Of a stretch of 64,000 bases of DNA, positions 1-64,000 are shown in pieces; the first letter of the stretch is position 1, and every line of letters begins with the position of its first letter. Position numbers and translations under genes: made by a program. The DNA comes from Solirubrobacteraceae bacterium (GTDB lineage: Bacteria; Actinomycetota; Thermoleophilia; Solirubrobacterales; Solirubrobacteraceae). Location: assembly GCA_030690545.1 (NCBI GenBank), contig JAUYGN010000038.1:1-64000 (forward strand). Direction: 5' to 3'. The notes under the pieces are model-generated. The model had not been told where the DNA came from, did no database searches, and worked only from the letters and a program-made list of their open reading frames with translations.

Positions 1-160
1 ACGCGCCGGGCGCCGCGTCGCGCGCGGTCTTGACGAACACGCGTCCGCCGCCCTCGAGCTCGGCGGCGTAGGCGTCGTTGAGGTCGCCGCCGGCGACCCG
101 TCGCAGCTCGTCGACGCGCCGTCCGAGCGCCAGCGACAGCGCGTCACGCAGCGCCGACAC
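1..160 (-). CDS. fructosamine kinase family protein (N-terminal part)
   Basis: Only about 53 N-terminal residues are in the window; the rest lies beyond the left edge. GGDLNDAY followed by VFVKT matches the start of fructosamine/ketosamine kinases (protein-kinase-like fold), where this glycine-rich turn and the Lys bind ATP. The family phosphorylates sugar adducts on amines as the first step of deglycation. The GTG start at 160 overlaps the upstream phosphatase gene by 17 nt, so translation is probably coupled. Pairing of this kinase with a low-molecular-weight phosphatase is known in bacteria. Family call is fairly safe; the substrate cannot be told from the fragment. Confidence 0.7.
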   Translation of the reverse strand, partial: MSALRDALSLALGRRVDELRRVAGGDLNDAYAAELEGGGRVFVKTARDAAPGA

Positions 161-635
161 GGCCGCGCAGCTCGTCGAGCAGGCCGCGGCATGCCGCGTC
201 GACGAGGTCGAGCACATGGCCGAAGCCGTCCTCGCCGCCGTAGTACGGATCGGGCACGTCGAGATCACCGCCACCGGCAGCTCGATCGAACTCCCGCAGC
301 AGCCGCACCTTCGCGGCGGCCTCGTCGTCCGGGGCGAGGCGGCGCAGGTCGCGCGCGTTCGCGCCGTCGAGCGCGACGAGCAGGTCGAACGCGTCGAAGT
401 CGGCGCGGCGCACCTTGCGCGCTGCGCCCGCGAGGACGATGCCGCGCGCCGCGGCAGCGGCGACCGAGCGCGGATCGGGCGACGCACCGACGTGCCAGCC
501 GCCGGTGCCGGCGCTGTCGATCTCGATCCGGTCGCTCAGTCCGGCGTCGGCGACGAGGCCGCGCATGACGCCCTCGGCCGTCGGCGAGCGGCAGATGTTT
601 CCCAGGCAGACGAAGAGGACGCGCGCGCAAGCCAT
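144..635 (-). CDS. low molecular weight protein-tyrosine-phosphatase-like phosphatase
   Basis: 163 aa, the usual length. The P-loop C-X5-R reads CLGNICRS with nucleophile Cys10 and Arg16; the general-acid loop near the C-terminus reads DPYYGG. The enzyme hydrolyses phosphate monoesters, either protein phosphotyrosine or, in homologues next to ketosamine kinases, ketosamine phosphates; the adjoining kinase gene makes the second role worth considering. I chose the ATG at 635 because the family starts a few residues before the first beta strand; an in-frame ATG at 680 would add 15 Arg-rich residues. A TACCCT box 9 nt before this ATG supports the choice. Confidence 0.9.
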   Translation of the reverse strand: MACARVLFVCLGNICRSPTAEGVMRGLVADAGLSDRIEIDSAGTGGWHVGASPDPRSVAAAAARGIVLAGAARKVRRADFDAFDLLVALDGANARDLRRLAPDDEAAAKVRLLREFDRAAGGGDLDVPDPYYGGEDGFGHVLDLVDAACRGLLDELRGRVGAA

Positions 636-644
636 CGAGCGGGC

Positions 645-650
645 AGGGTA
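645..650 (-). promoter_or_regulatory. -10 box of phosphatase gene
   Basis: TACCCT on the minus strand, 9 nt before the ATG at 635. Confidence 0.45.
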
Positions 651-753
651 GCCGCGCGTCGCCCGCCCTCGCGCGCGCATCGCTCAGTTGCACGCGGTTG
701 CGCCCGGACGCCTCGGCGGTGTCGGGTCGCGTCGGCCCGGGTAGTCCGAGCGC

Positions 754-1164
754 ATGACCACCGGTGACGCAGATCGGCTCAACCACTCCGCGCAATGGCA
801 GGCGACGGGTTCCGTCGACGCCATCCAAGACCAGCTGCTCGCCGTCGTCCGGCGGCGCGGCGGACGCGTCGACGACAGTCGATCAGGCAGTTTGCAAGCG
901 CATCTCGGATCGCGGCTGGCGTCCCGCCTGGGCGGCATGGCGACGAAGGGCGGGCGTGCGCGCCTGCCCTTGCGGCTGCGCGCCGATCTGACGCAACCGG
1001 CGCCCGACGAGGTGTACGTCGCCGTGACGATCGAGGACGACGAGGGCTGGAACCTGTTCAACGCTCCCTGGCGCGACGAGCGGTACCGCGCCGCGATGAC
1101 CGATCTCGCCGACGAGCTCGCGGCGACCACCTCGGCGACGGCAGGACGCGCCGACGGTCCATGA
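754..1164 (+). CDS. unknown protein, first gene of peptide-export operon
   Basis: 136 aa, soluble, no Cys, no signal peptide or membrane segment. I do not recognise the family. The central GSRLASRLGG then alternating basic/hydrophobic strands (RLPLRLRADL, VYVAVTIEDDEGW) suggest a small alpha/beta fold. A C-terminal relic of a paralogue lies at 15994-16155 on the minus strand, sharing the DDEGW...W...AAM.DL.DE pattern and again preceding an ABC ATPase, so the gene belongs to this peptide system rather than being a chance neighbour. Its stop overlaps the ATPase start (ATGA). TAGTCC lies 6 nt before the ATG, an imperfect -10 box. Confidence 0.8.
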   Translation: MTTGDADRLNHSAQWQATGSVDAIQDQLLAVVRRRGGRVDDSRSGSLQAHLGSRLASRLGGMATKGGRARLPLRLRADLTQPAPDEVYVAVTIEDDEGWNLFNAPWRDERYRAAMTDLADELAATTSATAGRADGP

Positions 1165-1970
1165 GCACGGCCGCGGCGGACTCGCTCGAGCACGTGCCGG
1201 CGTCCGCCGAACCCGCGGTGACCGTCCGCGGGCTGCACAAGCGCTACGGCCGCACGCTGGCGGTCGACGGGGTCGATCTCGAGATCCCGGCAGGATCGTT
1301 CTACGGCGTCATCGGTCCCAACGGCGCCGGCAAGACGACGCTGCTGCGGATGGTGACCGGGCTGCTGCGACCCGACCGCGGCAGCGTGGCGATCACCGGC
1401 GCCGACGTCTGGGAGGACCCCGCCGCCGCGAAGGCGCGGATCGGCGTGCTGCCGGACGGCCTGGCCACCTTCGATCGGCTGACGGGCCGCGACCTGCTGG
1501 TCTTCAACGGCCTGCTGCGTCGGTTGCCGCGCGCGACGGTCGTCGAGCGCGCCGAGCAGCTGCTGGAGGTCCTCGGCCTCGCCGACGCCGCCGACGTGCG
1601 CGTCGAGGACTACAGCCACGGCATGGGCAAGAAGATCGGCCTCGCGGCGGCGCTGCTGCACCGCCCGCAGGTGCTCGTCCTCGACGAGCCGTTCGAGGGC
1701 GTCGATCCGCTCAGCAGCCGCGTGCTGCGCTCCGTGCTGGACGAGTACCGCCGCGCCGGCGGCACGGTGGTGCTGTCCAGCCACGTCGTCGAGGTCGTCG
1801 AGCGGCTCTGCGACCACGTCGCGATCCTCGCCGGCGGGCGCGTGCGGACCGACGGTCCGAGCGAGCAGGTCCTGAGCGGCGGATCGCTGGAGGAGGCATT
1901 CGTGCACCATGTCGGCGCCGGGGCACACGAGTCGGAGGTACGAGAGCGGCTGACGTGGTTGGCAACCTAG
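1161..1970 (+). CDS. ABC transporter ATP-binding protein (ABC-2 type)
   Basis: 269 aa. Walker A GPNGAGKTT at residues 52-60, signature-like YSHGMGKK, Walker B VLVLDEP followed by FEGVDP, then SSHVVEVVE with the switch His. Domain order is that of ATPases pairing with ABC-2 permeases in export or self-protection. The ATG at 1161 overlaps the previous stop by 4 nt, so longer upstream in-frame starts are rejected. The gene ends 16 nt inside the following permease gene. A fragment of a paralogue's last 31-49 residues survives at 15841-15987. In bacteriocin-like operons such pairs often give immunity or extrude the product; here that role is inferred. Confidence 0.9.
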   Translation: MSTAAADSLEHVPASAEPAVTVRGLHKRYGRTLAVDGVDLEIPAGSFYGVIGPNGAGKTTLLRMVTGLLRPDRGSVAITGADVWEDPAAAKARIGVLPDGLATFDRLTGRDLLVFNGLLRRLPRATVVERAEQLLEVLGLADAADVRVEDYSHGMGKKIGLAAALLHRPQVLVLDEPFEGVDPLSSRVLRSVLDEYRRAGGTVVLSSHVVEVVERLCDHVAILAGGRVRTDGPSEQVLSGGSLEEAFVHHVGAGAHESEVRERLTWLAT

Positions 1971-3529
1971 TTGCGCTGCGACTGCGGCTGCTGTCGGCCT
2001 CGGCGGGCAGTCCGAAGCGGGTCCTCGGACTCGTCCTGACCGCGTTCGCCGTCGGCACGCTGACGGCGCTCGCGACGGTCATGGCGGTGATCGCCGGCCT
2101 CGCGCCCGACCCGGATGGGACGGTCGTCGTCGCGGCGGTCGCGGGACTGTGGCTGGCGTGGGTGCTCGTGCCGGTGCTCGGCCCGCTGATCGGCGCCGGC
2201 GTGGACGAGACGCTCGACCCGTCCGCGATGGCGCTGCTGCCCGTGCGCGGCCGGGAGCTCATGCCGGGCATGCTCGCCGCGGGCATGATCGGAATCGCGC
2301 CGCTCGCGACGACGATCGCCGTCACCGGTCTGGCGGCGAGCCACGTGCGCAGCGTGGCGGGCGGATTCCTCGCAGCGGCAGCGATGATCGTGATCGTGAC
2401 CCTGTGCGTCGGCAGCGGCCGCGCCGTGGCGACCGCGCTCTCGCGTCGCGCGGCCTCGCGGCGACGGCGCGACGCCGGGATCGTCGCGGGAGCGGTGCTG
2501 CTGGCGTCCGGCGCGCTGACGATCGCTCCGCTGCTGCTGCGCGACGCCGGCGGAGGCGCGCTGCTGACCGACGTCCTCGGCTGGACGCCCGCGGGTCAGC
2601 TCGGGCTGGCGCTGCGCGAGGTGCGCCTCGACGATGCCGGCGCGGCCGGCATGCACATCGCGATCGGGCTGGGCGTCGTCGCGCTGATCCTGCTGGCGTG
2701 GGCGCGCAGCATCGATCGCGCGCTCGTGATGGCGACCGGGCAGGGCGGATCGCAGCGGACGCGCAGCGCGATCGCCGCGCTGACGGCATGGCTGCCGACC
2801 CGCGAGGAGCGCGTGGCGGCGATCGCCGCGAAGGAGATCCTGCTGACCGTGCGCGATCCGATGCGCCGTTCGACCTGGCTCGTCGCCTGGCTGGTGGGCT
2901 GCGCGGCGCCGCTGTACCTGACGATCGGACAGGGAAACTCCGAGGCGTCGACGCTGCTGGTCGCCCTGCCTGCGTTCCTGGCGGTCGGGGGCATCAACCT
3001 CAACGGCTTCGGGCTCGACGGCACCGCGATCTGGACGCAGATCAGCTCCGCGGTCTCGCTGCGGGCCGACCTGCGCGGACGCGCGCTGGCGATGCTCGCG
3101 GTCAACCTGCCGTGCGTCGTGCTCGTCGCGCCGGCGCTGGCGATCCTCGGCGGCCATCCCGCGTCTGCGCCGCTGGGCGTCGCCGCCGGCATCGCCGTGC
3201 TGCTCGCCGTGCTGGGCGCGGGTGCCGTCGTCAGCGTTCGCGCACCGGTCCCGCGAGCGCGGACGGCGTTCGGCGTCTCACCGGGACTGAGCGGTCACAA
3301 CATGCTCGTCAGCGTGGCGGCGATCCTCGTCTCGCTGCTGTGCCTGGCTCCGGGCGTGGTGGCGCTGGCCGCCGGTCTCGCGGGGTGGACGCCGGGCCTC
3401 TACCTGTGCGCGCCCCTGCTGCTCGCGTGCGGGTCGGGCGCGTTTGCGGTCGGCCTGCGGATCGCGGCGAACGCGGTCGACGATCGTCAGCCCGAGCTCC
3501 TGCACGCGGTCTCCCCCCAGCATGCCTGA
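1955..3529 (+). CDS. ABC-2 type permease, polytopic
   Basis: 524 aa with roughly ten or more hydrophobic segments, e.g. near residues 25-50, 60-80, 105-130 and 140-160, and a long C-terminal hydrophobic half. No ATPase motifs, so it is the membrane partner of the preceding ATPase. GTG start at 1955, preceded by GGAGG at about 1934-1938; it begins inside the ATPase gene. The regulator ATG at 3522 lies inside its end, so ATPase, permease and regulator are translationally chained. Substrate unknown; export of, or resistance to, the co-encoded peptide is the contextual guess. Confidence 0.85.
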   Translation: MVGNLVALRLRLLSASAGSPKRVLGLVLTAFAVGTLTALATVMAVIAGLAPDPDGTVVVAAVAGLWLAWVLVPVLGPLIGAGVDETLDPSAMALLPVRGRELMPGMLAAGMIGIAPLATTIAVTGLAASHVRSVAGGFLAAAAMIVIVTLCVGSGRAVATALSRRAASRRRRDAGIVAGAVLLASGALTIAPLLLRDAGGGALLTDVLGWTPAGQLGLALREVRLDDAGAAGMHIAIGLGVVALILLAWARSIDRALVMATGQGGSQRTRSAIAALTAWLPTREERVAAIAAKEILLTVRDPMRRSTWLVAWLVGCAAPLYLTIGQGNSEASTLLVALPAFLAVGGINLNGFGLDGTAIWTQISSAVSLRADLRGRALAMLAVNLPCVVLVAPALAILGGHPASAPLGVAAGIAVLLAVLGAGAVVSVRAPVPRARTAFGVSPGLSGHNMLVSVAAILVSLLCLAPGVVALAAGLAGWTPGLYLCAPLLLACGSGAFAVGLRIAANAVDDRQPELLHAVSPQHA

Positions 3530-4385
3530 ACGCGACGACGAGCCCGCGGTCGAGCTCGGCCTCACGACGAGCGCCCGCACCGTGCAGACGATCATCGACT
3601 GGAACGCGAACACCGCCCCGCCGGCGTCCTCGCAGTCGCTCCAGACGCAGCTCGCGCCGACCGCCGGCTCCGCCGCGACGACGGCCGGCACCGACTCCGT
3701 GCGCGTGCTGATGGCGGTCGCCGAGCCGCTCGTCGCCCGCGGCCTGCGAGCGCTGATCGAGGGCTCCGCCGAGACGCGCTTCGCGATCACCGAGGTCGAC
3801 GACGAGCCATCGCTGCTGGCGGCGCTCGACGGCGGGCGGGCCGACGTGTGCCTGCTCGACGGCGACCTGCCCGGACCGCCGGCGACCGAGGTCGGGCAGC
3901 TCGTCGCGGCGGTGCGCGCGCGTCAGGCCGACTGCGCCGTGCTCGTGCTGACCCGCGAACCCCGGCTCGAGGACGTGCTGAGCGCGCTCGAGGCCGGTGC
4001 CGGGGGCGTGATCGCGCAAGCCGACGAGATCGATCTCGTGGCTGCGCTGCGGGCGGTCGCCAGCGGCCTGGCCACGCTCAGCGGGCAGCTGCTGGAGTCG
4101 ATCGTCGGGCAGCTCCCGCCGCGCTCTGACGAGTCGCTGGCCGAGGTGGCGCCGCAATGGCTTCAGGAGCTGACGCCGCGCGAGCTGGAGGTGCTGCGCT
4201 GCATCGCCGCCGGCATGCTCAACGGCGACATCGCCGAGCACCTGACGCTGTCGACGTCGACGGTCAAGACCCACGTCGGCCGGATCTTCAGCAAGCTCGA
4301 CGTGAGCGATCGCGCGCAGGCCGTCGTCGCCGCGTTCTCGGCCGGCGTCACCGATCCACCCGCTGGTGGTGATCGCCGGCGATGA
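3522..4385 (+). CDS. LuxR/NarL-family regulator with degenerate receiver domain
   Basis: 287 aa: a low-complexity N-terminal tail (1-57), a receiver-like domain (about 60-180) and a C-terminal LuxR helix-turn-helix beginning LTPRELEVLRCIAAG and containing STSTVKTHVGRIF. The phosphoacceptor position is kept (Asp113 in LLDGDLPG), but the acidic pair that binds Mg2+ in typical receivers (ADDHPL) reads AVAEPL (Val66-Ala67), and the conserved Lys position reads VIAQAD. The domain is therefore probably not phosphorylated conventionally, and no histidine kinase is encoded nearby. ATG at 3522 overlaps the permease end by 8 nt; longer in-frame starts fall deep inside that gene. Likely controls the peptide locus (inference). 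Confidence 0.88.
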   Translation: MPERDDEPAVELGLTTSARTVQTIIDWNANTAPPASSQSLQTQLAPTAGSAATTAGTDSVRVLMAVAEPLVARGLRALIEGSAETRFAITEVDDEPSLLAALDGGRADVCLLDGDLPGPPATEVGQLVAAVRARQADCAVLVLTREPRLEDVLSALEAGAGGVIAQADEIDLVAALRAVASGLATLSGQLLESIVGQLPPRSDESLAEVAPQWLQELTPRELEVLRCIAAGMLNGDIAEHLTLSTSTVKTHVGRIFSKLDVSDRAQAVVAAFSAGVTDPPAGGDRRR

Positions 4386-4927
4386 AGGACGGCGAAGACG
4401 GTGACGGCTCGCGGCTCTTCCGTCCCGAGGCGATCGAGGCTCACGGCGCACCGGATCGCCCGCGGATCCTGCCGCCGATCTCCGCTCCCGCGGTACGCAG
4501 CGCGTGCCTTGCGGTCACCGTGGCCGTGCTCGCCGCGCTGGCCGTCGGCCTGAGCTGGCACGTGCCGCAGATGCAGCGCGTCACCGTCGTCGTCCTGCCG
4601 GAGGCGCGCGGGGTCGTCGTCCTCTCCGATCCGGACGAGGTGGCGCAGATCAGCGCCGGCGACACGGTGAGCGCGGACTTCGGCGGCTCGCTCGAGCTCG
4701 AGCTGCGCATCGGTCGCGTGGCGGGCGTGCGCACGCCCGAGCAGGTCCAGGCCCAGTTCGGCGCCAGCCGGCTGGCAGCGATCGCCACCGTGCCGGTCGG
4801 TCTCTCGCGCGCCACGCCGCAGGGCGGCGAGCCCGTGCCCGACACGCTCGGCGACGCCGCCGCCGGCGGGATCGCGACGATCGGGCGTGAGCGGGTGATC
4901 GAGCTCGTCGCGCGGAAGCTGCTGTGA
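4382..4927 (+). CDS. short HlyD-like membrane fusion protein
   Basis: 181 aa. N-terminal LFRPEAIEAHG resembles the cytoplasmic start of HlyD-type adaptor proteins of peptide-export systems; one membrane helix follows at about 38-58, then a beta-rich extracytoplasmic part (VTVVVLPEARGVVV, SLELELRIGRV). Usual adaptors are more than 300 aa with a long coiled-coil and a lipoyl domain; both are absent, so this is a minimal version. Four-base overlaps with the regulator upstream (ATGA) and the C39 exporter downstream (GTGA) tie it to the exporter. Assignment rests on the N-terminal motif and context, so moderate. Confidence 0.6.
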   Translation: MKDGEDGDGSRLFRPEAIEAHGAPDRPRILPPISAPAVRSACLAVTVAVLAALAVGLSWHVPQMQRVTVVVLPEARGVVVLSDPDEVAQISAGDTVSADFGGSLELELRIGRVAGVRTPEQVQAQFGASRLAAIATVPVGLSRATPQGGEPVPDTLGDAAAGGIATIGRERVIELVARKLL

Positions 4928-7212
4928 GCCTTCGCCGGCGTCACCGGCGCGTGCCGGTCCTGCTGCAGCACAGCACCAACGAGTGCGCGGCGGCGTGCCT
5001 GGCGATGGTGCTGACGGCGCTCGGCCGCAGCACGACGATCGAGGAGTGCGTGCTGCGCGTCGGCGGCGGGCGCGACGGCGCGAGCGGGAGGGTGCTCGTC
5101 GAGGCGGCTCGCGGCCTCGGGGCGCTGCCGACCGCGTACTCGCTGCGGACGGCCGACCTGTCCGGGCTAGCGCTGCCCGCGATCGTCCACTGGGAGTTCG
5201 ACCACTTCCTCGTCGTCGAGCGGGCGACGACGCGCTGGGTCGACGTCGTCGACCCAGCGCTCGGTCGACGCCGGCTGTCGCGCGAGGAGTTCTCGCGCGG
5301 CTTCACGGGGGTCGCCGTCGTCCTGCTGCCCGGCCCGTCGATGCAGGATGGCGCGTCGGCCGTGAGCGACAGCCGCTGGGCGTTCCTGCGTCTCGCCGGT
5401 CGGGCGCCGCTGGCCCGGCGGCTGTTCGCGCAGCTGATCGGCGCTGCGGTGCTGCTCCAGCTGCTGTCGCTCGCGCCCCCGTTCGCGATCCTGCTCGTCC
5501 TCGACACCGTCGTGCCGCTGTCGCTCGACGACATCTTCCCGCTCGCGGCATTCGCGATCGCCGCGCTCCTGCTCGGCCAGCTCGCCGCGGCGCTCGCGCG
5601 CTCGGGCATCCTGATCGCGCTCGGCGCGCGCGTCGACACGCAGATGACGATGAGCGCCTTCGACCATCTGCTCAGCCTCCCGTACGCATTCTTCGAGCGC
5701 CGCAGCAGCGGCGACACGGTGATGCGCCTGATGAGCACCGCGACGATCCGCCAGGTGCTCGGCACGCAGGCGCTGGGCGCCGTGCTCGACGGATTGGTCG
5801 CGATCGGCTACACGATCGTGCTGCTGCTGATCGACGTGCGGATCGGCCTCGTGGCGATCGCCCTCGCGCTGATCCAGGTCTGCGCGACGGTCGTGACGGG
5901 CCGCATGCTCGCGGTGCGCGTGGAACGTGAGCTCGCCGACCAGGCGAAGGCGCAGAGCTACCTCGTCGAAGCCGTCAGCGGGATCGCGACGATCAAGGCG
6001 ACCGGTGCCGAGACGCGCGCGCTCGAGCGCTTCAGCACGCTCTTCGCGCGCCAGCTGCGCAGCGGCCTGGCGCGCAGCCAGGTGGCCGCGGCAGCCGACG
6101 CGGTGAGCTCCGGCCTGCGCCTCGTGGCGCCGCTGACGATCATCTGGTTCGGCGCGCAGTCGGTCATCGACGGCAGCCTGTCCGCCGGCACGATGATCGC
6201 CGTGGCGATCGTCGGCGGGCTGCTGATCAACGGGGCGTCGGCGGCCGCGGCGGCGGTCGCCGAGCTGCAGCTCGGCCGCGGGATGGTCGACCGGCTGATG
6301 GACCTGCTTCGCCAGGAGTCCGAGCAGGACCGCGGCGCGGTCAAGCCGGCGCCGCAGCTCGACGGAGCCGTCGAGCTGCGCGACGTCACCGTCCGCTACT
6401 CGCCGTCGTCCGCCGCAGCGTTGTCGGGCGTCAGCCTGCGCATCGAATCCGGGCAGAAGGTCGCGATCGTGGGCGCGAGCGGATCGGGCAAGAGCACGCT
6501 GGCGAAGGTCGTGCTCGGGCTGATCGAGCCGGAGGACGGAGACGTCCTGGTCGACGGCGTGCCGATCGACGACTACGACCTGACGACGGTGCGCCGGCAG
6601 TTCGGGGTCGTGCTGCAGGACAGCACGCTGTTCGACGCGAGCATCCGCGAGAACATCGCGTTCCACGCGCCCGACGCCCCGCTCGAGCGCGTCGTCCAGG
6701 CAGCCGAGCGCGCCCATGTCCGCGCGGAGATCGAAGCGCTGCCGATGGGCTTCGACACGAAGGTCGCCGAAGGCGGACGCAGCCTCTCGGGCGGCCAGCG
6801 TCAGCGCCTGATCCTGGCGCGCGCGCTGATCCGCGAGCCGCGGTTGCTGGTCCTCGACGAGGCCACGAGCCACCTCGACGCGTTGAGCGAGGCGGCCGTC
6901 GACGACCTGCTGAGCCGGCTGTCCTGCACGCGGGTCGTGATCGCCCACCGCCTGAGCACGGTGCGCAACGCCGACACGATCGTCGTGCTCGACGAGGGAC
7001 GGGTCGTCGAGCAGGGCAGCCACGAGCAGCTGCTGGCGGGCGGAGACCTCTACGCGCGCCTGCTCGGCGTGCCCGCCGATCGCGCGCGGAACGGCTCGCA
7101 GGCGGTCGGCCCGGGCGCCGGCTCCTGGTACCAGGGACTTAGATCCGTAGCGCGACAGGTCGCCCGCAAGACCCGACCTGCGCCCGATGTGCGATCGCGC
7201 CGCCGCGCCTAG
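4924..7212 (+). CDS. peptidase C39 domain ABC exporter (PCAT) for GG-leader peptides
   Basis: 762 aa. N-terminal C39 cysteine protease: oxyanion Gln15, catalytic Cys21 (QHSTNECAAAC), His94 (DHFLVV) and Asp110 (VVDPALG). A six-helix ABC membrane domain follows (about 155-450), then an ATPase with Walker A GASGSGKST near 517, LSGGQRQRL and VLDEATSHLD. Such transporters cut the leader after Gly-Gly and export the core peptide. All catalytic residues are present. About 45 basic C-terminal residues extend past the usual end. GTG start at 4924 overlaps the adaptor stop. The GG-leader peptide gene starts 50 nt downstream, its obvious substrate. Confidence 0.95.
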   Translation: MSLRRRHRRVPVLLQHSTNECAAACLAMVLTALGRSTTIEECVLRVGGGRDGASGRVLVEAARGLGALPTAYSLRTADLSGLALPAIVHWEFDHFLVVERATTRWVDVVDPALGRRRLSREEFSRGFTGVAVVLLPGPSMQDGASAVSDSRWAFLRLAGRAPLARRLFAQLIGAAVLLQLLSLAPPFAILLVLDTVVPLSLDDIFPLAAFAIAALLLGQLAAALARSGILIALGARVDTQMTMSAFDHLLSLPYAFFERRSSGDTVMRLMSTATIRQVLGTQALGAVLDGLVAIGYTIVLLLIDVRIGLVAIALALIQVCATVVTGRMLAVRVERELADQAKAQSYLVEAVSGIATIKATGAETRALERFSTLFARQLRSGLARSQVAAAADAVSSGLRLVAPLTIIWFGAQSVIDGSLSAGTMIAVAIVGGLLINGASAAAAAVAELQLGRGMVDRLMDLLRQESEQDRGAVKPAPQLDGAVELRDVTVRYSPSSAAALSGVSLRIESGQKVAIVGASGSGKSTLAKVVLGLIEPEDGDVLVDGVPIDDYDLTTVRRQFGVVLQDSTLFDASIRENIAFHAPDAPLERVVQAAERAHVRAEIEALPMGFDTKVAEGGRSLSGGQRQRLILARALIREPRLLVLDEATSHLDALSEAAVDDLLSRLSCTRVVIAHRLSTVRNADTIVVLDEGRVVEQGSHEQLLAGGDLYARLLGVPADRARNGSQAVGPGAGSWYQGLRSVARQVARKTRPAPDVRSRRRA

Positions 7213-7248
7213 CATCCGCTGCGCAAGGTGAACGCACCCCAATGTCGA

Positions 7249-7256
7249 GGAGGATC
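7249..7256 (+). promoter_or_regulatory. ribosome binding site of precursor peptide 1
   Basis: GGAGGATC ending 6 nt before the ATG at 7263. The same eight bases at the same spacing precede the second peptide gene (15828-15821, minus), which fixes both start codons. Confidence 0.75.
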
Positions 7257-7262
7257 TCGCAC

Positions 7263-7502
7263 ATGGACACGCAGACAGCCATGGTCACGCTCACCGACGA
7301 TGATCTTGAAGCCGTCGTCGGAGGCAATCCGTTCAGCGACTGCGGCAAGGGCGCGCTCGCCGGCGGGCTCGGCGGCGCAGCGGGCGGCGCGGTCACGGGC
7401 GCGTTCGTCGGTGGTGTCGGCGCGGGTCCCGGCGCTGTCGCGGGTGGCGCGGGCGGCGCCGTCGGCGGCTGCGTGACCGGCGTGGTCAGCGGACTGTTCT
7501 AG
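7263..7502 (+). CDS. double-glycine leader precursor peptide 1 (bacteriocin-like)
   Basis: 79 aa. A 21-residue leader rich in acidic residues ends LEAVVGG, the C39 recognition form. The predicted 58-residue core starts NPFSDC and is almost wholly Gly/Ala/Val with many GxxxG-type spacings, and has just two Cys (core positions 6 and 49), allowing a disulfide. It ends VVSGLF. Small hydrophobic Gly-rich cores with a GG leader are typical of class II bacteriocins; no modification enzyme gene is nearby. The start at 7263 is chosen over 7242 because GGAGGATC sits 6 nt upstream. A paralogue of exactly the same length lies at 15575-15814. Activity is not provable from sequence. Confidence 0.9.
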   Translation: MDTQTAMVTLTDDDLEAVVGGNPFSDCGKGALAGGLGGAAGGAVTGAFVGGVGAGPGAVAGGAGGAVGGCVTGVVSGLF

Positions 7503-7533
7503 TGCCCCAGCCCGACGACAGGAGGTGGTCATC

Positions 7534-7731
7534 GTGACCATGCGTCATGTCATCGCCCTCGTGGCGATCGTGCTGCTCGCCGCCGTGATCGGCGTCGGCG
7601 TGGCCGCCCTGACCGGCGACGCCGCGGGCCCCATCGTGGCCGGCGCGATCGCCGGCGTCGGCATCGTGATGGTGCTCAACCGGGCGCGCAGCGACAAGCG
7701 CGCCGGTGGGCGCGCCTCGTCGCTCGTCTGA
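7534..7731 (+). CDS. small two-helix membrane protein, candidate immunity protein
   Basis: 65 aa from the GTG at 7534 (63 from the ATG at 7540), preceded by AGGAGGT at 7520-7526. Two hydrophobic helices (about 5-25 and 32-50) surround ALTGDAAG, then a basic tail NRARSDKR. It directly follows the peptide gene, and its paralogue at 15332-15523 directly follows the second peptide; both share LLA-x-x-IG-x-G-x-AALTG. Small membrane proteins beside class II bacteriocin genes are often immunity proteins, so that is the favoured but unproven role. Alternatives: accessory peptide or export helper. Confidence 0.8.
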   Translation: MTMRHVIALVAIVLLAAVIGVGVAALTGDAAGPIVAGAIAGVGIVMVLNRARSDKRAGGRASSLV

Positions 7732-7760
7732 GCGCAACGGAACACTCGAGCGGCATGGGA

Positions 7761-7784
7761 AGCGGGGCGGCGACGCCCCGCTTT
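7761..7784 (+). terminator. terminator of peptide operon
   Basis: Perfect 9-bp stem AGCGGGGCG / CGCCCCGCT closed by a GCGA tetraloop and followed by TT, 30 nt after the last gene of the operon. Confidence 0.75.
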
Positions 7785-7826
7785 CGCATGCTCTCCGGCG
7801 CGCACGGCATGCCGACGAAAGCGCGA

Positions 7827-8258
7827 TCAGGCCAGCGGGTCGAGCGAGCGCAGGCCGAGATCCGCCCATCGCGCGAAGTCACGATCGCGACTGGCGAGCA
7901 CGAGTCCGTGCTCGATCGCGATCGCCGCGAGGTGCGCGTCGCTGACCAGGCGGACCGCAGGCTGCGATCCGAGTAGCGCCTCGAGGAGCTCGAGATGGCG
8001 CGGTCCGGGCTGCGGGATCCATGCGCAGGGACGCGACAGCCAGGAGCCCACGACCGTTAGCGCGTCTGCGACCGGCAGCGGCCGCTCCCAGGCCCGAGCC
8101 TGCCCGGCGACGCGAACGAATCCCGTGATCGACGCCCACGGCAGCCCGACGCGCGCGGTCGCCGTCAGCTGGTCCTGCAGCCACGCGCGCGCCGCCTCGT
8201 GGTCACGCGCGGAGGTCATCGTCGCATCGACGAGCAGATTGACGTCGACGAGGATCAC
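7827..8258 (-). CDS. vapC: PIN domain ribonuclease toxin (VapC-like)
   Basis: 143 aa. Begins MILVDVNLLVDA with the first metal-binding Asp5; further acidic residues appear in RDHEAA, VSDAHLAA and SRDRDFARW, the usual four-acid PIN centre. VapC toxins cleave RNA, often tRNA or rRNA, when freed from antitoxin. The start overlaps the antitoxin stop by 4 nt, the normal VapBC arrangement. The gene converges on the peptide operon terminator. Confidence 0.9.
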   Translation of the reverse strand: MILVDVNLLVDATMTSARDHEAARAWLQDQLTATARVGLPWASITGFVRVAGQARAWERPLPVADALTVVGSWLSRPCAWIPQPGPRHLELLEALLGSQPAVRLVSDAHLAAIAIEHGLVLASRDRDFARWADLGLRSLDPLA

Positions 8259-8518
8259 GTCAGGTGACGCAGCGCGCGCGCGTCGTCCTCGTCGTCGAGC
8301 AGCTCCTTCAACGCACCGGGGTCCGCGACCATGGCTCGGCCCGGATCGAACGTCGGAAGCTCGTATGACCCGCTGGTCTCGCCGCTCGATTCGGTGGCCG
8401 CGTTCAGACCGGCGCGCAGCAACTCGTTGATCTCGCTGCGCAGGCCCGTGCCACGCTCGGCGCGGCGCCTCGCGATCGCCGCGGCGACATCGTCGTCAAG
8501 CGTCAGCGTGGTCCGCAT
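8255..8518 (-). CDS. vapB: antitoxin of VapBC-type pair
   Basis: 87 aa. N-terminal MRTTLTLDDDVAAAI is a ribbon-helix-helix start, followed by a helix with RSEINELLRAGL; the acidic C-terminal half (ALKELLDDEDDAR) would wrap the toxin. Such antitoxins bind their own promoter. The ATG at 8518 is preceded by TATGCT at 6 nt, so the transcript is probably leaderless. Confidence 0.87.
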   Translation of the reverse strand: MRTTLTLDDDVAAAIARRRAERGTGLRSEINELLRAGLNAATESSGETSGSYELPTFDPGRAMVADPGALKELLDDEDDARALRHLT

Positions 8519-8524
8519 CGCGAC

Positions 8525-8530
8525 AGCATA
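8525..8530 (-). promoter_or_regulatory. -10 box of antitoxin/toxin pair
   Basis: TATGCT on the minus strand, 6 nt before the ATG at 8518. Confidence 0.55.
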
Positions 8531-8601
8531 ACGCCGTCTACATCACGACATCAAAACGAACGCATCTGGTCATCTCGTGTTGGGGGCTCGATCCCCGTCG
8601 A

Positions 8602-9453
8602 TCAGCCGTCCTCGGTCCGGCTGTTGTTGGCGCAGCCGGGATCCTGGGCAGCGTCGATCAGGCCGTCGCCGTCGTTGTCGATGTCGTCTGAGCACTCGTC
8701 GACGCTCGCCGGTGGCGGTCGCGTCCTCGTGCCGGGCGGCGTCGTCGTACCGGGCAGCCGCGGCGTCGCCGTCGTGCCTGGGGCCGGGTTCGTGCCGGCT
8801 TCGGTCCCGTTCTCGGCGCAGCCGGGATCCTGCGCGGAGTCGATCAGCCCGTCGCCGTCGTTGTCGATGCCGTCGGCGCAGTCCGACGGCGGCCGCGGCG
8901 GGTCGTCGATCGGCTCGTCGCCGAGCACGTCCTCGTCCGGGCAGCTGGGGTCGGGATCACCGGCGTCGTCATCCTCGCACCGCGGAGCGACCGGGGCGAC
9001 CGGCTCCTCGAACGTCGCGCTGAGCGCACGATTGCGCGTCAGGACGATCAGGCAGCGACCGGTCCCGTCGCAGGCGTCGCCCCAGCCCTCGAACGTCGCC
9101 CCGCTCGCCGGGTCGGCCGTGACCGTCACGCGCGTGTCGGGAGCGAACCGGTGCTCGCAGGACGCGTCGCAGACGATGTCGCCGGGCGAGATCTCGACGC
9201 GGCCGTCGCCATTGCCCTTGAAGGCCACCGTCAGCAGGACGCGCGTCCGCGTATCCGCCTCCGTGGCGCCGGCGCCGGCCGACACGGATCCGTCACCGCC
9301 TCCGGAGCTCGCGACGAGCGCGATGAACAGCACCGCGATCAATCCGGCGGCACCCAGCGCACCGAGCAGCACCGGCGGCGGCGAACCGCCGTTCCACGGG
9401 CCGGTCGGGCCATCGCCCGGGCCGGGTTGCCGACCGGCACTGACGTCGCTCAT
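8602..9453 (-). CDS. membrane-anchored surface protein with InlB-type repeat and Ca-binding-like repeats
   Basis: 283 aa. A Pro/Gly-rich cytosolic tail, one membrane helix at about 30-50, then an extracellular part. A domain of the bacterial InlB/Flg_new repeat kind follows (GGDG..., FEGWGDACDGTG, RALSATFEEP), then an acidic linker and two copies of a Cys-bounded motif DNDGDGLID-x-AQDPGC separated by a Thr/Pro-rich stretch. The DxDxDG core resembles calcium-binding repeats of cell-surface proteins. The start at 9453 follows GGGGAGGAGA. Function unknown; adhesion or wall attachment is a guess. Confidence 0.75.
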   Translation of the reverse strand: MSDVSAGRQPGPGDGPTGPWNGGSPPPVLLGALGAAGLIAVLFIALVASSGGGDGSVSAGAGATEADTRTRVLLTVAFKGNGDGRVEISPGDIVCDASCEHRFAPDTRVTVTADPASGATFEGWGDACDGTGRCLIVLTRNRALSATFEEPVAPVAPRCEDDDAGDPDPSCPDEDVLGDEPIDDPPRPPSDCADGIDNDGDGLIDSAQDPGCAENGTEAGTNPAPGTTATPRLPGTTTPPGTRTRPPPASVDECSDDIDNDGDGLIDAAQDPGCANNSRTEDG

Positions 9454-9512
9454 CACACTCTCCTCCCCGGTCCCCCGCGACCCTCGCAGATCAGCGCGCC
9501 GGCGGCAACATG

Positions 9513-10463
9513 TCAGGCCGGGGCGTGCCCGCGGATGACGGCCTGCGCCCGCGCCGGCATGAGCTCCGCCAGCGGCTGCAGGTCCTCCCACAGCTCGCCG
9601 GCGACGGCGGCCCCGATGATCGCGACGATCACCTCGGGCCGCTGCAGCGCGGGCAAGCTCGCGAACCGCTGCCGGCCGGCAGCGGTCATGTTCTGCGTCA
9701 CCGGCAGGACGACGTCCCACAGGCCGTCGCGCTGGGCGGTCTGCACCATGCCCTCGAGCACGTAGTCGTCCTCGTCGGCGGCGAGGTCGGCCAGCGCTCC
9801 GGCGCGCTGCGGCGAGACGCGCGTCAGCAGGTCGAGCGCCTGCGGCCACAGGTCGGCGGCGCTCGCGGCGCGGATCGCGCCGCTGACGCGCTCGGTCGCC
9901 AGCAGTCCGACGACGTGGTCGAGCTGGTCCTTGGCCTCGACGAAGTACGAGACGCGCAGCAGCGAGGCATCGTCGATGACCTCGAACGCGGCGCGCAGCC
10001 CGTCGTCGGTCATGTGCCCGACGAAGCGGCCCATCGCGATGTATTCCTCGCGCGCCGTGAGGCGCGAGGCCACCGCGGCGATCAGCTGCGGCGGCAGGCC
10101 GCGGATGATGTCGTCGGCGCGGCGCGGGTCGAGCTGCATCGCGAGGTCGGCGAGGAAGTCCGGCGGCATGCGCTCGGCGAGGTCGACGGCGCGCGCGGTG
10201 TCCAGCAGGCCGGCGACGCGCGCGCACAGCAGCGCGCCGAACAGGTGCTGCGCGATCCAAGCCGTCATCGCGGCCGGCGGGATCCGGCTGGCGAGCGCGA
10301 TCCGGCCGAAGCGTCGGTCGCGCTCGTAGAGGACCTCCGTCGCGCGCTCGCGCAGCTCGCGCACCTCGCCGGGGGCGAGCTGCTCGAGGTAGTGAAGGCG
10401 GCCGGGATCGGTGTCCAGCAGGCGCGCGAGCTTCAGCACCTCGGCATGGCCTTCGAGGCTCAT
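9513..10463 (-). CDS. hypothetical helical-repeat protein (MgtE_N-like)
   Basis: 316 aa, entirely helical by appearance, without membrane segments or signal peptide. Segments such as LAERMPPDFLADLAMQLDP and IIRGLPPQLIAAVASRLTA repeat with a spacing of about 30 and resemble the superhelical N domain of MgtE magnesium channels, but no channel domain is present. The ATG at 10463 overlaps the stop of the 72-aa gene upstream (ATGA), so the two form an operon. Role unknown. Confidence 0.7.
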   Translation of the reverse strand: MSLEGHAEVLKLARLLDTDPGRLHYLEQLAPGEVRELRERATEVLYERDRRFGRIALASRIPPAAMTAWIAQHLFGALLCARVAGLLDTARAVDLAERMPPDFLADLAMQLDPRRADDIIRGLPPQLIAAVASRLTAREEYIAMGRFVGHMTDDGLRAAFEVIDDASLLRVSYFVEAKDQLDHVVGLLATERVSGAIRAASAADLWPQALDLLTRVSPQRAGALADLAADEDDYVLEGMVQTAQRDGLWDVVLPVTQNMTAAGRQRFASLPALQRPEVIVAIIGAAVAGELWEDLQPLAELMPARAQAVIRGHAPA

Positions 10464-10678
10464 CCGATCAGGACCTTGCGCACGACGACTCGCAGCGGCC
10501 ACGGCAGGTAGCGCAGCGTGCCGTCGATCGCGCCGTCGACCGCGCGCGACTGCTCGTCGCGTGCGCCGGCGAGCGCGACGGCGAGATCCTCGAGCTCGTC
10601 GTCGGACAGCGCGCGCAACCCGTCGGGCAGCGGCCCGCCGAACTCGTCTCGCACGGACTGAAGGCGGTCGGCGCGCAT
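10460..10678 (-). CDS. small hypothetical protein, operon partner of helical-repeat protein
   Basis: 72 aa, probably soluble, with LPDGLRALSDDELEDLAVAL and a basic C-terminus (RYLPWPLRVVVRKVL) that may lie on the membrane. Start at 10678 rather than 10714 because TACAAT sits 9 nt upstream of it. Four-base overlap with the next gene. No family recognised. Confidence 0.65.
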   Translation of the reverse strand: MRADRLQSVRDEFGGPLPDGLRALSDDELEDLAVALAGARDEQSRAVDGAIDGTLRYLPWPLRVVVRKVLIG

Positions 10679-10687
10679 GCGGCGGCG

Positions 10688-10693
10688 ATTGTA
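10688..10693 (-). promoter_or_regulatory. -10 box of two-gene hypothetical operon
   Basis: TACAAT on the minus strand, 9 nt before the ATG at 10678; an unusually good -10 match. Confidence 0.55.
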
Positions 10694-10776
10694 GGCGCGG
10701 AGCCGACCGGGCACGTTCGAACTCGCGCCGCGAGATGCGCGCTCGACGTCAGCGGTCGAGCGCGCCGGCCGTCCGC

Positions 10777-11529
10777 TCAGCGTCGGCTGAGCGTGATGTC
10801 GCCCGAGTCCGTCTCGGCCTCGATCGCGCGCTGGGCGCTCCGGTTGCGCAGGACCCCTCGGACCGCGACGTCACCGGACTCCGATGCCGTCGAGATCGTG
10901 TAGATGCCGCGCGGGACGACGACGTTGACGTCGCCCCTGTCGCTGCGTGCGACCACCTTGCGCAGCCCGCCGGCGGCGTCGACGCGGACCTCACCGGAGT
11001 CCGTCAGCGCGTCGATCGCGCGCGCGTCGGCCGTCACGACGTCGACGTCGCCGGTGTCGGCATGCGCCCACACGAGCGTCTGCGTGCCGATCAGCCCGAG
11101 CCTGATGTCGCCCGAGTCACTTCTCACGTTGACGTAGCGCGCGTCGACCGCGCGCGCGTCGATGTCGCCCGAGTCGGTCTCGACGACGAGCCTCGTGCGC
11201 GGCGGCACCGCGATTCGCAGGTCGGCGTGGCAGCGCAGCACGACCCTGGTGGCGTCGCAGTCGGTCTCGAGCGTCAGGACCCCGCCGCGCAGCTCCCGCT
11301 CGACCTCCGGCTCGGAGAACACGTAGCGGCGCGTCTCGCGGACCTCGACCCGGTCGCTGCCCGGGACGAACGTGACGTCGCCGGCGCCCGCCTTGACGAC
11401 GATCTCCCGGACCGTGCCCGAGATCGTGTGCGACTCCGTCTGCGTCTTGCCGAGACCGAAGTTCGCGATCGCGAGGCCGACGCCCACGAGGACGACCACG
11501 GTGACGATGAGAATGAGGAAAGCTTTCAT
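10777..11529 (-). CDS. DUF4097-like beta-helix protein with N-terminal anchor
   Basis: 250 aa. One N-terminal membrane helix (about 4-25), then an all-beta domain in which short SGDI/SGDV/TGDV turns recur about every 20 residues (ETDSGDIDARAV, RSDSGDIRLGLI, HADTGDVDVVTA, ETDSGDITLSRR), the hallmark of the DUF4097 right-handed beta-solenoid. Two Cys (CDATRVVLRC) may pair. Extracytoplasmic; function of the family is unknown. GGGAGG stands upstream of the ATG. It is divergent from the ABC-F gene. Confidence 0.82.
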   Translation of the reverse strand: MKAFLILIVTVVVLVGVGLAIANFGLGKTQTESHTISGTVREIVVKAGAGDVTFVPGSDRVEVRETRRYVFSEPEVERELRGGVLTLETDCDATRVVLRCHADLRIAVPPRTRLVVETDSGDIDARAVDARYVNVRSDSGDIRLGLIGTQTLVWAHADTGDVDVVTADARAIDALTDSGEVRVDAAGGLRKVVARSDRGDVNVVVPRGIYTISTASESGDVAVRGVLRNRSAQRAIEAETDSGDITLSRR

Positions 11530-11676
11530 GGCGAGGACCCTCCCAAGACCGCGCGTTTGTGCGGGGATCCTACGTGGAAGCGGCCGCGGCAGGCGCGTCG
11601 TCGTCGCACGGATGCGCATCGCCGGCGTGCCGTCCGCGCTGCCGATCCGATAGGCGGCGCTCGCGATCTCGCCACT

Positions 11677-13533
11677 ATGAGTCGAGACATGGCCGCTGCG
11701 CGCAACCTCTTCAACCTCAAGGACGTCGGCAAGGGCTACGGCAGCCGCTCGGTCCTGCACGAGATCACGCTCGGCGTGCAGGCCGGCGAGCGGATCGGGA
11801 TCGTCGGTCGAAACGGCGACGGCAAGTCGACGCTGCTGCGCCTGATCACGGGTGCCGAGCAGCCCGACGAGGGCACCATCACGCGCTCGCGCGACGTGCG
11901 GCTCGCGCTGCTGCACCAGGGCGACGAGCTCGACGGCTTCGACACGATCCGCGACGCGCTCGTCGGCCGCCGCGCCGACCACGAGTGGGCTGCCGACGCG
12001 GCCTTTCGCGCCGTCCTGCACGGACTGCTCGGCGGCGTCGGACTCGACGGCTTTCCCGACGGCATCGACACGCCGGTCGCCGGGCTGTCGGGCGGCGAGC
12101 GGCGCCGGATCGCGATCGCGCGGCTGCTGCTCGAAGGGCCCGAGCTGCTGCTGCTCGACGAGCCGACGAACCATCTCGACGTCGAGGCCGTCGACTGGCT
12201 GGCGCGCCACCTCGCCGCGCGGCGCGGCACGCTGCTCGTCGTCACCCACGACCGCTGGTTCCTCGATGCCGTCTGCACGGCGACGTGGGAGGTCGCCGAC
12301 GAGACGGTGCACCGGTACGAGGGCGGCTACGCGGCGTTCGTGCTCGCGCGCGCCGAGCGCGACCGGCAGGCGGCGGCGCGTGACGACCGCCGCCGCCAGC
12401 TGCTGCGCAAGGAGCTCGCCTGGCTGCGGCGCGGCCCGCCGGCGCGCACGAGCAAGCCGAAGTTCCGCATCGACGCCGCCAACGCGCTGATCGCCGACGA
12501 GCCGGAGGTGCGCGATCGCGCCGAGCTGCTGCGCTTCGCGACGACGCGCCTGGGCGACAAGGTGCTCGACGCGGTCGACGTGACGCTGACGTTCGGCGGC
12601 GACCGCCCGCCGCTGCTGCGCGACGTCACGTGGCGCCTCGGGCCGGGCGACCGCGTCGGCCTCGTCGGGATCAACGGCTCGGGCAAGACGACGCTGCTGA
12701 AGCTGCTCGGCGGCGAGCTCGCGCCGACCTCGGGCAGCGTCGACCGCGGCACGACGGTCCGCCTCGCCCACCTCTCCCAGGACACCGCCGAGATCCCCGG
12801 CCACCTGCGCGTGCTCGAGTCGCTCGAGCAGGTCCGCGGCCGGGCGAAGCTGAGCGACGGCCAGGAGCTGACCGCGGGGATGCTGTGCGATCGCTTCGGC
12901 TTTCGCGGGCAGCTGTCGCGCACGTTCGTGCGCGACCTGTCCGGTGGCCAGCGGCGGCGTCTGCAGCTGATGCGGCTGCTAATGGACGAGCCCAACGTCC
13001 TGCTGCTCGACGAGCCGACGAACGACCTCGACATCGAGACGCTGACGGCGCTGGAGGATCTGCTCGATCGATGGCCGGGCACGCTCGTCGTCGTCAGCCA
13101 CGACCGCTACTTCGTCGAGCGCGTCTGCGACGACGTCCACGCGCTGACCGGCGACGGCGGGCTGCGCCACCTGCCCGGAGGGATCGAGCAGTACGTCGCG
13201 TCGCGCGCGACCGCGGGCGGTCGGAGCAACGGTGCCACCGCGTCGCCGCCGGCCGCGGAGCGGTCGAAGCCCACGTCCACGCAGCCCGCCGACTCGCGTG
13301 CGGCCGCGGGAGCCGGCGGCACGACCCGCGCGGCGCGCAAGGAGGTCGCCCGCCTCGAGCAGGCGATCGAGCGCCTCGGCGCGCGCGAGGCCGAGCTCTA
13401 CGAGGCGATGGCGGCGAACGCCGCCGATCACGTCCGGCTGCGCGAGCTGCAGACCGAGCTCGATGACCGCGCGGCCGAACGCGAGCAGCTCGAAGCCGCC
13501 TGGCTGCAGACCGCCGAGGCACTCGAGACCTGA
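11677..13533 (+). CDS. uup: ABC-F family ATPase (Uup-like)
   Basis: 618 aa, two ABC domains without membrane parts. Walker A GRNGDGKST and GINGSGKTT; signatures LSGGERRRI and LSGGQRRRL; Walker B with LLLDEPTNHLD and LLLDEPTNDLD, ABC-F hallmarks. The linker holds RTSKPKFRIDAAN, as in Uup-type members, and the C-terminus ends in a charged coiled-coil (from about 540). ABC-F proteins act on ribosomes; Uup also affects DNA branch metabolism. ATG at 11677 used; an in-frame ATG at 11689 has TATGAG 7 nt upstream and may be the true leaderless start. Confidence 0.93.
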   Translation: MSRDMAAARNLFNLKDVGKGYGSRSVLHEITLGVQAGERIGIVGRNGDGKSTLLRLITGAEQPDEGTITRSRDVRLALLHQGDELDGFDTIRDALVGRRADHEWAADAAFRAVLHGLLGGVGLDGFPDGIDTPVAGLSGGERRRIAIARLLLEGPELLLLDEPTNHLDVEAVDWLARHLAARRGTLLVVTHDRWFLDAVCTATWEVADETVHRYEGGYAAFVLARAERDRQAAARDDRRRQLLRKELAWLRRGPPARTSKPKFRIDAANALIADEPEVRDRAELLRFATTRLGDKVLDAVDVTLTFGGDRPPLLRDVTWRLGPGDRVGLVGINGSGKTTLLKLLGGELAPTSGSVDRGTTVRLAHLSQDTAEIPGHLRVLESLEQVRGRAKLSDGQELTAGMLCDRFGFRGQLSRTFVRDLSGGQRRRLQLMRLLMDEPNVLLLDEPTNDLDIETLTALEDLLDRWPGTLVVVSHDRYFVERVCDDVHALTGDGGLRHLPGGIEQYVASRATAGGRSNGATASPPAAERSKPTSTQPADSRAAAGAGGTTRAARKEVARLEQAIERLGAREAELYEAMAANAADHVRLRELQTELDDRAAEREQLEAAWLQTAEALET

Positions 13534-13594
13534 CCGCGCCCTCTGCCCGCGCCGCATGCATGGCGTCCTGCGCTCGCGGGCAGACTTCGGGCGC

Positions 13595-15286
13595 GTGCTT
13601 GTCCGATCATCACGGCGCACGATCCTTGCGATGACCTGCGCCATCGCCGCCGTCGGCAGCCCGCTCGCTGCAGGCAGCGCCGTCGCCGCGACGGCGCCGG
13701 CCGACGCGTCGCCGGCCGACGGCTCGCTGACGCTCGAGCGCGCGGGCTCCGCAGCCGGCGGACGGATCGCACCGCAGTTCGTCGGCTTCAGCGTCGAGTG
13801 GTCACTGATCGAGCGCTACATGAACCCCGCCGCGCGGCCGGCCTTCGCCAACCTGCTCGGCAATCTCGGCAGCGGCGTGCTGCGCATCGGCGGCTCCTCG
13901 CAGGACCTCATGCAGTACGACCCGGCCGCCCCGAACACGCTGCGCGTGATCACCCCGGAGGACCTCGATTCGATCCGCGCAACGCTCGCGGCGGTCGACG
14001 CGCGCGGCCGCCGGCCGCCTGGCGTGGCGCCGGGCTGGGGCACGATCCTCGGCACGGCGCTGGCGCCCGTCGAACCCGAACGGCCCTGGGTCGGCCCCGA
14101 GCACGCCCGCCGCTTCGCCGACGGCGTGCAGCAGGTGTTCGCCGGGCCGGCGCGCCGCGCGGTCGTCAGCATCGGCCTCGGCAACGAGCCGGACATCTCC
14201 TACGACTACGACCTCGCGCGCTATCTCGCCGACCTCGCCGCCTATACGAGCGCCGGCGTCACGCGGCCGTTCGCGGTCGACCTGCCGAGCACGAGCGAGC
14301 CGATCGCGCCGTGGCAGAGCATCGCCGCTCGCACCGTGCCGACGCGCTTCTTCTGGGACTGGCCGGCGATCCTCGACGCGGTCGCACCGGCGACGAAGGC
14401 CGTCCGGGCGAGCGCCGGGCTGGCCACGACCGACCATTTCTATCCCGCCGCGCGAGGCTGCGCGACCGACGAGTACCGCTGCGCGACGATCGAGCGCCTG
14501 CTCTCCGACGAGCGCATGGCGAACTTCGCCTTCCAGGTCCACACGCACGCCGGCGAGGCCAAGCGCCGCGGCCTGGACTACCGCCTCGGCGAGCTGAACA
14601 CCGCTGCCGGCCGCGGCGTTGACGGCGTCAGCAACGTCGCAGCGAGCGCGATCTGGGCGCTGGACACGATGTTCAGCGCCGCCTGCCCGCAGCCGCCCGA
14701 CGCACCGGGGGCCAACAGCGACTGCCGGACCGGCGCGATCGGCGTGAACTTCCACAACTCCGAGGTCAACGCGTTCTTCGCGCCCGAGGAGGGCAACGCC
14801 TTCTACAACGCGATCGCCTACGACCCGTCGCCGGCCGCGGGCGCACCGTCGGCGATGCCCGAGTACTACGCGCTGCTGCTGTTCTCGCGCTTCGCGCAGG
14901 ACACGCGCGGGCTGCGGCCCGTGCCCGTCGCCGCAGCAGACGCCGCGCAGCCCGCCGCTGCGGCGGCGGTCAAGGCCTGGCGGGTCGGCACCGACGTCCG
15001 CGCGCAGCACCCGGGACGACTGTTTCTCATCAACAAGGGCGCCGCGCCGGCGACGATCGAGGTCGCGACCCCCGGCACCTCCTCGGTCGCGCTGAACCGC
15101 ATGACTCCGCATGACCCGACCGGCGGCGATCGCACGCTCGACGCGCCGCAGGTGCGCATCGACGGCCGCTCCGTCGCCGCCGACGGCAGCTGGCCCGGCT
15201 TCGCGGCGACGGCGGCCAAGCCGCAACGCGGGCGCCTGCAGGTCAGGCTGGGCGGCGGCGAGACGGTCGTCGTCACGCCGCGCTGA
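13595..15286 (+). CDS. secreted glycoside hydrolase family 79-like protein
   Basis: About 563 aa. A twin-Arg-containing signal peptide ends near AGSAVAA. The mature part has FVGFSVEW, LRIGGSSQD, the acid/base motif GLGNEPD and a second Glu in RLGELNTAAG, the nucleophile position, all in family order (heparanase/beta-glucuronidase-like TIM barrel), then a C-terminal beta domain. Both catalytic Glu are present. Substrates in the family are glucuronide-containing glycans; the one here is unknown. The start is uncertain: GTG 13595 gives the best signal peptide; ATG 13556 and ATG 13631 are in frame too, none with a clear ribosome site. Confidence 0.8.
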   Translation: MLVRSSRRTILAMTCAIAAVGSPLAAGSAVAATAPADASPADGSLTLERAGSAAGGRIAPQFVGFSVEWSLIERYMNPAARPAFANLLGNLGSGVLRIGGSSQDLMQYDPAAPNTLRVITPEDLDSIRATLAAVDARGRRPPGVAPGWGTILGTALAPVEPERPWVGPEHARRFADGVQQVFAGPARRAVVSIGLGNEPDISYDYDLARYLADLAAYTSAGVTRPFAVDLPSTSEPIAPWQSIAARTVPTRFFWDWPAILDAVAPATKAVRASAGLATTDHFYPAARGCATDEYRCATIERLLSDERMANFAFQVHTHAGEAKRRGLDYRLGELNTAAGRGVDGVSNVAASAIWALDTMFSAACPQPPDAPGANSDCRTGAIGVNFHNSEVNAFFAPEEGNAFYNAIAYDPSPAAGAPSAMPEYYALLLFSRFAQDTRGLRPVPVAAADAAQPAAAAAVKAWRVGTDVRAQHPGRLFLINKGAAPATIEVATPGTSSVALNRMTPHDPTGGDRTLDAPQVRIDGRSVAADGSWPGFAATAAKPQRGRLQVRLGGGETVVVTPR

Positions 15287-15331
15287 GCAGCGGCTGCCGG
15301 CAGGCGCCGGGACCAGGCAGGCACGCGTCCG

Positions 15332-15523
15332 CTAATGAGGAGCTGTGACGGTGTGGTCGTCGTCACGCTTCATGATCAGCCTCACGATCACGGCTGCGGC
15401 AATCACACCCGCGACCAAGCCTGCCACCGGTGGGCCGCCACCGGTCAGCGCTGCGAATCCGCCACCGATCAGGCTGGCAAGCAGGATGACGCCAACGATG
15501 GTGATGGCAATACGAAGGCTCAC
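15332..15523 (-). CDS. small two-helix membrane protein, paralogue of 7534-7731 product
   Basis: 63 aa from a GTG at 15523, with AAAGGAG at 15535-15529 deciding the start. Two hydrophobic helices around FAALTGGGPP and a polar tail KRDDDH. It shares the LLA-x-x-IG-x-G-x-AALTG stretch and size with the protein after peptide 1, and likewise directly follows a GG-leader peptide gene. Candidate immunity or accessory protein for peptide 2. It shows no decay, unlike the two fragments farther upstream. Confidence 0.78.
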   Translation of the reverse strand: MSLRIAITIVGVILLASLIGGGFAALTGGGPPVAGLVAGVIAAAVIVRLIMKRDDDHTVTAPH

Positions 15524-15574
15524 GTCAACTCCTTTCTGCGCGGCCATGCGCTGTAGCTCGGCGCCAGGGACGGA

Positions 15575-15814
15575 CTAGAAAAACCCCGAGACGATGCCGC
15601 CGACGCAACCGCCGACTCCACCACTCACCCCACCGATCGCGCCACCCGCCAGTGCACCCGGGCCTGCAGTGGTCAGCGCGCCTGCAACGGCACCGGTTGC
15701 AGCACCGCCTGTTGCGCCGACGGCAGCACCCTCGGCACAGTCGCCGAGCGGATTGCCTCCGACGACGGTCTCAAGTTCCCAATCGCTCAGCACGATACTT
15801 GCGGAATGCTCCAT
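15575..15814 (-). CDS. double-glycine leader precursor peptide 2 (bacteriocin-like)
   Basis: 79 aa, the same length as peptide 1. A 20-residue leader ends LETVVGG; the 59-residue core starts NPLGDC, has two Cys (core 6 and 50), a shared GPGA-x-AGGA block and ends IVSGFF. GGAGGATC lies 6 nt before the ATG, identical to peptide 1. The reading frame is undamaged although the transport genes that once preceded it are gone, so if expressed it must rely on the C39 exporter at 4924-7212. The promoter is not evident; transcription may come from the relic's upstream region. Confidence 0.87.
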   Translation of the reverse strand: MEHSASIVLSDWELETVVGGNPLGDCAEGAAVGATGGAATGAVAGALTTAGPGALAGGAIGGVSGGVGGCVGGIVSGFF

Positions 15815-15820
15815 GGCGAT

Positions 15821-15828
15821 GATCCTCC
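15821..15828 (-). promoter_or_regulatory. ribosome binding site of precursor peptide 2
   Basis: GGAGGATC on the minus strand, 6 nt before the ATG at 15814, matching the site of peptide 1. Confidence 0.7.
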
Positions 15829-15840
15829 GGTCTTCGGAGA

Positions 15841-15987
15841 GGCGTGGCGCACGAACAATTCCTGCAGCGGCCCGCCGGCCAACAGCACCTCGGCCGTCCC
15901 GCTTGCACGCACCGCTCCCGCAACGATCACGACGGGCGCGCCGCCGCCGACGCAGCGTGGAGTCGGCTCGATGCAGTGCGCTCTCAC
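15841..15987 (-). pseudogene. relic of ABC ATPase C-terminus
   Basis: In the minus-strand frame, VVIVAGAVRASGTAEV and GGPLQELFVRHA align with the last part of the intact ATPase at 1161-1970 (VAILAGGRVRTDG..., GGSLEEAFVHHV), with one gap; the preceding RAHCIEPTPRC may be the worn SSHVVEVVERLC. All ATP-binding motifs and the first roughly 215 residues are missing. It sits between the unknown-protein relic and peptide 2, the same order as in the intact locus. Confidence 0.65.
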
Positions 15988-15993
15988 GCCAGG

Positions 15994-16155
15994 TCAGGCG
16001 CGCCGGCCCCGCGAGGTCATCGTCGCGCGCTCGTCGCTCAGATCGACCATCGCCGCCTCGTGGGGCGTCTCACGCCACCGGTTCGGGAACGCATGCCAGC
16101 CCTCGTCGTCGTCGACCGTCACCTGGCTGAGGCGGTTGGACGCGTCGGCGGTCAT
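15994..16155 (-). pseudogene. relic of the operon's first gene (C-terminal third)
   Basis: 53 codons from an ATG at 16155. QVTVDDDEGWHAFPNRW and AAMVDLSDERA align with VAVTIEDDEGWNLFNAPW and AAMTDLADELA near the C-terminus of the 136-aa protein at 754-1164. The first 75-80 residues are absent. No ribosome site is seen before the ATG, so it is treated as a remnant, though a short product cannot be excluded. Confidence 0.65.
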
Positions 16156-16233
16156 CGAGATCTGTGTACCCGCGTCGTCGAACCGACACGCCGATGGTCG
16201 CCGGGCACGGCTCGAGTCGTAAGACTTCCCGCG

Positions 16234-17718
16234 ATGTCCAGTCCCCGCGACGCCGTCGATCCCGCCGACCTCGAGGTCTGCCTGCGGGTGCTCGCCGAGC
16301 TCGACGAGCTGCCCGTCGAGCACCCCGACGCGATCGCGATCAGGCGGGCGACCGCGGGCGTGTTCAAGCGCGTCAAGCTGCGCCGGCGCGCCGAGCGCCG
16401 GGCGGCGGCACTCGCCAACGACGCCGCCGTCACCGCCGCCACAGCGACCGGCGCACCGGGCCGGATCGACGACGAGACCGCGGGCCTGCCGCTGCGTCCG
16501 CGCACCGCCACGGCACGTGCGGGCACGCTCGTCCAGCCGCGCGCCTGCTACGTCTGCAAGCAGCGCTACGTCGACGTCGACGCCTTCTACCACCAGCTCT
16601 GTCCGGACTGTGCCGCGCGCAACCACGCCCGCCGCGACGCGAGGACGGATCTGCGCGGACGTCGCGCGCTGCTCACCGGCGGGCGCGCGAAGATCGGCAT
16701 GTACATCGCGCTGCGGCTGCTGCGCGACGGCGCCGAGACGACGATCACGACGCGCTTTCCGCGTGACGCGGCGCGTCGCTTCGCGGCGATCGCCGACAGC
16801 GCGCAGTGGCTGGACCGGCTGCGGATCGTCGGCATCGACCTGCGCGACCCCGGCCAGGTCGTCGCGCTCGCCGACGAGATCGCCGCCGAAGGGCCGCTCG
16901 ACATCCTCGTCAACAACGCCGCCCAGACGGTCCGCCGCTCGGCCGAGTCCTACGCCCTCCTCGCACAGGCCGAGGCCGCGCCGCTGCCGGCTGGGCCGCT
17001 GCCGCCGATCCGCACGTTCGGCCCGGACGGCGCGAGCAGCGGCCTGCCGGCGCCTGCCCGCGACGCGCCCGACGGCGACGAGGACGGCGAACGCGATCGC
17101 GTGGCGATGCGCCCGCACTGGACCCCGACCCCGGCCGCGCTGAGCGCGCTCGCGCTCCGCGCGGGCTCTGCCTCACCGGAGCGGATCGCCGCGCGCGAGG
17201 CGATCGACGCCGGCGGCCTCGTCCCCGACCTGGCGTCCTCCAACAGCTGGATCCAGCAGGTCGACGAGGTCGATCCCGTCGAGCTGCTCGAGGTCCAGCT
17301 GTGCAACCAGACCGCGCCGTTCATCCTCGTCGGCCGGCTGCGCCCGGCGCTCGCGGCGTCGACCGCGCGGCGCACGTACATCGTCAACGTGTCGGCGATC
17401 GAAGGTCAGTTCCAGCGCGGCTACAAGGGTCCCGGCCACCCGCACACGAACATGTCCAAGGCCGCGCTGAACATGCTCACCCGGACGAGCGCGCACGCGC
17501 TGCTGCGCGACGGCATCCTGATGACGAGCGTCGACACCGGCTGGATCACCGACGAGCGCCCGCACCCGACGCGCATGCGCCTCGCCGGCGAGGGCTTCCA
17601 CGCGCCGCTGGACCTCGTCGACGGCGCGGCGCGCGTCTATGACCCGATCGTCCGCGGCGAGGCCGGCGAGGACCTCTACGGCTGCTTCCTGAAGGACTAC
17701 GAGCTGGCGCCGTGGTGA
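16234..17718 (+). CDS. SDR-like oxidoreductase with N-terminal zinc ribbon and altered active site
   Basis: 494 aa. A helical N-terminus (1-60), a linker, a Cys4 zinc-ribbon-like unit (Cys105, Cys108, Cys123, Cys126), then a short-chain dehydrogenase fold: TGGRAKIG (148-155) for the cofactor, ILVNNAA and Ser387 in VNVSAIEG. A 90-residue insertion (about 245-345) interrupts the fold. The active-site Tyr of YxxxK is Thr405 (TNMSK, Lys409), so the usual chemistry may be lost or another Tyr (397) may act. The ATG at 16234 lies 7 nt after TAAGACT. Substrate unknown. Divergent from the relic peptide locus. Confidence 0.8.
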   Translation: MSSPRDAVDPADLEVCLRVLAELDELPVEHPDAIAIRRATAGVFKRVKLRRRAERRAAALANDAAVTAATATGAPGRIDDETAGLPLRPRTATARAGTLVQPRACYVCKQRYVDVDAFYHQLCPDCAARNHARRDARTDLRGRRALLTGGRAKIGMYIALRLLRDGAETTITTRFPRDAARRFAAIADSAQWLDRLRIVGIDLRDPGQVVALADEIAAEGPLDILVNNAAQTVRRSAESYALLAQAEAAPLPAGPLPPIRTFGPDGASSGLPAPARDAPDGDEDGERDRVAMRPHWTPTPAALSALALRAGSASPERIAAREAIDAGGLVPDLASSNSWIQQVDEVDPVELLEVQLCNQTAPFILVGRLRPALAASTARRTYIVNVSAIEGQFQRGYKGPGHPHTNMSKAALNMLTRTSAHALLRDGILMTSVDTGWITDERPHPTRMRLAGEGFHAPLDLVDGAARVYDPIVRGEAGEDLYGCFLKDYELAPW

Positions 17719-17753
17719 ACGCCGCGAGTGCGCCGCCGCGCCGTCCGAGCGGG

Positions 17754-17759
17754 TAGGTT
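17754..17759 (+). promoter_or_regulatory. -10 box of methyltransferase/SGNH operon
   Basis: TAGGTT, 8 nt before the GTG at 17768. Confidence 0.55.
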
Positions 17760-17767
17760 CTCCGGCC

Positions 17768-18571
17768 GTGCCAGAGACCGCCCCACGGCGCGCGCGAGCG
17801 CCTGAGCTCGCGCGACGCGTCGCGGGTGCGCTGCGCCGGCGCCTGCGCCGACCCGGGCCGCCGCTGAGCTACGCCGCCGTCGCCGGTCCGATCCATGCCG
17901 ACGACGACATGAAGCACTCCGAGGACTTCGACGGCTCGCACTACGCCCGCGTCGGCGAGTCGGCGCGGGCGGCGATCGACCGCGCGCTGCGCGACGCCGG
18001 TCGCAGCTTCGCCGACGTGCGGTCCTGCCTCGACATGCCGTGCGGCTACGGCCGCGTGCTGCGCCTGCTCGCCCGCGAGATCGAGCCCGAGCGGATCACC
18101 GCCTGTGACATCAACCGCCAGGCGATTCGCTTCTGCGCGCGCGAGTTCGGCGCCACGCCGCTGCGCTCGACGCCGAACCTCGACGGCACGCGCCTGGGCC
18201 GCTACGACCTGATCTGGTGCGGCTCGCTCGTGACGCATCTCGACGACGCGCGCGTCGAGCAGCTGCTGCGCGCGTTCGCCGGCGCGCTCGAGCCCGGCGG
18301 GCTCGCGATCGTGACGATCCACGCCGAGCCGCCCGCGTACGGCGAGTTCGCGCCGCTGCACGACGAGATCGCGCTCGCGCTGCGCGAGCGCGGCTCGTTT
18401 CACGTCGCCTACGACAGCGCGCTGTTCGACTACGGCCACGCGTGGCACACGACCGACCACATCCGCGCGGCGTTCGCCGCCGCGTCGCATGACGCGCTCG
18501 AGCTCGTCAGCCACCAGCCGCGCGGGTGGGACGACCACCAGGACGTGCTCGCCTTCCGGCGCGCCGCATGA
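17768..18571 (+). CDS. class I SAM-dependent methyltransferase
   Basis: 267 aa. Basic N-terminus, then motif I CLDMPCGYGRVLRLLA (the usual D-x-G-x-G-x-G slightly altered), ITACDINRQA for the adenosine ribose, and YDLIWCGSLVTHLDD for post-I. C-terminal HTTDHIRAAF is a helix-strand end typical of small-molecule or glycan methyltransferases. GTG start set by the -10 box 8 nt upstream. The SGNH protein gene begins 4 nt before its stop (ATGA), so the pair may modify the same cell-surface molecule (inference). Confidence 0.85.
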   Translation: MPETAPRRARAPELARRVAGALRRRLRRPGPPLSYAAVAGPIHADDDMKHSEDFDGSHYARVGESARAAIDRALRDAGRSFADVRSCLDMPCGYGRVLRLLAREIEPERITACDINRQAIRFCAREFGATPLRSTPNLDGTRLGRYDLIWCGSLVTHLDDARVEQLLRAFAGALEPGGLAIVTIHAEPPAYGEFAPLHDEIALALRERGSFHVAYDSALFDYGHAWHTTDHIRAAFAAASHDALELVSHQPRGWDDHQDVLAFRRAA

Positions 18572-20046
18572 GTGCGCGCCATCCGATCGGCTCGGCAGCC
18601 ACCGGCGTCGCGCTCATGCTCGCCACGGCGATCGCCGCGCTGGCCACGATGACCACCGCGGCGCACGCCGCGGCGGCGGCGCGGCTCGCGTTGGACCCGT
18701 TCCCCGAGCCGTCGCTGGCGGCGATCCATGACGACCCACGCGACACTGCCGGCCCGCTGGACCTCACCGAGGTCGTCCTCGAGCAGCACGACGTGCGAAT
18801 GGCCCTGCGGATCACGACCGCCGGCGCGTGGACGTCGACCGAGCTCACAGAGCTGCCCGGCCGCGCGCTGTGCGTCACGCTGCACCACGGCCAGCCGATC
18901 ACCGGCAGCGGGCGGATCTGCGTCACGCGGCGATCCGGTCGCCCGGCGCTCGACTACGCGCCGCTGGCGCGCGACGGCTCCACGCAGCCGCGGCGACCGC
19001 TGGCCGCGAGGATCACGATGCCGCGGCCCGAGGTGCTGCAGGCGACGTTCCTGCCCGCCGCCGCCGGCATGTCCGTCGGCCCCTTCAGCTGGTCGGTGCA
19101 CAGCGACTGGCGCGATCAGGCCGACTGCCGGACCCCGTGCAGCGACCGCCTGCCCGACCAGGGCGAGCTGACGGGGAGCCTCGCCCTGCTCGGCGGGCCG
19201 CCGTGCTTCGGCGCCGCCGCGCGCGATCCGCGGCGGCCGTGCGAGAACGTCGCCCTGCGCGGCACCGCGCAGCCACAGCCCGAGCGCGCGCGATACATCC
19301 TCGACTCGTACTGCAACGCCATCGAGCGCGTACAGCTGCTGACGATCTGCGAGTTCGGCGCCGAGGCGGGCCGCGCTGCTCGCTCGTTCGTGCTGATCGG
19401 CGACAGCCACGCCGCCAGCCTGAAGACCGCGCTGACCGTCGCGACGCTCGGCGAGCGCTGGCGCGGCTACTCGATCCTGCGCGCCGCCTGCCCCGCGACG
19501 CTCGCCCCGAAGGTGAACGTCGGCACGCGCCAGCGCTCGCGCGAATGCGTGCAGTGGAACCGCCAGGCGCTGCGCTGGCTCGCCAAGCGCTCGTCGATCG
19601 ACACGGCGTTCCTCTCGGCGCACGTCCGGGCGAAGGTCGGACGCGTCGCGGGCAAGTCGATGTTCGCAAGCGTGCAGGCGGGCTATCGCGGCGAGATCCA
19701 GGCGCTGCTGCGCCGGGTGCGACGCGTCGTCGTGATCCGCGACACGCCCTCCTCGGCGCCCAACCACCTGCGCTGCGTCGCTCGCGCACTGAACGCCGGC
19801 CGCTCCCCCGGCCCGGCCTGCGCGCGGCCGCGCCGCGTCGCCGTGCGGCCCGACCCGCTCGTCGCGGCGGCACGATCGCTGCGCAGCCCGCGGGTCCAGG
19901 TCATCGACCTGACGCGGCACTTCTGCAGCGCCCGAGTCTGCTTTCCGGTCGTCGGCGGCGTCCTCGTCCATCGCGATGCGACCCATCTGACGCCCGCCTT
20001 CTCCGCGACGCTCGGCCCGTTCATCCTGCGCGCGCTCGAGCGCTGA
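18568..20046 (+). CDS. secreted SGNH-domain protein (OafA-type C-terminal SGNH)
   Basis: 492 aa. Signal peptide or N-terminal anchor (1-35, ending TTAAHAA), a beta-rich domain to about 200 with several Cys, then an SGNH hydrolase-like domain: FVLIGDSHAASLKTA carries the nucleophile Ser, and HRDATHLTP supplies the Asp/His pair. In OafA/YrhL O-acetyltransferases this domain follows acyltransferase membrane helices; here those helices are missing and the domain is joined to a signal peptide. Likely transfers or removes acyl groups on a surface glycan. Coupled to the methyltransferase by an ATGA overlap. Confidence 0.78.
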   Translation: MSARHPIGSAATGVALMLATAIAALATMTTAAHAAAAARLALDPFPEPSLAAIHDDPRDTAGPLDLTEVVLEQHDVRMALRITTAGAWTSTELTELPGRALCVTLHHGQPITGSGRICVTRRSGRPALDYAPLARDGSTQPRRPLAARITMPRPEVLQATFLPAAAGMSVGPFSWSVHSDWRDQADCRTPCSDRLPDQGELTGSLALLGGPPCFGAAARDPRRPCENVALRGTAQPQPERARYILDSYCNAIERVQLLTICEFGAEAGRAARSFVLIGDSHAASLKTALTVATLGERWRGYSILRAACPATLAPKVNVGTRQRSRECVQWNRQALRWLAKRSSIDTAFLSAHVRAKVGRVAGKSMFASVQAGYRGEIQALLRRVRRVVVIRDTPSSAPNHLRCVARALNAGRSPGPACARPRRVAVRPDPLVAAARSLRSPRVQVIDLTRHFCSARVCFPVVGGVLVHRDATHLTPAFSATLGPFILRALER

Positions 20047-20067
20047 GCTGAACTGCTGCCGGTCTGG

Positions 20068-20409
20068 CTACGCGCGCCAGACGATGTCGTCGAGCGCGCG
20101 CATGCTGAGCGTGACGCCGTCGCGCGCGGCGGTCTCGCCGCGGCGCCGCCAGTAGTCGAGCACCGGCTGCGGCGGCGGATCCGCGTAGTTGAGCTCGATC
20201 ACGACCGCCCGTCCCTCGAGGCTCGGGTAGGTGGCGACCATCTGTCCCTCCAGCGCGTAGCGCAGGTAGGTCGAGAGCTTGCGCTTGAGGCGATTTCGCC
20301 CCGAGCCGTCGGCCGGCCAGGGACTCGACTGCACGATCGATAGCAGCGCGTTGCCGTCGGCGTCCTCGGCGATGACGTCGATCTTGTCGGGGTCCTCGAT
20401 GCCCGGCAT
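20068..20409 (-). CDS. DUF6572-like hypothetical protein
   Basis: 113 aa. Starts MPGIEDPDKIDVIAEDADGN, continues with SSPWPADGSG and LKRKLSTYLRYALEGQMV, which resembles the DUF6572 family of small soluble proteins of unknown function. TACGCT is 6 nt before the ATG. Stands alone, convergent with the SGNH gene. Confidence 0.75.
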   Translation of the reverse strand: MPGIEDPDKIDVIAEDADGNALLSIVQSSPWPADGSGRNRLKRKLSTYLRYALEGQMVATYPSLEGRAVVIELNYADPPPQPVLDYWRRRGETAARDGVTLSMRALDDIVWRA

Positions 20410-20415
20410 CCGTCG

Positions 20416-20421
20416 AGCGTA
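20416..20421 (-). promoter_or_regulatory. -10 box of DUF6572-like gene
   Basis: TACGCT on the minus strand, 6 nt before the ATG at 20409. Confidence 0.5.
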
Positions 20422-20466
20422 CGCCACCTCCGCGCCGGCCGCACATGCGCGGGCGGGCGGGCGCTG

Positions 20467-20472
20467 TACGGT
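20467..20472 (+). promoter_or_regulatory. -10 box of 30-aa open frame
   Basis: TACGGT, 6 nt before the GTG at 20479; the main reason to take that short frame seriously. Confidence 0.4.
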
Positions 20473-20478
20473 GACGCG

Positions 20479-20571
20479 GTGCCGCGCAAGGCGATCATCG
20501 GACTGTTGCTCGCCGCCGCGCTGGCAGCGGCCGCACGCGTGCACCGCCTGATCAAGCCCGTCCCCAGCTGA
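20479..20571 (+). CDS. possible 30-aa single-helix membrane peptide
   Basis: GTG-started frame encoding a basic start, one hydrophobic helix (AIIGLLLAAALAAAARV) and a short basic tail ending KPVPS. Support comes from the correctly placed -10 box and positive-inside layout; there is no homology I can recognise. Between two longer genes in a 287-nt gap. Could be chance. Confidence 0.4.
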   Translation: MPRKAIIGLLLAAALAAAARVHRLIKPVPS

Positions 20572-20696
20572 AACGGCGGCTCGCGCAGCGCCCGGCGCGG
20601 CGCGCCCGATCACCTGGACGGCCTGTCCTATCGCGCACGGCTGAGATTGGACCGCTGTCCAGTGGAGGTTCCCGGCGATCCGGAGAAACTGCCTGC

Positions 20697-21584
20697 ATGG
20701 AGCCGCCGATCCCCGCCATCGCCGCTGTCGCCGCCCCGTTCGGACGCGATGTCGACGCGAGCCTGCAGCTGATCGAGCGCGCGATCGCACAGGCGACGGC
20801 GGAGGGCGCCAAGCTCGTCGTCTTCCCCGAGAGCGCGCTCGGCGGATACGTGCGCGAGCCGATGCCCGGCGAGTCCGGGCCCGATCTCCCGGTCGCGCTT
20901 GATCGCGACGGTCCTGAGATCGCCGCGTTGATCCGCATGGCCGGGGACACCGTCGTCTGCGTGGGCTACACCGAGGCCGGCTCGGAGGGCCGGCGCTACG
21001 CATCGGGGGTGTGCGTCGACGGCGACGGCGTGCTCGGCCATCACCGCAAGGTCCACCTGCCGCCCGGCGAGCGCTTCGCCTACACCGCCGGCGACGGCTT
21101 CGCGGCATTCGACACGCCGGTCGGCCGGATCGGCATGCTGATCTGCTACGACAAGCTCTTTCCCGAGGCATCCCGCGCGCTGGCGCTCGACGGCGCCGAG
21201 ATCGTCGCCTCGATGGCGGCCTGGCCGGTCTGCCGCCAGCGCCCCGCGCGGCGCATCGCCCAGGATCGCCAGACGCGTCACTTCAACGTCACCGACACCG
21301 CCCGCGCCGTCGAGAACCAGGTCGTCTGGGTCTCCTCCAACCAGACCGGCACGCTGGGGCCGCTGCGCTTCCTGGGCAACGCGAAGGTCGTCGATCCCGA
21401 CGGGGTCGTGCTCGCCCGCACCGGTGGCACGGCGGGCATGGCGATCGCCCGGATCGACGCCGCCGCGGCGGTGCGCGAGTCGCGCCTGGGGATCGATCAC
21501 CTCGGAGACCGGCGCCCCGAGGCGTACGGATCTGCGCTCGCGCAGAGCGGCTACACGCCCGCTGCGGCGTCCGCCGCGCGGTAG
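20697..21584 (+). CDS. carbon-nitrogen hydrolase (nitrilase superfamily)
   Basis: 295 aa with the complete catalytic triad: Glu45 (VFPESALGG), Lys118 (HRKVHLPPGE) and Cys150 (MLICYDKLFPE). The superfamily hydrolyses nitriles, amides or carbamoyl compounds; length and motif style fit an amidase-like branch rather than a true nitrilase, but the substrate is open. The asparagine synthetase-like gene follows 31 nt later. The start at 20697 has GGAG about 16 nt upstream, weak for a ribosome site. Confidence 0.88.
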   Translation: MEPPIPAIAAVAAPFGRDVDASLQLIERAIAQATAEGAKLVVFPESALGGYVREPMPGESGPDLPVALDRDGPEIAALIRMAGDTVVCVGYTEAGSEGRRYASGVCVDGDGVLGHHRKVHLPPGERFAYTAGDGFAAFDTPVGRIGMLICYDKLFPEASRALALDGAEIVASMAAWPVCRQRPARRIAQDRQTRHFNVTDTARAVENQVVWVSSNQTGTLGPLRFLGNAKVVDPDGVVLARTGGTAGMAIARIDAAAAVRESRLGIDHLGDRRPEAYGSALAQSGYTPAAASAAR

Positions 21585-21601
21585 ACAGCGGACCGGACGG
21601 G

Positions 21602-21607
21602 TAAGGT
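21602..21607 (+). promoter_or_regulatory. -10 box of asparagine synthetase gene
   Basis: TAAGGT, 8 nt before the ATG at 21616, so this gene has its own promoter despite following the nitrilase closely. Confidence 0.5.
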
Positions 21608-21615
21608 GTTAAGAG

Positions 21616-23142
21616 ATGTGCGGGATCGTCGCTGAGCACGGAACCACCGATCCCGCGGGACTGGAGCGCATGCTCGCGCGGCTCGAGCACCGCGGTCCGG
21701 ACGACTCCGGCTCGGTCGGCGTCGGGCGCAGCTGGCTGGGTCATCGCCGGCTGTCGATCGTCGACGTCTCCGGCGGACGCCAGCCGCTCGTCAACGACGG
21801 CGAGGACGTCTGGCTCGTCGGCAACGGCGAGGTCTACAACCACGCCGAGGTCCGCGCCGGACTGGATCCCGACCATGCCTTCGCGACGGAGTCCGACAAC
21901 GAGGTCGCGCTGCACCTGATCGAGGAGCGCGGGCCGATGGGCCTGGCCGAGCTCAACGGGATGTACGCCTTCGTGATGGCCGCCGCCGACGGGCGCTTCG
22001 TCGCCGCCCGCGACCCGGTCGGCATCAAGCCGCTGTACTGGGCGCAGCGCGGCGAGCGCACCCGCTTCGCCTCGGAGATGGCGGCCTTCGACGAGGCCTG
22101 GCAGCCATTCGTCGAGCCGTTTCCGCCCGGGTGCGCCTGGACGCCGCAGGACGGGCTGCTGCGCTTCGCGCGCGCCGTCCCCGACGGGCTGGAGTGGATG
22201 CCCGGGCCGACGACGCCGGGCGCGGCCGCCCCGCCCGACGTCCTGCGCGGAACGCGCGACGTGCTGATCGACGCCGTCGAGCGCCAGCTGATGGGCGACG
22301 TCCCGGTCGGCGTCTTCCTGTCCGGCGGGCTGGACTCGAGCCTCGTCGCGGCGATCGCGGCGAAGATCCTCGCCGAGCGCGGCGAGCGCCTGCAGACGTT
22401 CGCGGTCGGCACCGAGACCTCGCCGGACCTCACGGCAGCGCGCCAGGTCGCCGAGCACATCGGCAGCGACCACCGCGAGACGACCTACACCGCCGCCGAC
22501 GCGCTGGCGGTCATGCCGATCGCGGTGCGCGCGATCGAGTCCTTCGACCCGGCGCTCGTGCGCAGCGCGGTGCCGAACTTCCTGCTGTCGGAGTTCACCG
22601 CCGAGCACGTCAAGGTCGTGCTGACCGGCGAGGGCGCCGACGAGCTGTTCGCCGGCTACGCCTACCTGCGCGACTTCACCGATCCCGAGACCCTGCACGC
22701 CGAGCTCGTGCGGACGGTCGGAAGCCTGCACAACCTCAACCTGCAGCGCTGCGATCGCGTGACGATGGCGCACGGCCTCGAGGCGCGCGTGCCGTTCCTG
22801 GACCGCGAGGTCATCGAGTGGGCGCTGCGCCTGCCGCCTGGCTTCAAGCTCGCCGGTCCCGGCCAGCCGGAGAAGCGGCTGCTGCGCGAGGCGTTTCACG
22901 GCTGGCTGCCCGAGGCGCTGCTGTGGCGCGACAAGGCCGAGTTCGGCGACGGCAGCGGAGCCAAGGACGTGCTGACGGCGGCGATCGAGGCCGAGATCAC
23001 GGAGTCGGACTTCGCGCTCGAGCGCGGCCTCGTCGAGCCCCCGCTGCGCACCCGCGAGGAGCTCGCGTACTACCGGATCTTCCGTGAGCACCTCGCCGGC
23101 GTGCGGCCCGAGCTGACGCTCAGCCGCTTCGCGACCGCCTGA
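21616..23142 (+). CDS. asnB: asparagine synthetase (glutamine-hydrolysing)
   Basis: 508 aa. N-terminal glutaminase with nucleophile Cys2 (MCGIVAEHG), HRGPDDSG, HRRLSIVD and NGEVYNH; C-terminal synthetase domain with the PP-loop SGGLDSSLVAA and GEGADELFAGY. It would form asparagine from aspartate, ATP and glutamine, or in secondary roles amidate another carboxylate. All catalytic residues are visible. About 40 residues shorter than E. coli AsnB. Confidence 0.92.
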   Translation: MCGIVAEHGTTDPAGLERMLARLEHRGPDDSGSVGVGRSWLGHRRLSIVDVSGGRQPLVNDGEDVWLVGNGEVYNHAEVRAGLDPDHAFATESDNEVALHLIEERGPMGLAELNGMYAFVMAAADGRFVAARDPVGIKPLYWAQRGERTRFASEMAAFDEAWQPFVEPFPPGCAWTPQDGLLRFARAVPDGLEWMPGPTTPGAAAPPDVLRGTRDVLIDAVERQLMGDVPVGVFLSGGLDSSLVAAIAAKILAERGERLQTFAVGTETSPDLTAARQVAEHIGSDHRETTYTAADALAVMPIAVRAIESFDPALVRSAVPNFLLSEFTAEHVKVVLTGEGADELFAGYAYLRDFTDPETLHAELVRTVGSLHNLNLQRCDRVTMAHGLEARVPFLDREVIEWALRLPPGFKLAGPGQPEKRLLREAFHGWLPEALLWRDKAEFGDGSGAKDVLTAAIEAEITESDFALERGLVEPPLRTREELAYYRIFREHLAGVRPELTLSRFATA

Positions 23143-23188
23143 CGACCCGCCCGCATCTCGACTCGTCGGCTGCCGCGCCGACCACGGA

Positions 23189-24040
23189 TCAGGCCGGCGG
23201 CGCGGCCTGAGCGGCCTCGTCGGCCTGCACCGTGAAGCTCGTCAGCGTCAGCGCACCGAACGAGGTGATCAGCGCGACGTCGACCGCGTCGCGTCCGCAG
23301 CCGACGACGACGCGGCCGACGCGCCGGGTGTTGTTGCGCGCGTCGAACGTGTGCCAGCGCCCGTCGAGATAGGCCTCGAACCAGGCGGCGAAGTCCATTG
23401 CCTCCTCCGGCGGCGCGCAGTCGATGTCCGGGATGTAGCCGAAGACGTAGCGCGCCGGGATGTTCATCGCGCGGCAGAACGTGATCGCCAGGTGCGCGTA
23501 GTCGCGGCAGACGCCCTGGCCCGCGCGATAGGCGTCGGTGGCGGTCGTCCACGGGTTCGAGCCGCCAGGGGTGAACGCAAGGTGGTCGTGGACGTAGTCG
23601 ACGATCGCCTGTACGCGCGACCAGCCGGGCGTCAGCGCGCCGAACAGCTGCCAGGCCTCGTGGCCGAGCTCGTCAGGCAGGCAGAAGCGGCTCGGCATCA
23701 CGTAGTTCAGGACGTCGTCGGGCAGCGACGCGACGGGCGTCTCCGGCGTGTCGGGCTCGATCAGGTCCGACGCGCCCGTCAACCGCAGGTCGGCCCCGTA
23801 GGCGACGCGCCAGGTGCCGGCGTCGATCAGGAAGCGCTCGCAGCGGTTGCCGTAGCCGTCGAGGTAGCCGTGGTGGTCGATCTCGGTGTCCCACGCCTCG
23901 CGGTGCATCTGCACGCGCGGATCGGCGCGCGGGGCGACCTGCAGGACCGCCGACACCGGCTGCGCGACCTCGAGCTCGAACTCACAGCCGACGGTGAGCG
24001 CGCGTGCGTCGTCATCGGTCGCGATGCTCGTCGGTGCCAT
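23189..24040 (-). CDS. transglutaminase-like cysteine protease-fold protein
   Basis: 283 aa. An N-terminal beta domain (about 1-100) precedes the transglutaminase core: Cys in GQGVCRDYAHLAITF, His in GRWHTFDARNN, and the Asp of the triad in FDAR. Many bacterial members are proteases or amidases acting on cross-linked peptides. No signal peptide is seen, so it is cytosolic. The ATG at 24040 is preceded by TAGACT at 8 nt. Confidence 0.87.
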   Translation of the reverse strand: MAPTSIATDDDARALTVGCEFELEVAQPVSAVLQVAPRADPRVQMHREAWDTEIDHHGYLDGYGNRCERFLIDAGTWRVAYGADLRLTGASDLIEPDTPETPVASLPDDVLNYVMPSRFCLPDELGHEAWQLFGALTPGWSRVQAIVDYVHDHLAFTPGGSNPWTTATDAYRAGQGVCRDYAHLAITFCRAMNIPARYVFGYIPDIDCAPPEEAMDFAAWFEAYLDGRWHTFDARNNTRRVGRVVVGCGRDAVDVALITSFGALTLTSFTVQADEAAQAAPPA

Positions 24041-24048
24041 CCGAAATG

Positions 24049-24054
24049 AGTCTA
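24049..24054 (-). promoter_or_regulatory. -10 box of transglutaminase-like gene
   Basis: TAGACT on the minus strand, 8 nt before the ATG at 24040. Confidence 0.55.
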
Positions 24055-24149
24055 GGTGTCCGCAGCGGTGCGGTCCGACCGGTTCTCACATGTCTGGACA
24101 ACGGGCCAGCGCGGTGCTGGCGCAATTCGACAGCGTGTCCTGGCGTTCG

Positions 24150-24650
24150 CTACGGCGTCTGTCCCTGCTTGAGCGCCTCGACGTCTCTGACGACGGCGTC
24201 GATGCGACCCGAGAGCTCCTCGACGGCCTGCGTCGCGTCCCCCGGCGTGGGACGTTCGGCGAGGGTCTTGACGGACTCCTCGAGCGCCTCGATGCGATCC
24301 TGCGCGTCGTCGTCGGTGTCACCGCCCGAGCCGGAGCGAAGGTCCTGCACCTGGCGGCTGATGCGGTCGAGGCGATCGTCGAGCTCCGACACGCGCTCGG
24401 CGCTCGCCCCACCGGCGCCGGTCGTGCCCGAATCGTCGCCCGTCACGAGCCCGTAGATCGCGACGCCGAGCGCCGCGACGGCGATCACGCCGACGATCAT
24501 CAGTCCGGTGCGCAGCGAATCGAGCGCCGCCTCGACGCGTGCGAGGACGGCGCTCGGCTCGGGGGCGGGCGGCACGGTGCGCTCCGGAACCCGCTGGCGG
24601 GGCGCGGGGCGCAGGGGCTCGGTCGGACCGTCTGGTGGCGGAATGCTCAT
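24150..24650 (-). CDS. membrane protein with extracytoplasmic coiled coil
   Basis: 166 aa. Pro-rich cytosolic tail (1-45), one membrane helix (about 50-70, GLMIVGVIAVAALGVAIYG), a short Gly/Ser linker, then two acidic coiled-coil segments (RVSELDDRLDRISRQVQDL and ELSGRIDAVVRDVEAL). No enzyme motif. Function unknown; it may bundle or space other membrane proteins. Confidence 0.7.
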   Translation of the reverse strand: MSIPPPDGPTEPLRPAPRQRVPERTVPPAPEPSAVLARVEAALDSLRTGLMIVGVIAVAALGVAIYGLVTGDDSGTTGAGGASAERVSELDDRLDRISRQVQDLRSGSGGDTDDDAQDRIEALEESVKTLAERPTPGDATQAVEELSGRIDAVVRDVEALKQGQTP

Positions 24651-24768
24651 ACTGCCGCCATTCTGCCCGGCGGCGATCGTCGCCAACCGTGACGACGTCG
24701 CCGAGCAGCGGGTGTCCCGCGCTTGCGCGGTGGCGCGCCGCCGCTTGCTCGCGCATACTCGCCCCCGC

Positions 24769-26118
24769 ATGGCTGAGCCACTCACATCCCAAGCGCCACG
24801 ATCCCAGCGCGTCCTCGTGCTCGGCGAGGGACGCCTGATCGGCGTCGTACGCCGCGAGCTCGACCGCGTTGGCGCCGACGTCATCCACCTGCGCGCACCC
24901 AACGATCGCGAGATCCGCCGCGCGCTGACCGCCGACATCGATGCGGTCGTCGTCATCTCACGCGACGACCGCGTCTCGCTGCGGCTCGCGCTGATCGTCG
25001 AGGGCGTCCGCCCCGGCGTCCGGCTGATCGTGACGATCTACAACCTCGACCTCGGCGACCAGGTGCGCCGCGCGGTCCGCAACGTGCGCGTGATGTCGAT
25101 GGCGGACGTCGTCGCGCCGTCGCTGGCCGGGCCCTGCCTGGCCGCTGAGCTGATCGCGGTCAGCCGGTCGGCCGCCGACGAGCCATGCGGCATCCAGGCG
25201 GGACGCGACGGGCCGATGCTGACGGAGCTCGACGTCGGCCGGGAGGGTCTCGTTGCCCGCGTCCGAGCGAACGCGACGGCGCTGCTGCACCCCTTCGAGC
25301 TGAGCGCGAAGACCCTCACGGCGGGCATGCTCGGGCTCGTCGCGATCCTGCTGATCGACACGATCGTGATCGGGCTGACGCTGAGCGAGCCGCCGATCGA
25401 GGCGATCTACCTGGCCGTCAGGACGCTCGTCACGGTCGGCCCGAACACCGCCATCGAGCACGGTCCCGACTGGCTCAAGCTGTTCACCGCCGCCACGATG
25501 CTGGCTGCGCTGGCCGCCACGGCCGTCTTCACCGCAGGCCTGATCAACCGTCTGCTCGGCCAGCGCCATGTCGCGATGTTCGGCCGGCGCGCGATGCCGC
25601 GGCGCAACCACGTCGTCGTCGTCGGCCTCGGCCAGGTCGGCCTGCGCCTGTGCCTGGCGCTGCGCGAGCTCGGCATCCCCGTGATCGCCGTCGAGCGCGA
25701 TCGGCTCGCCGACAACGTCGCGCGCGCCAAGCGCTACGGGATCCCCGTCGTGATCGGCGCCGGCGGCAGCCGCGGCGTCCTGCGCCGGCTCTGCCTCGCG
25801 CGCGCCCGCGCGCTGGCGGCGGTCAGCTCCGACGAGATCGAGAACATCTCGACGGCGGTGGCCGCGCTGGCGCTGCGCGAGGACCTCCCGACCGTGCTGC
25901 GCGCCGGCACGGGCGATCTGATGGACGAGACGCGCGCGCTGTTTCGCATCGGCGTCGTGCGCGACGTCTACCTGATCGGCGGGACCGTGCTGGCCGCCGC
26001 TGCGCTCGGCTCACAGGCAAGCGAGGCGTTTCCGTACGACGACACGATCCAGATCATCGGCGCCGGCGGCGCGCTCGAGCCGTTCGCGGCGCACGTCGGT
26101 GCGTCCGAGACCGGCTGA
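24769..26118 (+). CDS. K+ channel-like protein: RCK, two-helix pore, RCK
   Basis: 449 aa. An N-terminal nucleotide-binding RCK-like domain (RVLVLGEGRLIGVV), two membrane helices (about 185-205 and 235-262) around a pore loop, then a second RCK domain with GLGQVGLRL (286-294). The filter reads TVGPNTA (222-228) rather than TVGYGD, so selectivity is doubtful; it may conduct other ions or act as a sensor. An RCK domain before the pore is unusual. CATACT lies 9 nt before the ATG. Its end converges on the 85-aa gene with a hairpin between. Confidence 0.8.
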   Translation: MAEPLTSQAPRSQRVLVLGEGRLIGVVRRELDRVGADVIHLRAPNDREIRRALTADIDAVVVISRDDRVSLRLALIVEGVRPGVRLIVTIYNLDLGDQVRRAVRNVRVMSMADVVAPSLAGPCLAAELIAVSRSAADEPCGIQAGRDGPMLTELDVGREGLVARVRANATALLHPFELSAKTLTAGMLGLVAILLIDTIVIGLTLSEPPIEAIYLAVRTLVTVGPNTAIEHGPDWLKLFTAATMLAALAATAVFTAGLINRLLGQRHVAMFGRRAMPRRNHVVVVGLGQVGLRLCLALRELGIPVIAVERDRLADNVARAKRYGIPVVIGAGGSRGVLRRLCLARARALAAVSSDEIENISTAVAALALREDLPTVLRAGTGDLMDETRALFRIGVVRDVYLIGGTVLAAAALGSQASEAFPYDDTIQIIGAGGALEPFAAHVGASETG

Positions 26119-26190
26119 CGACCGCGACCCCGCGGCTGTCGGCCGGCGCGCCGAGCCGTCGGCGGGCGCGCGCGGCCCGCAGGACGGCGG

Positions 26191-26218
26191 GGCCGGGCAT
26201 TCTCTGCATCGCCCGGCC
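26191..26218. terminator. bidirectional terminator-like hairpin
   Basis: Perfect 8-bp stem GGCCGGGC / GCCCGGCC with a 12-nt loop, between two convergent genes. Confidence 0.5.
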
Positions 26219-26241
26219 GCTCCCCCGCCTCCCAGAGACCC

Positions 26242-26499
26242 CTAGAGCCGCTTCTGGGCCTTCTCGGCCGCGTCGCGCTCGGCGTCCATGTTGAGGTTGC
26301 TGAGATGCTCCTGCGCGCGCGCGATCGTGTCGCGGGCGTCGTCGGGCACCTCGGGCGCCTGCTCGGCAGCGACGCCGCTGGACTCGGCGGCCTGCTGGTC
26401 GACGGCATCGGCGAGCGCGACGTCTTCGTTCGCGGCAGCTTCGGTCTCGGTGGTCGGCTCGACGGCCTCGTCTGTCTGCGCGACCTGTTCGTCCGTCAT
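26242..26499 (-). CDS. small acidic hypothetical protein
   Basis: 85 aa, Glu/Ala/Asp-rich and mostly disordered (TETEAAANEDVALADAV), with a C-terminal helix RDTIARAQEHLSNLNMDAER. A GGAG at suitable distance precedes the ATG at 26499. No family recognised. Confidence 0.6.
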   Translation of the reverse strand: MTDEQVAQTDEAVEPTTETEAAANEDVALADAVDQQAAESSGVAAEQAPEVPDDARDTIARAQEHLSNLNMDAERDAAEKAQKRL

Positions 26500-26717
26500 G
26501 GTCTCGTCACTCCGTTCGTCGGTGTTCGGATGGCCCTACCCGCTCGCGGCTCGAAACACGTACGCGGAAGCGGCGTTGCGCCATCGCCGCGTAGCGTGTG
26601 GAGAGCTCGGTCGGTCCGGGAACGCCGCTGCTGCTCGCAGGTGGCGTGCTGATCGTCTTCGGCGCGCTGACGCGTGGCTAGCGGTCGTCGGCGCTCCGGC
26701 GGCACGACCGCCGAGCG

Positions 26718-28358
26718 CTACGCGGCGATCTTCCGGGTGCGCTTCTCGCGCGCGATCTCGCGCTCGGGCCGCTCGGGCCGCGGCATCCGGCGCGTGAGGT
26801 GCTTGCGCCACGCCCCGACGAGGCCGATCCGCCACATGTAGTAGCCGGTCTTGCCGGGGATCGCCGAGAAGTCCATCTTCACGAGGTGGCTCAGCGCGCG
26901 GCGCGAGAGGTACATCGTGCGCAGCATGTTGCCCAGGCGCGGATACAGGCGCTGCTCCTCGGTGCTCGCCTTGACGCGCTTGAGCAGCTGCTTCCACAGC
27001 CACTCGGGCGGGCGCCACAGCGTCAGCGTGTACAGCAGCAGGTTGTTCAGCCGCGGCGGGATCGACATGAACGTCGCCGAGATCTCCTCGATGTCGATCC
27101 CCTTCTCCTTCATCGCCTGCTCGAGCTCGGTGTTCGGGATCACCTTCAGGGAGTAGATGAACAGCGTGTACGGCCGCTGCATGTCATAGAGCAGCTGCAG
27201 CGTCTCCTTGATGTCCTCGCGCGTCTCGATCGGGTTGTCGGTGATGATGTCGTAGGCCGGCGGGATGTGGTACCTCGGTGAGAACGACGCGTTGACCTCG
27301 CCGGCGGCGAGGATCTTCTCCGGCGGCGACGGGCGCTTGTAGAACTCCAGCGTCTTGCGGCTGCCGCTCTGGATGCCCATCCGGACGCGGTTCATGCCGG
27401 CCCAGGTCAGCAGCTCGAACTTGTCGCGCTTGACGTAGTTGGGGATCACGCCGTAGACGGCGAACGGCAGGTCGAGCTCGGCCTTCCAGAGCTCGGCGAA
27501 CTCCTCGATCTCGCGGTAGGGGATCGCCATGAAGCTGTCGTCGTGGAAGGAGACGTGGCTGAGGTGCGGGAAGCGCTCGCGCGCGGTCTTGACCTCGTCG
27601 ACGATGTAGCGCGCGCTCGGGTGGCGGATGCGCTTGTACTTCGCGTCGTTGGAGATGAACTTCGTGTTGCCGCAGTACGTGCAGTGAAACGGGCAGCCGA
27701 TCGACCACAGCGTCGTGTAGCTGAGGCCGTCGTTCTCGATGTAGTGCTGGGCGTTCATCGGCTGGAAGCCGACGCCGGCCTCGTAGATGACCTCGCCGTC
27801 GCCGTACTGCGGGAACGGCAGCGACTCCATCGCGTCGGTCGACATCAGCGGCAGGAAGTGGTTCTTGACGATCTCGCCGTCGGGCTGCTTGAACCAGAAG
27901 TTCTTCACGCCGGTCGGGTCGCGTCCCTCGATCAGCAGCTGGCGCAGCTCCTCGAACGCGAACTCGCCCTCCCCCGTGCAGATCGCGTCGACGTCGGCGA
28001 GGATCGCATCCTCGGGCTGGATGATCGGATGGATCCCGCCCCAGATGACGTAGGTCGAGGGGTCGAGCTCCTTGACGCGGGTGATCAGCCGGCGAGTCAG
28101 CTCCGAGTAGCCGGTCATCGACGAGAACCCGACGAGGTCGGCGTCGATCAGGCCGCGCGCGGCCAGATCGATGTCCTCGTCCTCGAGCGACCCGGCGCTG
28201 CCGAGCGTGCCGCGCAGCCCGTTGCGGATGCTGCGATACCGGTTCGTCGAGACGTAGCAGGACTCCGTGTCCTCGTTGATGCGCGCGGCGAACGCGGCCA
28301 TCTTCCGAAAGCCGCACGACGTGATCCCGTCCTCGAGTGAGACGAGCTTGATGCGCAC
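26718..28358 (-). CDS. B12-binding-domain-type radical SAM protein
   Basis: 546 aa. An N-terminal cobalamin-binding-like Rossmann part (about 1-150; the DxHxxG cobalamin His motif is not visible), then a radical SAM barrel with CPFHCTYC (Cys222, Cys226, Cys229; CxxxCxxC) for the 4Fe-4S cluster. The C-terminal 150 residues are rich in Arg/Lys/Trp. Members methylate or rearrange unactivated carbons in many pathways; no pathway partner is adjacent. GTG start at 28358; TATGGG stands 8 nt upstream, an imperfect -10. Confidence 0.87.
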   Translation of the reverse strand: MRIKLVSLEDGITSCGFRKMAAFAARINEDTESCYVSTNRYRSIRNGLRGTLGSAGSLEDEDIDLAARGLIDADLVGFSSMTGYSELTRRLITRVKELDPSTYVIWGGIHPIIQPEDAILADVDAICTGEGEFAFEELRQLLIEGRDPTGVKNFWFKQPDGEIVKNHFLPLMSTDAMESLPFPQYGDGEVIYEAGVGFQPMNAQHYIENDGLSYTTLWSIGCPFHCTYCGNTKFISNDAKYKRIRHPSARYIVDEVKTARERFPHLSHVSFHDDSFMAIPYREIEEFAELWKAELDLPFAVYGVIPNYVKRDKFELLTWAGMNRVRMGIQSGSRKTLEFYKRPSPPEKILAAGEVNASFSPRYHIPPAYDIITDNPIETREDIKETLQLLYDMQRPYTLFIYSLKVIPNTELEQAMKEKGIDIEEISATFMSIPPRLNNLLLYTLTLWRPPEWLWKQLLKRVKASTEEQRLYPRLGNMLRTMYLSRRALSHLVKMDFSAIPGKTGYYMWRIGLVGAWRKHLTRRMPRPERPEREIAREKRTRKIAA

Positions 28359-28474
28359 AGGCTGCCCCCATACCCCCTAGATGAAGCGCCATCGTACAGC
28401 CGCCGGCGACGCCGTCATAGGGCGGCGACGAAAGGCGCTCCTGCGCGCGGACGCGCCACGACGACCGCGCGGGG

Positions 28475-28480
28475 TACCGT
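28475..28480 (+). promoter_or_regulatory. -10 box of small membrane protein gene
   Basis: TACCGT, 7 nt before the ATG at 28488. Confidence 0.5.
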
Positions 28481-28487
28481 GCGGCCG

Positions 28488-28922
28488 ATGACGCACGGCG
28501 ACACGATCGCGGACGGCCTCGTCGCGGGCGCCGTCGCGGCGGTGCTCAGCGGCGCGCCCTCGACCGTGCACGCGCTCGCGACCCGCCGCGATCCGCTGCA
28601 GGCGACGCTCGCCGCGGGCGCGCTGCTGCTGCCGGGCGAGCGCCGCCGGCTCGCGCTGCTGCTCGCCGCCGTGCCGGTCCACCTCGCGCTCTCACTCGGC
28701 TGGGCGCTGCTGCTCGCGGCGTTGCTGCCGCACCGGCGCGAGACCGTCCACGCCACGCTCGCGGGCCTTGCGATCGCCGCGCTGGACCTCGGCGTGGTCG
28801 GCCGGCGCCATGCACGCATCCGCGCGCTGACGCTGACGCCGCAGGTCCTCGACCACGTCGCCTACGGGGCCTGCGTCGGCGCCGTGCTCAGCGTGCGACG
28901 GCGCGGACGAGCGTCGCGTTGA
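28488..28922 (+). CDS. hypothetical polytopic membrane protein
   Basis: 144 aa with about four hydrophobic segments (residues 8-25, 38-52, 57-78, 85-103). No recognisable family. The -10 box sets the ATG at 28488 over a GTG nine bases earlier. Its last 35 bases overlap the 3' end of the convergent S1 protease gene. Confidence 0.65.
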   Translation: MTHGDTIADGLVAGAVAAVLSGAPSTVHALATRRDPLQATLAAGALLLPGERRRLALLLAAVPVHLALSLGWALLLAALLPHRRETVHATLAGLAIAALDLGVVGRRHARIRALTLTPQVLDHVAYGACVGAVLSVRRRGRASR

Positions 28923-29910
28923 GCGCGTCGAGCACGGGCGCGATCGGCGTGAAGCACATGCTCTGAAAGGGACCGACGACGAGTGTCGTGATCCCGATCG
29001 CGTGGACGGTGCCGTCGGTCCGCGGCGCCGTGTAGACCGGCCCCCCGCTGTCGCCCTGGCGAGCGGGGATCGACGTGCAGATCACGCGCGTGCCGGAGAC
29101 CCTCGTCGCCGTCGAGTTGACGCGCCGTGCGCTGCTGCCGGCGAGGATCGCGCCGCACTGGTCGACGCCGCTCGTGCGGCCCGTGTAGCAGACGCGGCGG
29201 TTCGACGTCGGTCGTGCCGGTCCGACCACGAACCACGGCGGGCGCGCGACGCCGCGGTCCACGATCGGCGTCGACGGGCGGTTCGCACCTGCCGGCACCG
29301 GCACGACGAGCGCATCGAGCGGGCGGTTGCGGGCGACGTTGCGCTGCACGCGCCCGAGGACGATCCCCGCCAGTGGTGGGCGGCGCAGCGCGGCGTTGCG
29401 CCGATGCGTCGTGCCGTCCGTGCGCACCCCGCCGCAGTGCGCGGCGCTCAGGCCGCCGGTATGGCGCCCGAGCCTGATCAGGAAGGCCGACGTGCAGACG
29501 ACCGAGTCCCGCGGCACGCGCGCGCCGCCGACGAGCCTGTTGCGCGAGAAGATCAGCTCGCGACCGGCGGCCCAGCCGTCGAGGTCGGGGGCGGCGCCGG
29601 CCCGGCGGATGCGCAGCGCGCTGAACCCGCGCGCCGCGACGAGGTCGTGGGCGCCGCGGTCGCTCGTCGGCGTCGCACGCAGCGCCGTCCAGCCGGCTGC
29701 GCCCAGCAGCGCGGGGGCTTGGTCGGGCGGCGCAGCCGTGACGGCGCTCGCGACCTCGCGCACCTCCTGGCAGCTGGCGGCGGTGACCGCGACGATCGCC
29801 GCCTCGCCGATCGCCCCGCATTCGGTGTAGCGGCTGTTCGCGTTCGCCGGCGCGGCGCTCAGCGCGAGCGCGACGATTGCTCCGAGCGTGGTCTTGACGA
29901 TGGCATCCAT
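28888..29910 (-). CDS. secreted S1-family serine protease-like protein
   Basis: 340 aa. Signal peptide ending PANANS, a roughly 110-residue prodomain-like region, then a chymotrypsin-like domain with LSAAHCGG (His), RPLDALVVP (candidate Asp) and RQGDSGGPVY (nucleophile Ser). Several Cys suggest disulfides. Substrate unknown. Stands alone. Confidence 0.86.
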   Translation of the reverse strand: MDAIVKTTLGAIVALALSAAPANANSRYTECGAIGEAAIVAVTAASCQEVREVASAVTAAPPDQAPALLGAAGWTALRATPTSDRGAHDLVAARGFSALRIRRAGAAPDLDGWAAGRELIFSRNRLVGGARVPRDSVVCTSAFLIRLGRHTGGLSAAHCGGVRTDGTTHRRNAALRRPPLAGIVLGRVQRNVARNRPLDALVVPVPAGANRPSTPIVDRGVARPPWFVVGPARPTSNRRVCYTGRTSGVDQCGAILAGSSARRVNSTATRVSGTRVICTSIPARQGDSGGPVYTAPRTDGTVHAIGITTLVVGPFQSMCFTPIAPVLDALNATLVRAVAR

Positions 29911-29979
29911 GCACGACCGATGCTGCCAGACCGCGCGCGCAAGGGCGCTGGTCGACGAACGGTCAGGCGCCGGCTGTCG

Positions 29980-30573
29980 TCAGGCGTCCACGGCGACCGC
30001 GGGGCGCCGGGCGACGAGGCTGGCCACGCCGCGCGGCCCGTCCGGGCGCTCGACGACGCCCTCCTGGTGGGCGACGACCTGCAGGCGACCGAAGGCGCCG
30101 AGCAGCTCGCCGTCGCCGAGCAGGTAGTCCGGGTTGAAGCGCTTGCCGAGCTGCTCGACGTGCGCCTGCGCGAGCGTCTCGTAGAGCAGCAGCCCGCCGG
30201 GTGCGAGCGCGTCCTGCAGCGCGTCGAACAGGTCGCGCTGCAGGTAGTTGAACGTCACGATCACGTCATACGGCCCAGCCGGCAGCGGCTCGCGCTCGAG
30301 ATCGACGACGCTCGCACGGACCGCGAGCCCGCGCTCGCCGGCGACGGCGCGCAGCTGCTCGATCGCGACATCGGAGACGTCGATCGCGTCGACCGTGTAG
30401 CCGAGCTGCGCGAGGTGCAGCGCGTTGCGGCCGTCGCCGCAGGCCACGTCGAGCGCCCGGCCCGCGCCCGTCAGCAGCCGCTCGTGCTCGACGAGCCATC
30501 GTGCGGGCGCGCCGGCGATGCGCGGCGGTCCGGCGGCCGCGTAGCGCTCGTTCCAGCGGTCGCGCGCATCCAT
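29980..30573 (-). CDS. class I SAM-dependent methyltransferase (TehB-like)
   Basis: 197 aa. WNERYAAAGPPR at the N-terminus and LDVACGDGRNALHLA as motif I are typical of the TehB/thiopurine-like group; VDAIDVSDVAI and YDVIVTFNYLQR follow. TAGCGT lies 7 nt before the ATG. Probably acts on a small molecule. Confidence 0.85.
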   Translation of the reverse strand: MDARDRWNERYAAAGPPRIAGAPARWLVEHERLLTGAGRALDVACGDGRNALHLAQLGYTVDAIDVSDVAIEQLRAVAGERGLAVRASVVDLEREPLPAGPYDVIVTFNYLQRDLFDALQDALAPGGLLLYETLAQAHVEQLGKRFNPDYLLGDGELLGAFGRLQVVAHQEGVVERPDGPRGVASLVARRPAVAVDA

Positions 30574-30580
30574 CCGGCGG

Positions 30581-30586
30581 ACGCTA
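30581..30586 (-). promoter_or_regulatory. -10 box of TehB-like methyltransferase gene
   Basis: TAGCGT on the minus strand, 7 nt before the ATG at 30573. Confidence 0.55.
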
Positions 30587-30654
30587 GCGATTCATGTCTC
30601 GCCGCCGACCGGGTACGCCATCCGGACGCACACGACGACCGAGGAGCGATCGAT

Positions 30655-31005
30655 ATGGCCGAGCAAGACCCGAGGGACTACCGCGGCGGCGTGCACGAGC
30701 CGCAGGACGCCAAGGGCGGGCCCGACAGCTGGGCCGACAACGAGGGCATCGTGCCGCGCGAGATGGTCGACGAGCCCACGAAGGACCCCCGCGACCCGCA
30801 GGCGCTGCGCGACCCCGTCAAGGGCGCCGTCACCGACAGGGATCCCTCCGACAGCGCGATCGACCCCAGCGGCGGCGACGACGCCGACGCCGTGAAGGGC
30901 CAGACCGGCAGCACGGTCGACAGCGCCGACGAGCTGACCGAGGACAACGCGACGTCCAAGTGGGACGCCGCGAACGCGGCGCTCGGCAACACCGGCCGAG
31001 CGTAG
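30655..31005 (+). CDS. hydrophilic, probably disordered protein
   Basis: 116 aa, strongly acidic and rich in Asp/Pro/Gly, without hydrophobic segments: DPRDYRGGVHEPQDAKGG, DNEGIVPREMV, DRDPSDSAIDPSGGDD. GAGGAG stands upstream of the ATG. Composition recalls stress or desiccation-related disordered proteins, but no motif proves it. Confidence 0.6.
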   Translation: MAEQDPRDYRGGVHEPQDAKGGPDSWADNEGIVPREMVDEPTKDPRDPQALRDPVKGAVTDRDPSDSAIDPSGGDDADAVKGQTGSTVDSADELTEDNATSKWDAANAALGNTGRA

Positions 31006-31016
31006 CCCGGGCGTTC

Positions 31017-31658
31017 TCAGTTCAGCCGCGCGCGCAGGCTGCGCAGCTCCGCGCCCAGCGCCTCGGCGAGCTGCGGCTGCAGCGGCAGCTCGATCCGCAG
31101 CTCCGCCGCGCGAATCGCACGGCCGAGATCGCTGCGACGCGTAAACGAGCCGACGAGGTTGTTGAGCATCCGCAGCGTCGTCTCATGCGGCCCCCAGGGC
31201 CGCACCTCGGCGGCTGCCGGCGTCTCGATCCGCTCGCCTCCGGCGAACGGATCGAGCAGGACCGGCGGACTGGGCGCGGCGAAGCGGCCGACGACGTAGT
31301 GGCCTGACAGTCCGACGCCGTCCAGCGCGATCCCGGCGCGGCGGGCGGCCTCGACGTAGACCGCCGACACGGCGATCGGCAACCCGCTGCGGCGCTCGAG
31401 CACGAGATCGAGCATCGAGTGGCTCGGATGGTCGTACTCGTCGCGCGCTCCGATGAAGCCGTGGCGCTCGCCGAGCACGACGCGCAGCGCGTCGAGCTCG
31501 TCGTGCACGACGGCGGCGTCGCGCACCTCGTCGCCAAGCTCGTCGAGGCGCGCCAGCGCCTGCGCCTCGTCGACGTCGCGAAATTGCGCGGCGAGCGCGA
31601 GCGCAAGCTCGTCGAGCCGAGCGGCTGGGTCCGCGGCGAGCTCCTCGAACGGTGACAC
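31017..31658 (-). CDS. SirB1-type transglutaminase-like protein
   Basis: 213 aa from a GTG at 31658 (an ATG at 31697 would add 13 residues). Contains LDLVLERRSGLPIAVS and VYVEAARRAGI with GLSGHYVVGRF and LLDPFAGGE, the SirB1 N-terminal domain pattern; the Cys of true transglutaminases is replaced in this family. A C-terminal helical part follows. Divergent from the CBS protein gene. Confidence 0.78.
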   Translation of the reverse strand: MSPFEELAADPAARLDELALALAAQFRDVDEAQALARLDELGDEVRDAAVVHDELDALRVVLGERHGFIGARDEYDHPSHSMLDLVLERRSGLPIAVSAVYVEAARRAGIALDGVGLSGHYVVGRFAAPSPPVLLDPFAGGERIETPAAAEVRPWGPHETTLRMLNNLVGSFTRRSDLGRAIRAAELRIELPLQPQLAEALGAELRSLRARLN

Positions 31659-31690
31659 GCGACCATTGTCGCGCTTGTCATCATGCAGCT

Positions 31691-32098
31691 GTGCCAAAGC
31701 TGCGAATCGACGAAGCAGATGGCCTGACCGTCAACGACGTGCTGCACGCGAGGTTCTCCACGCTGCCGGCCGACGCGACGATCGGCGACGTGCGCGACTG
31801 GTTCGCCGCAAGCTCGAGCCGCCGCCAGGCGTTCCTCGGCGACGACGGGCGCTATGCGGGCTCGCTGACGCCTCAGGACATCGGCGGCGAGGACCTCGAT
31901 CCCGGCCGGCCGGCCGCCGAGGTCGCCCACGACGGACCGACCGTCTCGCCCGACGCGCCCGCCAACACCGGCCGCGACCTCGCCCTGCTGACCGACGCGC
32001 GCCGCGTGCCGGTCGTCGACGGCGACGGGATCCTGCTCGGCGTCGTGGCCGTCACCGGCGACCTGCAGTCCTTCTGCGGGACCGACTCCGGCGGCTGA
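31691..32098 (+). CDS. CBS-domain protein
   Basis: 135 aa, two CBS-like halves: LTVNDVLHARFSTLPADATI with GYAGSLTP-like strand, then DTGRDLALLTD...RVPVVDGDGILLGVVAV. A stand-alone CBS pair may bind adenine nucleotides. GTG start at 31691. Low similarity in the first half, so moderate certainty. Confidence 0.72.
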   Translation: MPKLRIDEADGLTVNDVLHARFSTLPADATIGDVRDWFAASSSRRQAFLGDDGRYAGSLTPQDIGGEDLDPGRPAAEVAHDGPTVSPDAPANTGRDLALLTDARRVPVVDGDGILLGVVAVTGDLQSFCGTDSGG

Positions 32099-32110
32099 GG
32101 CGCGGCCTGC

Positions 32111-33112
32111 TCAGTTGAGCTCGCGCGTCTTGCGCGCCGCGACCGTCGCCGGGTGGTCATGGCCGAGCAGCCGCTCGCTCTCCTCGACGACGCGGCTCTG
32201 CAGCTCCGCGGCGGCCTCGGTGCGACCTGCCATCCGGTACGACGAGGCGAGCGCGACGCGCGCCTGCAGGGTGTCGACGTCGTCGGGACCGTTGATGCGC
32301 TCGCTCTCCTCGAGGATCCGCTCCTCCGCCGCGACCGCCTCGTCGACGAGGTCGGCGTTCCAGCAGGCGGACGCGAGGTTGGCGCGGGCATCCATCGTGT
32401 CGGGATCGTCGGGCTCGAGCACGCGCTCGCGGTCGGCGACGACCTGGCGCTGAAGCTCGACCGCCTGCTCCTTGCGACCAGCGGTCGAGTAGGAGAACGC
32501 GAGGTTCGCGCGCGCCGTCAGGGTCGCGAGGTGATCGGGGCCGAGCAGCCGCTCGGCGTCTGCGAGGACCGCCTCCTCGATCTCGATCGCCTCGTCGTTG
32601 CGGCCCGCCGTCCAGTAGGAGGAGGCGAGGTTCGCCCGTGACGTGAGCGTCTCTGGATGCTCCTCGCCGAGCACCCGCGCCGTGTCGGCCGCGAGCTCCT
32701 CCTCGATCTCGATCGCCTCGTCGGTACGCCCCATGTGCCACAGCGCCATCGCGATGTCGGCGCGAGCGCGCAGCGTGCCCGGATCGTCGGGGCCGCGCTG
32801 CTCGAGGCTCAGCTCGAGCACGCGCCGCAGCTGCGCGAGCGACTCCTCGGCTTCGTCCTCCTGCTTGCGCTTCTCCGCGGTCTTGGCGTCCTGCGGGTCG
32901 GGCAGCTCGGTGTCGCCGCCGCCGAAGATCGGCTGCTTGACCGTCCTGCCGGTGCGCTCGGAGGGGTCAGCCGCCTCAGCCGATGGCACCGGCTCCTCGA
33001 CGGCGACGGACGCCTGCTCGACGGACTCGACCGCGGGCGCGGAGCCGGCGTCCGTCCCAGCGGGACGCTGCCTGCGAATCGTCCGGCTCTTGGTCTTCTT
33101 TCCTCGGGCCAC
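32111..33112 (-). CDS. tetratricopeptide repeat protein (kinesin-light-chain type)
   Basis: 333 aa. A basic N-terminus (ARGKKTKSRTIRRQR), a disordered linker, a short coiled coil, then five 42-residue TPR units of the TLTSRANLASSYWTAGR type, each followed by EAIEIEE-like helices. Repeats of this kind bind proteins. GTG start at 33112 is preceded by GAGGAGGAG. No enzymatic domain. Confidence 0.85.
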   Translation of the reverse strand: MARGKKTKSRTIRRQRPAGTDAGSAPAVESVEQASVAVEEPVPSAEAADPSERTGRTVKQPIFGGGDTELPDPQDAKTAEKRKQEDEAEESLAQLRRVLELSLEQRGPDDPGTLRARADIAMALWHMGRTDEAIEIEEELAADTARVLGEEHPETLTSRANLASSYWTAGRNDEAIEIEEAVLADAERLLGPDHLATLTARANLAFSYSTAGRKEQAVELQRQVVADRERVLEPDDPDTMDARANLASACWNADLVDEAVAAEERILEESERINGPDDVDTLQARVALASSYRMAGRTEAAAELQSRVVEESERLLGHDHPATVAARKTRELN

Positions 33113-33202
33113 GTCTGCTCCTCCTCGCGAGCGAAACCTCGTGAGGAAATCTAGCGACGGCCGGCGGGCACGCCCGGCCATGGCGCATCGACGTTCGCGC
33201 GG

Positions 33203-33640
33203 TCAGACGGCGAGGAGCTGCTTGCGCGCCTCGTCCTCGGCGGCGGCGAACTCGCAGCAGAGGTCCATCAGCGGGCCGGCGAGCGAGCGCAGGCGCGCGA
33301 TGCGGTCGCGCTCCTCGGGGGCCTGGTAGCTGTCGACGTCGCGCTCGGCGACGTAGGCGCCCGCGATCTCGCACAGCAGCCGGGCCTGGTCGCGGGTGAC
33401 GGTCAGCGTCGCGTCGGGTCCGGTCTCGCGGATCACGCCGAGCAGGTCGTCGAGCGTCATCAGCGCCCGCAGCTCGAGCACGGCGTCGGCGCTGTCGATG
33501 CCCTGGCGGCCGATCTGCTCGCGGCGAAGCGCGAGCGCGTCAGCGAGGGCGGCGTTGTCCTCGCGGTCGACGACGGCGTCGCAGAGAACGCCGGTGCCAG
33601 CGGGGGCGATGCGGTAGCTGCGATCCATGAATGCGCTCAT
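33203..33640 (-). CDS. hypothetical protein
   Basis: 145 aa, soluble, helical. DRSYRIAPAGTGVLCDAVV, then DDLLGVIRETGPDATLTV and RSLAGPLMDLCCEFAAAE. ATG at 33640 is favoured by a GGAGATAT upstream; an ATG two codons earlier is possible. Family not recognised. Confidence 0.62.
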   Translation of the reverse strand: MSAFMDRSYRIAPAGTGVLCDAVVDREDNAALADALALRREQIGRQGIDSADAVLELRALMTLDDLLGVIRETGPDATLTVTRDQARLLCEIAGAYVAERDVDSYQAPEERDRIARLRSLAGPLMDLCCEFAAAEDEARKQLLAV

Positions 33641-33733
33641 ACCCATATCTCCATCATCGGCATCGACCGGCCTCGGCGTTATGTACGAGTGGCCGTAATC
33701 GATCGGATGCCTTGCACCCATCGGGCCAGGTGC

Positions 33734-34774
33734 TCAGGAACCGACTCTCGCAGTCTCGCAGGCAGTGGCGATGTCGGCGACGAACGCGTCGACCTCCTCC
33801 GCCGACGTGTCCCAGGAGCACATCAGGCGCACCTCGCCGGCCTGCTCGTCCCACGTGTAGAAGCGCCAGTCGCGCTGCAGCCGCGTCGTCGCGTCGGAGG
33901 GCAGCGCCGCGAAGACGCCGTTGGCCTGCACGGGCTGCGTCAGGCGCACGCCGCCGATCGAGGACAGTCCGTCGGCCAGCCGCGCCGCCATCGCGTTGGC
34001 GTGCGCGGCATTGCGTCGCCAGAGGTCGCCGTCCAGCAGCGCGACGAACTGGGCGGCGAGGAAGCGCCCCTTCGACGCGAGCTGCAGCGTCTGCTTGCGC
34101 AGGTGCTTGAAGCCGTCGGCGTGCGCCGGGTCGCAGAAGACGACCGCCTCGCCGAGCAGCAGCCCGTTCTTCGTGCCGCCGAACGAGACGGCGTCGACGC
34201 CGACGTCGGTCGTGATCGCGCGCAACTCGACCTCGAGCGCGGCCGCGGCATTGGCCAGCCGAGCGCCGTCGACGTGCAGCAGCAGGCCGCGCTCGTGAGC
34301 GAAGTGGGCGAGCGCGCGCAGCTCGTAGGCGCTGTAGCGCGTGCCGAGCTCGGTGCTCTGCGTGACGCTCACGACGTGCGGCTGGACGGCGTGCTCGTCG
34401 CCGAGCCGGCCGAGCTGCCACTCGACGTGCTCGGGCGTGAGCTTGGCGTCGTGGGTCGGGACGGCCTGCAGCTTGACGCCCGCGATCCGCTCCGGCGCGC
34501 CGCCCTCGTCGACGTTGACGTGCGCCTGCGCGGCGCAGATCACCGACTCCCACGGTCGGCACAGCGCACGCAGGCACAGCACGTTCGCCGCGCTGCCGTT
34601 GAAGACGAGGTAGGAGACCGACTGCTCGCCGAAGTGCGCGCGCAGCAGCGCCTCCGCGCGGGCTGTCCAGGGATCGGCGCCGTAGGCGGCGGCGTGCCCC
34701 TCGTTGGCCTCGGCGATCGCGGCGAGCACGTCGGGATGGGCGCTCGCGTTGTTGTCGGAGGCAAAGCCCTTCAT
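33734..34774 (-). CDS. threonine aldolase family PLP enzyme
   Basis: 346 aa, fold type I. FASDNNASAHPDVL matches the family start, HVDGARLANA holds the Asp binding the pyridine ring, and SFGGTKNGLLLGE contains the PLP Lys202. Cleaves beta-hydroxy amino acids such as threonine to glycine and an aldehyde. TACGCT lies 7 nt before the ATG. Confidence 0.9.
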   Translation of the reverse strand: MKGFASDNNASAHPDVLAAIAEANEGHAAAYGADPWTARAEALLRAHFGEQSVSYLVFNGSAANVLCLRALCRPWESVICAAQAHVNVDEGGAPERIAGVKLQAVPTHDAKLTPEHVEWQLGRLGDEHAVQPHVVSVTQSTELGTRYSAYELRALAHFAHERGLLLHVDGARLANAAAALEVELRAITTDVGVDAVSFGGTKNGLLLGEAVVFCDPAHADGFKHLRKQTLQLASKGRFLAAQFVALLDGDLWRRNAAHANAMAARLADGLSSIGGVRLTQPVQANGVFAALPSDATTRLQRDWRFYTWDEQAGEVRLMCSWDTSAEEVDAFVADIATACETARVGS

Positions 34775-34781
34775 CGCTCCC

Positions 34782-34787
34782 AGCGTA
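34782..34787 (-). promoter_or_regulatory. -10 box of threonine aldolase gene
   Basis: TACGCT on the minus strand, 7 nt before the ATG at 34774. Confidence 0.55.
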
Positions 34788-34868
34788 GAGCGGCCGCGGC
34801 CGGGCTCGCGGCGGCTGACGGCCGACTCCTGGCGCCGGGCCGTCGTCAGCGCGGGCCGAGTGCGGGGC

Positions 34869-35147
34869 TCACGGCAGACCGAGCGCAGCATCGAGCTGCG
34901 CCGCGTCGACGCCCTCCACGCGCACGAGCTTGTCGCGGCCGTGGCCACCGCGCACGATCGTCACGCGCGACGGTGCGACGCCCGCGCGCTTGGCGATCAG
35001 CTTGCAGAGCGCGCGGTTGGCGCGCTCGTCGACCGGCGGCGCCGTGACGCGAACGAGCAGCACGCCGTCGCGGACGCCGGCCAGCTCCTCGCGGTGCGCG
35101 CGCGGCTGCAACCGCACCCGGACCTCTGCGCTCGGGGACGTCGCCAC
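34869..35147 (-). CDS. DUF167 / YggU family protein
   Basis: 92 aa. VRVRLQPRAHREELAG, LLVRVTAPPVDERANRAL and VTIVRGGHGRDKLVRVEG follow the YggU fold closely. Small alpha/beta protein of unknown function. GTG start, with TAGCCT 7 nt upstream. Confidence 0.88.
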   Translation of the reverse strand: MATSPSAEVRVRLQPRAHREELAGVRDGVLLVRVTAPPVDERANRALCKLIAKRAGVAPSRVTIVRGGHGRDKLVRVEGVDAAQLDAALGLP

Positions 35148-35154
35148 AGCGCGC

Positions 35155-35160
35155 AGGCTA
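35155..35160 (-). promoter_or_regulatory. -10 box of DUF167 gene
   Basis: TAGCCT on the minus strand, 7 nt before the GTG at 35147. Confidence 0.55.
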
Positions 35161-35221
35161 TCCGGGCCTGTCCGCGGGCCCGCTGGTGCGCACAGTCGCG
35201 CTCGTCCGCCTCACGAAACGA

Positions 35222-35272
35222 AGGGGTGTGGCGGATGAGCCTCGCTGGGCGAGGCTGCTGCGCCCCACCCCT
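35222..35272. other. long nested stem-loop upstream of pilus operon
   Basis: Outer stem 35222-35233 with 35261-35272, 11 of 12 bases paired; inner perfect 7-bp hairpin AGCCTCG / CGAGGCT at 35238-35256. It lies between divergent genes and so terminates neither. Confidence 0.55.
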
Positions 35273-35289
35273 CGCCACCGAGCGGTATC

Positions 35290-35319
35290 CCGCGTATCGC
35301 CGTGCCGCGTATCGCCGTG
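35290..35319. repeat. 15-bp perfect tandem repeat
   Basis: Two adjoining copies of CCGCGTATCGCCGTG, 115 nt before the pilMN start. May be a protein-binding site. Confidence 0.6.
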
Positions 35320-35433
35320 ATCTGACGGGCAGCGCGCTGACCGCCGCGCCGATCGTCCATCCGTCCAATCGGCCCAAACGCCCTTGACGGCGCGTCCAGA
35401 GGCACCGAAGAGCGGGATGTGCGGATACCAAAC

Positions 35434-37299
35434 ATGCCTTCCAGCGGACGCGTCCGCTTCGGACCGCGCCGGTCATCTTCGGCCGTCGCCCTCGACATCG
35501 GCGCCGATGCCGTCGTAGCGCTGCCACCTGGCGGCGGCGGTGATCGTGCGCGCCAAGCGATCGTGCATCCCCTACCGGTCGGCCTCGTGGTCGACGGAGA
35601 GGTCGTCGACTCCGACGGGCTCGCCGAGGAGCTGCGAACGCTGTTCGCTGAGCACAGCATGCCGCGAGACGTTCGCGTCGGGCTTGCTCATCCACGCCTG
35701 ATGGTGCGGCTCGTCGAGCTGCCCGCCTCGCTCGACGGCGGTGACCTCGACAGCGCGGTGCGCCATCTCGCGACCGACCTGCTGCCGGTGGGACTCGATC
35801 AGCTCGTCGTCGACTACCTGCGCATCGGCAAGGTGCCGGGCGGCAGCGGCGGACTGCAGCGGGTCCTGATGGCCGCGGCCCGCGTCGACGGGATCGAGCG
35901 CCTGATGCGCGCCCTCGAGGCCGCCGGGCTTCGCTCCCGGGGCATCGCGCTCTCGGGCCTGGCGACCGTCGCCGCGCTGCACCACGCACAGACGCCGGGC
36001 GAGGCGATCCTCTACGTGCAGGCCGGGGCGCTGACGAACGTCGTCATCACCGAGGACGGGCAGCCGCTGCTCGTGCGTGCCGCGTCGGCCGGCTCGGAGG
36101 CGATCGCCACCGGGCTCGCCGAGCGCGCCGGGATCAGCGTCGAGGCAGCCCGCGCGCACAGCTCCGCGATCGGCCTCGGCAGCGGAGCGCCGGGCGCCGA
36201 CGAGCTCGAGACGAACGTTGCCCAGCAGGTCCGCGAGGGCCTGCGCCGCGTCGTCGCCGAGGTGCAGTCATCGCGCGGCGTCTACGCCGCCCGCGCCGAC
36301 GCCTGCCCGATCGGCGGGGTCGTGCTGACCGGCGCGATGACCGCCTGGCCGGGCGTCGCCCAGGCGCTCGAGGACGACCTCGGCCTGCCGGTGATCGTCG
36401 CCGGCCGCGAGGGCTGGCCCGAGCTCGAAGGTCTCGGCGCCACGGCCGAGCGGCTCGACGTCGTCGTCGGCCTGTCGCGCGCAAGCGACGACCTGCGCCC
36501 CGACCTGCGCCCCGCCACCGCGCACCGTCGCCGCGTCGCGTCGGCGCCTCCGCCGCTCGTCGCGCAGGTCAGCTGCGCCGCGGTCGCGGTGCTCGCCGCG
36601 GCGGTCGTCTACCTCGTCGTGCTCTCCAACCAGGTCAGCTCGGGTCGCGAGGACCTCGGTCAGATCGCCGCCGAGCTCGTGACGAGCGAGCGCGCGGCGG
36701 CCGCGCTGAAGCCGTACGACGACTTCGCCAAGGCCACGACGAGGCGCCGCGAGGCCGTCGCCTCCGTCGCCAGCACCCGCTTCAAGTGGGATCGGACGCT
36801 GACCGAGCTCGCGCGCGTCTCCCCCAACGGCGTCTGGCTGACCTCGGTCAAGGCGACCCTCACGCCGACGACCCAGGTCGAAGGCGGCGTCGGCGGCGGG
36901 ACCTCCGGGTTGCGCAGCGTGCTGTCCTCGCCGGCCGTCGAGCTCGTCGGCTGCGCGACACGTGAGCGCAGCGTTCCCGCCTACATCGACCGCCTGCATC
37001 GCATGACCGGCGTCACCGAGGTCGGCTTCAACCGCACCGAGCGAACCGCCAAGTCCGGCGCCGGCGCCGCGGCGGCCGGCTCGGGTGGCTGCAGCAGCGG
37101 CGACGCCAAGTCGGCGAGCTTCGAGCTCGTGACGTACTTCAAGGAGCAGTCGGCGCCACTGGCGGCCGGCGCGCAGACCACGACCACGCCGCCGGCGGCA
37201 GCGGGTGCGCCCGCCGTCGAGCCGGCGGCAGGCACCAACCCAGCGACGACCGCGCCGGCAGCCCAGACCGCCGCCGCAACGACCGGAGGCTCGCGATGA
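35434..37299 (+). CDS. PilM-PilN fusion protein of type IV pilus inner-membrane platform
   Basis: 621 aa. Residues 1-345 have the actin-like PilM fold (SAVALDIGADAVVAL; VVLTGAMTAWPGVAQAL near the end as the second phosphate loop). One membrane helix at about 372-395 is followed by a PilN-like periplasmic domain with a coiled coil and RTLTELARVSPNGVWLTSV. PilM and PilN are normally separate partners, the short PilN tail binding PilM; here they are one chain. A Thr/Ala/Pro-rich tail ends it. ATG at 35434 is used; GTG 35419 is in frame. The PilO start overlaps the stop (ATGA). Confidence 0.83.
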   Translation: MPSSGRVRFGPRRSSSAVALDIGADAVVALPPGGGGDRARQAIVHPLPVGLVVDGEVVDSDGLAEELRTLFAEHSMPRDVRVGLAHPRLMVRLVELPASLDGGDLDSAVRHLATDLLPVGLDQLVVDYLRIGKVPGGSGGLQRVLMAAARVDGIERLMRALEAAGLRSRGIALSGLATVAALHHAQTPGEAILYVQAGALTNVVITEDGQPLLVRAASAGSEAIATGLAERAGISVEAARAHSSAIGLGSGAPGADELETNVAQQVREGLRRVVAEVQSSRGVYAARADACPIGGVVLTGAMTAWPGVAQALEDDLGLPVIVAGREGWPELEGLGATAERLDVVVGLSRASDDLRPDLRPATAHRRRVASAPPPLVAQVSCAAVAVLAAAVVYLVVLSNQVSSGREDLGQIAAELVTSERAAAALKPYDDFAKATTRRREAVASVASTRFKWDRTLTELARVSPNGVWLTSVKATLTPTTQVEGGVGGGTSGLRSVLSSPAVELVGCATRERSVPAYIDRLHRMTGVTEVGFNRTERTAKSGAGAAAAGSGGCSSGDAKSASFELVTYFKEQSAPLAAGAQTTTTPPAAAGAPAVEPAAGTNPATTAPAAQTAAATTGGSR

Positions 37300-37991
37300 G
37301 CTCGACCGACAAGAGGACGATCGCGCTCATCGCGCTCGCCGGGATCGCGATCATGGTCGCGCTGTGGATGCTGGCGATCAGCCCCAAGCGCGAGGAGCGC
37401 ACGCAGGTGCGCGACAACGTCGCCGCCCAGCAGGAGCGCCTGCAGAGCGCGCAGTCCGTGCTGGCCTCCTACCAGGCCTCGCGCAAGGAGTTCCCGGACA
37501 GGCTCTCCGAGCTGCGCCGGCTCGACAAGGCCGTGCCGGCACGTGCCGCGATCGCCGATCTGCTGCGCCAGCTGCAGCGGCGCGCCAACGTGCGCAACAG
37601 CGACCTGCGTCTCGTCGCGCTGAAGGCCGGCGGCACCGCGGCGCCGGCGGCGGACGCCGCCGCCGCCACCACGCCGCTTCCGCCGGGTGCCAGCGTCGGC
37701 CCCGACGGCCTCGCGGTGCTGCCGTTCACGTTCGAGTTCACCGGCGAGTACTTCGCCCTGCGCGACATCCTCGCGACAGTGCGCCGCTCGGTCAGCGTGC
37801 AGAAGGGCGGCGACGTCAAGGTCGCCGGACGCCTGCTGACGATCGACGGGCTGACGTTCACCCGCCCCGAGCCGGGCTCGTCGCAGACGAAGGCGACGCT
37901 CAACGCCACCGCCTACATCGCCCCTGACGGGGCCTCGTCACCACAGCCGCCGGCACCCGCCGCGGCCGCCCCGACCGCGGGAGGGTCATGA
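37296..37991 (+). CDS. pilO: PilO-like pilus assembly protein
   Basis: 231 aa. One N-terminal membrane helix (about 8-27), a coiled coil (ERTQVRDNVAAQQERLQS) and a ferredoxin-like periplasmic domain (VLPFTFEFTGEYFALRDIL). PilO forms the platform with PilN, linking the motor to the fibre. Four-base overlaps on both sides. Confidence 0.85.
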   Translation: MSSTDKRTIALIALAGIAIMVALWMLAISPKREERTQVRDNVAAQQERLQSAQSVLASYQASRKEFPDRLSELRRLDKAVPARAAIADLLRQLQRRANVRNSDLRLVALKAGGTAAPAADAAAATTPLPPGASVGPDGLAVLPFTFEFTGEYFALRDILATVRRSVSVQKGGDVKVAGRLLTIDGLTFTRPEPGSSQTKATLNATAYIAPDGASSPQPPAPAAAAPTAGGS

Positions 37992-38908
37992 TGCTCCGCA
38001 ACCTGCTGGATGAGATCATCCGCCGGCGCCTGTGGCCGATCCCGGCCGTCGCCCTGCTCGTCCTCGTGATGGCCCCGCTGCTGTTCCTCAAGGGCTCGCC
38101 GGAGGGCTCGCCGGCGATCGACAACGTCGTCCCGGCGGCGGCCGAGGCCAAGCTCCCCGACCGCGCCGCGCGCCTGCTCGCCACGAGCGACGGCGCGACG
38201 GTCAAGGGCCGGGCGACCGGAGCGGCCTCCGACCCCTTCAGCCCGCCGGCGGCGGTCCGTGCCGCAGCAGCCGCGGCGGCGTCCGGCGGCGGGGGCGCGG
38301 CGACGCCCCCGGCGACGGGAGCCACGACGGGCAACGGCGCTGCGAGCAACGCCGCGCCCGCACAACCGGCCCCGGTCGTCGTCCAGAACGGCGATGGTCG
38401 GACACCACGGCCCAGCGGGTCGTCGCCGGGACGCTCGCCGGGCTCGACGCCCGCACGCACCTCCCCCGTCCCTGAGATCGCCGTCGACATCCGCTACGGC
38501 GCGGTCCAGAACAGCAAGGTCCGCCGCGCGATCCCGCGGATGCAGCCGTTCTACATCCACGGCAAGCTCGTCGCGGTCTTCGTGAAGTACTCGCCGAGCC
38601 GCAAGAAGGCGACCTTCGCCGTCGCTCCCGGCGTGCTCGTCACGGGTCCCGTCAAGTGCCGCCAGCAGGACGGCGTCTGCCGCTACGTCGACATCCCCGC
38701 CGGCTCGCACGTGCGGCTGACAACGCTGAGCTCGACCCGCAACATCGTCAGCCGGCGCCTGGACGTCGTGCGCACGAAGCGGAGCTCGTCTTCGAGCACG
38801 AGGGCGACCGCCGCCAGCACAGCAAGCGAGCGCGCCTGCCTGTTGCGCAAGCTGCAGGCCCAGAAGGCCGGCGACGCTCCGCTGGAGCGCGACGCCTGCG
38901 AGAAGTAG
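37988..38908 (+). CDS. pilus-operon protein in PilP position
   Basis: 306 aa. One N-terminal membrane helix (PIPAVALLVLVMAPLLFL), a long Ala/Gly/Pro/Thr-rich linker (about 60-160), then a small beta domain (VDIRYGAVQNSKVRRAIP, PFYIHGKLVAVFVKYS) with a Cys pair (VKCRQQDGVCRYV). It is the last gene of the operon, where PilP or PilQ-like genes occur elsewhere, but no PilP motif is clear. Start at 37988 overlaps pilO by 4 nt. Confidence 0.7.
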   Translation: MMLRNLLDEIIRRRLWPIPAVALLVLVMAPLLFLKGSPEGSPAIDNVVPAAAEAKLPDRAARLLATSDGATVKGRATGAASDPFSPPAAVRAAAAAAASGGGGAATPPATGATTGNGAASNAAPAQPAPVVVQNGDGRTPRPSGSSPGRSPGSTPARTSPVPEIAVDIRYGAVQNSKVRRAIPRMQPFYIHGKLVAVFVKYSPSRKKATFAVAPGVLVTGPVKCRQQDGVCRYVDIPAGSHVRLTTLSSTRNIVSRRLDVVRTKRSSSSSTRATAASTASERACLLRKLQAQKAGDAPLERDACEK

Positions 38909-38948
38909 TCCACCCGCCTTCCGCGGGATAGTCCAGCTGTTCGGCCAC

Positions 38949-38980
38949 CGCGCCGGCCCCGCTGTTGCGGGGCCGGCGCG
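38949..38980 (+). terminator. terminator of pilMN-pilO operon
   Basis: Perfect 13-bp stem CGCGCCGGCCCCG / CGGGGCCGGCGCG with a 6-nt loop, 40 nt after the last stop; no T-run follows. Confidence 0.7.
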
Positions 38981-39022
38981 CTGCTGTGAGCACGCCGCGA
39001 TGCCTGGTGCGAACCCAGCCAG

Positions 39023-39544
39023 CTACGGCCAGTCGAGCTGCTCGGCGAGCTCAACTGGACCGAGCGCGATCAAGCCGCTCCGCCGAACGGGCTCGTACTC
39101 GCCGGAGCGCAGCCCAAGCCAGGTGACCGTTCGTTCGGTCGGATCGACGATCAGGATCTCGTCAACATCGTGGGCGGCGTAGAACTCAAGCTTCTGCCAG
39201 GTCTCGTCGCCAGGGGAGATCACCTCTACGACGATCGCGGCCGTCGAGAGCCACACCCCGCCTGCCCCCGGCCGGAGCAGCCCGCCGTCAGGCACGCGGA
39301 AGTCATGCTCGGACTCACCGAGGTTGAACTCGTGCATCGCGAGCAGCAGTCCGGCCGTGCGCGCCGGCGCGTCGAGCAGAAGCGTCAGCTGCGTGGCAAC
39401 GCGCGCGTGCTCGAAGCTGGGACCGGGAACCATGTGGCGGACACCCTGCCACACCTCGTCCAAGCGATCGACGCCCGCCCGGCGACGGCGCTCGAGCAGC
39501 GCCTCAAGCTCCGGCGGAGGGGTGCCGAGCACCAGCGTGGGCAT
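39023..39544 (-). CDS. Uma2-family (DUF820) endonuclease-like protein
   Basis: 173 aa. The restriction-endonuclease-like core shows DFRVPDGGLLRPG, VVEVISPGDETWQK and DVDEILIVDPTER, the PD-(D/E)xK pattern. Members occur singly in many genomes and their function is unclear. It lies opposed between the two pilus gene groups. TACGCT stands 6 nt before the ATG at 39544. Confidence 0.85.
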   Translation of the reverse strand: MPTLVLGTPPPELEALLERRRRAGVDRLDEVWQGVRHMVPGPSFEHARVATQLTLLLDAPARTAGLLLAMHEFNLGESEHDFRVPDGGLLRPGAGGVWLSTAAIVVEVISPGDETWQKLEFYAAHDVDEILIVDPTERTVTWLGLRSGEYEPVRRSGLIALGPVELAEQLDWP

Positions 39545-39550
39545 CCTCCA

Positions 39551-39556
39551 AGCGTA
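39551..39556 (-). promoter_or_regulatory. -10 box of Uma2-family gene
   Basis: TACGCT on the minus strand, 6 nt before the ATG at 39544. Confidence 0.5.
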
Positions 39557-39763
39557 TCGTCCCAGCACCCATCCGCAACGTGCGGCCGTGCAGCTCCTTG
39601 CGTCGCTCCCTTGCTGAGTCCGAAGCCGACGATGCCCGCACCTGCTCAACGGCTTCACGGGGCCGGGTCGCCGGACGGTCGCTGGCCACCTGAGTACGAC
39701 ACACGTCCACTTCCCCGCTTTTCGGGCTCATGGACCACGGGCGCGCCTGCCGATAGCCTCCCC

Positions 39764-40504
39764 GTGCAGCACGACCACCTCCAGCGCGGCGGCGAAGCCG
39801 GCTTCACGATCGTCGAGGTGATGGCCGCCATGCTGATCCTGATCGTCGGCGTGCTCGGCACGCTCACCCTGATCGAGGGCAGCATGGCCAGCACCAGCGC
39901 CACGACAGCACGCGAGCAGGGCACAAACCTCGCCCGTGACCTCGTCGAGCGCAGCCGGCAGGCCGCATATGAGGACATGACGATGGCGGCTGCTCCGACC
40001 ACGTTGCGGGGCATGCTGCCGGCATCCGACAACGCCTCCGCGGTGACGGGGGCCCCTCCGACCTCCACCTTCGAGGTCACGCGCCGCAACGTCGTCTACA
40101 AGGTCACGGTCTTCGCCTGCTCGATCGACGATCCGACGGATGGTGCCGGCCAGGGCGATGCGACCTTCTGCGAGACCCCGACCGTCACGCCCACCCCAGG
40201 TGACCCGCCGCCCGGACCCGCTGCGTCGGTCAACGTGCTCGGCATCGCGGTCAATCTCGCAGGCAGCCTGCTGGACACCGTCTGCAACGCGGTCGGAACG
40301 AACACCCAGATCCTCAACACGCTCACCTCGCTCGTCAGCAACGTCGCGCCGATCAGCGTCTGTGCCTCCACCACAAGCGGCACCGTCGCCTTCGACGCAC
40401 ATCCGGACGACCTACGCCGCGTGCGTATCGACGTCAGCTGGACCCGCGGCGGTTCGGGCAGCGTCAGCCAGACCACCCTGCTCACCAACCCGCGTCAGAC
40501 CTGA
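39764..40504 (+). CDS. PilV-like type IV pseudopilin
   Basis: 246 aa from a GTG at 39764. Prepilin peptidase site GGEAG|FTIVEVMAAML with Glu5 of the mature protein, then the long hydrophobic helix. The globular part holds a Leu/Val/Asn-rich insert (about 160-205) bounded by Cys (DTVCNAVG, PISVCAS). Minor pilins of this type prime or tip pili. TAGCCT is only 4 nt upstream, too near for the leaderless pattern, so the start could differ. The next gene overlaps by one base (TGATG). Confidence 0.8.
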   Translation: MQHDHLQRGGEAGFTIVEVMAAMLILIVGVLGTLTLIEGSMASTSATTAREQGTNLARDLVERSRQAAYEDMTMAAAPTTLRGMLPASDNASAVTGAPPTSTFEVTRRNVVYKVTVFACSIDDPTDGAGQGDATFCETPTVTPTPGDPPPGPAASVNVLGIAVNLAGSLLDTVCNAVGTNTQILNTLTSLVSNVAPISVCASTTSGTVAFDAHPDDLRRVRIDVSWTRGGSGSVSQTTLLTNPRQT

Positions 40505-41319
40505 TGGCAAAGATCGTCGATACTCACCGTCGCGAGGACGGCTTCACGCTCGTGGAGTTGCTTGTCGCGATCTCGATTTCGCTCGTCGTCCTGCTGGCGA
40601 CGCTGAGCAGCCTCGACCTGTTCTCGTCCAATGCCGCACACCAGACGCGCGTCACCGACGCCAACGAGCAGGTACGGACGATGGTCGACCGAACGGTGCG
40701 CGACCTCCGCGGCGCATCGATGATCCTGAGGGCGGAAGCAAAGGACCTGGCGTACGCCGTCCCGGAAAGCGGCGGAGCACGCATCGAGCGACTCTGCGTG
40801 ACTTCGGACGACCTCTACGGCTCCTCGCAGTTCACCACCACCACGCCGCTGACAGCGCCGACCGCAGCCTGCTCGAGCGGGACGAAGCTCGCAAACCTCA
40901 GGTCGACGACCAACACCGCGTTCACGTATGACGGTGCATCGACGTCACCGACGGCGGACACGCGGGCGCTCGTGCGAAACGTCGGCATCATCTTCAGCCT
41001 CGAAGCCAGCAGCGGCGGCAAGACCAGCAGCAGCACGCTGCAGGCGAGCGCCGCCCGGCGCGCTGCAGGCGCGCTCGCGGTCACCGATGACGATCTCGAT
41101 GTGACCTGCGGCAGCACCGGCGCGCTCCTCAGCCTCAGCGCCGACATCCCAGCCGTCGGAGCGGTCACGGTGACGTACGCCAACGACGGCGGCATCGCGA
41201 TCGGGACGCCTGTCACCGGCGGCGTGCTGATCCCGCCCGGGCTGACGCAGATCGTCGCCACGATCACGGACGCCCTCGGTGTGACGAACACGATTCGAAA
41301 GGACGTCGAATGCAACTGA
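40504..41319 (+). CDS. PilW-like type IV pseudopilin
   Basis: 271 aa. Cleavage site EDG|FTLVELLVAISISLV, mature Glu5 present. The helix is followed by VRTMVDRTVRDLRGAS, usual in PilW/PilJ-like minor pilins, and a beta-rich C-terminus (VTVTYANDGGIAIGT). Middle gene of a three-gene pseudopilin operon; the next start lies inside its end. Confidence 0.87.
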   Translation: MAKIVDTHRREDGFTLVELLVAISISLVVLLATLSSLDLFSSNAAHQTRVTDANEQVRTMVDRTVRDLRGASMILRAEAKDLAYAVPESGGARIERLCVTSDDLYGSSQFTTTTPLTAPTAACSSGTKLANLRSTTNTAFTYDGASTSPTADTRALVRNVGIIFSLEASSGGKTSSSTLQASAARRAAGALAVTDDDLDVTCGSTGALLSLSADIPAVGAVTVTYANDGGIAIGTPVTGGVLIPPGLTQIVATITDALGVTNTIRKDVECN

Positions 41320-42968
41320 TCAAGCGGGCGCGCGTCGACGAGCGCGGCTCTGCGCTGATCACGGCACTGCTCGCAACCGCGATGATGCTGGCGCTCGGGC
41401 TCGCGCTGCTCTCGATCGTCGACACGCAGGCCAAGGAGTCCGCCTCAGAGCGCACACGCGACCGCGCCTTCAACCTCAGCGAGAGTGTCCTCACGAGCCA
41501 GGCATTCGTACTCGGACGCAACTGGCCAGCCTCCATCCCACCGGGCGATCCGGCCTGCAACGCGGCGGCTGCTGGCTTCGGCGACATCGTCGGGGCGGAC
41601 ACGACGCCGAGCGCCGCCACGGCACGCCTGCGGCCCAACCTCAACGCCAGCTACACGGACGCCGCCTACGAGGGCGCTACGTGGCAGGTCAACGTCTGTG
41701 ACGACATCGACGGCTCGACCGTGTGGAGCGACAGCCTTCTGACCGGCAAGAACTACGACGCCAACGGCAACAACAAGGTCTGGGTCCGCGCGCAGTCCAC
41801 CGTCGAGGGCAGGACCCGCGTCCTCGTCGGGCTCGTGCAGGTGCGCACGACGCCGGCGATCCCGTCGCGCTTCGGCCTGGTCAGCGGCAACCTCACCGAC
41901 GACCTCGGATCGACGGTCAACAACATCACCGCCAACGCGCTCGGCGGGGTGCTCAGCGGCCTCTTGGGCTCGACGCCGACCGTGGCACCCGACCCGGCGG
42001 TCCCCGGTTCGGGCATCACCGGCGTGCGGTGCGGGCTGCTCGATCTCCAGGTTCTCGTGTCCACCTGCGTGACCGGCACCGTCGCCGCGCTTGGAGCGGT
42101 TCCGCTGGTGTCGACGCTCCTGGGCAACAAGTACGAGCAGTTCCCAACCGTGACGACGACGTCACCGGCGAACATCGGCCAGCTCCGACGTCAAGCTCAG
42201 GAGTCGCTCACGTACGCGCCGACCTCGCCGGGTGGCGCCAGCGCGGTCTGCGCGATTCCCCCGGCGGCCGGACCGTCAACCGTCGTGTTCATCGAGAAGG
42301 TCGGCACGGGCGATCAATCGTGCGTACTCAACGTCCCCCTTGGAGGCCTCTCCTACCGCGCGGTCGTGGTCGGCAGCGGACGCATCATCCTCCGCGGCGC
42401 ACCGATCGCGGCCGGAGCGCCCGTCTCCACCACGTCCCGGACCTTCACGGGCGTCGTATACGCGCTCAACCTCCAGCGCCACCCGGTGGCGGATGGGGGT
42501 CTCGGCCTCGGAGACGCAGCCACGCCCGGCCGCGAGGTCATCCGCATCGAGAGCGGAGCCCACGTCAAGGGCGGCGTGTACGCGGACGGCAAGAGCGCCA
42601 AAGTCGGGATCGATCCGCCGAACCTGACGCTCAACACAAACAGCCTGGTCAACTCGCTTCTGTGCCCTGGCCTACTGTGCACCCTCGCGCCTACTCTAAA
42701 CGGGCTGCTCGGTGTGCTTGGGGTCGACGGAACCGTCGACGCCCTGATCAATGGAACGTGCCTGTTGCGAGTCCTAGGCATCTGTACGCTGAGCTTGCCG
42801 GGCCTCGGGCTCGACACGGTCGTCGGTGGTCTCGTAAACCAGCTCAATCCGCAACGCGCCGTCTACGGCTCGGCGATCGTCACCCATAAGGACACAATCG
42901 AGACCCTCAAGGTCTACGGCGCCTCCGGCGTCGTCCCAGGCTCGTTCCGCGACATGCAGCCGCGGTAG
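41310..42968 (+). CDS. PilX-like pilus protein with large hydrophobic insert
   Basis: 552 aa. The N-terminus RGSALITALLATAMMLALG lacks a Phe at the cleavage site but has the PilX helix, and SERTRDRAFNLSESVL continues that family. Later parts contain unusual Leu/Val/Asn/Cys-rich stretches (SLVNSLLCPGLLCTLAP, CLLRVLGICTLSLPG) and near the end RAVYGSAIVTHKD, a pattern of beta-solenoid pilus-associated proteins. Much longer than PilX of other bacteria (about 180-200 aa). ATG at 41310 overlaps the previous gene by 10 nt. Confidence 0.72.
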   Translation: MQLIKRARVDERGSALITALLATAMMLALGLALLSIVDTQAKESASERTRDRAFNLSESVLTSQAFVLGRNWPASIPPGDPACNAAAAGFGDIVGADTTPSAATARLRPNLNASYTDAAYEGATWQVNVCDDIDGSTVWSDSLLTGKNYDANGNNKVWVRAQSTVEGRTRVLVGLVQVRTTPAIPSRFGLVSGNLTDDLGSTVNNITANALGGVLSGLLGSTPTVAPDPAVPGSGITGVRCGLLDLQVLVSTCVTGTVAALGAVPLVSTLLGNKYEQFPTVTTTSPANIGQLRRQAQESLTYAPTSPGGASAVCAIPPAAGPSTVVFIEKVGTGDQSCVLNVPLGGLSYRAVVVGSGRIILRGAPIAAGAPVSTTSRTFTGVVYALNLQRHPVADGGLGLGDAATPGREVIRIESGAHVKGGVYADGKSAKVGIDPPNLTLNTNSLVNSLLCPGLLCTLAPTLNGLLGVLGVDGTVDALINGTCLLRVLGICTLSLPGLGLDTVVGGLVNQLNPQRAVYGSAIVTHKDTIETLKVYGASGVVPGSFRDMQPR

Positions 42969-43183
42969 CCACACGTTCTGGACAGCACGCTCTGGACGGG
43001 GTCATCGCCAGCCGACCCGTCGACGAACTGCGGGAGGCCAGCCTCGACGATGCGATGATGGCAACGTCGCCGACATCCCTACGTCGAGTTGGACTGTGAC
43101 GCCCCATGTTCGCCGACGATGCTCGTTCGCCGGGTCAGCCAAAATCGGAGCGGCACGATCTCGGCTGCACGAGAGCATCTCGA

Positions 43184-43585
43184 TCAGTGCTGCAGGTCGA
43201 CGATCTCGACCGCCGCATGCACTCGGGCGGCGCGCGCGAGCGCGGCGTCCTTGGTCGCGAGCGGCTCGCCGAGGTGCTCCGCCAGCGCGACGAACAGCGC
43301 GTCGGCAGCGGTGAGGTTCTCGCGCAGCGCCCAGGCTCGGTCGCGCAGCGGGAGCGAGGAGAAGAGCATGAGCGGCACGTCGCCGAGATCCGTGACGGCA
43401 CCGGCGGCGCGCTCCGCACTCAGCTCGTCGCGACCTGTCAGCCGCCGCAGGACGGCCAGCACCTCGAAGACGAGGAGGTCCGGCGCGGCGAGCTCCTCAC
43501 CCAATGTGAGCGTTGCGTGCACACGATCCGCGACGCCGATCCCAAGCAGATAGTCGACGACCACGGAGGTGTCGACGACCGTCAT
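43184..43585 (-). CDS. vapC: PIN domain ribonuclease toxin (second pair)
   Basis: 133 aa. MTVVDTSVVVDYLL holds the first Asp, LLVFEVLAVLRRL the Glu, and NLTAADALFVALAEHL with LATKDAALARAA the remaining acids. Overlaps the antitoxin stop by 4 nt. Confidence 0.9.
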   Translation of the reverse strand: MTVVDTSVVVDYLLGIGVADRVHATLTLGEELAAPDLLVFEVLAVLRRLTGRDELSAERAAGAVTDLGDVPLMLFSSLPLRDRAWALRENLTAADALFVALAEHLGEPLATKDAALARAARVHAAVEIVDLQH

Positions 43586-43815
43586 TCGCCGTGGTCGCGG
43601 AGCGCCCGGACGGTCTGCTCCGTCAGCTCCGCGGGCCGGACGGTGCCGCGCGCCGCGATCCGCTGCGCCAGCTCGGTCGGCGTCGGACGGCTCGCAGTGC
43701 GGGTCAGCACCATGCGCACGTACTCGGACAGCGATACCCCCGATGCGGCCGCACGCGCCTTCAGGGCGCGATGGACCTCCTCTGGAACGTCGCGGACCTG
43801 GAGCAGCACGCCCAT
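43582..43815 (-). CDS. ribbon-helix-helix antitoxin (FitA/VapB-like)
   Basis: 77 aa from ATG 43815; an ATG at 43839 is in frame but lies in the operator. MGVLLQVRDVPEEVHRALK and GVSLSEYVRMVL are the FitA-type RHH. The C-terminal RPAELTEQTVRALRDHGE binds the toxin. Likely represses its own promoter through the inverted repeat just upstream. Confidence 0.88.
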   Translation of the reverse strand: MGVLLQVRDVPEEVHRALKARAAASGVSLSEYVRMVLTRTASRPTPTELAQRIAARGTVRPAELTEQTVRALRDHGE

Positions 43816-43821
43816 ACGGTT

Positions 43822-43845
43822 TGCAATGTTATCATGCATATTGCA
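43822..43845. promoter_or_regulatory. operator of toxin-antitoxin pair, overlapping its -10
   Basis: Inverted repeat TGCAAT-N12-ATTGCA with a central ATGCAT, an AT-rich island in GC-rich DNA. It covers the minus-strand -10 TAACAT (43826-43831), 10 nt before the ATG at 43815, as expected for an autorepressor site. Confidence 0.6.
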
Positions 43846-44007
43846 TCAGGGCCTCGGCGTGACCGATCGCGCGACCAAGGCGCCCGCACTGGGCGGACGA
43901 CTTGACAGCGCCGTCATCGTCAGTGCGACGAGCACCGGGCCGTGGCCCGGAAGCCCGCATCGCTCGCATCAGCTGCCACGCAAACCGGGAGAAGGAGAAA
44001 CGTCGTC

Positions 44008-44955
44008 ATGAGCACCGCGGACTCGAGCCGGACACACGAGCCGTGGCCGGCGCTGCGGGTCGAGGACTGGACGGACACGCGCGCGACGCTGCACATGTGG
44101 CTGCAGATCGTCGGCAAGCTGCGGCTGGCCGGGGCGCCGATGATCAACCACTGGTGGCAGACCACGCTCTACGTCACGCCGCGCGGCCTGACGACGGGCT
44201 CGATCCCCGACGGCACCCGCACGTACTCGATCGACCTGGACTTCCACGACCACGAGCTGCGCGTCGACGCCGACGACGGCGCTCGCGGGCGCGTCGCGCT
44301 GGAGCCCAAGTCGGTGGCGAGCTTCTACGCGGAGCTGATGGGCACGCTGCGCGAGCTGGGCATCGAGACGACGATCACCCCCACTCCCAACGAAGTGGAG
44401 CCCGCGATCCCGTTCGCGCAGGACGAGCAGCACGCGTCCTACGACGCCGATGCGGTGCACCTGTTCTGGCGTCAGCTCGTGCAGGCCGACCGCGTGCTGC
44501 AGCGGTTCCGCGGCCGCTACGCCGGCAAGGTCAGCCCGGTGCACTTCTTCTGGGGCGCGATCGACCTCGCCGTGACCCGCTTCTCGGGGCGCCACGCGCC
44601 GCGCCATCCCGGCGGCGCGCCGAACTGCGGCGACTGGGTGATGGTCGAGGGCTACTCGCACGAGCTGTCGAGCTGCGGCTTCTGGCCCGGCGGCGGCGAG
44701 GAGGGCGCGTTCTACGCCTACGCGTATCCGGAGCCCGACGGCTTCCAAGAGCACCCCGTCACGCCCGAGCAGGCGTTCTACAGCTCCGAGGCCGGCCAGT
44801 ACCTGCTGCCCTACGAAGCCGTGCGGACCGCGGCCGATCCCGACGCGACGCTGCTGGGCTTCCTGCAGAGCACCTACGAGGCGGCCGCGGCGAACGCGGA
44901 CTGGGATCGCGCGTCGCTGGAGTACGAGCCGGTCGACGGCGCGCGGCCCACCTGA
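44008..44955 (+). CDS. DUF5996 family protein
   Basis: 315 aa. WPALRVEDWTDTRATLHMW and INHWWQTTLYVTPRGLTT are the family signature, with HLFWRQLVQAD and HFFWGAIDLAVTRFSGR later. Soluble, no cofactor motif that I recognise; function unknown. GAGAAGGAG is upstream of the ATG. Confidence 0.87.
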   Translation: MSTADSSRTHEPWPALRVEDWTDTRATLHMWLQIVGKLRLAGAPMINHWWQTTLYVTPRGLTTGSIPDGTRTYSIDLDFHDHELRVDADDGARGRVALEPKSVASFYAELMGTLRELGIETTITPTPNEVEPAIPFAQDEQHASYDADAVHLFWRQLVQADRVLQRFRGRYAGKVSPVHFFWGAIDLAVTRFSGRHAPRHPGGAPNCGDWVMVEGYSHELSSCGFWPGGGEEGAFYAYAYPEPDGFQEHPVTPEQAFYSSEAGQYLLPYEAVRTAADPDATLLGFLQSTYEAAAANADWDRASLEYEPVDGARPT

Positions 44956-44979
44956 GGCGACCAGCACGTCGCTCGTGAG

Positions 44980-46041
44980 CTACGCCGCCTCGCGCAGCGC
45001 CTCGATCTCGCGCAGGCCGGCCAGTCGCTCCAGCGCGCGCTCCTCGAGCTTGCGCGTCTCCGGCTGGGTGATGCCGAGCCGGCGGCTCGCCTCACGGATG
45101 CCGACCGGGCCATCGAGCCCGTCGACGCCGTAGCGCAGCGCCACGACCTTGCGCTCCTCGTCGGGCAGCTCGTCGAGCGCGCGGTGCAGGGCGTCGTCGC
45201 GCAGCGCGACCTCGACCTCCTCGGCGGGACCGGCGCGCTCGTCGCCGAGCACGTCGCTGAGCGCTGCGACGCCGTCCTCGCCGATCGGCCGGTCGAGGCT
45301 CGTGACCGTACGCGTCAGATCGGCCATCGCGACGACCTGCTCGAGCGGCAGCTCGGCCGCCACGGCGATCTCCTCGTCGGTCGGATCGCGCCCGAGCTTC
45401 GTCGACAGCGCACGGCGGGTGCGCTGGATCTTGCGCTCGCGCTGGGCGATGTTCGTCGGTACCCGGATCGTGCGCGCCTTGTTCTCGATCCCGCGCTGGA
45501 CCGCCTGGCGAATCCAGTACGTCGCGTACGTCGAGAACTTGAACCCGCGGCGCCAGTCGAACTTCTCGGTCGCGCGGATCAGGCCGAAGATGCCCTCCTG
45601 GATGAGGTCCAGCAGCGGCAGCTCGTTCTGCGGATACTTCTTGGCGATCGAGACGACGAGCGCGAGGTTGGAGTTGATCATCCGCTCCTTCGCCGCCGCG
45701 TCGCCCTGCTCGATGCGCTTGGAGAGCTCGATCTCCTCCTCGGCCGTCAGCAGCGGGTGGCGACGGATCTCGTTGAGAAACAGTCCCAGCGCGTCCGTCG
45801 TCGCGACCGCCAGCCCGCCGTTGCCATAGGTCGTCGCGGGCACGTTGCTGCGCCCGCAGTCATCGGTGACGTCGATTCCGCGAGCCTCGAAGGCCTCGTG
45901 CAGCTCCGGCAGGTCGTCCTCGTCGATGTCCAGCCGGCGGGCGATCTGGTCGAGCTCGGAGAGGTTGACGCAGCCGGTCTCCTCGGCGATCTCGAGCAGG
46001 CGCGCGAGCGCGGCGGGCGGGTTGTCGAGATCGAGGTCCAT
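44980..46041 (-). CDS. RNA polymerase sigma factor, sigma-70 family group 2-like
   Basis: 353 aa. A region-1.1-like start ([19 protein letters not shown]), then region 1.2 [19 protein letters not shown], region 2 with [18 protein letters not shown], region 3 ([15 protein letters not shown]) and region 4 ([35 protein letters not shown]). Shorter than the primary sigma of most actinobacteria and lacking a long acidic insert, so it may be primary or an alternative RpoD-like factor. TAGTGA lies 9 nt before the ATG. Confidence 0.9.
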
Positions 46042-46096
46042 GGTCGCTGTTCACTACCCCCTGGAGATCGGACGGGAACGAGCCTCCATGAGCGCT

Positions 46097-46576
46097 CTAG
46101 CGTGGCCGGTTCTGCTTGCGCTGCTGCCTGGCGGCCCTCGCCTTCGCCTTCGCGCGCTTGGCCTTCTGGCGCTCGCGCGCGCGCTCGGCGTTGGCAGCGC
46201 TGCGCGCGCTCACCGAGCCGGCGCCGACACCGTTGCTGCCGGCGCCACCGGCGGCCCGGCTGCCACCACCGCCGCCCGCGCCGCCCTTCTTCGCCTTCTT
46301 GCCCCACTTGCTGCCGACCGGCGCGACACGGTGCGCGTCGCGCACGATGAACCAGGCGATCGTGCCGAGCACGAGTCCGGCGCCGCCGATGATCATCCCG
46401 AGCTGGAGCATGCTCAGGCCGTCGTCGTCGTCGAAGTCGGTGCGCCCCGCTTGCTCGGGCGGCGGCTCGGTGAGCCCGGGCGGCACGCTCGGGCCGCCGA
46501 CCTGGGCCTGCACGGGGCCCGCCGCGGCGGCGAGGACGAACGCGAGAACGACGAGCGTGGCGACGGCGCGAAGCAT
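46097..46576 (-). CDS. hypothetical protein with signal peptide, one helix and basic tail
   Basis: 159 aa. Signal peptide (1-25, ending PVQAQ), a short extracytoplasmic loop, one membrane helix (about 57-77, LGMIIGGAGLVLGTIAWFI), then a Gly-rich, very basic cytosolic tail (RARERQKAKRAKAKARAAR) that could bind nucleic acid or ribosomes. TAACCT 9 nt before the ATG. Confidence 0.72.
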   Translation of the reverse strand: MLRAVATLVVLAFVLAAAAGPVQAQVGGPSVPPGLTEPPPEQAGRTDFDDDDGLSMLQLGMIIGGAGLVLGTIAWFIVRDAHRVAPVGSKWGKKAKKGGAGGGGGSRAAGGAGSNGVGAGSVSARSAANAERARERQKAKRAKAKARAARQQRKQNRPR

Positions 46577-46585
46577 GAGTTGCCG

Positions 46586-46591
46586 AGGTTA
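46586..46591 (-). promoter_or_regulatory. -10 box of basic-tail protein gene
   Basis: TAACCT on the minus strand, 9 nt before the ATG at 46576. Confidence 0.5.
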
Positions 46592-46625
46592 CGCGGAAAT
46601 CGGTGGCGATACGTCAGCGCCGACA

Positions 46626-46631
46626 TACACT
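46626..46631 (+). promoter_or_regulatory. -10 box of membrane protein/HMCES operon
   Basis: TACACT, 7 nt before the ATG at 46639. Confidence 0.55.
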
Positions 46632-46638
46632 CTGCGCC

Positions 46639-47250
46639 ATGGCGAAGCAGCGGCAGGTCCGGATGGAGCAGAAGAGCGCGCTTGCGGCGATGACACAGCT
46701 CGAGGAGCGCTCTGACGACGAGCTTCTGAGCGAGACGAAATACCGGGCCGCGGCCCAGGCGATCCTCGGCTCGCGCGCGTCCGAGCGCTACGACGCGCAG
46801 GCCGCGCGCGAGCACTTCCGCAAGGCGATCGCGGCCGCGCGACCGCAGGAGCGCATGCAGCTGCGGCGCATGGCCGAGGCCTCGCTGGCGCTCGCCGAGC
46901 GCCGCCCCAACGACCTCAAGGCGGCCGTCGAGAAGCTCGGCCAGCAGGCGCCGTCCAAGCGCCAGCTGTTCGCGCTGCGACTGATGGGGCTGATCTCGCC
47001 GGCGCAGGGTTCCAGCAAGCTCGTGCGCCTGCGGGGCGTCCTGATGATCCTGACGATCGTGTTCGTCCTGCTGGCGCTCGGCTTCGGCGTCGCCAAGCTC
47101 GTCCTGCTGCCATTCGGCGGCGGCGGCACGTTCGCCTCGATCGGCATCGGCGTCCTGATCGTGATCGTCTCGCTCGCCGTCCTGGCGCTCGTCGGCAAAC
47201 GCAAGCAGGCCGCGGCGCGCAAGAAAGCGCGGGCCGCGCGCGCGGGCTGA
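46639..47250 (+). CDS. hypothetical membrane protein with helical N-domain
   Basis: 203 aa. A charged helical cytosolic part (1-125; YDAQAAREHFRKAIAAARP recalls a TPR helix), two membrane helices (about 133-155 and 165-185), then a basic tail. One-base overlap (TGATG) with the HMCES gene indicates an operon. Function unknown. Confidence 0.7.
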   Translation: MAKQRQVRMEQKSALAAMTQLEERSDDELLSETKYRAAAQAILGSRASERYDAQAAREHFRKAIAAARPQERMQLRRMAEASLALAERRPNDLKAAVEKLGQQAPSKRQLFALRLMGLISPAQGSSKLVRLRGVLMILTIVFVLLALGFGVAKLVLLPFGGGGTFASIGIGVLIVIVSLAVLALVGKRKQAAARKKARAARAG

Positions 47251-47936
47251 TGTGCGGGCGCTACACGCTCGCGACGCCCGACCCCGGGCAGCTGCGCGCT
47301 CGCTTCCCGCTCGGCGAGTCCGTGCAGCTGCGCCGGCGCTTCAACGTCGCGCCGGGCGACGACGTCGCGGCGGTCGTGCAGCGCGACGCCGACCGCTCGC
47401 CCGAGGGTGAGCTGCTGCGCTGGGGACTCGTGCCGTTCTGGGCGACCGATCCCCGCGAGGTCGCCGCCAAGACGATCAACGCCCGTGCCGAGACGGTCGC
47501 CGAGCGACCGGCCTACCGCGACGCGTTCGAGCGCCGTCGCTGCCTGATCGTCGCCGACGGCTTCTTCGAGTGGTCCGGCGGCGTGCCGCACTGGATCACC
47601 CGCAGCGACGGCGCGCCGTTCGCGTTCGCCGGGCTGTGGTCATCGTGGCGCCCGCGGGGCGCACCGCGCGACGTCGAGCCGCTGCGCTCGTGCGCGATCG
47701 TCACGACCGCTGCGACCGGCCCGGTCCGCGAGCTGTACGACCGCATGCCGGTGATCCTCGCCTCCGACGAGGAGTCGGCCTGGATCGATCCCGCGACGCC
47801 GGCCGAGCACCTCCACGCGCTGCTGCGGCCCGCCGCCGCGCCACTCGTCCACCGCCCGGTCAGCCGCGCCGTCAACGACGCGCGCCACGACGCACCCGAC
47901 TGCCTCGACCCGCCGGAGCAGGCGTCGCTCTTCTGA
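47250..47936 (+). CDS. yedK: SOS response-associated peptidase (HMCES/YedK)
   Basis: 228 aa. MCGRYTL begins with catalytic Cys2, exposed after Met removal; NARAETVAERPAYRDAF and RRCLIVADGFFEW are family marks; RMPVILASDEESAW follows. It crosslinks through Cys2 to abasic sites in single-stranded DNA, protecting them. Confidence 0.93.
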   Translation: MCGRYTLATPDPGQLRARFPLGESVQLRRRFNVAPGDDVAAVVQRDADRSPEGELLRWGLVPFWATDPREVAAKTINARAETVAERPAYRDAFERRRCLIVADGFFEWSGGVPHWITRSDGAPFAFAGLWSSWRPRGAPRDVEPLRSCAIVTTAATGPVRELYDRMPVILASDEESAWIDPATPAEHLHALLRPAAAPLVHRPVSRAVNDARHDAPDCLDPPEQASLF

Positions 47937-47938
47937 TC

Positions 47939-47956
47939 GCGCCGCTCGCGCGGCGC
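47939..47956. terminator. terminator-like hairpin between convergent genes
   Basis: GCGCCGC / GCGGCGC, 7 bp with loop TCGC, starting 3 nt after the HMCES stop. Confidence 0.4.
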
Positions 47957-47990
47957 CGAGCCGGCAGGTGTCCCGGCCGGCGCGTCCGAA

Positions 47991-48725
47991 TCAGTTCGAC
48001 GACGTGATCCGCACCGAGCTGATCACGACCGGGTCGCGCGGCATCTCGTTCGCCAGGTCGGTCTCCAGGCGAGCGATCCGGCGTACGACGTCCTGGCCGC
48101 CGACGACGCGACCGAGCACCGCGTACTCCGGGGGCAGCTGCGAGTCCTCGGCCGTGACGATGAAGAACTGGCTGCCCGACGTGCCCGCCGCCTCGGCCTG
48201 CGTCTTGGCCATCGCGACGTCGTAGCGGCGGTAGGTCGTGGTGCTCGACGGCGTCTCGACGACGGAGTAGCCGGGACTGCCGTTGCCGGTGCCGAGCGGG
48301 TCGCCGCCCTGGATCACGTAGTCGTTGCCGCCCGGCTTGGCGATCCGATGGAAGGTCAGCCCGTCGAAGAACGTGTTGCGCGCGAGGCCCGCGAACGACG
48401 ACGTCGTCTTCGGGGCGTCGCGCACAGCCAGGCGAATCCGGATCGTGCCGCAGTTCGTGCGCATCACCGCGGTGTGGGTGCGCGACCGGTTCAGGCGCTT
48501 CTTGGAGAGCGTGCGATCGGGATTCGACGCCGGCTGCGGCGGCGCAACCGCCTTGCAGCCGTCCTTCGCGCTGCGCTCGACGACAGCGTCGGTCGTCGCC
48601 GTCGCTGCCGCTTCAGGTGCGGTGGCAGTCGTCGTCGCGGCGTCGCCGGGCGTGTCGTCCTTGCCGCAGGCGACGAGCGCCGGAACGGCCAGCAGGAGGA
48701 TGACCAGGATGGTTGCGCGCTGCAC
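47991..48725 (-). CDS. lipoprotein cyclophilin-type peptidyl-prolyl isomerase
   Basis: 244 aa from GTG 48725. Signal with lipobox LVAC at about residues 17-20, a Thr/Ala linker, then a cyclophilin core: GLTFHRIAKPGGNDYVIQGG (catalytic Arg in FHR), GSQFFIVTAEDSQL and YAVLGRVVGGQDVV. Speeds folding at prolines outside the membrane. TAGGCT 7 nt before the GTG fixes the start. Confidence 0.92.
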   Translation of the reverse strand: MQRATILVILLLAVPALVACGKDDTPGDAATTTATAPEAAATATTDAVVERSAKDGCKAVAPPQPASNPDRTLSKKRLNRSRTHTAVMRTNCGTIRIRLAVRDAPKTTSSFAGLARNTFFDGLTFHRIAKPGGNDYVIQGGDPLGTGNGSPGYSVVETPSSTTTYRRYDVAMAKTQAEAAGTSGSQFFIVTAEDSQLPPEYAVLGRVVGGQDVVRRIARLETDLANEMPRDPVVISSVRITSSN

Positions 48726-48732
48726 GCCGGGG

Positions 48733-48738
48733 AGCCTA
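48733..48738 (-). promoter_or_regulatory. -10 box of cyclophilin gene
   Basis: TAGGCT on the minus strand, 7 nt before the GTG at 48725. Confidence 0.6.
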
Positions 48739-48811
48739 GTGATCGGGCGCCGGAGGCTCGCAGGTTGGCTCGCAACGGCCCCCGGCCGTCCCACAGGTCA
48801 GACTTCTGGCC

Positions 48812-49615
48812 GTGCCGCTGACCGCGCTGATCGCCAGCTACGACCACATCCTGCTCGATCTCGACGGCTGCGTCTGGGTCGGCGACGAGCCGACGCCCGG
48901 CGCGATCGACGCGATCGCCGCCCTGCGAGCCGCCGGCAAGGGCGTCGCGTTCGTCACCAACGACACGCAGCTCGTCGACGAGGAGTACGTGCGCAAGCTC
49001 TGGCGGCTGGGCTTCCAGGCGTCGCTGGAGGAGGTCGTCACGGCCGGCGGAGCGATGCAGTTCGTGCTCGCCGAGCGCTTTGCCGGCCATGCCGCGGTCG
49101 TGATCGGGTCGCCCGCGCTGCACCGCCATGTCGAGGGCGCGGGGCTGCGGATCGTCAACGACACGACGTTCGCCAGCCGCGCCGACGTCGTCGTCGTCGC
49201 CTTTCACCGCGGGTTCGACTACGACGAGCTGCGCCAGGCGACGCAGGCGGCGCTGCGCGGCGCGTTCCTCGTCGGCTCCAACCGCGACGCGACGTTCCCG
49301 ACCGAGGATGGCCTGTGGCCGGGCTCGGGCGCCGTCATCGCCGCCCTCGAGACCGCCAGCGGGCGCACCGTCCAGACCGTCGGCAAGCCCGAGCCGACGC
49401 TCGTGCAGACCGCGCTCGATCGCCTCGGCCCGGGCCGGGCGCTCATGATCGGCGATCGCGTCGACGCCGACCTCGGCGCGGCGCACGCGGCCGGGATCGA
49501 CGGCGCGATCGTGCTGACCGGAGCGTCGGACCGCGAGACGGCGCAGGCCGCGAGCAAGCCCAGCCCGGTCGCGATCGCCGAGCGCCTGCAGACGCTCGTC
49601 CTCGGCGCGTCGTGA
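48812..49615 (+). CDS. HAD-superfamily IIA hydrolase (NagD-like phosphatase)
   Basis: 267 aa. Motif I LLDLDGCVWVGD, motif II FVTNDTQ, motif III Lys in VGKPEPT and motif IV MIGDRVDADLGAA, with the large IIA cap between. Dephosphorylates small metabolites. GTG start; CAGACT 7 nt upstream is a near -10 match. MurT starts inside its stop (GTGA), heading a cell-wall operon. Confidence 0.9.
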   Translation: MPLTALIASYDHILLDLDGCVWVGDEPTPGAIDAIAALRAAGKGVAFVTNDTQLVDEEYVRKLWRLGFQASLEEVVTAGGAMQFVLAERFAGHAAVVIGSPALHRHVEGAGLRIVNDTTFASRADVVVVAFHRGFDYDELRQATQAALRGAFLVGSNRDATFPTEDGLWPGSGAVIAALETASGRTVQTVGKPEPTLVQTALDRLGPGRALMIGDRVDADLGAAHAAGIDGAIVLTGASDRETAQAASKPSPVAIAERLQTLVLGAS

Positions 49616-50985
49616 CGCTCGGCGCGAAGATCGCGGTCGCGCGCGCGGCGGGCGCGCTGTCGCGCCGCAGCGGCCGCGGCGCGACGAGCCTGCCGGGAAA
49701 GGTCCTGATGCGGCTCGCACCCGATGCGATCGGGCGCCTCGCCGCGCGCCTGCCGCACGGCAGCGCCGTCATCTCCGCGACGAACGGCAAGACGACGACG
49801 ACGGCGATGGTCGCCGCGATCCTCGAGCACGGCGGCGAGCGGCTCGTCCACAACCGCGCCGGAGCGAACATGGCCGGCGGGATCGCGGCGACGCTGCTCG
49901 ACGCCGCCCGCCGCCGCGGAGCGATCGACGGCGACACGGGGCTGTTCGAGGTCGACGAGTTCTGGCTCGACCGGTTGGTTCCGCAGCTGCGCCCGTGGGC
50001 GATCCTGCTCGGCAACCTGTTCCGCGACCAGCTCGATCGCTACGGCGAGCTCGAGACGATCGCCGACCGCTGGCGCGCCGCGATCGCCACGGTCGACGCG
50101 CTGCTCGTGCTCAACGCCGACGACCCGCTCGTCGCGGACCTCGGACTCGTGCCGCGCGATCCGGACTTCGGCGTGACCTACTTCGGCGTCGACGACGACG
50201 CCGTCGCGCTTCCGGGCCTCGCCCACGCATCGGACTCGACGCACTGCCGTCGCTGCGGAGCGCCGCTGACGTACGACGCCGTCTACCTCGGGCACCTCGG
50301 CCGCTACCGCTGCCCGAACGGCGACTCCGAGCGTCCCGCGCCGCACGTGCGCGCGACCGCGATCGCGCTCCGCGGCACGCGCGGTGCGCGCTTCGAGCTG
50401 CATGTCGGCGACGAGCAGGCGACGGTCGCGCTGCCGTTGCCGGGGCTCTACAACGTCTACAACGCGCTCGGTGCAGCGGCGCTGGCGAGCGCTCTCGGCG
50501 CCCCGCTGACCCAGATCGTCGCCGGCCTGGAGTCCACGCAGGCGGCGTTCGGCCGCGCCGAGACCGTGCGGATCGGCGGGCGCGAGCTGGCGATCCTGCT
50601 CGTCAAGAACCCCGCCGGCGCGAACGAGGTGCTGCGCACGCTGGCGCTCGACGACGGCGCCGTCGACGTGCTCGCCGTGCTGAACGACAAGATCGCCGAC
50701 GGGCGCGACGTCTCGTGGGTCTGGGACGCCGACTTCGAGGTGATCGCCGGACGCGTGCGGCGGGTGACCTGCAGCGGCACGCGCGCGGCGGAGCTCGCGC
50801 TGCGCCTGAAGTACGCCGGCGTGGCACCCGAGCGGCTGCATGTCGTGCCCGAGCTCGAGGACGGCCTCGATGCCGCGCTGGCCGACGGCGAGGGTCGGCT
50901 CGTCGCGCTGCCGACCTACACCGCGATGCTCGCGCTGCGCGAGCTGCTCGTCGCGCGCGGCGCGGCGGCGGGGTCGTTCGGGTGA
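49612..50985 (+). CDS. murT: lipid II isoglutaminyl synthase, MurT subunit
   Basis: 457 aa. Mur-ligase ATP loop SATNGKTTTT, LFEVDEFWLD, GNLFRDQLDRYGELE, then the zinc-ribbon insertion with CRRCGAPLTYD (about residues 212-215) and a further Cys near 232, and the C-terminal DUF1727 domain with VKNPAGANEVLR. With GatD it amidates the D-Glu of lipid II. GTG start at 49612. Confidence 0.95.
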   Translation: MTLGAKIAVARAAGALSRRSGRGATSLPGKVLMRLAPDAIGRLAARLPHGSAVISATNGKTTTTAMVAAILEHGGERLVHNRAGANMAGGIAATLLDAARRRGAIDGDTGLFEVDEFWLDRLVPQLRPWAILLGNLFRDQLDRYGELETIADRWRAAIATVDALLVLNADDPLVADLGLVPRDPDFGVTYFGVDDDAVALPGLAHASDSTHCRRCGAPLTYDAVYLGHLGRYRCPNGDSERPAPHVRATAIALRGTRGARFELHVGDEQATVALPLPGLYNVYNALGAAALASALGAPLTQIVAGLESTQAAFGRAETVRIGGRELAILLVKNPAGANEVLRTLALDDGAVDVLAVLNDKIADGRDVSWVWDADFEVIAGRVRRVTCSGTRAAELALRLKYAGVAPERLHVVPELEDGLDAALADGEGRLVALPTYTAMLALRELLVARGAAAGSFG

Positions 50986-51737
50986 GCGTCGTGCCGATGC
51001 CCGAGCACGTCGTCTGGCACGACGTCGAGTGCGGGCGCTACGACGCCGACGTCGCGCTCTGGCGCGGGCTGGCGGCGGCGGCCGCGGACGTGCCGGGGAC
51101 GCTGGGCCCGATCCTCGACGTCGGCGCGGGCACCGGGCGGATCACGCTCGACCTGGCGCGCCGCGGTCACGAGGTCGTCGCGCTCGACCACGACGCCGAC
51201 CTGCTCGCCGAGCTGCGAGCGCGCGCCCGCGCCGAGGGCCTCGAGGTCGAGACGATCGTCGCCGACGCCGGCGAGCTCGCGCTGGGGCGGCGCGACTTCG
51301 CGCTCGTGATGGCGCCGATGCAGACCGTGCAGCTGCTTCGCCCGGCCGGCCGGCTCGGCTTCCTGCGCGGCGCGCGGGCGCATGTCGCCCCGGGCGGGCT
51401 CGTCGCGATCGCGCTCGTCGACGTGCTCGACACGTTCGACGACGAGCACGTCCTGCTGCCACTGCCCGACCAGCTCGTCGTCGACGGCGCGCTGTACTCC
51501 AGCCAGCCGGTCGCGCTGCGCGACCACGGCGCCACGGTCGCGATCGAGCGCATCCGCCAGGTCGTCACCGCCGACGGGAAGCGCAGCGCGAGCGACGACA
51601 TCCTGCACCTCGATCGCGTCACGCTGCACGAGGTCGAGGCCGAGGGGCGCGCGGCCGGGCTCACCCCGCTGCCGGCGCGGATCGTCGACGCGACCGAGGA
51701 GCACGTCGGCACGAGCGTGGTGATGCTGCGTGGCTGA
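50982..51737 (+). CDS. SAM-dependent methyltransferase inserted between murT and gatD
   Basis: 251 aa. Motif I ILDVGAGTGRITLDLA, VVALDHDADLLAELR and DFALVMAPMQTVQLL; a C-terminal beta lobe with LHEVEAEGRAAGLTPLP. Class I fold. GTG start overlaps the murT stop by 4 nt and gatD begins 8 nt before its own stop, so it is made with the amidation enzyme. MurT and GatD genes are usually adjacent; a methyltransferase between them is unusual. Substrate unknown. Confidence 0.87.
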   Translation: MSVVPMPEHVVWHDVECGRYDADVALWRGLAAAAADVPGTLGPILDVGAGTGRITLDLARRGHEVVALDHDADLLAELRARARAEGLEVETIVADAGELALGRRDFALVMAPMQTVQLLRPAGRLGFLRGARAHVAPGGLVAIALVDVLDTFDDEHVLLPLPDQLVVDGALYSSQPVALRDHGATVAIERIRQVVTADGKRSASDDILHLDRVTLHEVEAEGRAAGLTPLPARIVDATEEHVGTSVVMLRG

Positions 51738-52488
51738 GCTCGAGCAGGGTCATGCACCGGAGCGCACGCTGCGCGTCTGCGCGCTGTACCCCGACCTCAT
51801 GAACATCTACGCCGACCGCGGCAACCTGCTCATGCTCGAGCGGCGCTGCTCCTGGCGGGGGATCGGCTTCGAGGTCGCTGCCGCCGGGCTCGGCGAGGGC
51901 GTCGACCCCGATGCCCACGACCTCTTCTACCTCGGCGGCGGCCAGGACCGCGACCAGCGCCTCTGCGCGCTCGACCTCGTGCAGGCCAAGCGCGCCGCGC
52001 TGCACGCCGCCGCCGACCGCGGCGCGCTCGTGCTCGGCGTCTGCGGCGGCTACCAGCTGCTCGGCCACCGCTACGCGCTCGGCGACGAGGAGATCCCCGG
52101 CCTCGGCCTCGTCGACCTCGAGACGATCCGCTCCGACGGCCCGCGCCTGATCGGCAACGTCGCGATCGAGGTCGACCTCGACGGGGACGGCACGCTGCGC
52201 ACGCTCGCCGGATTCGAGAACCACGCCGGGCGCACGCAGCTCGGTGCCGGCGAGCGACCGCTCGGCCGCGTCCTGAAGGGGCACGGCAACACCGGCTCCT
52301 CCGGCGCCGAGGGCATCCGCCGCGACGGCGTGATCGGGACCTACCTGCACGGACCGCTGCTGCCGAAGAACGCCTGGTTCGCCGACTGGCTGATCGCCCG
52401 CGCGCTCGGCCTGCGGCAGCTCGCGGCGCTCGACGACGCGTTCGAGGACGCCGCCCATGCCGAGGCGCGGCGCGCGGCGGGCGTCTGA
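51730..52488 (+). CDS. gatD: lipid II isoglutaminyl synthase, GatD glutaminase subunit
   Basis: 252 aa. DLMNIYADRGNLLMLERR is a clear GatD start; catalytic Cys105 in VLGVCGGYQLLG, ENHAGRT and GTYLHGPLLPKNAW with the catalytic His. Supplies ammonia from glutamine to MurT. Confidence 0.95.
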   Translation: MAELEQGHAPERTLRVCALYPDLMNIYADRGNLLMLERRCSWRGIGFEVAAAGLGEGVDPDAHDLFYLGGGQDRDQRLCALDLVQAKRAALHAAADRGALVLGVCGGYQLLGHRYALGDEEIPGLGLVDLETIRSDGPRLIGNVAIEVDLDGDGTLRTLAGFENHAGRTQLGAGERPLGRVLKGHGNTGSSGAEGIRRDGVIGTYLHGPLLPKNAWFADWLIARALGLRQLAALDDAFEDAAHAEARRAAGV

Positions 52489-52569
52489 TCCGACCGCGGT
52501 CGAGCCCGTCGTGCACGCGACGGCGTCGCGCACGTGCAGGTCGTCGGGTGGATCGCACCGGGAGCGGTT

Positions 52570-52595
52570 GTGTGAGGCGGGCAACCGCCCGACAC
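52570..52595 (+). terminator. hairpin after the murT-gatD operon
   Basis: GGCGG-GCAA-CCGCC within GTGT...ACAC, two stems with a 2x2 internal loop, 82 nt after gatD and before the next promoter. No T-run. Confidence 0.4.
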
Positions 52596-52644
52596 CTCGG
52601 TCGCGCTGCGGGTCGCGATTTGCATGAAACCCCCGGTTTGACGG

Positions 52645-52650
52645 TAGGAT
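52645..52650 (+). promoter_or_regulatory. -10 box of osmoprotectant transporter operon
   Basis: TAGGAT, 7 nt before the GTG at 52658. Confidence 0.6.
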
Positions 52651-52657
52651 CGCCCCC

Positions 52658-53827
52658 GTGGGGGACTCGTCAGACCGTTCCACGGCCGAGCCGCTGGAGT
52701 TCCGCGAGGTGACCAAGCGGTATCCGGGTGCGGCCCAGGCCGCCGTCGACGGCCTCTCGCTCCAGGTTCCCGCAGGCGAGATCTGCGTCCTCGTCGGTCC
52801 CTCCGGATGCGGCAAGACGACCGCGATGCGGATGGTCAACCGGATGATCGAGATCACCTCGGGCGACATCCTGCTCGGCGACCGCAGCGTCCGCGACCGC
52901 AAGCCGGCCGACCTGCGCCGCGAGATCGGCTACGTCATCCAGCACGTCGGCCTGTTCCCGCACTGGACGATCGGCGAGAACATCGCCACCGTGCCCAGGC
53001 TGCAGGGCTGGGACAAGCGCCGCATCGACACGCGCGTCGACGAGCTGCTGGAGCTGATCGGCCTGCCCGCCGAGACCCGCTCGCGCTTTCCGAGCCAGCT
53101 GTCGGGCGGCCAGCGCCAGCGCGTCGGCGTCGCCCGCGCGCTGGCCTGCGACCCGCCCGTCATGCTGATGGACGAGCCGTTCGGCGCGATCGACCCGATC
53201 AACCGTGAGCGGTTGCAGAACGAGTTCCTGCGCCTGCAGGCCGAGCTGCGCAAGACGATCGTCTTCGTCACCCATGACATCGACGAGGCGATCAAGATGG
53301 GCGACCGCATCGCGATCCTGCAGGAGGGCGGCAAGCTCGCGCAGTACGCCCCGCCGGCCGAGCTGCTCATGTATCCGGCCAGCCGCTTCGTCGAGGACTT
53401 CGTCGGCTCCGACCGCGCGCTCAAGCGCCTCGCGCTGCAGCGCGTGCGCGACATCGACCTGTGGAAGGCCGCCGCGATCCGCGTCGGTACCCCGATCGCC
53501 GAGGCGCAGGCGATGATCGCCGATGCCGACGTCTCCTACGCGATGCTCGTCGACGAGGCCGGGCGCCCGAAGGGCTGGCTCAGCGACCGCGCACTGGCGG
53601 GTGAGCGGGTGACCGACGACCTGCGCTCCCCGGCGCATCCGATCGTCGATCTCGACGACGTCCTGCGCGACGCGCTCGCCGACCTGCTGTCCTCCGAGAC
53701 GCGCTACGGCGCCGTCGTGGACGAGCGCGGAGCGCTGGCCGGGATCCTGTCGCTGGAGGTCATCCAGCAGTTCCTGCACGCGGCCCCGGCCGCCTCCGCG
53801 ACGGGCGCCGACCTGCTGCGCGAATGA
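52658..53827 (+). CDS. opuCA: osmoprotectant ABC transporter ATP-binding protein
   Basis: 389 aa. Walker A GPSGCGKTTAMRMVNRM, VGLFPHWTIGENIA, LSGGQRQRVGVARAL, LMDEPFGAID and VTHDIDEAIKMGDRI are typical of the glycine betaine/carnitine/choline family. The C-terminal 120 residues hold a pair of CBS domains (TPIAEAQAMIADADVSYAM; TRYGAVVDERGALAG) that sense ionic strength or nucleotides. First of four genes joined by ATGA overlaps. Confidence 0.93.
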   Translation: MGDSSDRSTAEPLEFREVTKRYPGAAQAAVDGLSLQVPAGEICVLVGPSGCGKTTAMRMVNRMIEITSGDILLGDRSVRDRKPADLRREIGYVIQHVGLFPHWTIGENIATVPRLQGWDKRRIDTRVDELLELIGLPAETRSRFPSQLSGGQRQRVGVARALACDPPVMLMDEPFGAIDPINRERLQNEFLRLQAELRKTIVFVTHDIDEAIKMGDRIAILQEGGKLAQYAPPAELLMYPASRFVEDFVGSDRALKRLALQRVRDIDLWKAAAIRVGTPIAEAQAMIADADVSYAMLVDEAGRPKGWLSDRALAGERVTDDLRSPAHPIVDLDDVLRDALADLLSSETRYGAVVDERGALAGILSLEVIQQFLHAAPAASATGADLLRE

Positions 53828-54528
53828 TCGGCGTCCCGCTCGCGCAGCTGCAGATCCAGGAGCCGGGCGGGTCGGATGCCTGCGCGGCGGCCAACGGCTT
53901 CTGCCCCGGCTGGATCGTCGAGAACATCGACCGCTACTGGACGCCGCTGCTCGAGCACGTCTACCTCACCGTCGTCCCGGTCCTGATCGGCTTCGCGCTC
54001 TCGCTCGGGCTGGCGATCCTCGCCCACCGGCGCCGCTGGCTGACGGGACCGATCGTCGCGATCAGCGGGATCTTCTTCGCGATCCCGAGCGTCGCGGCCT
54101 TCTTCCTGCTGCAGCCGATCACCGGCCTGGGCTACACGACGGCGATCGTCGCGCTCGTCTCCTACACGCTGCTGATCCTCTTTCGCAACATCACCGACGG
54201 GCTGCGCAACGTGCCGGCGGAGACCCGTGACGCCGCGCTCGGGCAGGGGCTCACCGAGCGCCAGGTCCTCTACCGCGTCGAGCTGCCGATCGCCGTGCCG
54301 GAGATCATGGCCGGCCTGCGGATCGCGACCTCGACGACCGTCGGCCTGGCCGCGCTCGCCGTCTTCGCCGGCGCCGGCGGGCTGGGCAGCGAGATCCTCG
54401 TCGACAAGCGCTTCAAGTCCAACGTCGTCGTCGCGGGCGGCCTCGCGGTCCTGCTGGCGGCCGCCTTCGACCTGCTGATCCTCACGCTGCAGCGCTTCAT
54501 GACCCCCTGGCGACGGGCGCGCGCATGA
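53824..54528 (+). CDS. opuCB: osmoprotectant ABC transporter permease
   Basis: 234 aa, five to six membrane helices with the binding-protein-dependent transport loop NVPAETRDAALGQGLTE and VELPIAVPEIMAGLRIA. A 45-residue N-terminal extension includes two Cys (SDACAAANGFCPG). Confidence 0.92.
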   Translation: MIGVPLAQLQIQEPGGSDACAAANGFCPGWIVENIDRYWTPLLEHVYLTVVPVLIGFALSLGLAILAHRRRWLTGPIVAISGIFFAIPSVAAFFLLQPITGLGYTTAIVALVSYTLLILFRNITDGLRNVPAETRDAALGQGLTERQVLYRVELPIAVPEIMAGLRIATSTTVGLAALAVFAGAGGLGSEILVDKRFKSNVVVAGGLAVLLAAAFDLLILTLQRFMTPWRRARA

Positions 54529-55286
54529 GCACCACGCTGGCGTTCCTCGGCGACTTCGGCGAGGCGATCAAGTTCATCTTCCAGGAGCGCGAGTCGGTCT
54601 CCGGCGGCGTGCAGATCGGCGGGATCCCCGAGCTCGCGGGCTTCGGCGCGACGCACATGATCGTCTCGATCGCGGCGCTCGCGATCGCGGCCGCGCTGGC
54701 GATCCCGCTGGCGCTGTGGCTGGGGCACATCGGGCGCGGCGACTTCGTCGCGACGGCGACCTCGAACGTCGGCCGCGCCGTGCCGTCGCTGGCCCTGCTG
54801 GCGTTCTTCATCTCGTTCGTCGGGCTGGGCTACACGAACGTCATCGCCGTCCTCGTCCTGCTGGCGATCCCGCCGCTGATCACGAACACCTACGTCGGCG
54901 TGCGCCAGGTCGACCGCGACACGGTCGACGCCGCCCGCGGTCAGGGCATGACCGACCTCGAGATCGTGCGCAAGATCGAGCTGCCGCTGGCGCTGCCGTC
55001 GATCTTCGGCGGCCTGCGGATCTCCGCGGTCAACGTCGTCGCGACCGCGACGATCGCGCCGCTGGCCAACGTGCAGACGCTCGGCGAGCCGATCATCACG
55101 CCGCAGACGTACGGGTTCGTCGGTCAGCTCGGGGCGGCGATCGTCGTCGCCGTGATCACGCTCGCCGTCGACTTCGCCTTCGCTCGCCTCCAGCGAGCGG
55201 TCACGCCCGAAGGCCTCAAGCTCGAAGAGCCGGCACGACGCCGGTGGTTCTCATTACCGACCAGAAGGAGACTCGAGTCCAGATGA
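54525..55286 (+). CDS. opuCD: osmoprotectant ABC transporter permease, second
   Basis: 253 aa, six helices; VDRDTVDAARGQGMTDLEIV and IELPLALPSIFGGLRIS are the coupling loop. FISFVGLGYTNVIAVLVLLA precedes it. Its stop overlaps the binding-protein start. Confidence 0.92.
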   Translation: MSTTLAFLGDFGEAIKFIFQERESVSGGVQIGGIPELAGFGATHMIVSIAALAIAAALAIPLALWLGHIGRGDFVATATSNVGRAVPSLALLAFFISFVGLGYTNVIAVLVLLAIPPLITNTYVGVRQVDRDTVDAARGQGMTDLEIVRKIELPLALPSIFGGLRISAVNVVATATIAPLANVQTLGEPIITPQTYGFVGQLGAAIVVAVITLAVDFAFARLQRAVTPEGLKLEEPARRRWFSLPTRRRLESR

Positions 55287-56257
55287 ACTCGAACTACCGC
55301 AGGATCCTCGCCCCGCTGGCCGCCATCTGCCTGATGTTCGGTCTCGCCGCCTGCGGCGACGACGACGACACGGACGCGGGCAGCAGCGGCTCCGGCGATA
55401 ACGGCAAGCTCATCGCCAGCGACCCCGCCAACGGCTCCAAGGGCACGATCACGGTCGCCTCGAAGAACTTCACCGAGCAGTACATCCTCGGGGAGATCTA
55501 CGCGCAGACGCTCGAAGCGCAGGGCTTCAACGTCCAGCGGCGCCTGAACCTCGGCTCCGAGCAGGTCGCCTACAAGGCGCTCACCGGCGGCAACGTCGAC
55601 ATGTACCCGGAGTACACCGGCACCGCGCTGACGTCGTTCTTCAAGGTGAAGATCGAGGATGTCCCGAAGGACGCCGACGAGGCCTACGAGCAGGCCAAGA
55701 CCGAGTACGCCAAGCAGAACATCACGGCACTGAGCCGCACCCCGTTCCAGAACACGTACGTCGTCGCGTCGACGAAGGAGACGGCCGACAAGGCTGACAA
55801 CCCGACGACGGTCTCCGAGCTGTTCTCCAACAACACGGACCTGTCGATCTCGGGCTTCCCGGAGTGCCGTCAGCGCGAGGACTGCCTGCTCGGCCTGCGC
55901 TCGGTCTACGACTTCAAGGGCGACTTCGTCTCCTCGGACGGCAAGTTCAGCGACCTCGACGGCGGCCAGTCGGACCTGACGCTCGCGTTCTCGACCGACC
56001 CGCAGCTCGCGCTGACCGACAAGTACGTCGCCTACGAGGACGACAAGAGCTTCTTCCCGCCCTACAACGTCACGCTCGGAATCCGCAACGCCACGATCGA
56101 GACGATCGGCCCCGAGGCCGTCGCGACGCTCGAGGCGGTTCAGGAGGGCATGACGGAGGAGGCGCTGCGCGAGCTCAACCGCCGCGTCGAGCTCGACAAG
56201 CAGGAGCCGCGGGCCGTCGCCGCGGCGTACCTGAAGGAGGAGGGCTTCGTCGAGTAG
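55283..56257 (+). CDS. opuCC: osmoprotectant ABC transporter substrate-binding lipoprotein
   Basis: 324 aa. Lipobox GLAAC near residue 22, an Asp/Gly/Ser linker, then KGTITVASKNFTEQYILGEI and GNVDMYPEYTGTAL, signatures of OpuAC/OsmX-type proteins binding quaternary amines. PEYTGT marks the ligand region. Last gene of the operon. Confidence 0.93.
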   Translation: MNSNYRRILAPLAAICLMFGLAACGDDDDTDAGSSGSGDNGKLIASDPANGSKGTITVASKNFTEQYILGEIYAQTLEAQGFNVQRRLNLGSEQVAYKALTGGNVDMYPEYTGTALTSFFKVKIEDVPKDADEAYEQAKTEYAKQNITALSRTPFQNTYVVASTKETADKADNPTTVSELFSNNTDLSISGFPECRQREDCLLGLRSVYDFKGDFVSSDGKFSDLDGGQSDLTLAFSTDPQLALTDKYVAYEDDKSFFPPYNVTLGIRNATIETIGPEAVATLEAVQEGMTEEALRELNRRVELDKQEPRAVAAAYLKEEGFVE

Positions 56258-56277
56258 GACGAAGCGCGCGTCGTCGC

Positions 56278-56715
56278 TCAGACGCCGCTCGAGCCGAAGC
56301 CGCCCTCGCCGCGCACCGTCGCGGCGAGGGTCTCGGCCTCGGCGATCGGCGGCGTGGCGACCGCGACGATCACGAGTTGCGCGATGCGATCGCCGGCGGC
56401 GACCTCGAACGGCGCGTCGCGGTCGGTGTTGAGCAGCAGGACCTTGATCTCGCCGCGGTAGCCGGCGTCGATCAGCCCGGGCGCGTTGACGATCGCGATC
56501 CCGTGGCGCGCGGCGAGCCCCGAGCGCGGCACGACGAGGCCGGCGTGTCCGGCGGGCAGCTCGATCGCGATCCCCGTGCGAACCATCGCGCGCGCGCCGG
56601 GCGCGAGCGTGGCGGGCTGCAGCGCGTGCAGGTCATAGCCGGCGTCGTCGTCGTGCGCACGGACGGGCAGGCGCGCGCCGGGGTCGAGGCGCTGGACGCG
56701 CAGCGGGCTACGCAC
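56278..56715 (-). CDS. dut: deoxyuridine 5'-triphosphate nucleotidohydrolase
   Basis: 145 aa with the five dUTPase motifs: DDAGYDLHA, PRSGLAARHG, GLIDAGYRGEIKV, RIAQLVI and GEGGFGSSGV. The trimeric enzyme splits dUTP to dUMP and pyrophosphate. GTG start at 56715, no -10 near; 17 nt after the hflX stop, so cotranscribed with it. Confidence 0.95.
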   Translation of the reverse strand: MRSPLRVQRLDPGARLPVRAHDDDAGYDLHALQPATLAPGARAMVRTGIAIELPAGHAGLVVPRSGLAARHGIAIVNAPGLIDAGYRGEIKVLLLNTDRDAPFEVAAGDRIAQLVIVAVATPPIAEAETLAATVRGEGGFGSSGV

Positions 56716-56732
56716 GGCCGGGCGCCGCGTTC

Positions 56733-58052
56733 CTACGCCGGGGTGCCGTTGACCGAGAAGCGCGCGAAGCGCTCGGCGAGCGTCGCCGGGACGCGCGCGC
56801 GCACGCGCACGCCCTCGGGCGTGTCGGTGCGCTCGAGGTCGCCGGCGGCATCGTGCAGCTCGGCCAGGCGCGCGCCCTCGGCGTAGGGCAGCAGCAGGTC
56901 GATCGCGCGCAGCGAGCGGCGGAACTCCTCCTCGATGCGCTCGCCGAGATCCTCGAGCCCCTCCCCCGTCGCGGCCGAGACGAGCATCCCGTCGGGATGG
57001 GCGAAGAGCAGCTCCAGGCGCCGTTCGGCGTCGATCGCGTCGCCCTTGTTGAGGACGAGCAGGCGCGGGCGGTCGCCGGCACCGACGGCTTCCAGCGTCT
57101 CGTCGACGGCGCGCAGCATCTCGGCCATCTCCTCCTCGGGCGCCGATGCGTCGACGACATGCAGGATCAGGTCCGCTTCGCGCGTCTCGTGCAGGGTCGC
57201 GCCGAACGCGTCGACGACCTGGTGGGGCAGCTTGCGGATGAAGCCGACGGTGTCCGTCAGCAGGTACGGGCGACCGTTCAGGCGCAGCTCGCGGGTCGTC
57301 GGGTCGAGCGTGTGGAAGAGGCGGTCGCGGACGCCGACCTCGGCGCCCGTCAAGCGGTTGAGCAGCGTCGACTTGCCGGCGTTCGTGTAGCCCGCCAGCG
57401 CGATCTGCGGCAGGTGCGCACGCTCGCGCTCGGCGCGCATCGTCGCGCGCGACGACGACACGCCGCGCAGCTTGCGGCGCAGCGCGGTGATCCGGTTGCG
57501 CGCCAGCCGCCGGTCGGTCTCGATCTGCGACTCGCCCGGTCCGCGGGCGCCGATGCCGGGCTGCGCGGCGCTCGCTCCGAGGCGCTCGAGATGCGTCCAG
57601 AGGCCGCGCATCCGCGCCATGTTGTACTCCAGCTGGGCGAGCTCGACCTGCAGCTTTCCCTCGGCGCTGTGGGCATGGCCGGCGAAGATGTCGAGGATCA
57701 CCGACGTGCGGTCGACGACCGGCATCCCGAGCTCGGACTCGAGGTTGCGCTCCTGGCGCGGGCTGAGCTCGTCGTCGCAGGCGATCACGTTGGCGTCCGC
57801 CCGCTTGGCCGCCTCCTTGACCTCGAGCAGCTTGCCCGGGCCGAGGTACGTGTTCGGGTGCGGCTTCTCGCGGTGCTGGACGATCTGGCCGACGACCGCG
57901 ACGCCCGCCGTGCGCAGCAGCTCGCGCAGCTCGGAGAGGTCGTCTCCGTCCTCCAGCGCGGCGATGCAGAACGCGCGCTGCTTGGCGCGTCCCTGACCCA
58001 CCTCGTCGCCGCCGTGTCGCTCGCCGATCCGACCGTTTCGCGATTGCTGCAT
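56733..58052 (-). CDS. hflX: GTPase HflX
   Basis: 439 aa. An N-terminal HflX domain (VGQIVQHREKPHPNTYLG, CDDELSPRQERNLE), the central GARGPGESQIETDRR, then a GTPase with GYTNAGKSTLLN, DTVGFIRKLPH and NKGD. Binds 50S or 70S ribosomes and splits stalled ones under stress. TAGACT 7 nt before the ATG. Confidence 0.95.
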   Translation of the reverse strand: MQQSRNGRIGERHGGDEVGQGRAKQRAFCIAALEDGDDLSELRELLRTAGVAVVGQIVQHREKPHPNTYLGPGKLLEVKEAAKRADANVIACDDELSPRQERNLESELGMPVVDRTSVILDIFAGHAHSAEGKLQVELAQLEYNMARMRGLWTHLERLGASAAQPGIGARGPGESQIETDRRLARNRITALRRKLRGVSSSRATMRAERERAHLPQIALAGYTNAGKSTLLNRLTGAEVGVRDRLFHTLDPTTRELRLNGRPYLLTDTVGFIRKLPHQVVDAFGATLHETREADLILHVVDASAPEEEMAEMLRAVDETLEAVGAGDRPRLLVLNKGDAIDAERRLELLFAHPDGMLVSAATGEGLEDLGERIEEEFRRSLRAIDLLLPYAEGARLAELHDAAGDLERTDTPEGVRVRARVPATLAERFARFSVNGTPA

Positions 58053-58059
58053 CGAGTTC

Positions 58060-58065
58060 AGTCTA
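58060..58065 (-). promoter_or_regulatory. -10 box of hflX-dut operon
   Basis: TAGACT on the minus strand, 7 nt before the ATG at 58052. Confidence 0.6.
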
Positions 58066-58160
58066 GAGCCAGGTGCGGACCCTCGAGCGCCGGTTCGAAC
58101 CCGCCGCCCAAGCGTCGCGGCCACGGCTCGGCGCCCGGCTGCGGCGGCTGGCGGCGCACC

Positions 58161-58481
58161 TCAGTCCGGCGTCGACCCGTTGCGCGACGTCTGCTCGTCG
58201 GCGTCGTCGAGATCGTGCAGCGCGAACGCGACCTCGCCCTCGTGGACCTGCGCGTCGAGCACCGTGGCCTCGAGGTACGGCGCCACCTGGGGCTCGAGGA
58301 AGACCTCGTCGGCGATCACCTCGTCACCGGGCTCGGGCGCTTCGACGAGCGCGAGCGACAGCGGGGTGCCGGCCTCGGTCGGCTCGCCGGCGGCGATGCG
58401 CACGCCGGCTGACTCCGGTGCATCCGAGCTCTCGACGAGCAGGCGGATGGCTTCTGAGGCGGTCGCTGAAACGGTGAGCAC
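58161..58481 (-). CDS. HesB/IscA-like protein without cysteines
   Basis: 106 aa. Begins MLTVSATASEAIRLLVES as A-type Fe-S carrier proteins do, with GVRIAAG and EPGDEVIADEVFLEP in the proper order, but none of the three cluster-binding Cys is present. It cannot carry an Fe-S cluster conventionally. GGAAAGGAGG stands upstream of the ATG. Confidence 0.75.
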   Translation of the reverse strand: MLTVSATASEAIRLLVESSDAPESAGVRIAAGEPTEAGTPLSLALVEAPEPGDEVIADEVFLEPQVAPYLEATVLDAQVHEGEVAFALHDLDDADEQTSRNGSTPD

Positions 58482-58508
58482 GAGTGCTCACCTCCTTTCC
58501 GAGGGTGT

Positions 58509-59750
58509 TCAGGTGCGGCTACCCGGCTGCGTGCTCCGAAAACGCTCGCGCAGCTCGCCGACGTCGCCGCCCGAGCGCAGCAGCTCGCGGGCGAGCTCGA
58601 GATCGTCGGGCCGGCCGACGGCCAGCGCGGCCGCGAGCCGCCCCTCGTGCGCGTAGAGGACGCTGAACGCGCCGGTCGCCGGGTCGCCGCCGACGATCTC
58701 CTCGTCCCAGCGCAGCGCCGGGCCGACGTACTCGAGCGTCGCCCAGTCGGCCAGGTCGGACCAGAAGTACGGGATCTCCGCGTACGGCTCGGTCGCGCCG
58801 AGCATCGCGCGCGCCGCGTGCCGGCCCTGCGCGGCGGCGACCTCCTCGTGCTCGATCCGCAGGCGGCGACCGTGCACGACGCTGTCGTACTCGCAGACGT
58901 CGCCGGCGGCAAAGACGGCCTCGGCGCTCGTGCGCAGCGTCCGGTCGCACAGCACGCCGCCGCTCTCGCCGAGCGCGAGCTCGGCCTTGCGGGCGAGCAT
59001 GACGTCCGGGTTCGCCCCCACCCCCACGACGACGAGGTCGGCGTCGACGCGGCGCCCGTCGGCGCAGACGACAGCCGTGACGGGCGCGTCGTCCTCGCCG
59101 TCGCCGTCGAAGCGCGCCACGTCGGCCTGCGCGACGATCTCGATGCCGTGCTCGGTCAGCAGGTCATGCACGAAGCGGCCGACGACCGGGCCGAAGCCGC
59201 GCTCAAGCGGCAGCGCCTCCTGCATGACGAGCGTCACCTGCCTGCCGAGCAGCGACAGCGAGGCCGCGACCTCCGTGGCGATGTACGAGCCGCCGACGAC
59301 GGCGACCCGCTCGACCCCGTCGAGCGCGCCGCGCAGCTTGTCGGCGTTGCCGAGCGCGCGCAGGTAGTGGATCCCGTCGCGCATGCCGCCGTCGACCTGC
59401 AGCCGGCGGATCCCGGCCCCGGTCGCCAGCAGCGCCTGGCCGAAGCCGACCTGCTCGCGGCCGAGCTTCGCGGTCCGCGCGGCGGCGTCGAGCGCCATCA
59501 CCGGGGTGCGCGTGCGCAGCTGCACGTCGTGCTCGGCGTACCAGTCCTCGGAGTGGATCAGCGTCGACGCGCGAGCCTCGCTGCCCTGCAGGTAGCCCTT
59601 CGTCAGCGGCGGGCGATGGTATGGCGCGTCCATCTCGCGGGTCACGAGCAGGATCGAGCCGTCGTAGCCCTGCTCGCGCAGTTCGGCGGCGGCGTGCGCC
59701 GAGGCGATACCGCCGCCGATCAGCAGAATGTCTGTCGTCGCGTCGGTCAT
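58509..59750 (-). CDS. NAD(P)/FAD-dependent oxidoreductase (ferredoxin reductase-like)
   Basis: 413 aa. GGGIASAHAAAELR for FAD, RPPLTKGYLQG, VAVVGGSYIATEVAASL for NAD(P)H and FAAGDVCEYDS for the flavin, as in rhodocoxin/putidaredoxin reductases; a C-terminal reductase domain (IPYFWSDLADW) follows. Passes electrons from NAD(P)H to a ferredoxin; none is encoded nearby. TAGGAT 6 nt before the ATG. Confidence 0.92.
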   Translation of the reverse strand: MTDATTDILLIGGGIASAHAAAELREQGYDGSILLVTREMDAPYHRPPLTKGYLQGSEARASTLIHSEDWYAEHDVQLRTRTPVMALDAAARTAKLGREQVGFGQALLATGAGIRRLQVDGGMRDGIHYLRALGNADKLRGALDGVERVAVVGGSYIATEVAASLSLLGRQVTLVMQEALPLERGFGPVVGRFVHDLLTEHGIEIVAQADVARFDGDGEDDAPVTAVVCADGRRVDADLVVVGVGANPDVMLARKAELALGESGGVLCDRTLRTSAEAVFAAGDVCEYDSVVHGRRLRIEHEEVAAAQGRHAARAMLGATEPYAEIPYFWSDLADWATLEYVGPALRWDEEIVGGDPATGAFSVLYAHEGRLAAALAVGRPDDLELARELLRSGGDVGELRERFRSTQPGSRT

Positions 59751-59756
59751 GGCGCG

Positions 59757-59762
59757 ATCCTA
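59757..59762 (-). promoter_or_regulatory. -10 box of reductase gene
   Basis: TAGGAT on the minus strand, 6 nt before the ATG at 59750. Confidence 0.6.
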
Positions 59763-59884
59763 GTTCGGCCGCTGTCGCGTTCCGGTCGGGATGCACGCCC
59801 TCGAGCCGTCCATGGCGGTGTTTCTGACACAGCTTTGCCACGCAATTGTTGCGATTCGCTGCTCTCTTGCGACCGGTTGATCCC

Positions 59885-59890
59885 TAGCGT
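59885..59890 (+). promoter_or_regulatory. -10 box of tRNA-like gene
   Basis: TAGCGT, 9 nt before the first base of the RNA; no clear -35. Confidence 0.5.
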
Positions 59891-59899
59891 TCCGGGAGC

Positions 59900-59991
59900 G
59901 GAGCGTGAAGCGGCGAGGTCGTCGCGAGCACCCGAGACGTGCGAGACCGGAGGTCGCCCCTCCGGTTGGGGTTCGAGTCCCCCGCGCTCCG
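59900..59991 (+). tRNA. unusual 8/4-type tRNA-like RNA with GAG anticodon position
   Basis: 92 nt. Acceptor stem of 8 bp (59900-59907 with 59983-59990, one G-U), T stem of 4 bp around loop TTCGAGT (59972-59978), D stem of 6 bp with a 4-nt AGGT loop (59910-59925), variable arm of 8 bp with a 5-nt loop (59946-59966), discriminator G. The anticodon stem pairs 4 bp (59928-59931 with 59939-59942) and its loop CCGAGAC puts GAG at the decoding position, after C rather than the usual U33. The shape recalls selenocysteine tRNA, but UCA is absent; the G discriminator and long arm suggest serine charging. CCA is not encoded. Confidence 0.7.
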
Positions 59992-60003
59992 CCGTCAAGC
60001 TGG

Positions 60004-60033
60004 GGGCGGCTGCCGATCCGGATCGGCCCGCCC
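60004..60033 (+). terminator. terminator hairpin of tRNA-like gene
   Basis: GGGCGG / CCGCCC outer stem and GCCGAT / ATCGGC inner stem with a two-base bulge, loop CCGG, 12 bp in all, 13 nt after the RNA. Confidence 0.6.
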
Positions 60034-60106
60034 GCCGGCTTGGTACCTTTCGAGCTGCTTCTCGGGTGCTTCACGCTCAACGTGGGGTCGCTCCCCGCCC
60101 GCCTTC

Positions 60107-60129
60107 ACGGCCCGCCCTCGGCGGGCCGT
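60107..60129. terminator. hairpin downstream of era
   Basis: Perfect 10-bp stem ACGGCCCGCC / GGCGGGCCGT with loop CTC, 39 nt beyond the era stop. Confidence 0.55.
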
Positions 60130-60167
60130 CGCGGTTCTCGGGGCGCGTCCGCCGCATGTGAGTCGAG

Positions 60168-61058
60168 CTACTCGATCCCGAGCCGGTCGAGCAGGCCGTC
60201 GTCGCCGCGCCAGCCGCGCCGCACGCGGACGGCGAGATCGAGGTGAACGTGGGCGCCGAGCTGCGCCTCCAGCTCGCGTCGCGCGGCCGTGCCGATCGCC
60301 TTGATCATCTTGCCCTGCGCGCCGATCAGGATGCCCTTCTGCGACTCGGCCTCGACCCACGCCCGCGCCTGCACGCGGACAAGGTCCTCGCGCGAGGCGT
60401 CGATCTCCTCGACGACGACCTCGACGGCGTGCGGGACCTCCTGGAACGTGCGGCGCAGGATCTGCTCGCGGATCAGCTCGGCGAACAGGACGGCGTCGGT
60501 CTGGTCGGACGGATCGTCGACGTCGAACAGGAAGGGGCTTTCGGGCAGCAGCCCGACGAGATGCTCGACGAGCGCCTCGACGCCGGTCCCCTTGCGCGCC
60601 GACAGCGGGAAGATCTCGTCCGAGACTCCGAGCTGCGAGGCGGCCTGCAGCGCCGCGAGCGTGTGAGCCTCGTCGAGGCGGTCGATCTTGTTGACGACGA
60701 TCGCGATCGGCACGTCGGCGCGGGCGAGCGCTCCCGCGATGAACCGGTCGCCCGGGCCGACGCCCTGCTCGCCGTTGAGCAGCAGGACGGCGACGTCGGC
60801 CTCGCCCATCTCGCGCTCGACGCGCGACTGCATGCGCTGGGTCAGCGCGTCGCGCGGACGCTGCACGCCGGGCAGGTCGACGAGCACGAGTTGCGCGTCG
60901 CCGCGCATCGCGATCCCGCGGATCGCGCGGCGCGTCGTCTGCGGCTTGTCGGAGACGATCGCGACCTTCTGCCCGACGATCGCGTTGACGAGCGTCGACT
61001 TGCCGACGTTCGGGCGCCCGGCCAGCGCGACGAAGCCGGCGCGCGTCGGCGCGCTCAC
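60168..61058 (-). CDS. era: GTPase Era
   Basis: 296 aa. GRPNVGKSTLVNA, DLPGVQRPRD, NKIDRLDE and a C-terminal KH domain with GQKG-like IGAQGKMIKAIG. Binds 16S rRNA in 30S assembly. The start overlaps the ybeY stop by 4 nt. Confidence 0.96.
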   Translation of the reverse strand: MSAPTRAGFVALAGRPNVGKSTLVNAIVGQKVAIVSDKPQTTRRAIRGIAMRGDAQLVLVDLPGVQRPRDALTQRMQSRVEREMGEADVAVLLLNGEQGVGPGDRFIAGALARADVPIAIVVNKIDRLDEAHTLAALQAASQLGVSDEIFPLSARKGTGVEALVEHLVGLLPESPFLFDVDDPSDQTDAVLFAELIREQILRRTFQEVPHAVEVVVEEIDASREDLVRVQARAWVEAESQKGILIGAQGKMIKAIGTAARRELEAQLGAHVHLDLAVRVRRGWRGDDGLLDRLGIE

Positions 61059-61540
61059 GGGTCGTCGCTCGGCGTGACCCAGTACATGATCTCGCGCTGC
61101 ACGGCGAGCATCTCGCCGTCGTCGGTCTCGTGGTCCATGCCGGTCAGGTGCAGCGCGCCGTGGACGATCGCCTCACGCAGGTTCGCGGTGTGCTCGGGGC
61201 AGATGACGATGTCGCCGAGCTCACGTGGCCCCGGCGACGGCTGCTCACCGTCGATCGGAAACGACAGCACGTCGGTCGGGCCGGCCTCGTCGCGATGGGC
61301 GGCGTTCAGCTCGGCGATCCGCTCGGCGGAGACGAACTCGACCGCGACGTGGCCGTCGTCGATGCCGGCCGACGCCAGCGCGAGGCCGAGCAGCCGCTCG
61401 ATCTCCTCCAGCGGGACGCGGGAGGGTCCGAAGACGTCGATCTCCAGGCCGGGGCTCAAGGCGTCGCGCAGTGCATCGTGCGGGGCCGAGCCGGACCGAC
61501 CACTACGCGCGCCGGCGGTCGGCCGGGCGCCGCTCGCCAT
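61055..61540 (-). CDS. ybeY: endoribonuclease YbeY
   Basis: 161 aa from ATG 61540, which lies 38 nt inside phoH. The metal motif HGALHLTGMDH is complete, with TDVLSFPID and LGDIVICPE before it. A TTG at 61459 would start nearer the usual family N-terminus (LEIDVFG). Processes rRNA and aids ribosome quality control. Confidence 0.93.
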   Translation of the reverse strand: MASGARPTAGARSGRSGSAPHDALRDALSPGLEIDVFGPSRVPLEEIERLLGLALASAGIDDGHVAVEFVSAERIAELNAAHRDEAGPTDVLSFPIDGEQPSPGPRELGDIVICPEHTANLREAIVHGALHLTGMDHETDDGEMLAVQREIMYWVTPSDDP

Positions 61541-62513
61541 CGGGCCTGCGGTCCGACGCGCGCAGGTCCGGCAGCCGGCTCTCGGCATGCTCGGCGTAGG
61601 CCTCGACGATCCGCTGCACGAGCCGGTGGCGGACGACGTCCTCGCCGCCGAAGCGCACGAACTCGATTCCCTCGATGTCCTTCAGGATGTCGCTGATGAC
61701 GACGAGGCCGGAGCCCTCGTTCTTCGGCAGGTCGATCTGGGTGACGTCGCCGGTCACGACCATCTTCGAGTTGAAGCCCAGTCGCGTGAGGATCATCTTC
61801 ATCTGCTCGGGCGTCGTGTTCTGCGCCTCGTCGAGGATGATGAAGCTGTCATTGAGGGTTCTACCCCGCATGAAGGCCAGCGGCGCGACCTCGATCTGCC
61901 CGCGTTCGAGGTAGGTCGAGACCTTCTCGGCGTCGAGCATGTCGTGCAGCGCGTCGAACAGCGGGCGCAGGTAGGGGTCGATCTTCGCCATCAGGTCGCC
62001 GGGCAGGAATCCGAGTCGCTCGCCGGCCTCGACGGCGGGCCGGGTGAGGATGATCCGGTTGACCTCGTGCCGGCTCAGGGCCGCGGCGGCGAGCGCGACG
62101 GCGAGGAACGTCTTGCCGGTGCCGGCCGGACCGATCCCGAACGTGATCGTGTTCTTGCGGATCGAGTCGACGTAGCGCTTCTGGTTGACGGTCTTCGGCG
62201 CGACCTGCTTGGAGCGGTGGCGCCAGACGACGTCCTCGAGGATCTCGGCGGGCGAGCGGTGCTGGTCCAGCGCGCCGGTGACGGCGGCGATCGTCCCCGG
62301 CGCGATGTCGTGGCCGGAGTCGATCAGCTCGACGAGCTCGCTGACGACGGTCGCGGCCGCATCGACGGCCTCCCGCTCGCCGTCGAGCGTGACGACGTTG
62401 CCGCGCAGGAAGAGGTCGCACTCGACATGGCCCTCGAGCGTGCGCAGGACGGCGTCGCCGCTGCCGGCAAGCTCGCTCGCGGCCTGGTTGGAGAGCTCGA
62501 TCTGGCGCCGCAT
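61503..62513 (-). CDS. phoH: PhoH family ATPase
   Basis: 336 aa. Walker A GPAGTGKTFLAVA, IILTRPAVEAGERLGFLPG, ILDEAQNTT and VVTGDVTQIDLP. Commonly adjacent to ybeY and era. Its ATG at 62513 shares a base with the yqeY stop. Confidence 0.95.
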   Translation of the reverse strand: MRRQIELSNQAASELAGSGDAVLRTLEGHVECDLFLRGNVVTLDGEREAVDAAATVVSELVELIDSGHDIAPGTIAAVTGALDQHRSPAEILEDVVWRHRSKQVAPKTVNQKRYVDSIRKNTITFGIGPAGTGKTFLAVALAAAALSRHEVNRIILTRPAVEAGERLGFLPGDLMAKIDPYLRPLFDALHDMLDAEKVSTYLERGQIEVAPLAFMRGRTLNDSFIILDEAQNTTPEQMKMILTRLGFNSKMVVTGDVTQIDLPKNEGSGLVVISDILKDIEGIEFVRFGGEDVVRHRLVQRIVEAYAEHAESRLPDLRASDRRPDGERRPADRRRA

Positions 62514-62944
62514 CAGCTCCCGAGCGCCCCTCGGACGAGCGCCGAGACGCGCTTGCCGTCGGCGCGGCCGTCGATCGCCGCCATCGCGGCCTTCATCACC
62601 TGGCCCATGTCCTTCGGCGACTGCGCTCCGGTCTCGGCGACGGCCGCGGCGACGATCGCGCGCAGCGCGTCATCGGTCAGCTCGGCCGGCAGGTAGGCCT
62701 CGATGATGCGGACCTCCGCCTCCTCGCCGTCAGCAAGCTCGTCGCGGCCGGCGTCGCGAAACGCCTTCGCGGACTCCAAGCGGCGCTTGCGTTCGCGGCG
62801 CAGCACGGCGAGCTCGTCGTCGCCGCCCTCCTTGGCCGCCTTCTGCAGCTCGCTGAGGACGAGCCGCAGCGCGCCGACGCGATCCTTCTCACCGGCGCGC
62901 ATGGCGGCGGTGAGGTCCTGCTTGACGGCGTCGACCAGCGGCAT
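62513..62944 (-). CDS. yqeY: GatB/YqeY domain protein
   Basis: 143 aa. MPLVDAVKQDLTAAMRAGEK, VLRRERKRRLESAKAFRDAG and PKDMGQVMKAAMAAIDGRAD fit the YqeY family, which shares the tail domain of GatB. TATCCT lies 10 nt before the ATG; this is the first gene of the yqeY-phoH-ybeY-era operon. Confidence 0.93.
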   Translation of the reverse strand: MPLVDAVKQDLTAAMRAGEKDRVGALRLVLSELQKAAKEGGDDELAVLRRERKRRLESAKAFRDAGRDELADGEEAEVRIIEAYLPAELTDDALRAIVAAAVAETGAQSPKDMGQVMKAAMAAIDGRADGKRVSALVRGALGS

Positions 62945-62954
62945 CTGCCGCTTG

Positions 62955-62960
62955 AGGATA
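62955..62960 (-). promoter_or_regulatory. -10 box of yqeY-phoH-ybeY-era operon
   Basis: TATCCT on the minus strand, 10 nt before the ATG at 62944. Confidence 0.45.
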
Positions 62961-63018
62961 CGCACCGCCCCGACGAACGCGGCGACGATCCCGCGGGACG
63001 GCGTCGCGCGCGTGGCGC

Positions 63019-63786
63019 TCAGCCCTCGCAGCGCGTGGCGATCGCCCGTAGCCGCCGCTGCGCGCGCGGGCGCTCCTCGACGATCTCGGAGGCGAGCCCG
63101 GGCTCGCCACGCAGCACGCGGCGGATCGCGCGCGTCGCGCAGCGCACGGCGCGCTCGTCGTAGCCGTTCTTGGCCATGTCGACGCGCATGCCACAGACGA
63201 TCCCGATGTGCAGGCCGCGTACGAAGGCGCCGCGCACGTGGTCGTCGACGAGCGCGTCGTCGGAGACCGCCTTGTACTCGCGCAGCACGCAGCCCGTCTC
63301 GCGCTCGTCGAGCGCGTCCGGCGGGCGCTGCAGGTACGCGCCCTGGTAGCGGAAGAAGCGCGGACGGTCGAGGGTCGCGTCGAGCAGCGCGTGCAGCCGC
63401 CAGCGTCCCGCGACGCGGCGCAGCGCGATCGTCGCCTCGGTGAACGTCAGCTCGCCGCCGCGCGTCCGTACGTCGGCCGTCGCGCGCGTCCCGCGCACGG
63501 CGACGCGGCGAACCTCAACGGATCTCGCGCGCGCATACGAGCGCTCACCGCGGCACACGCGCAGCGCCCCCGCACGCGTCTCGCTGCCGGACTCCTGGCG
63601 CAGGTACGCGGTCGTCCGGCGCGTCTCGCAGACCGTCCTGCTGGGGCTCGCCAGCCCCTCCTCGACCGCGGTCTGCACGGAGCGCTCGTCGGTGCTGCGC
63701 TCGTCGGCGCCGCGCTCACCGCCGCCGCCGCACGCGCCGAGCGCCGACGCCACGAGCGCAAGCGTGACGGTGAATACGCGGCGCAC
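63019..63786 (-). CDS. hypothetical lipoprotein
   Basis: 255 aa from GTG 63786. Signal with lipobox LGAC near residue 20, a polar linker, a first domain (GLASPSRTVCETRRTTAYL; VRRVAVRGTRATADVRTRG) resembling small NTF2-like or nuclear-transport-type folds, and a second helical part with several Cys. Starts 8 nt after the NDH-2 stop, so cotranscribed. Function unknown. Confidence 0.72.
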   Translation of the reverse strand: MRRVFTVTLALVASALGACGGGGERGADERSTDERSVQTAVEEGLASPSRTVCETRRTTAYLRQESGSETRAGALRVCRGERSYARARSVEVRRVAVRGTRATADVRTRGGELTFTEATIALRRVAGRWRLHALLDATLDRPRFFRYQGAYLQRPPDALDERETGCVLREYKAVSDDALVDDHVRGAFVRGLHIGIVCGMRVDMAKNGYDERAVRCATRAIRRVLRGEPGLASEIVEERPRAQRRLRAIATRCEG

Positions 63787-63794
63787 GGCGTCGT

Positions 63795-64000
63795 TCAGGA
63801 GGCGCCGGCCTCGTCGTCGTGCTGCGCACCGAGCGAGCGCGGCTCGCCGAGCCGGCCCAGCTCGGCGGTGTCGCGGCCGAACAGCAGCCCGATGTTCCAG
63901 TCGACGAGCAGCCGCGCGCGCCGGCCCAGGCCCGGCATCATCGCGAGGTGGTAGGCGCGCGCGAGCATCCAGGCCGGCGTGCCGCTCCACGTCAGCGGAC
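63795..64000 (-). CDS. NAD(P)/FAD-dependent oxidoreductase, NDH-2 type (C-terminal part)
   Basis: The last 67 codons; the rest lies beyond the right edge. GTPAWMLARAYHLAMMPGL and LLVDWNIGLLFGRDTAEL match the C-terminal membrane-binding helices of type II NADH dehydrogenases. It would oxidise NADH and reduce quinone without pumping. The FAD and NADH motifs are outside the window. Confidence 0.72.
   Translation of the reverse strand, partial: PLTWSGTPAWMLARAYHLAMMPGLGRRARLLVDWNIGLLFGRDTAELGRLGEPRSLGAQHDDEAGAS

What the first reader, a model, noticed from the sequence alone, without database searches (positions are those of the whole stretch)
59885..60033. Stand-alone gene for an 8/4-type tRNA-like RNA with a SelC-like body but no UCA anticodon
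The RNA at 59900-59991 pairs as 8-bp acceptor, 4-bp T stem, 6-bp D stem with 4-nt loop and 8-bp variable arm, far better than a standard 7/5 cloverleaf. Known: tRNAs with a 12-bp acceptor branch in 8/4 or 9/3 arrangement were found in searches for selenocysteine tRNA, many with serine identity and non-serine anticodons. Here the G discriminator suggests serine, while the anticodon position reads GAG (leucine), and position 33 is C. A -10 box 9 nt upstream and a 12-bp terminator 13 nt downstream make it an independent unit. It could be a missense-type tRNA or a regulatory RNA.
Basis: partly seen in the sequence, partly recalled or inferred. Interest (0 to 1): 0.88.

Follow-up and report, generated by a model that had tools for sequence, protein, structure and literature searches.

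The report
Odd tRNA carrying its own antisense
A soil bacterium carries a gene for an unusual 8/4 tRNA whose own transcript continues into a matching antisense stretch that can pair with, and so switch off, the part of the tRNA that reads the genetic code; about thirty related genes, one of them in a phage, keep this match although the code word changes.

Summary
In detail: 59900-59991 folds as an 8/4, SelC-bodied tRNA-like RNA with loop CCGAGAC (GAG, C33) and G73. It is neither tRNA-Sec nor a canonical tRNA; the genome has a true tRNA-Sec and its own tRNA-Leu(GAG). It belongs to a sporadic family in Thermoleophilia (32 copies studied; anticodons GAU, GAG, GAC, GCC, GAA) that resembles the known "allo-tRNAs".

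Downstream, on the same strand, 28 of 32 copies carry an 11-20 nt reverse complement of their own anticodon arm (window 60056-60071). Canonical tRNAs (0/35), tRNA-Sec (0/7) and all but one of 53 phage 8/4 tRNA genes lack it; that one is itself a family member. The match covaries, tolerates G-U, and is kept at orthologous loci where the anticodon changed. Other trailer loops match the anticodon and the V-arm loop.

Best reading: a serine-type missense tRNA with a cognate anti-tRNA trailer that can mask or unfold it, i.e. a self-silencing tRNA, possibly an RNA-only toxin-antitoxin. Expression, charging and toxicity are untested. I know of no precedent, but could not read the founding allo-tRNA paper.

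The parts
59885..59890 (+). -10-like hexamer TAGCGT, 9 nt before the tRNA-like 5' end
   Evidence: Read. Relatives carry TAnnnT-like boxes at about the same distance (upstream sequences). No strict sigma-70 pair was found, so the promoter is an inference.
59900..59991 (+). 8/4 tRNA-like RNA: acceptor 59900-59907/59983-59990, D stem 59910-59915/59920-59925, anticodon stem 59928-59931/59939-59942, V arm 59945-59953/59959-59967, T stem 59968-59971/59979-59982, G73 at 59991
   Evidence: Fold; covariation in 29 relatives; tRNA-Sec model 39.7 bits.
59934..59936 (+). anticodon position GAG (preceded by C33, followed by A37)
   Evidence: family tally: G34 and A37 in all 32, C33 in 5.
59926..59937 (+). 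part of the anticodon arm that pairs with the trailer (core 12 bp)
In this copy it lacks the cognate codon seen in relatives
60056..60071 (+). anti-ASL: reverse complement of the anticodon arm (core 60060-60071)
   Evidence: 28 of 32 family copies have one.
60068..60078 (+). anti-acceptor box GCTTCACGCTC: perfect complement of 59901-59911 (acceptor 5' strand plus linker); overlaps the last 4 nt of the anti-ASL
   Evidence: strong in the window, only suggestive as a family feature.
60082..60098 (+). post-complement hairpin GGGG-TCGCT-CCCC; in relatives its loop complements the V-arm loop
60107..60129 (+). 10-bp GC-rich hairpin ACGGCCCGCC-CTC-GGCGGGCCGT, probable terminator of the unit; no T run in this copy
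   Evidence: relatives have a similar hairpin, several with T-rich tails.
60168..61058 (-). neighbour era (convergent); its site is followed by no such element in six same-genus genomes
58509..59750 (-). neighbour: FAD-dependent ferredoxin-reductase-like gene (divergent; named by eye)
   Evidence: follows era directly in several relatives.

Best explanation
The locus encodes one non-coding transcript of about 230-245 nt: a serine-type 8/4 allo-tRNA-like RNA followed by a trailer that is its cognate 'anti-tRNA'. The tRNA-like part is transcribed and folds first. It has features that seryl-tRNA synthetase recognises (G73, GGA..UCC acceptor end, long V arm) and a 12-bp acceptor/T branch suited to EF-Tu, but a non-serine G34 anticodon, so if charged it would read an NNC codon with the wrong amino acid. 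The trailer then pairs with the whole anticodon arm. A hairpin next to that complement can kiss the V-arm loop, and in this copy a second box pairs with the acceptor 5' strand. The RNA is therefore predicted to be bistable: an active missense tRNA if the trailer is cut off, absent or degraded, and an unfolded or masked tRNA if it stays. SHOWN by computation: the 8/4 fold, the family, the cognate complement, the covariation of anticodon arm, codon hairpin and V-loop hairpin, the sporadic presence and one phage-borne copy. INFERRED: transcription as one unit, serylation, decoding, silencing in the cell and its biological use.
For: Complement: 24 of the first 28 loci have an 11-18 nt complement of their own anticodon arm downstream (0-2 of 200 shuffles reach it), and 28 of 32 in the enlarged set; 7 genuine tRNA-Sec controls have none. 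Score of 30 or more: 25/31 downstream, 0/30 upstream, 0/30 at +400..600, 0/35 own canonical tRNAs, 1/53 viral 8/4 tRNA genes, that one being family member L111. RNA-level selection: with Watson-Crick-only placement, G-U exceeds A-C 41:16 (p 6e-4); all three anticodon bases pair in 28/28. Orthologues: downstream of a metW-like gene (L082 GAA, L083 GAG) and of an RNase H-like gene (L085, L091 GAU), plus L089 (GAC, same flanking DNA), anticodon, hairpin codon and complement change together. Hairpin-1 loop carries cognate codon + purine in 18/23 against 7.0 by permutation (0/5000). V-arm loop matches the post-complement hairpin loop (0/20000 permutations). Duplex -27.9 against anticodon hairpin -5.9 kcal/mol on average; full-length folds gain 9.2 kcal/mol on average and contain the duplex in 26/27, against 2.7 for canonical tRNAs with their own flanks. 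SerRS-type features: G73 in 30/32, GGA..UCC in 29/32. Literature: 8/4 and 9/3 allo-tRNAs with G73 and long V arm are serylated and decode non-serine codons in E. coli (PMC7609411, PMC7590224).
Against: No expression, processing or charging data. C33 in the window copy is unusual for a decoding tRNA (27 of 32 relatives have U33), and CCA is not encoded here (11 of 32 copies encode it). Nested folding programs cannot score the pseudoknotted alternative in which the tRNA body stays intact; canonical tRNAs with arbitrary GC-rich flanks also often lose their acceptor stem in such predictions (17/35), so only the energy gain and the covariation discriminate. L105 and L106 keep a good tRNA-like body without the long complement. 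Permutation tests do not correct for relatedness. The anti-acceptor box is not significant across the family (3978/20000). Promoter and terminator in this window are weak by consensus.
Confidence: 0.5

Rival explanations
1. RNA-only toxin-antitoxin (type VIII-like addiction module): the stable, serine-charged missense tRNA is the toxin and the less stable trailer is the antitoxin; loss of the locus frees the tRNA and harms the cell.
For: Sporadic presence (14 of 232 genomes of the order, 2 of 396 in the phylum sample), no related RNA at the era site of six same-genus relatives, several diverged copies per genome, most with their own matching trailer (G029, G264, G309, G351, G396), a copy in a phage with terminase and portal, a copy whose tRNA acceptor is destroyed while its complement is intact (L067b), anticodons that read NNC codons, likely frequent in such GC-rich genomes (inference).
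Against: Toxicity is not shown. One co-transcript gives equal amounts of both parts, so differential stability has to be assumed. L105 and L106 have tRNA bodies without the long complement. Several copies are vertically kept at one site within a genus, as expected also for a housekeeping regulator.
Confidence: 0.2
2. Structural or regulatory non-coding RNA that uses a tRNA-like fold but is never charged or decoded; the anticodon-arm duplex is simply part of its architecture.
For: C33 in the window and 4 relatives, CCA often not encoded, weak anticodon stems; the full-length fold prefers the long-range duplex. Some published allo-tRNA-like RNAs could not be charged by E. coli enzymes (PMC7609411).
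Against: The loop keeps tRNA rules (G34 and A37 in 32/32, U33 in 27/32), G73 in 30/32 and the GTTCGA-type T loop; anticodons vary among real codons and the hairpin-1 loop presents the matching codon. A mere structural helix needs none of this.
Confidence: 0.22
3. T-box-like sensor: the trailer is a receptor that reads the anticodon and another loop of its own tRNA-like RNA and controls termination.
For: Hairpin-1 has cognate codon plus purine in a loop (18/23), as a T-box specifier does, and a hairpin that reads a second tRNA loop; a probable terminator follows.
Against: No T-box match in Rfam even at E 5; pairing is 11-20 bp, not 3-4; no consistent downstream gene, and in the window the next gene is convergent; the second contact is the V-arm loop, not the CCA end.
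Confidence: 0.05
4. Ordinary allo-tRNA or decayed selC copy, the complement being chance.
For: tRNA-Sec model scores 39.7 bits; the 8/4, long-D-stem body is like known allo-tRNAs.
Against: Shuffles, controls and covariation; stems are kept by compensatory changes; high-scoring tRNA-Sec is not found in several carriers.
Confidence: 0.03

Closest known systems
Allo-tRNAs with 8/4 or 9/3 acceptor branch (Mukai et al. 2017, as reviewed in PMC7609411 and PMC7590224)
   Same: 8/4 branch, long D stem, long V arm, G73/serine identity, non-serine anticodon, soil bacteria.
   Different: Reported from Clostridia, Proteobacteria and Acidobacteria, here Thermoleophilia (Actinomycetota). The cognate trailer (anti-ASL, codon hairpin, V-loop hairpin) is not mentioned in the sources I could read; the original paper was not available to me.
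Bacterial tRNA-Sec (SelC)
   Same: 6-bp D stem with 4-nt loop, long V arm, 8-bp acceptor, G73.
   Different: No UCA anticodon, 4-bp instead of 5-bp T stem, no clear link to the Sec trait; the genome has a separate true selC.
8/4 tRNA-Ser genes of phages
   Same: Same acceptor branch and G73; GGAGGGTGA...CGCCCTCCG ends.
   Different: Mostly serine anticodons and no complement downstream.
Type VIII toxin-antitoxin systems, e.g. CreTA
   Same: An RNA that could disturb translation, kept in check by a cognate RNA.
   Different: CreT is repressed through a CRISPR effector guided by CreA (PMC8501985 abstract); here the antagonist is in the same transcript and no protein is seen. Toxicity unknown.
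T-box riboswitch
   Same: A structured RNA that presents a codon to a tRNA anticodon and contacts a second tRNA site.
   Different: No Rfam match, long complement, no downstream gene under control.

Membership tests
allo-tRNA (8/4) | 12-bp acceptor/T branch as 8+4 | tested here: met
allo-tRNA (8/4) | Serine identity: G73 and long V arm | tested here: met
   By sequence; G73 in 30/32 relatives. Charging not tested.
allo-tRNA (8/4) | Anticodon not for serine | tested here: met
   GAG; relatives GAU, GAC, GCC, GAA, GAG.
allo-tRNA (8/4) | Inserts serine (or alanine) at its codon | not testable with these tools
   Needs charging and reporter assays.
tRNA-Sec | UCA anticodon | tested here: not met
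tRNA-Sec | Rfam RF01852 at gathering score | tested here: not met
   39.7 of 47 bits; two relatives pass (L082, L105).
tRNA-Sec | Occurs with the Sec trait | tested here: inconclusive
   tRNA-Sec of 60 bits or more in 9 of 22 carriers, e.g. not found in G351, G309, G029; some genomes are incomplete and lower-scoring matches were not followed.
canonical tRNA | 7/5 cloverleaf found by standard models | tested here: not met
   ARAGORN none, RF00005 no hit at E 10.
T-box riboswitch | Rfam RF00230 similarity | tested here: not met
   (six relatives' loci, E up to 5).
T-box riboswitch | Leader of a regulated downstream gene | tested here: not met
   Diverse, often convergent neighbours.
type VIII toxin-antitoxin | RNA antitoxin specific for the RNA toxin | tested here: inconclusive
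   Cognate pairing is predicted and covaries; antagonism not tested.
type VIII toxin-antitoxin | Toxic RNA | not testable with these tools
   Needs expression in a laboratory strain.

The most novel reading that the evidence does not exclude
An RNA-only tRNA/anti-tRNA module: a mobile, partly phage-borne gene whose single transcript makes a serine-charged missense tRNA and its own sequence-matched antagonist, so that a cell's proteome can be mis-decoded at one chosen codon when the antagonist fails. The codon choice evolves while the pair stays matched. This would be a new kind of toxin-antitoxin or of switchable mistranslation, made of RNA alone.
Probability: 0.3. Interest if true: 0.95.

Novelty: new variant of a known kind. 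Interest (0 to 1): 0.87.

Why it matters
The natural role of allo-tRNAs, serine-type tRNAs with the 'wrong' anticodon, is an open question, because such a tRNA should be harmful. A cognate, co-evolving anti-tRNA trailer in the same gene is a concrete answer to how a cell could carry one safely, and gives a directly testable switch. It also predicts that other allo-tRNA loci should be re-read beyond their 3' end. If it works in cells it is a compact device for masking and releasing a suppressor tRNA.

Tried and rejected
True tRNA-Sec or decayed selC: rejected (no UCA, 8/4, separate selC at C37:28846-28935). Canonical tRNA-Leu: rejected (the genome has tRNA-Leu GAG, L044). Hairpin 13 nt downstream as terminator: rejected as the end of the unit. 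Complement as a general property of 8/4 tRNA genes: rejected. A first, loose V-loop test that included stem letters was not significant (936/5000); restricting it to the loops gave 0/20000, so the definition was refined after a first look. An anti-acceptor box as a family-wide feature: not significant (3978/20000), kept only for the window. A first G-U versus A-C count (60:5) was biased by the scoring and was replaced by a Watson-Crick-only placement (41:16). Acceptor loss in predicted full-length folds is not specific. T-box: rejected. Identical copies at two contig ends in G191 (L135, L136) look like one locus split by the assembly, not a repeat. BLAST of the unit against phage genomes found nothing.

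Full report
WHAT IS THERE. G73 follows at 59991. ARAGORN and the Rfam tRNA model do not see it; the Rfam tRNA-Sec model gives 39.7 bits, below its threshold. The genome (G000, contig C78) has a full set of ordinary tRNAs as far as seen, including tRNA-Leu(GAG) and four tRNA-Ser, and a genuine tRNA-Sec (UCA) on C37. By eye the tRNA-Sec neighbourhood holds selD, selA and selB. So this RNA is an extra, not a missing member of the set.

A FAMILY. The same-genus genomes have no DNA match to the tRNA-like part. A covariance model made from the single sequence found clear relatives in the family (56-80 bits), and a model from eight sequences found more in the class. In all I worked with 32 copies, 31 from bacteria of the class Thermoleophilia and one from a viral contig. 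Named carriers include Conexibacter arvalis DSM 23288, Conexibacter sp. CPCC 205762 and Solirubrobacterales bacterium 67-14. Presence is sporadic: 14 of 232 genomes of the order, 8 of 103 of another family of the class, and only 2 of 396 in a sample of the phylum, both in this family. The era locus of six same-genus genomes has no such RNA. The stems are supported by compensatory changes (29 sequences: 95% of cells paired, 23 of 31 pairs with double changes, 0/500 shuffles, slid controls at 40-53%). Anticodons are GAU 10, GAG 7, GAC 7, GCC 6, GAA 2: always G34 and A37; position 33 is U in 27 and C in 5; position 73 is G in 30.

THE TRAILER. Just downstream of each tRNA-like gene, on the same strand, lies a reverse complement of that gene's own anticodon arm. 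In the first 28 loci, 24 had 11-18 contiguous pairs that at most 2 of 200 shuffles of the same flank reached; seven genuine tRNA-Sec loci had nothing. With later additions 28 of 32 have it. The four without it are L078 (discriminator U), L081 (acceptor mismatch; tandem repeats where the complement would be), and the paralogues L105 and L106. Scores of 30 or more occur in 25 of 31 downstream flanks, 0 of 30 upstream flanks, 0 of 30 stretches at +400..600, 0 of 35 canonical tRNAs of the same genome, and 1 of 53 viral 8/4 tRNA genes, the exception being family member L111. For the window copy the core is 59926-59937 with 60060-60071 (GAGCACCCGAGA / TCTCGGGTGCTT), within 60056-60071.

IT IS THE RNA PAIRING THAT IS KEPT. 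When the complement is placed by Watson-Crick pairs only, G-U cells outnumber A-C cells 41 to 16 (p 6e-4), and 16 to 3 inside the seeds (p 0.002). The three anticodon bases are paired in all 28. At orthologous sites the anticodon changes and the trailer follows: after a metW-like gene, L082 (GAA, complement GGTTTCAGCTGGT) and L083 (GAG, complement CGTTTCTCAGGCGGTT); after an RNase H-like gene, L085 and L091 (GAU), with L089 (GAC) sharing the flanking DNA.

TWO FURTHER MATCHES. In the 23 copies with a first hairpin region between tRNA and complement, the cognate codon followed by a purine (which would meet position 33) sits in a loop in 18, against 7.0 when anticodons are permuted (0/5000). The window copy lacks it, and the short-spacer members of the class have no such hairpin. 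The loop of the hairpin right after the complement is complementary to the V-arm loop (for example AGUCA with UGACU, AACCA with UGGUU): mean 7.8 matched, 5.7 mismatched, 0/20000 permutations. A looser version of this test had been negative, so this contact is less certain than the anticodon-arm complement. In the window an 11-nt box (60068-60078) also complements the acceptor 5' strand (59901-59911); across the family such a box is only suggestive.

HOW IT MAY WORK. The anticodon hairpin is weak (mean -5.9 kcal/mol) and the duplex with the trailer strong (-27.9). In nested folding of the whole transcript, 26 of 27 copies form the duplex and lose the acceptor stem, gaining 9.2 kcal/mol on average over tRNA plus trailer folded apart (the window). 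Canonical tRNAs with their own flanks gain 2.7 on average, but 17 of 35 also lose the acceptor stem in such predictions, so the loss itself proves little. A pseudoknotted state in which the tRNA body stays folded and only the anticodon arm is captured is equally possible and cannot be scored here. I therefore read the locus as a tRNA gene with a built-in, cognate anti-tRNA: the tRNA folds first and is later masked or unfolded unless the trailer is removed. Literature supports the first half: 8/4 and 9/3 allo-tRNAs with these identity elements are serylated and decode non-serine codons in E. coli (PMC7609411; PMC7590224). That such a tRNA would be harmful, and that the trailer silences it in the cell, is inference.

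WHAT IT IS FOR. Neighbours are diverse housekeeping genes without a common partner (era, and by eye groEL, proB, bioA, a clp gene, metW, rnhA), so there is no regulated downstream gene. Several genomes hold two or more copies, and one copy sits in a phage contig with terminase and portal genes (L111). In L067b the tRNA acceptor is destroyed but the complement is intact. This pattern would fit an addiction module, but a regulated missense tRNA or a structural RNA is not excluded. A link to selenocysteine is unlikely: high-scoring tRNA-Sec is present in 9 of 22 carriers and not found in others.

KNOWN OR NEW. The tRNA-like half is, by every feature I could test, an 8/4 allo-tRNA; the review lists Clostridia, Proteobacteria and Acidobacteria as hosts. 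No Rfam family covers the trailer, and the passages on allo-tRNAs that I could read mention no cognate trailer; further searches of the library turned up none. The founding paper is not in the library, so priority is not established. I file it as a new variant of a known kind, with the RNA-only tRNA/anti-tRNA module as the novel case.

Noticed in passing
L049 (G000 C37:20000-39000): The genome's true Sec locus: ORFs that look by eye like selD, selA, a 511-aa selB and, next to them, glycine/betaine-reductase-type genes around the tRNA-Sec; not checked with domain searches.
   Followed up: partly
L010 421-493 (-): The host's canonical tRNA-Val(GAC) has anticodon loop TCGACAA, i.e. C33, as in the window's tRNA-like RNA.
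   Followed up: no
L048 (G000 C62:30102-30190, -): A tRNA 3'-half-like remnant (GCGGGTTCGATTCCCGC) that scores 25.6 bits with tRNA-Sec but is not a tRNA.
   Followed up: no
L130 and L132 (Candidatus Kuenenbacteria), L131 (Chloroflexota MAG): 8/4-type tRNA-like genes outside Thermoleophilia (GAU anticodon in L130/L132) without a downstream complement.
   Followed up: no
L109-L117, L137-L139, L141-L191 (IMG/VR): 8/4-type tRNA genes, mostly serine, are common on phage contigs; a useful negative control set.
   Followed up: partly
L105 and L106 (G351 C2, 12 kb apart): Two nearly identical tRNA-like copies that differ mainly in the anticodon arm (GAC, GAG) and in the matching codon of hairpin-1, and lack the long complement.
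   Followed up: partly
L079 1351-1424, L085 1234-1306: Canonical tRNA genes lie next to two of the elements.
   Followed up: no
L081 downstream of 1589: Tandem repeats (ggtcccgccggaatcgagcccgctccc) where the complement would be.
   Followed up: no
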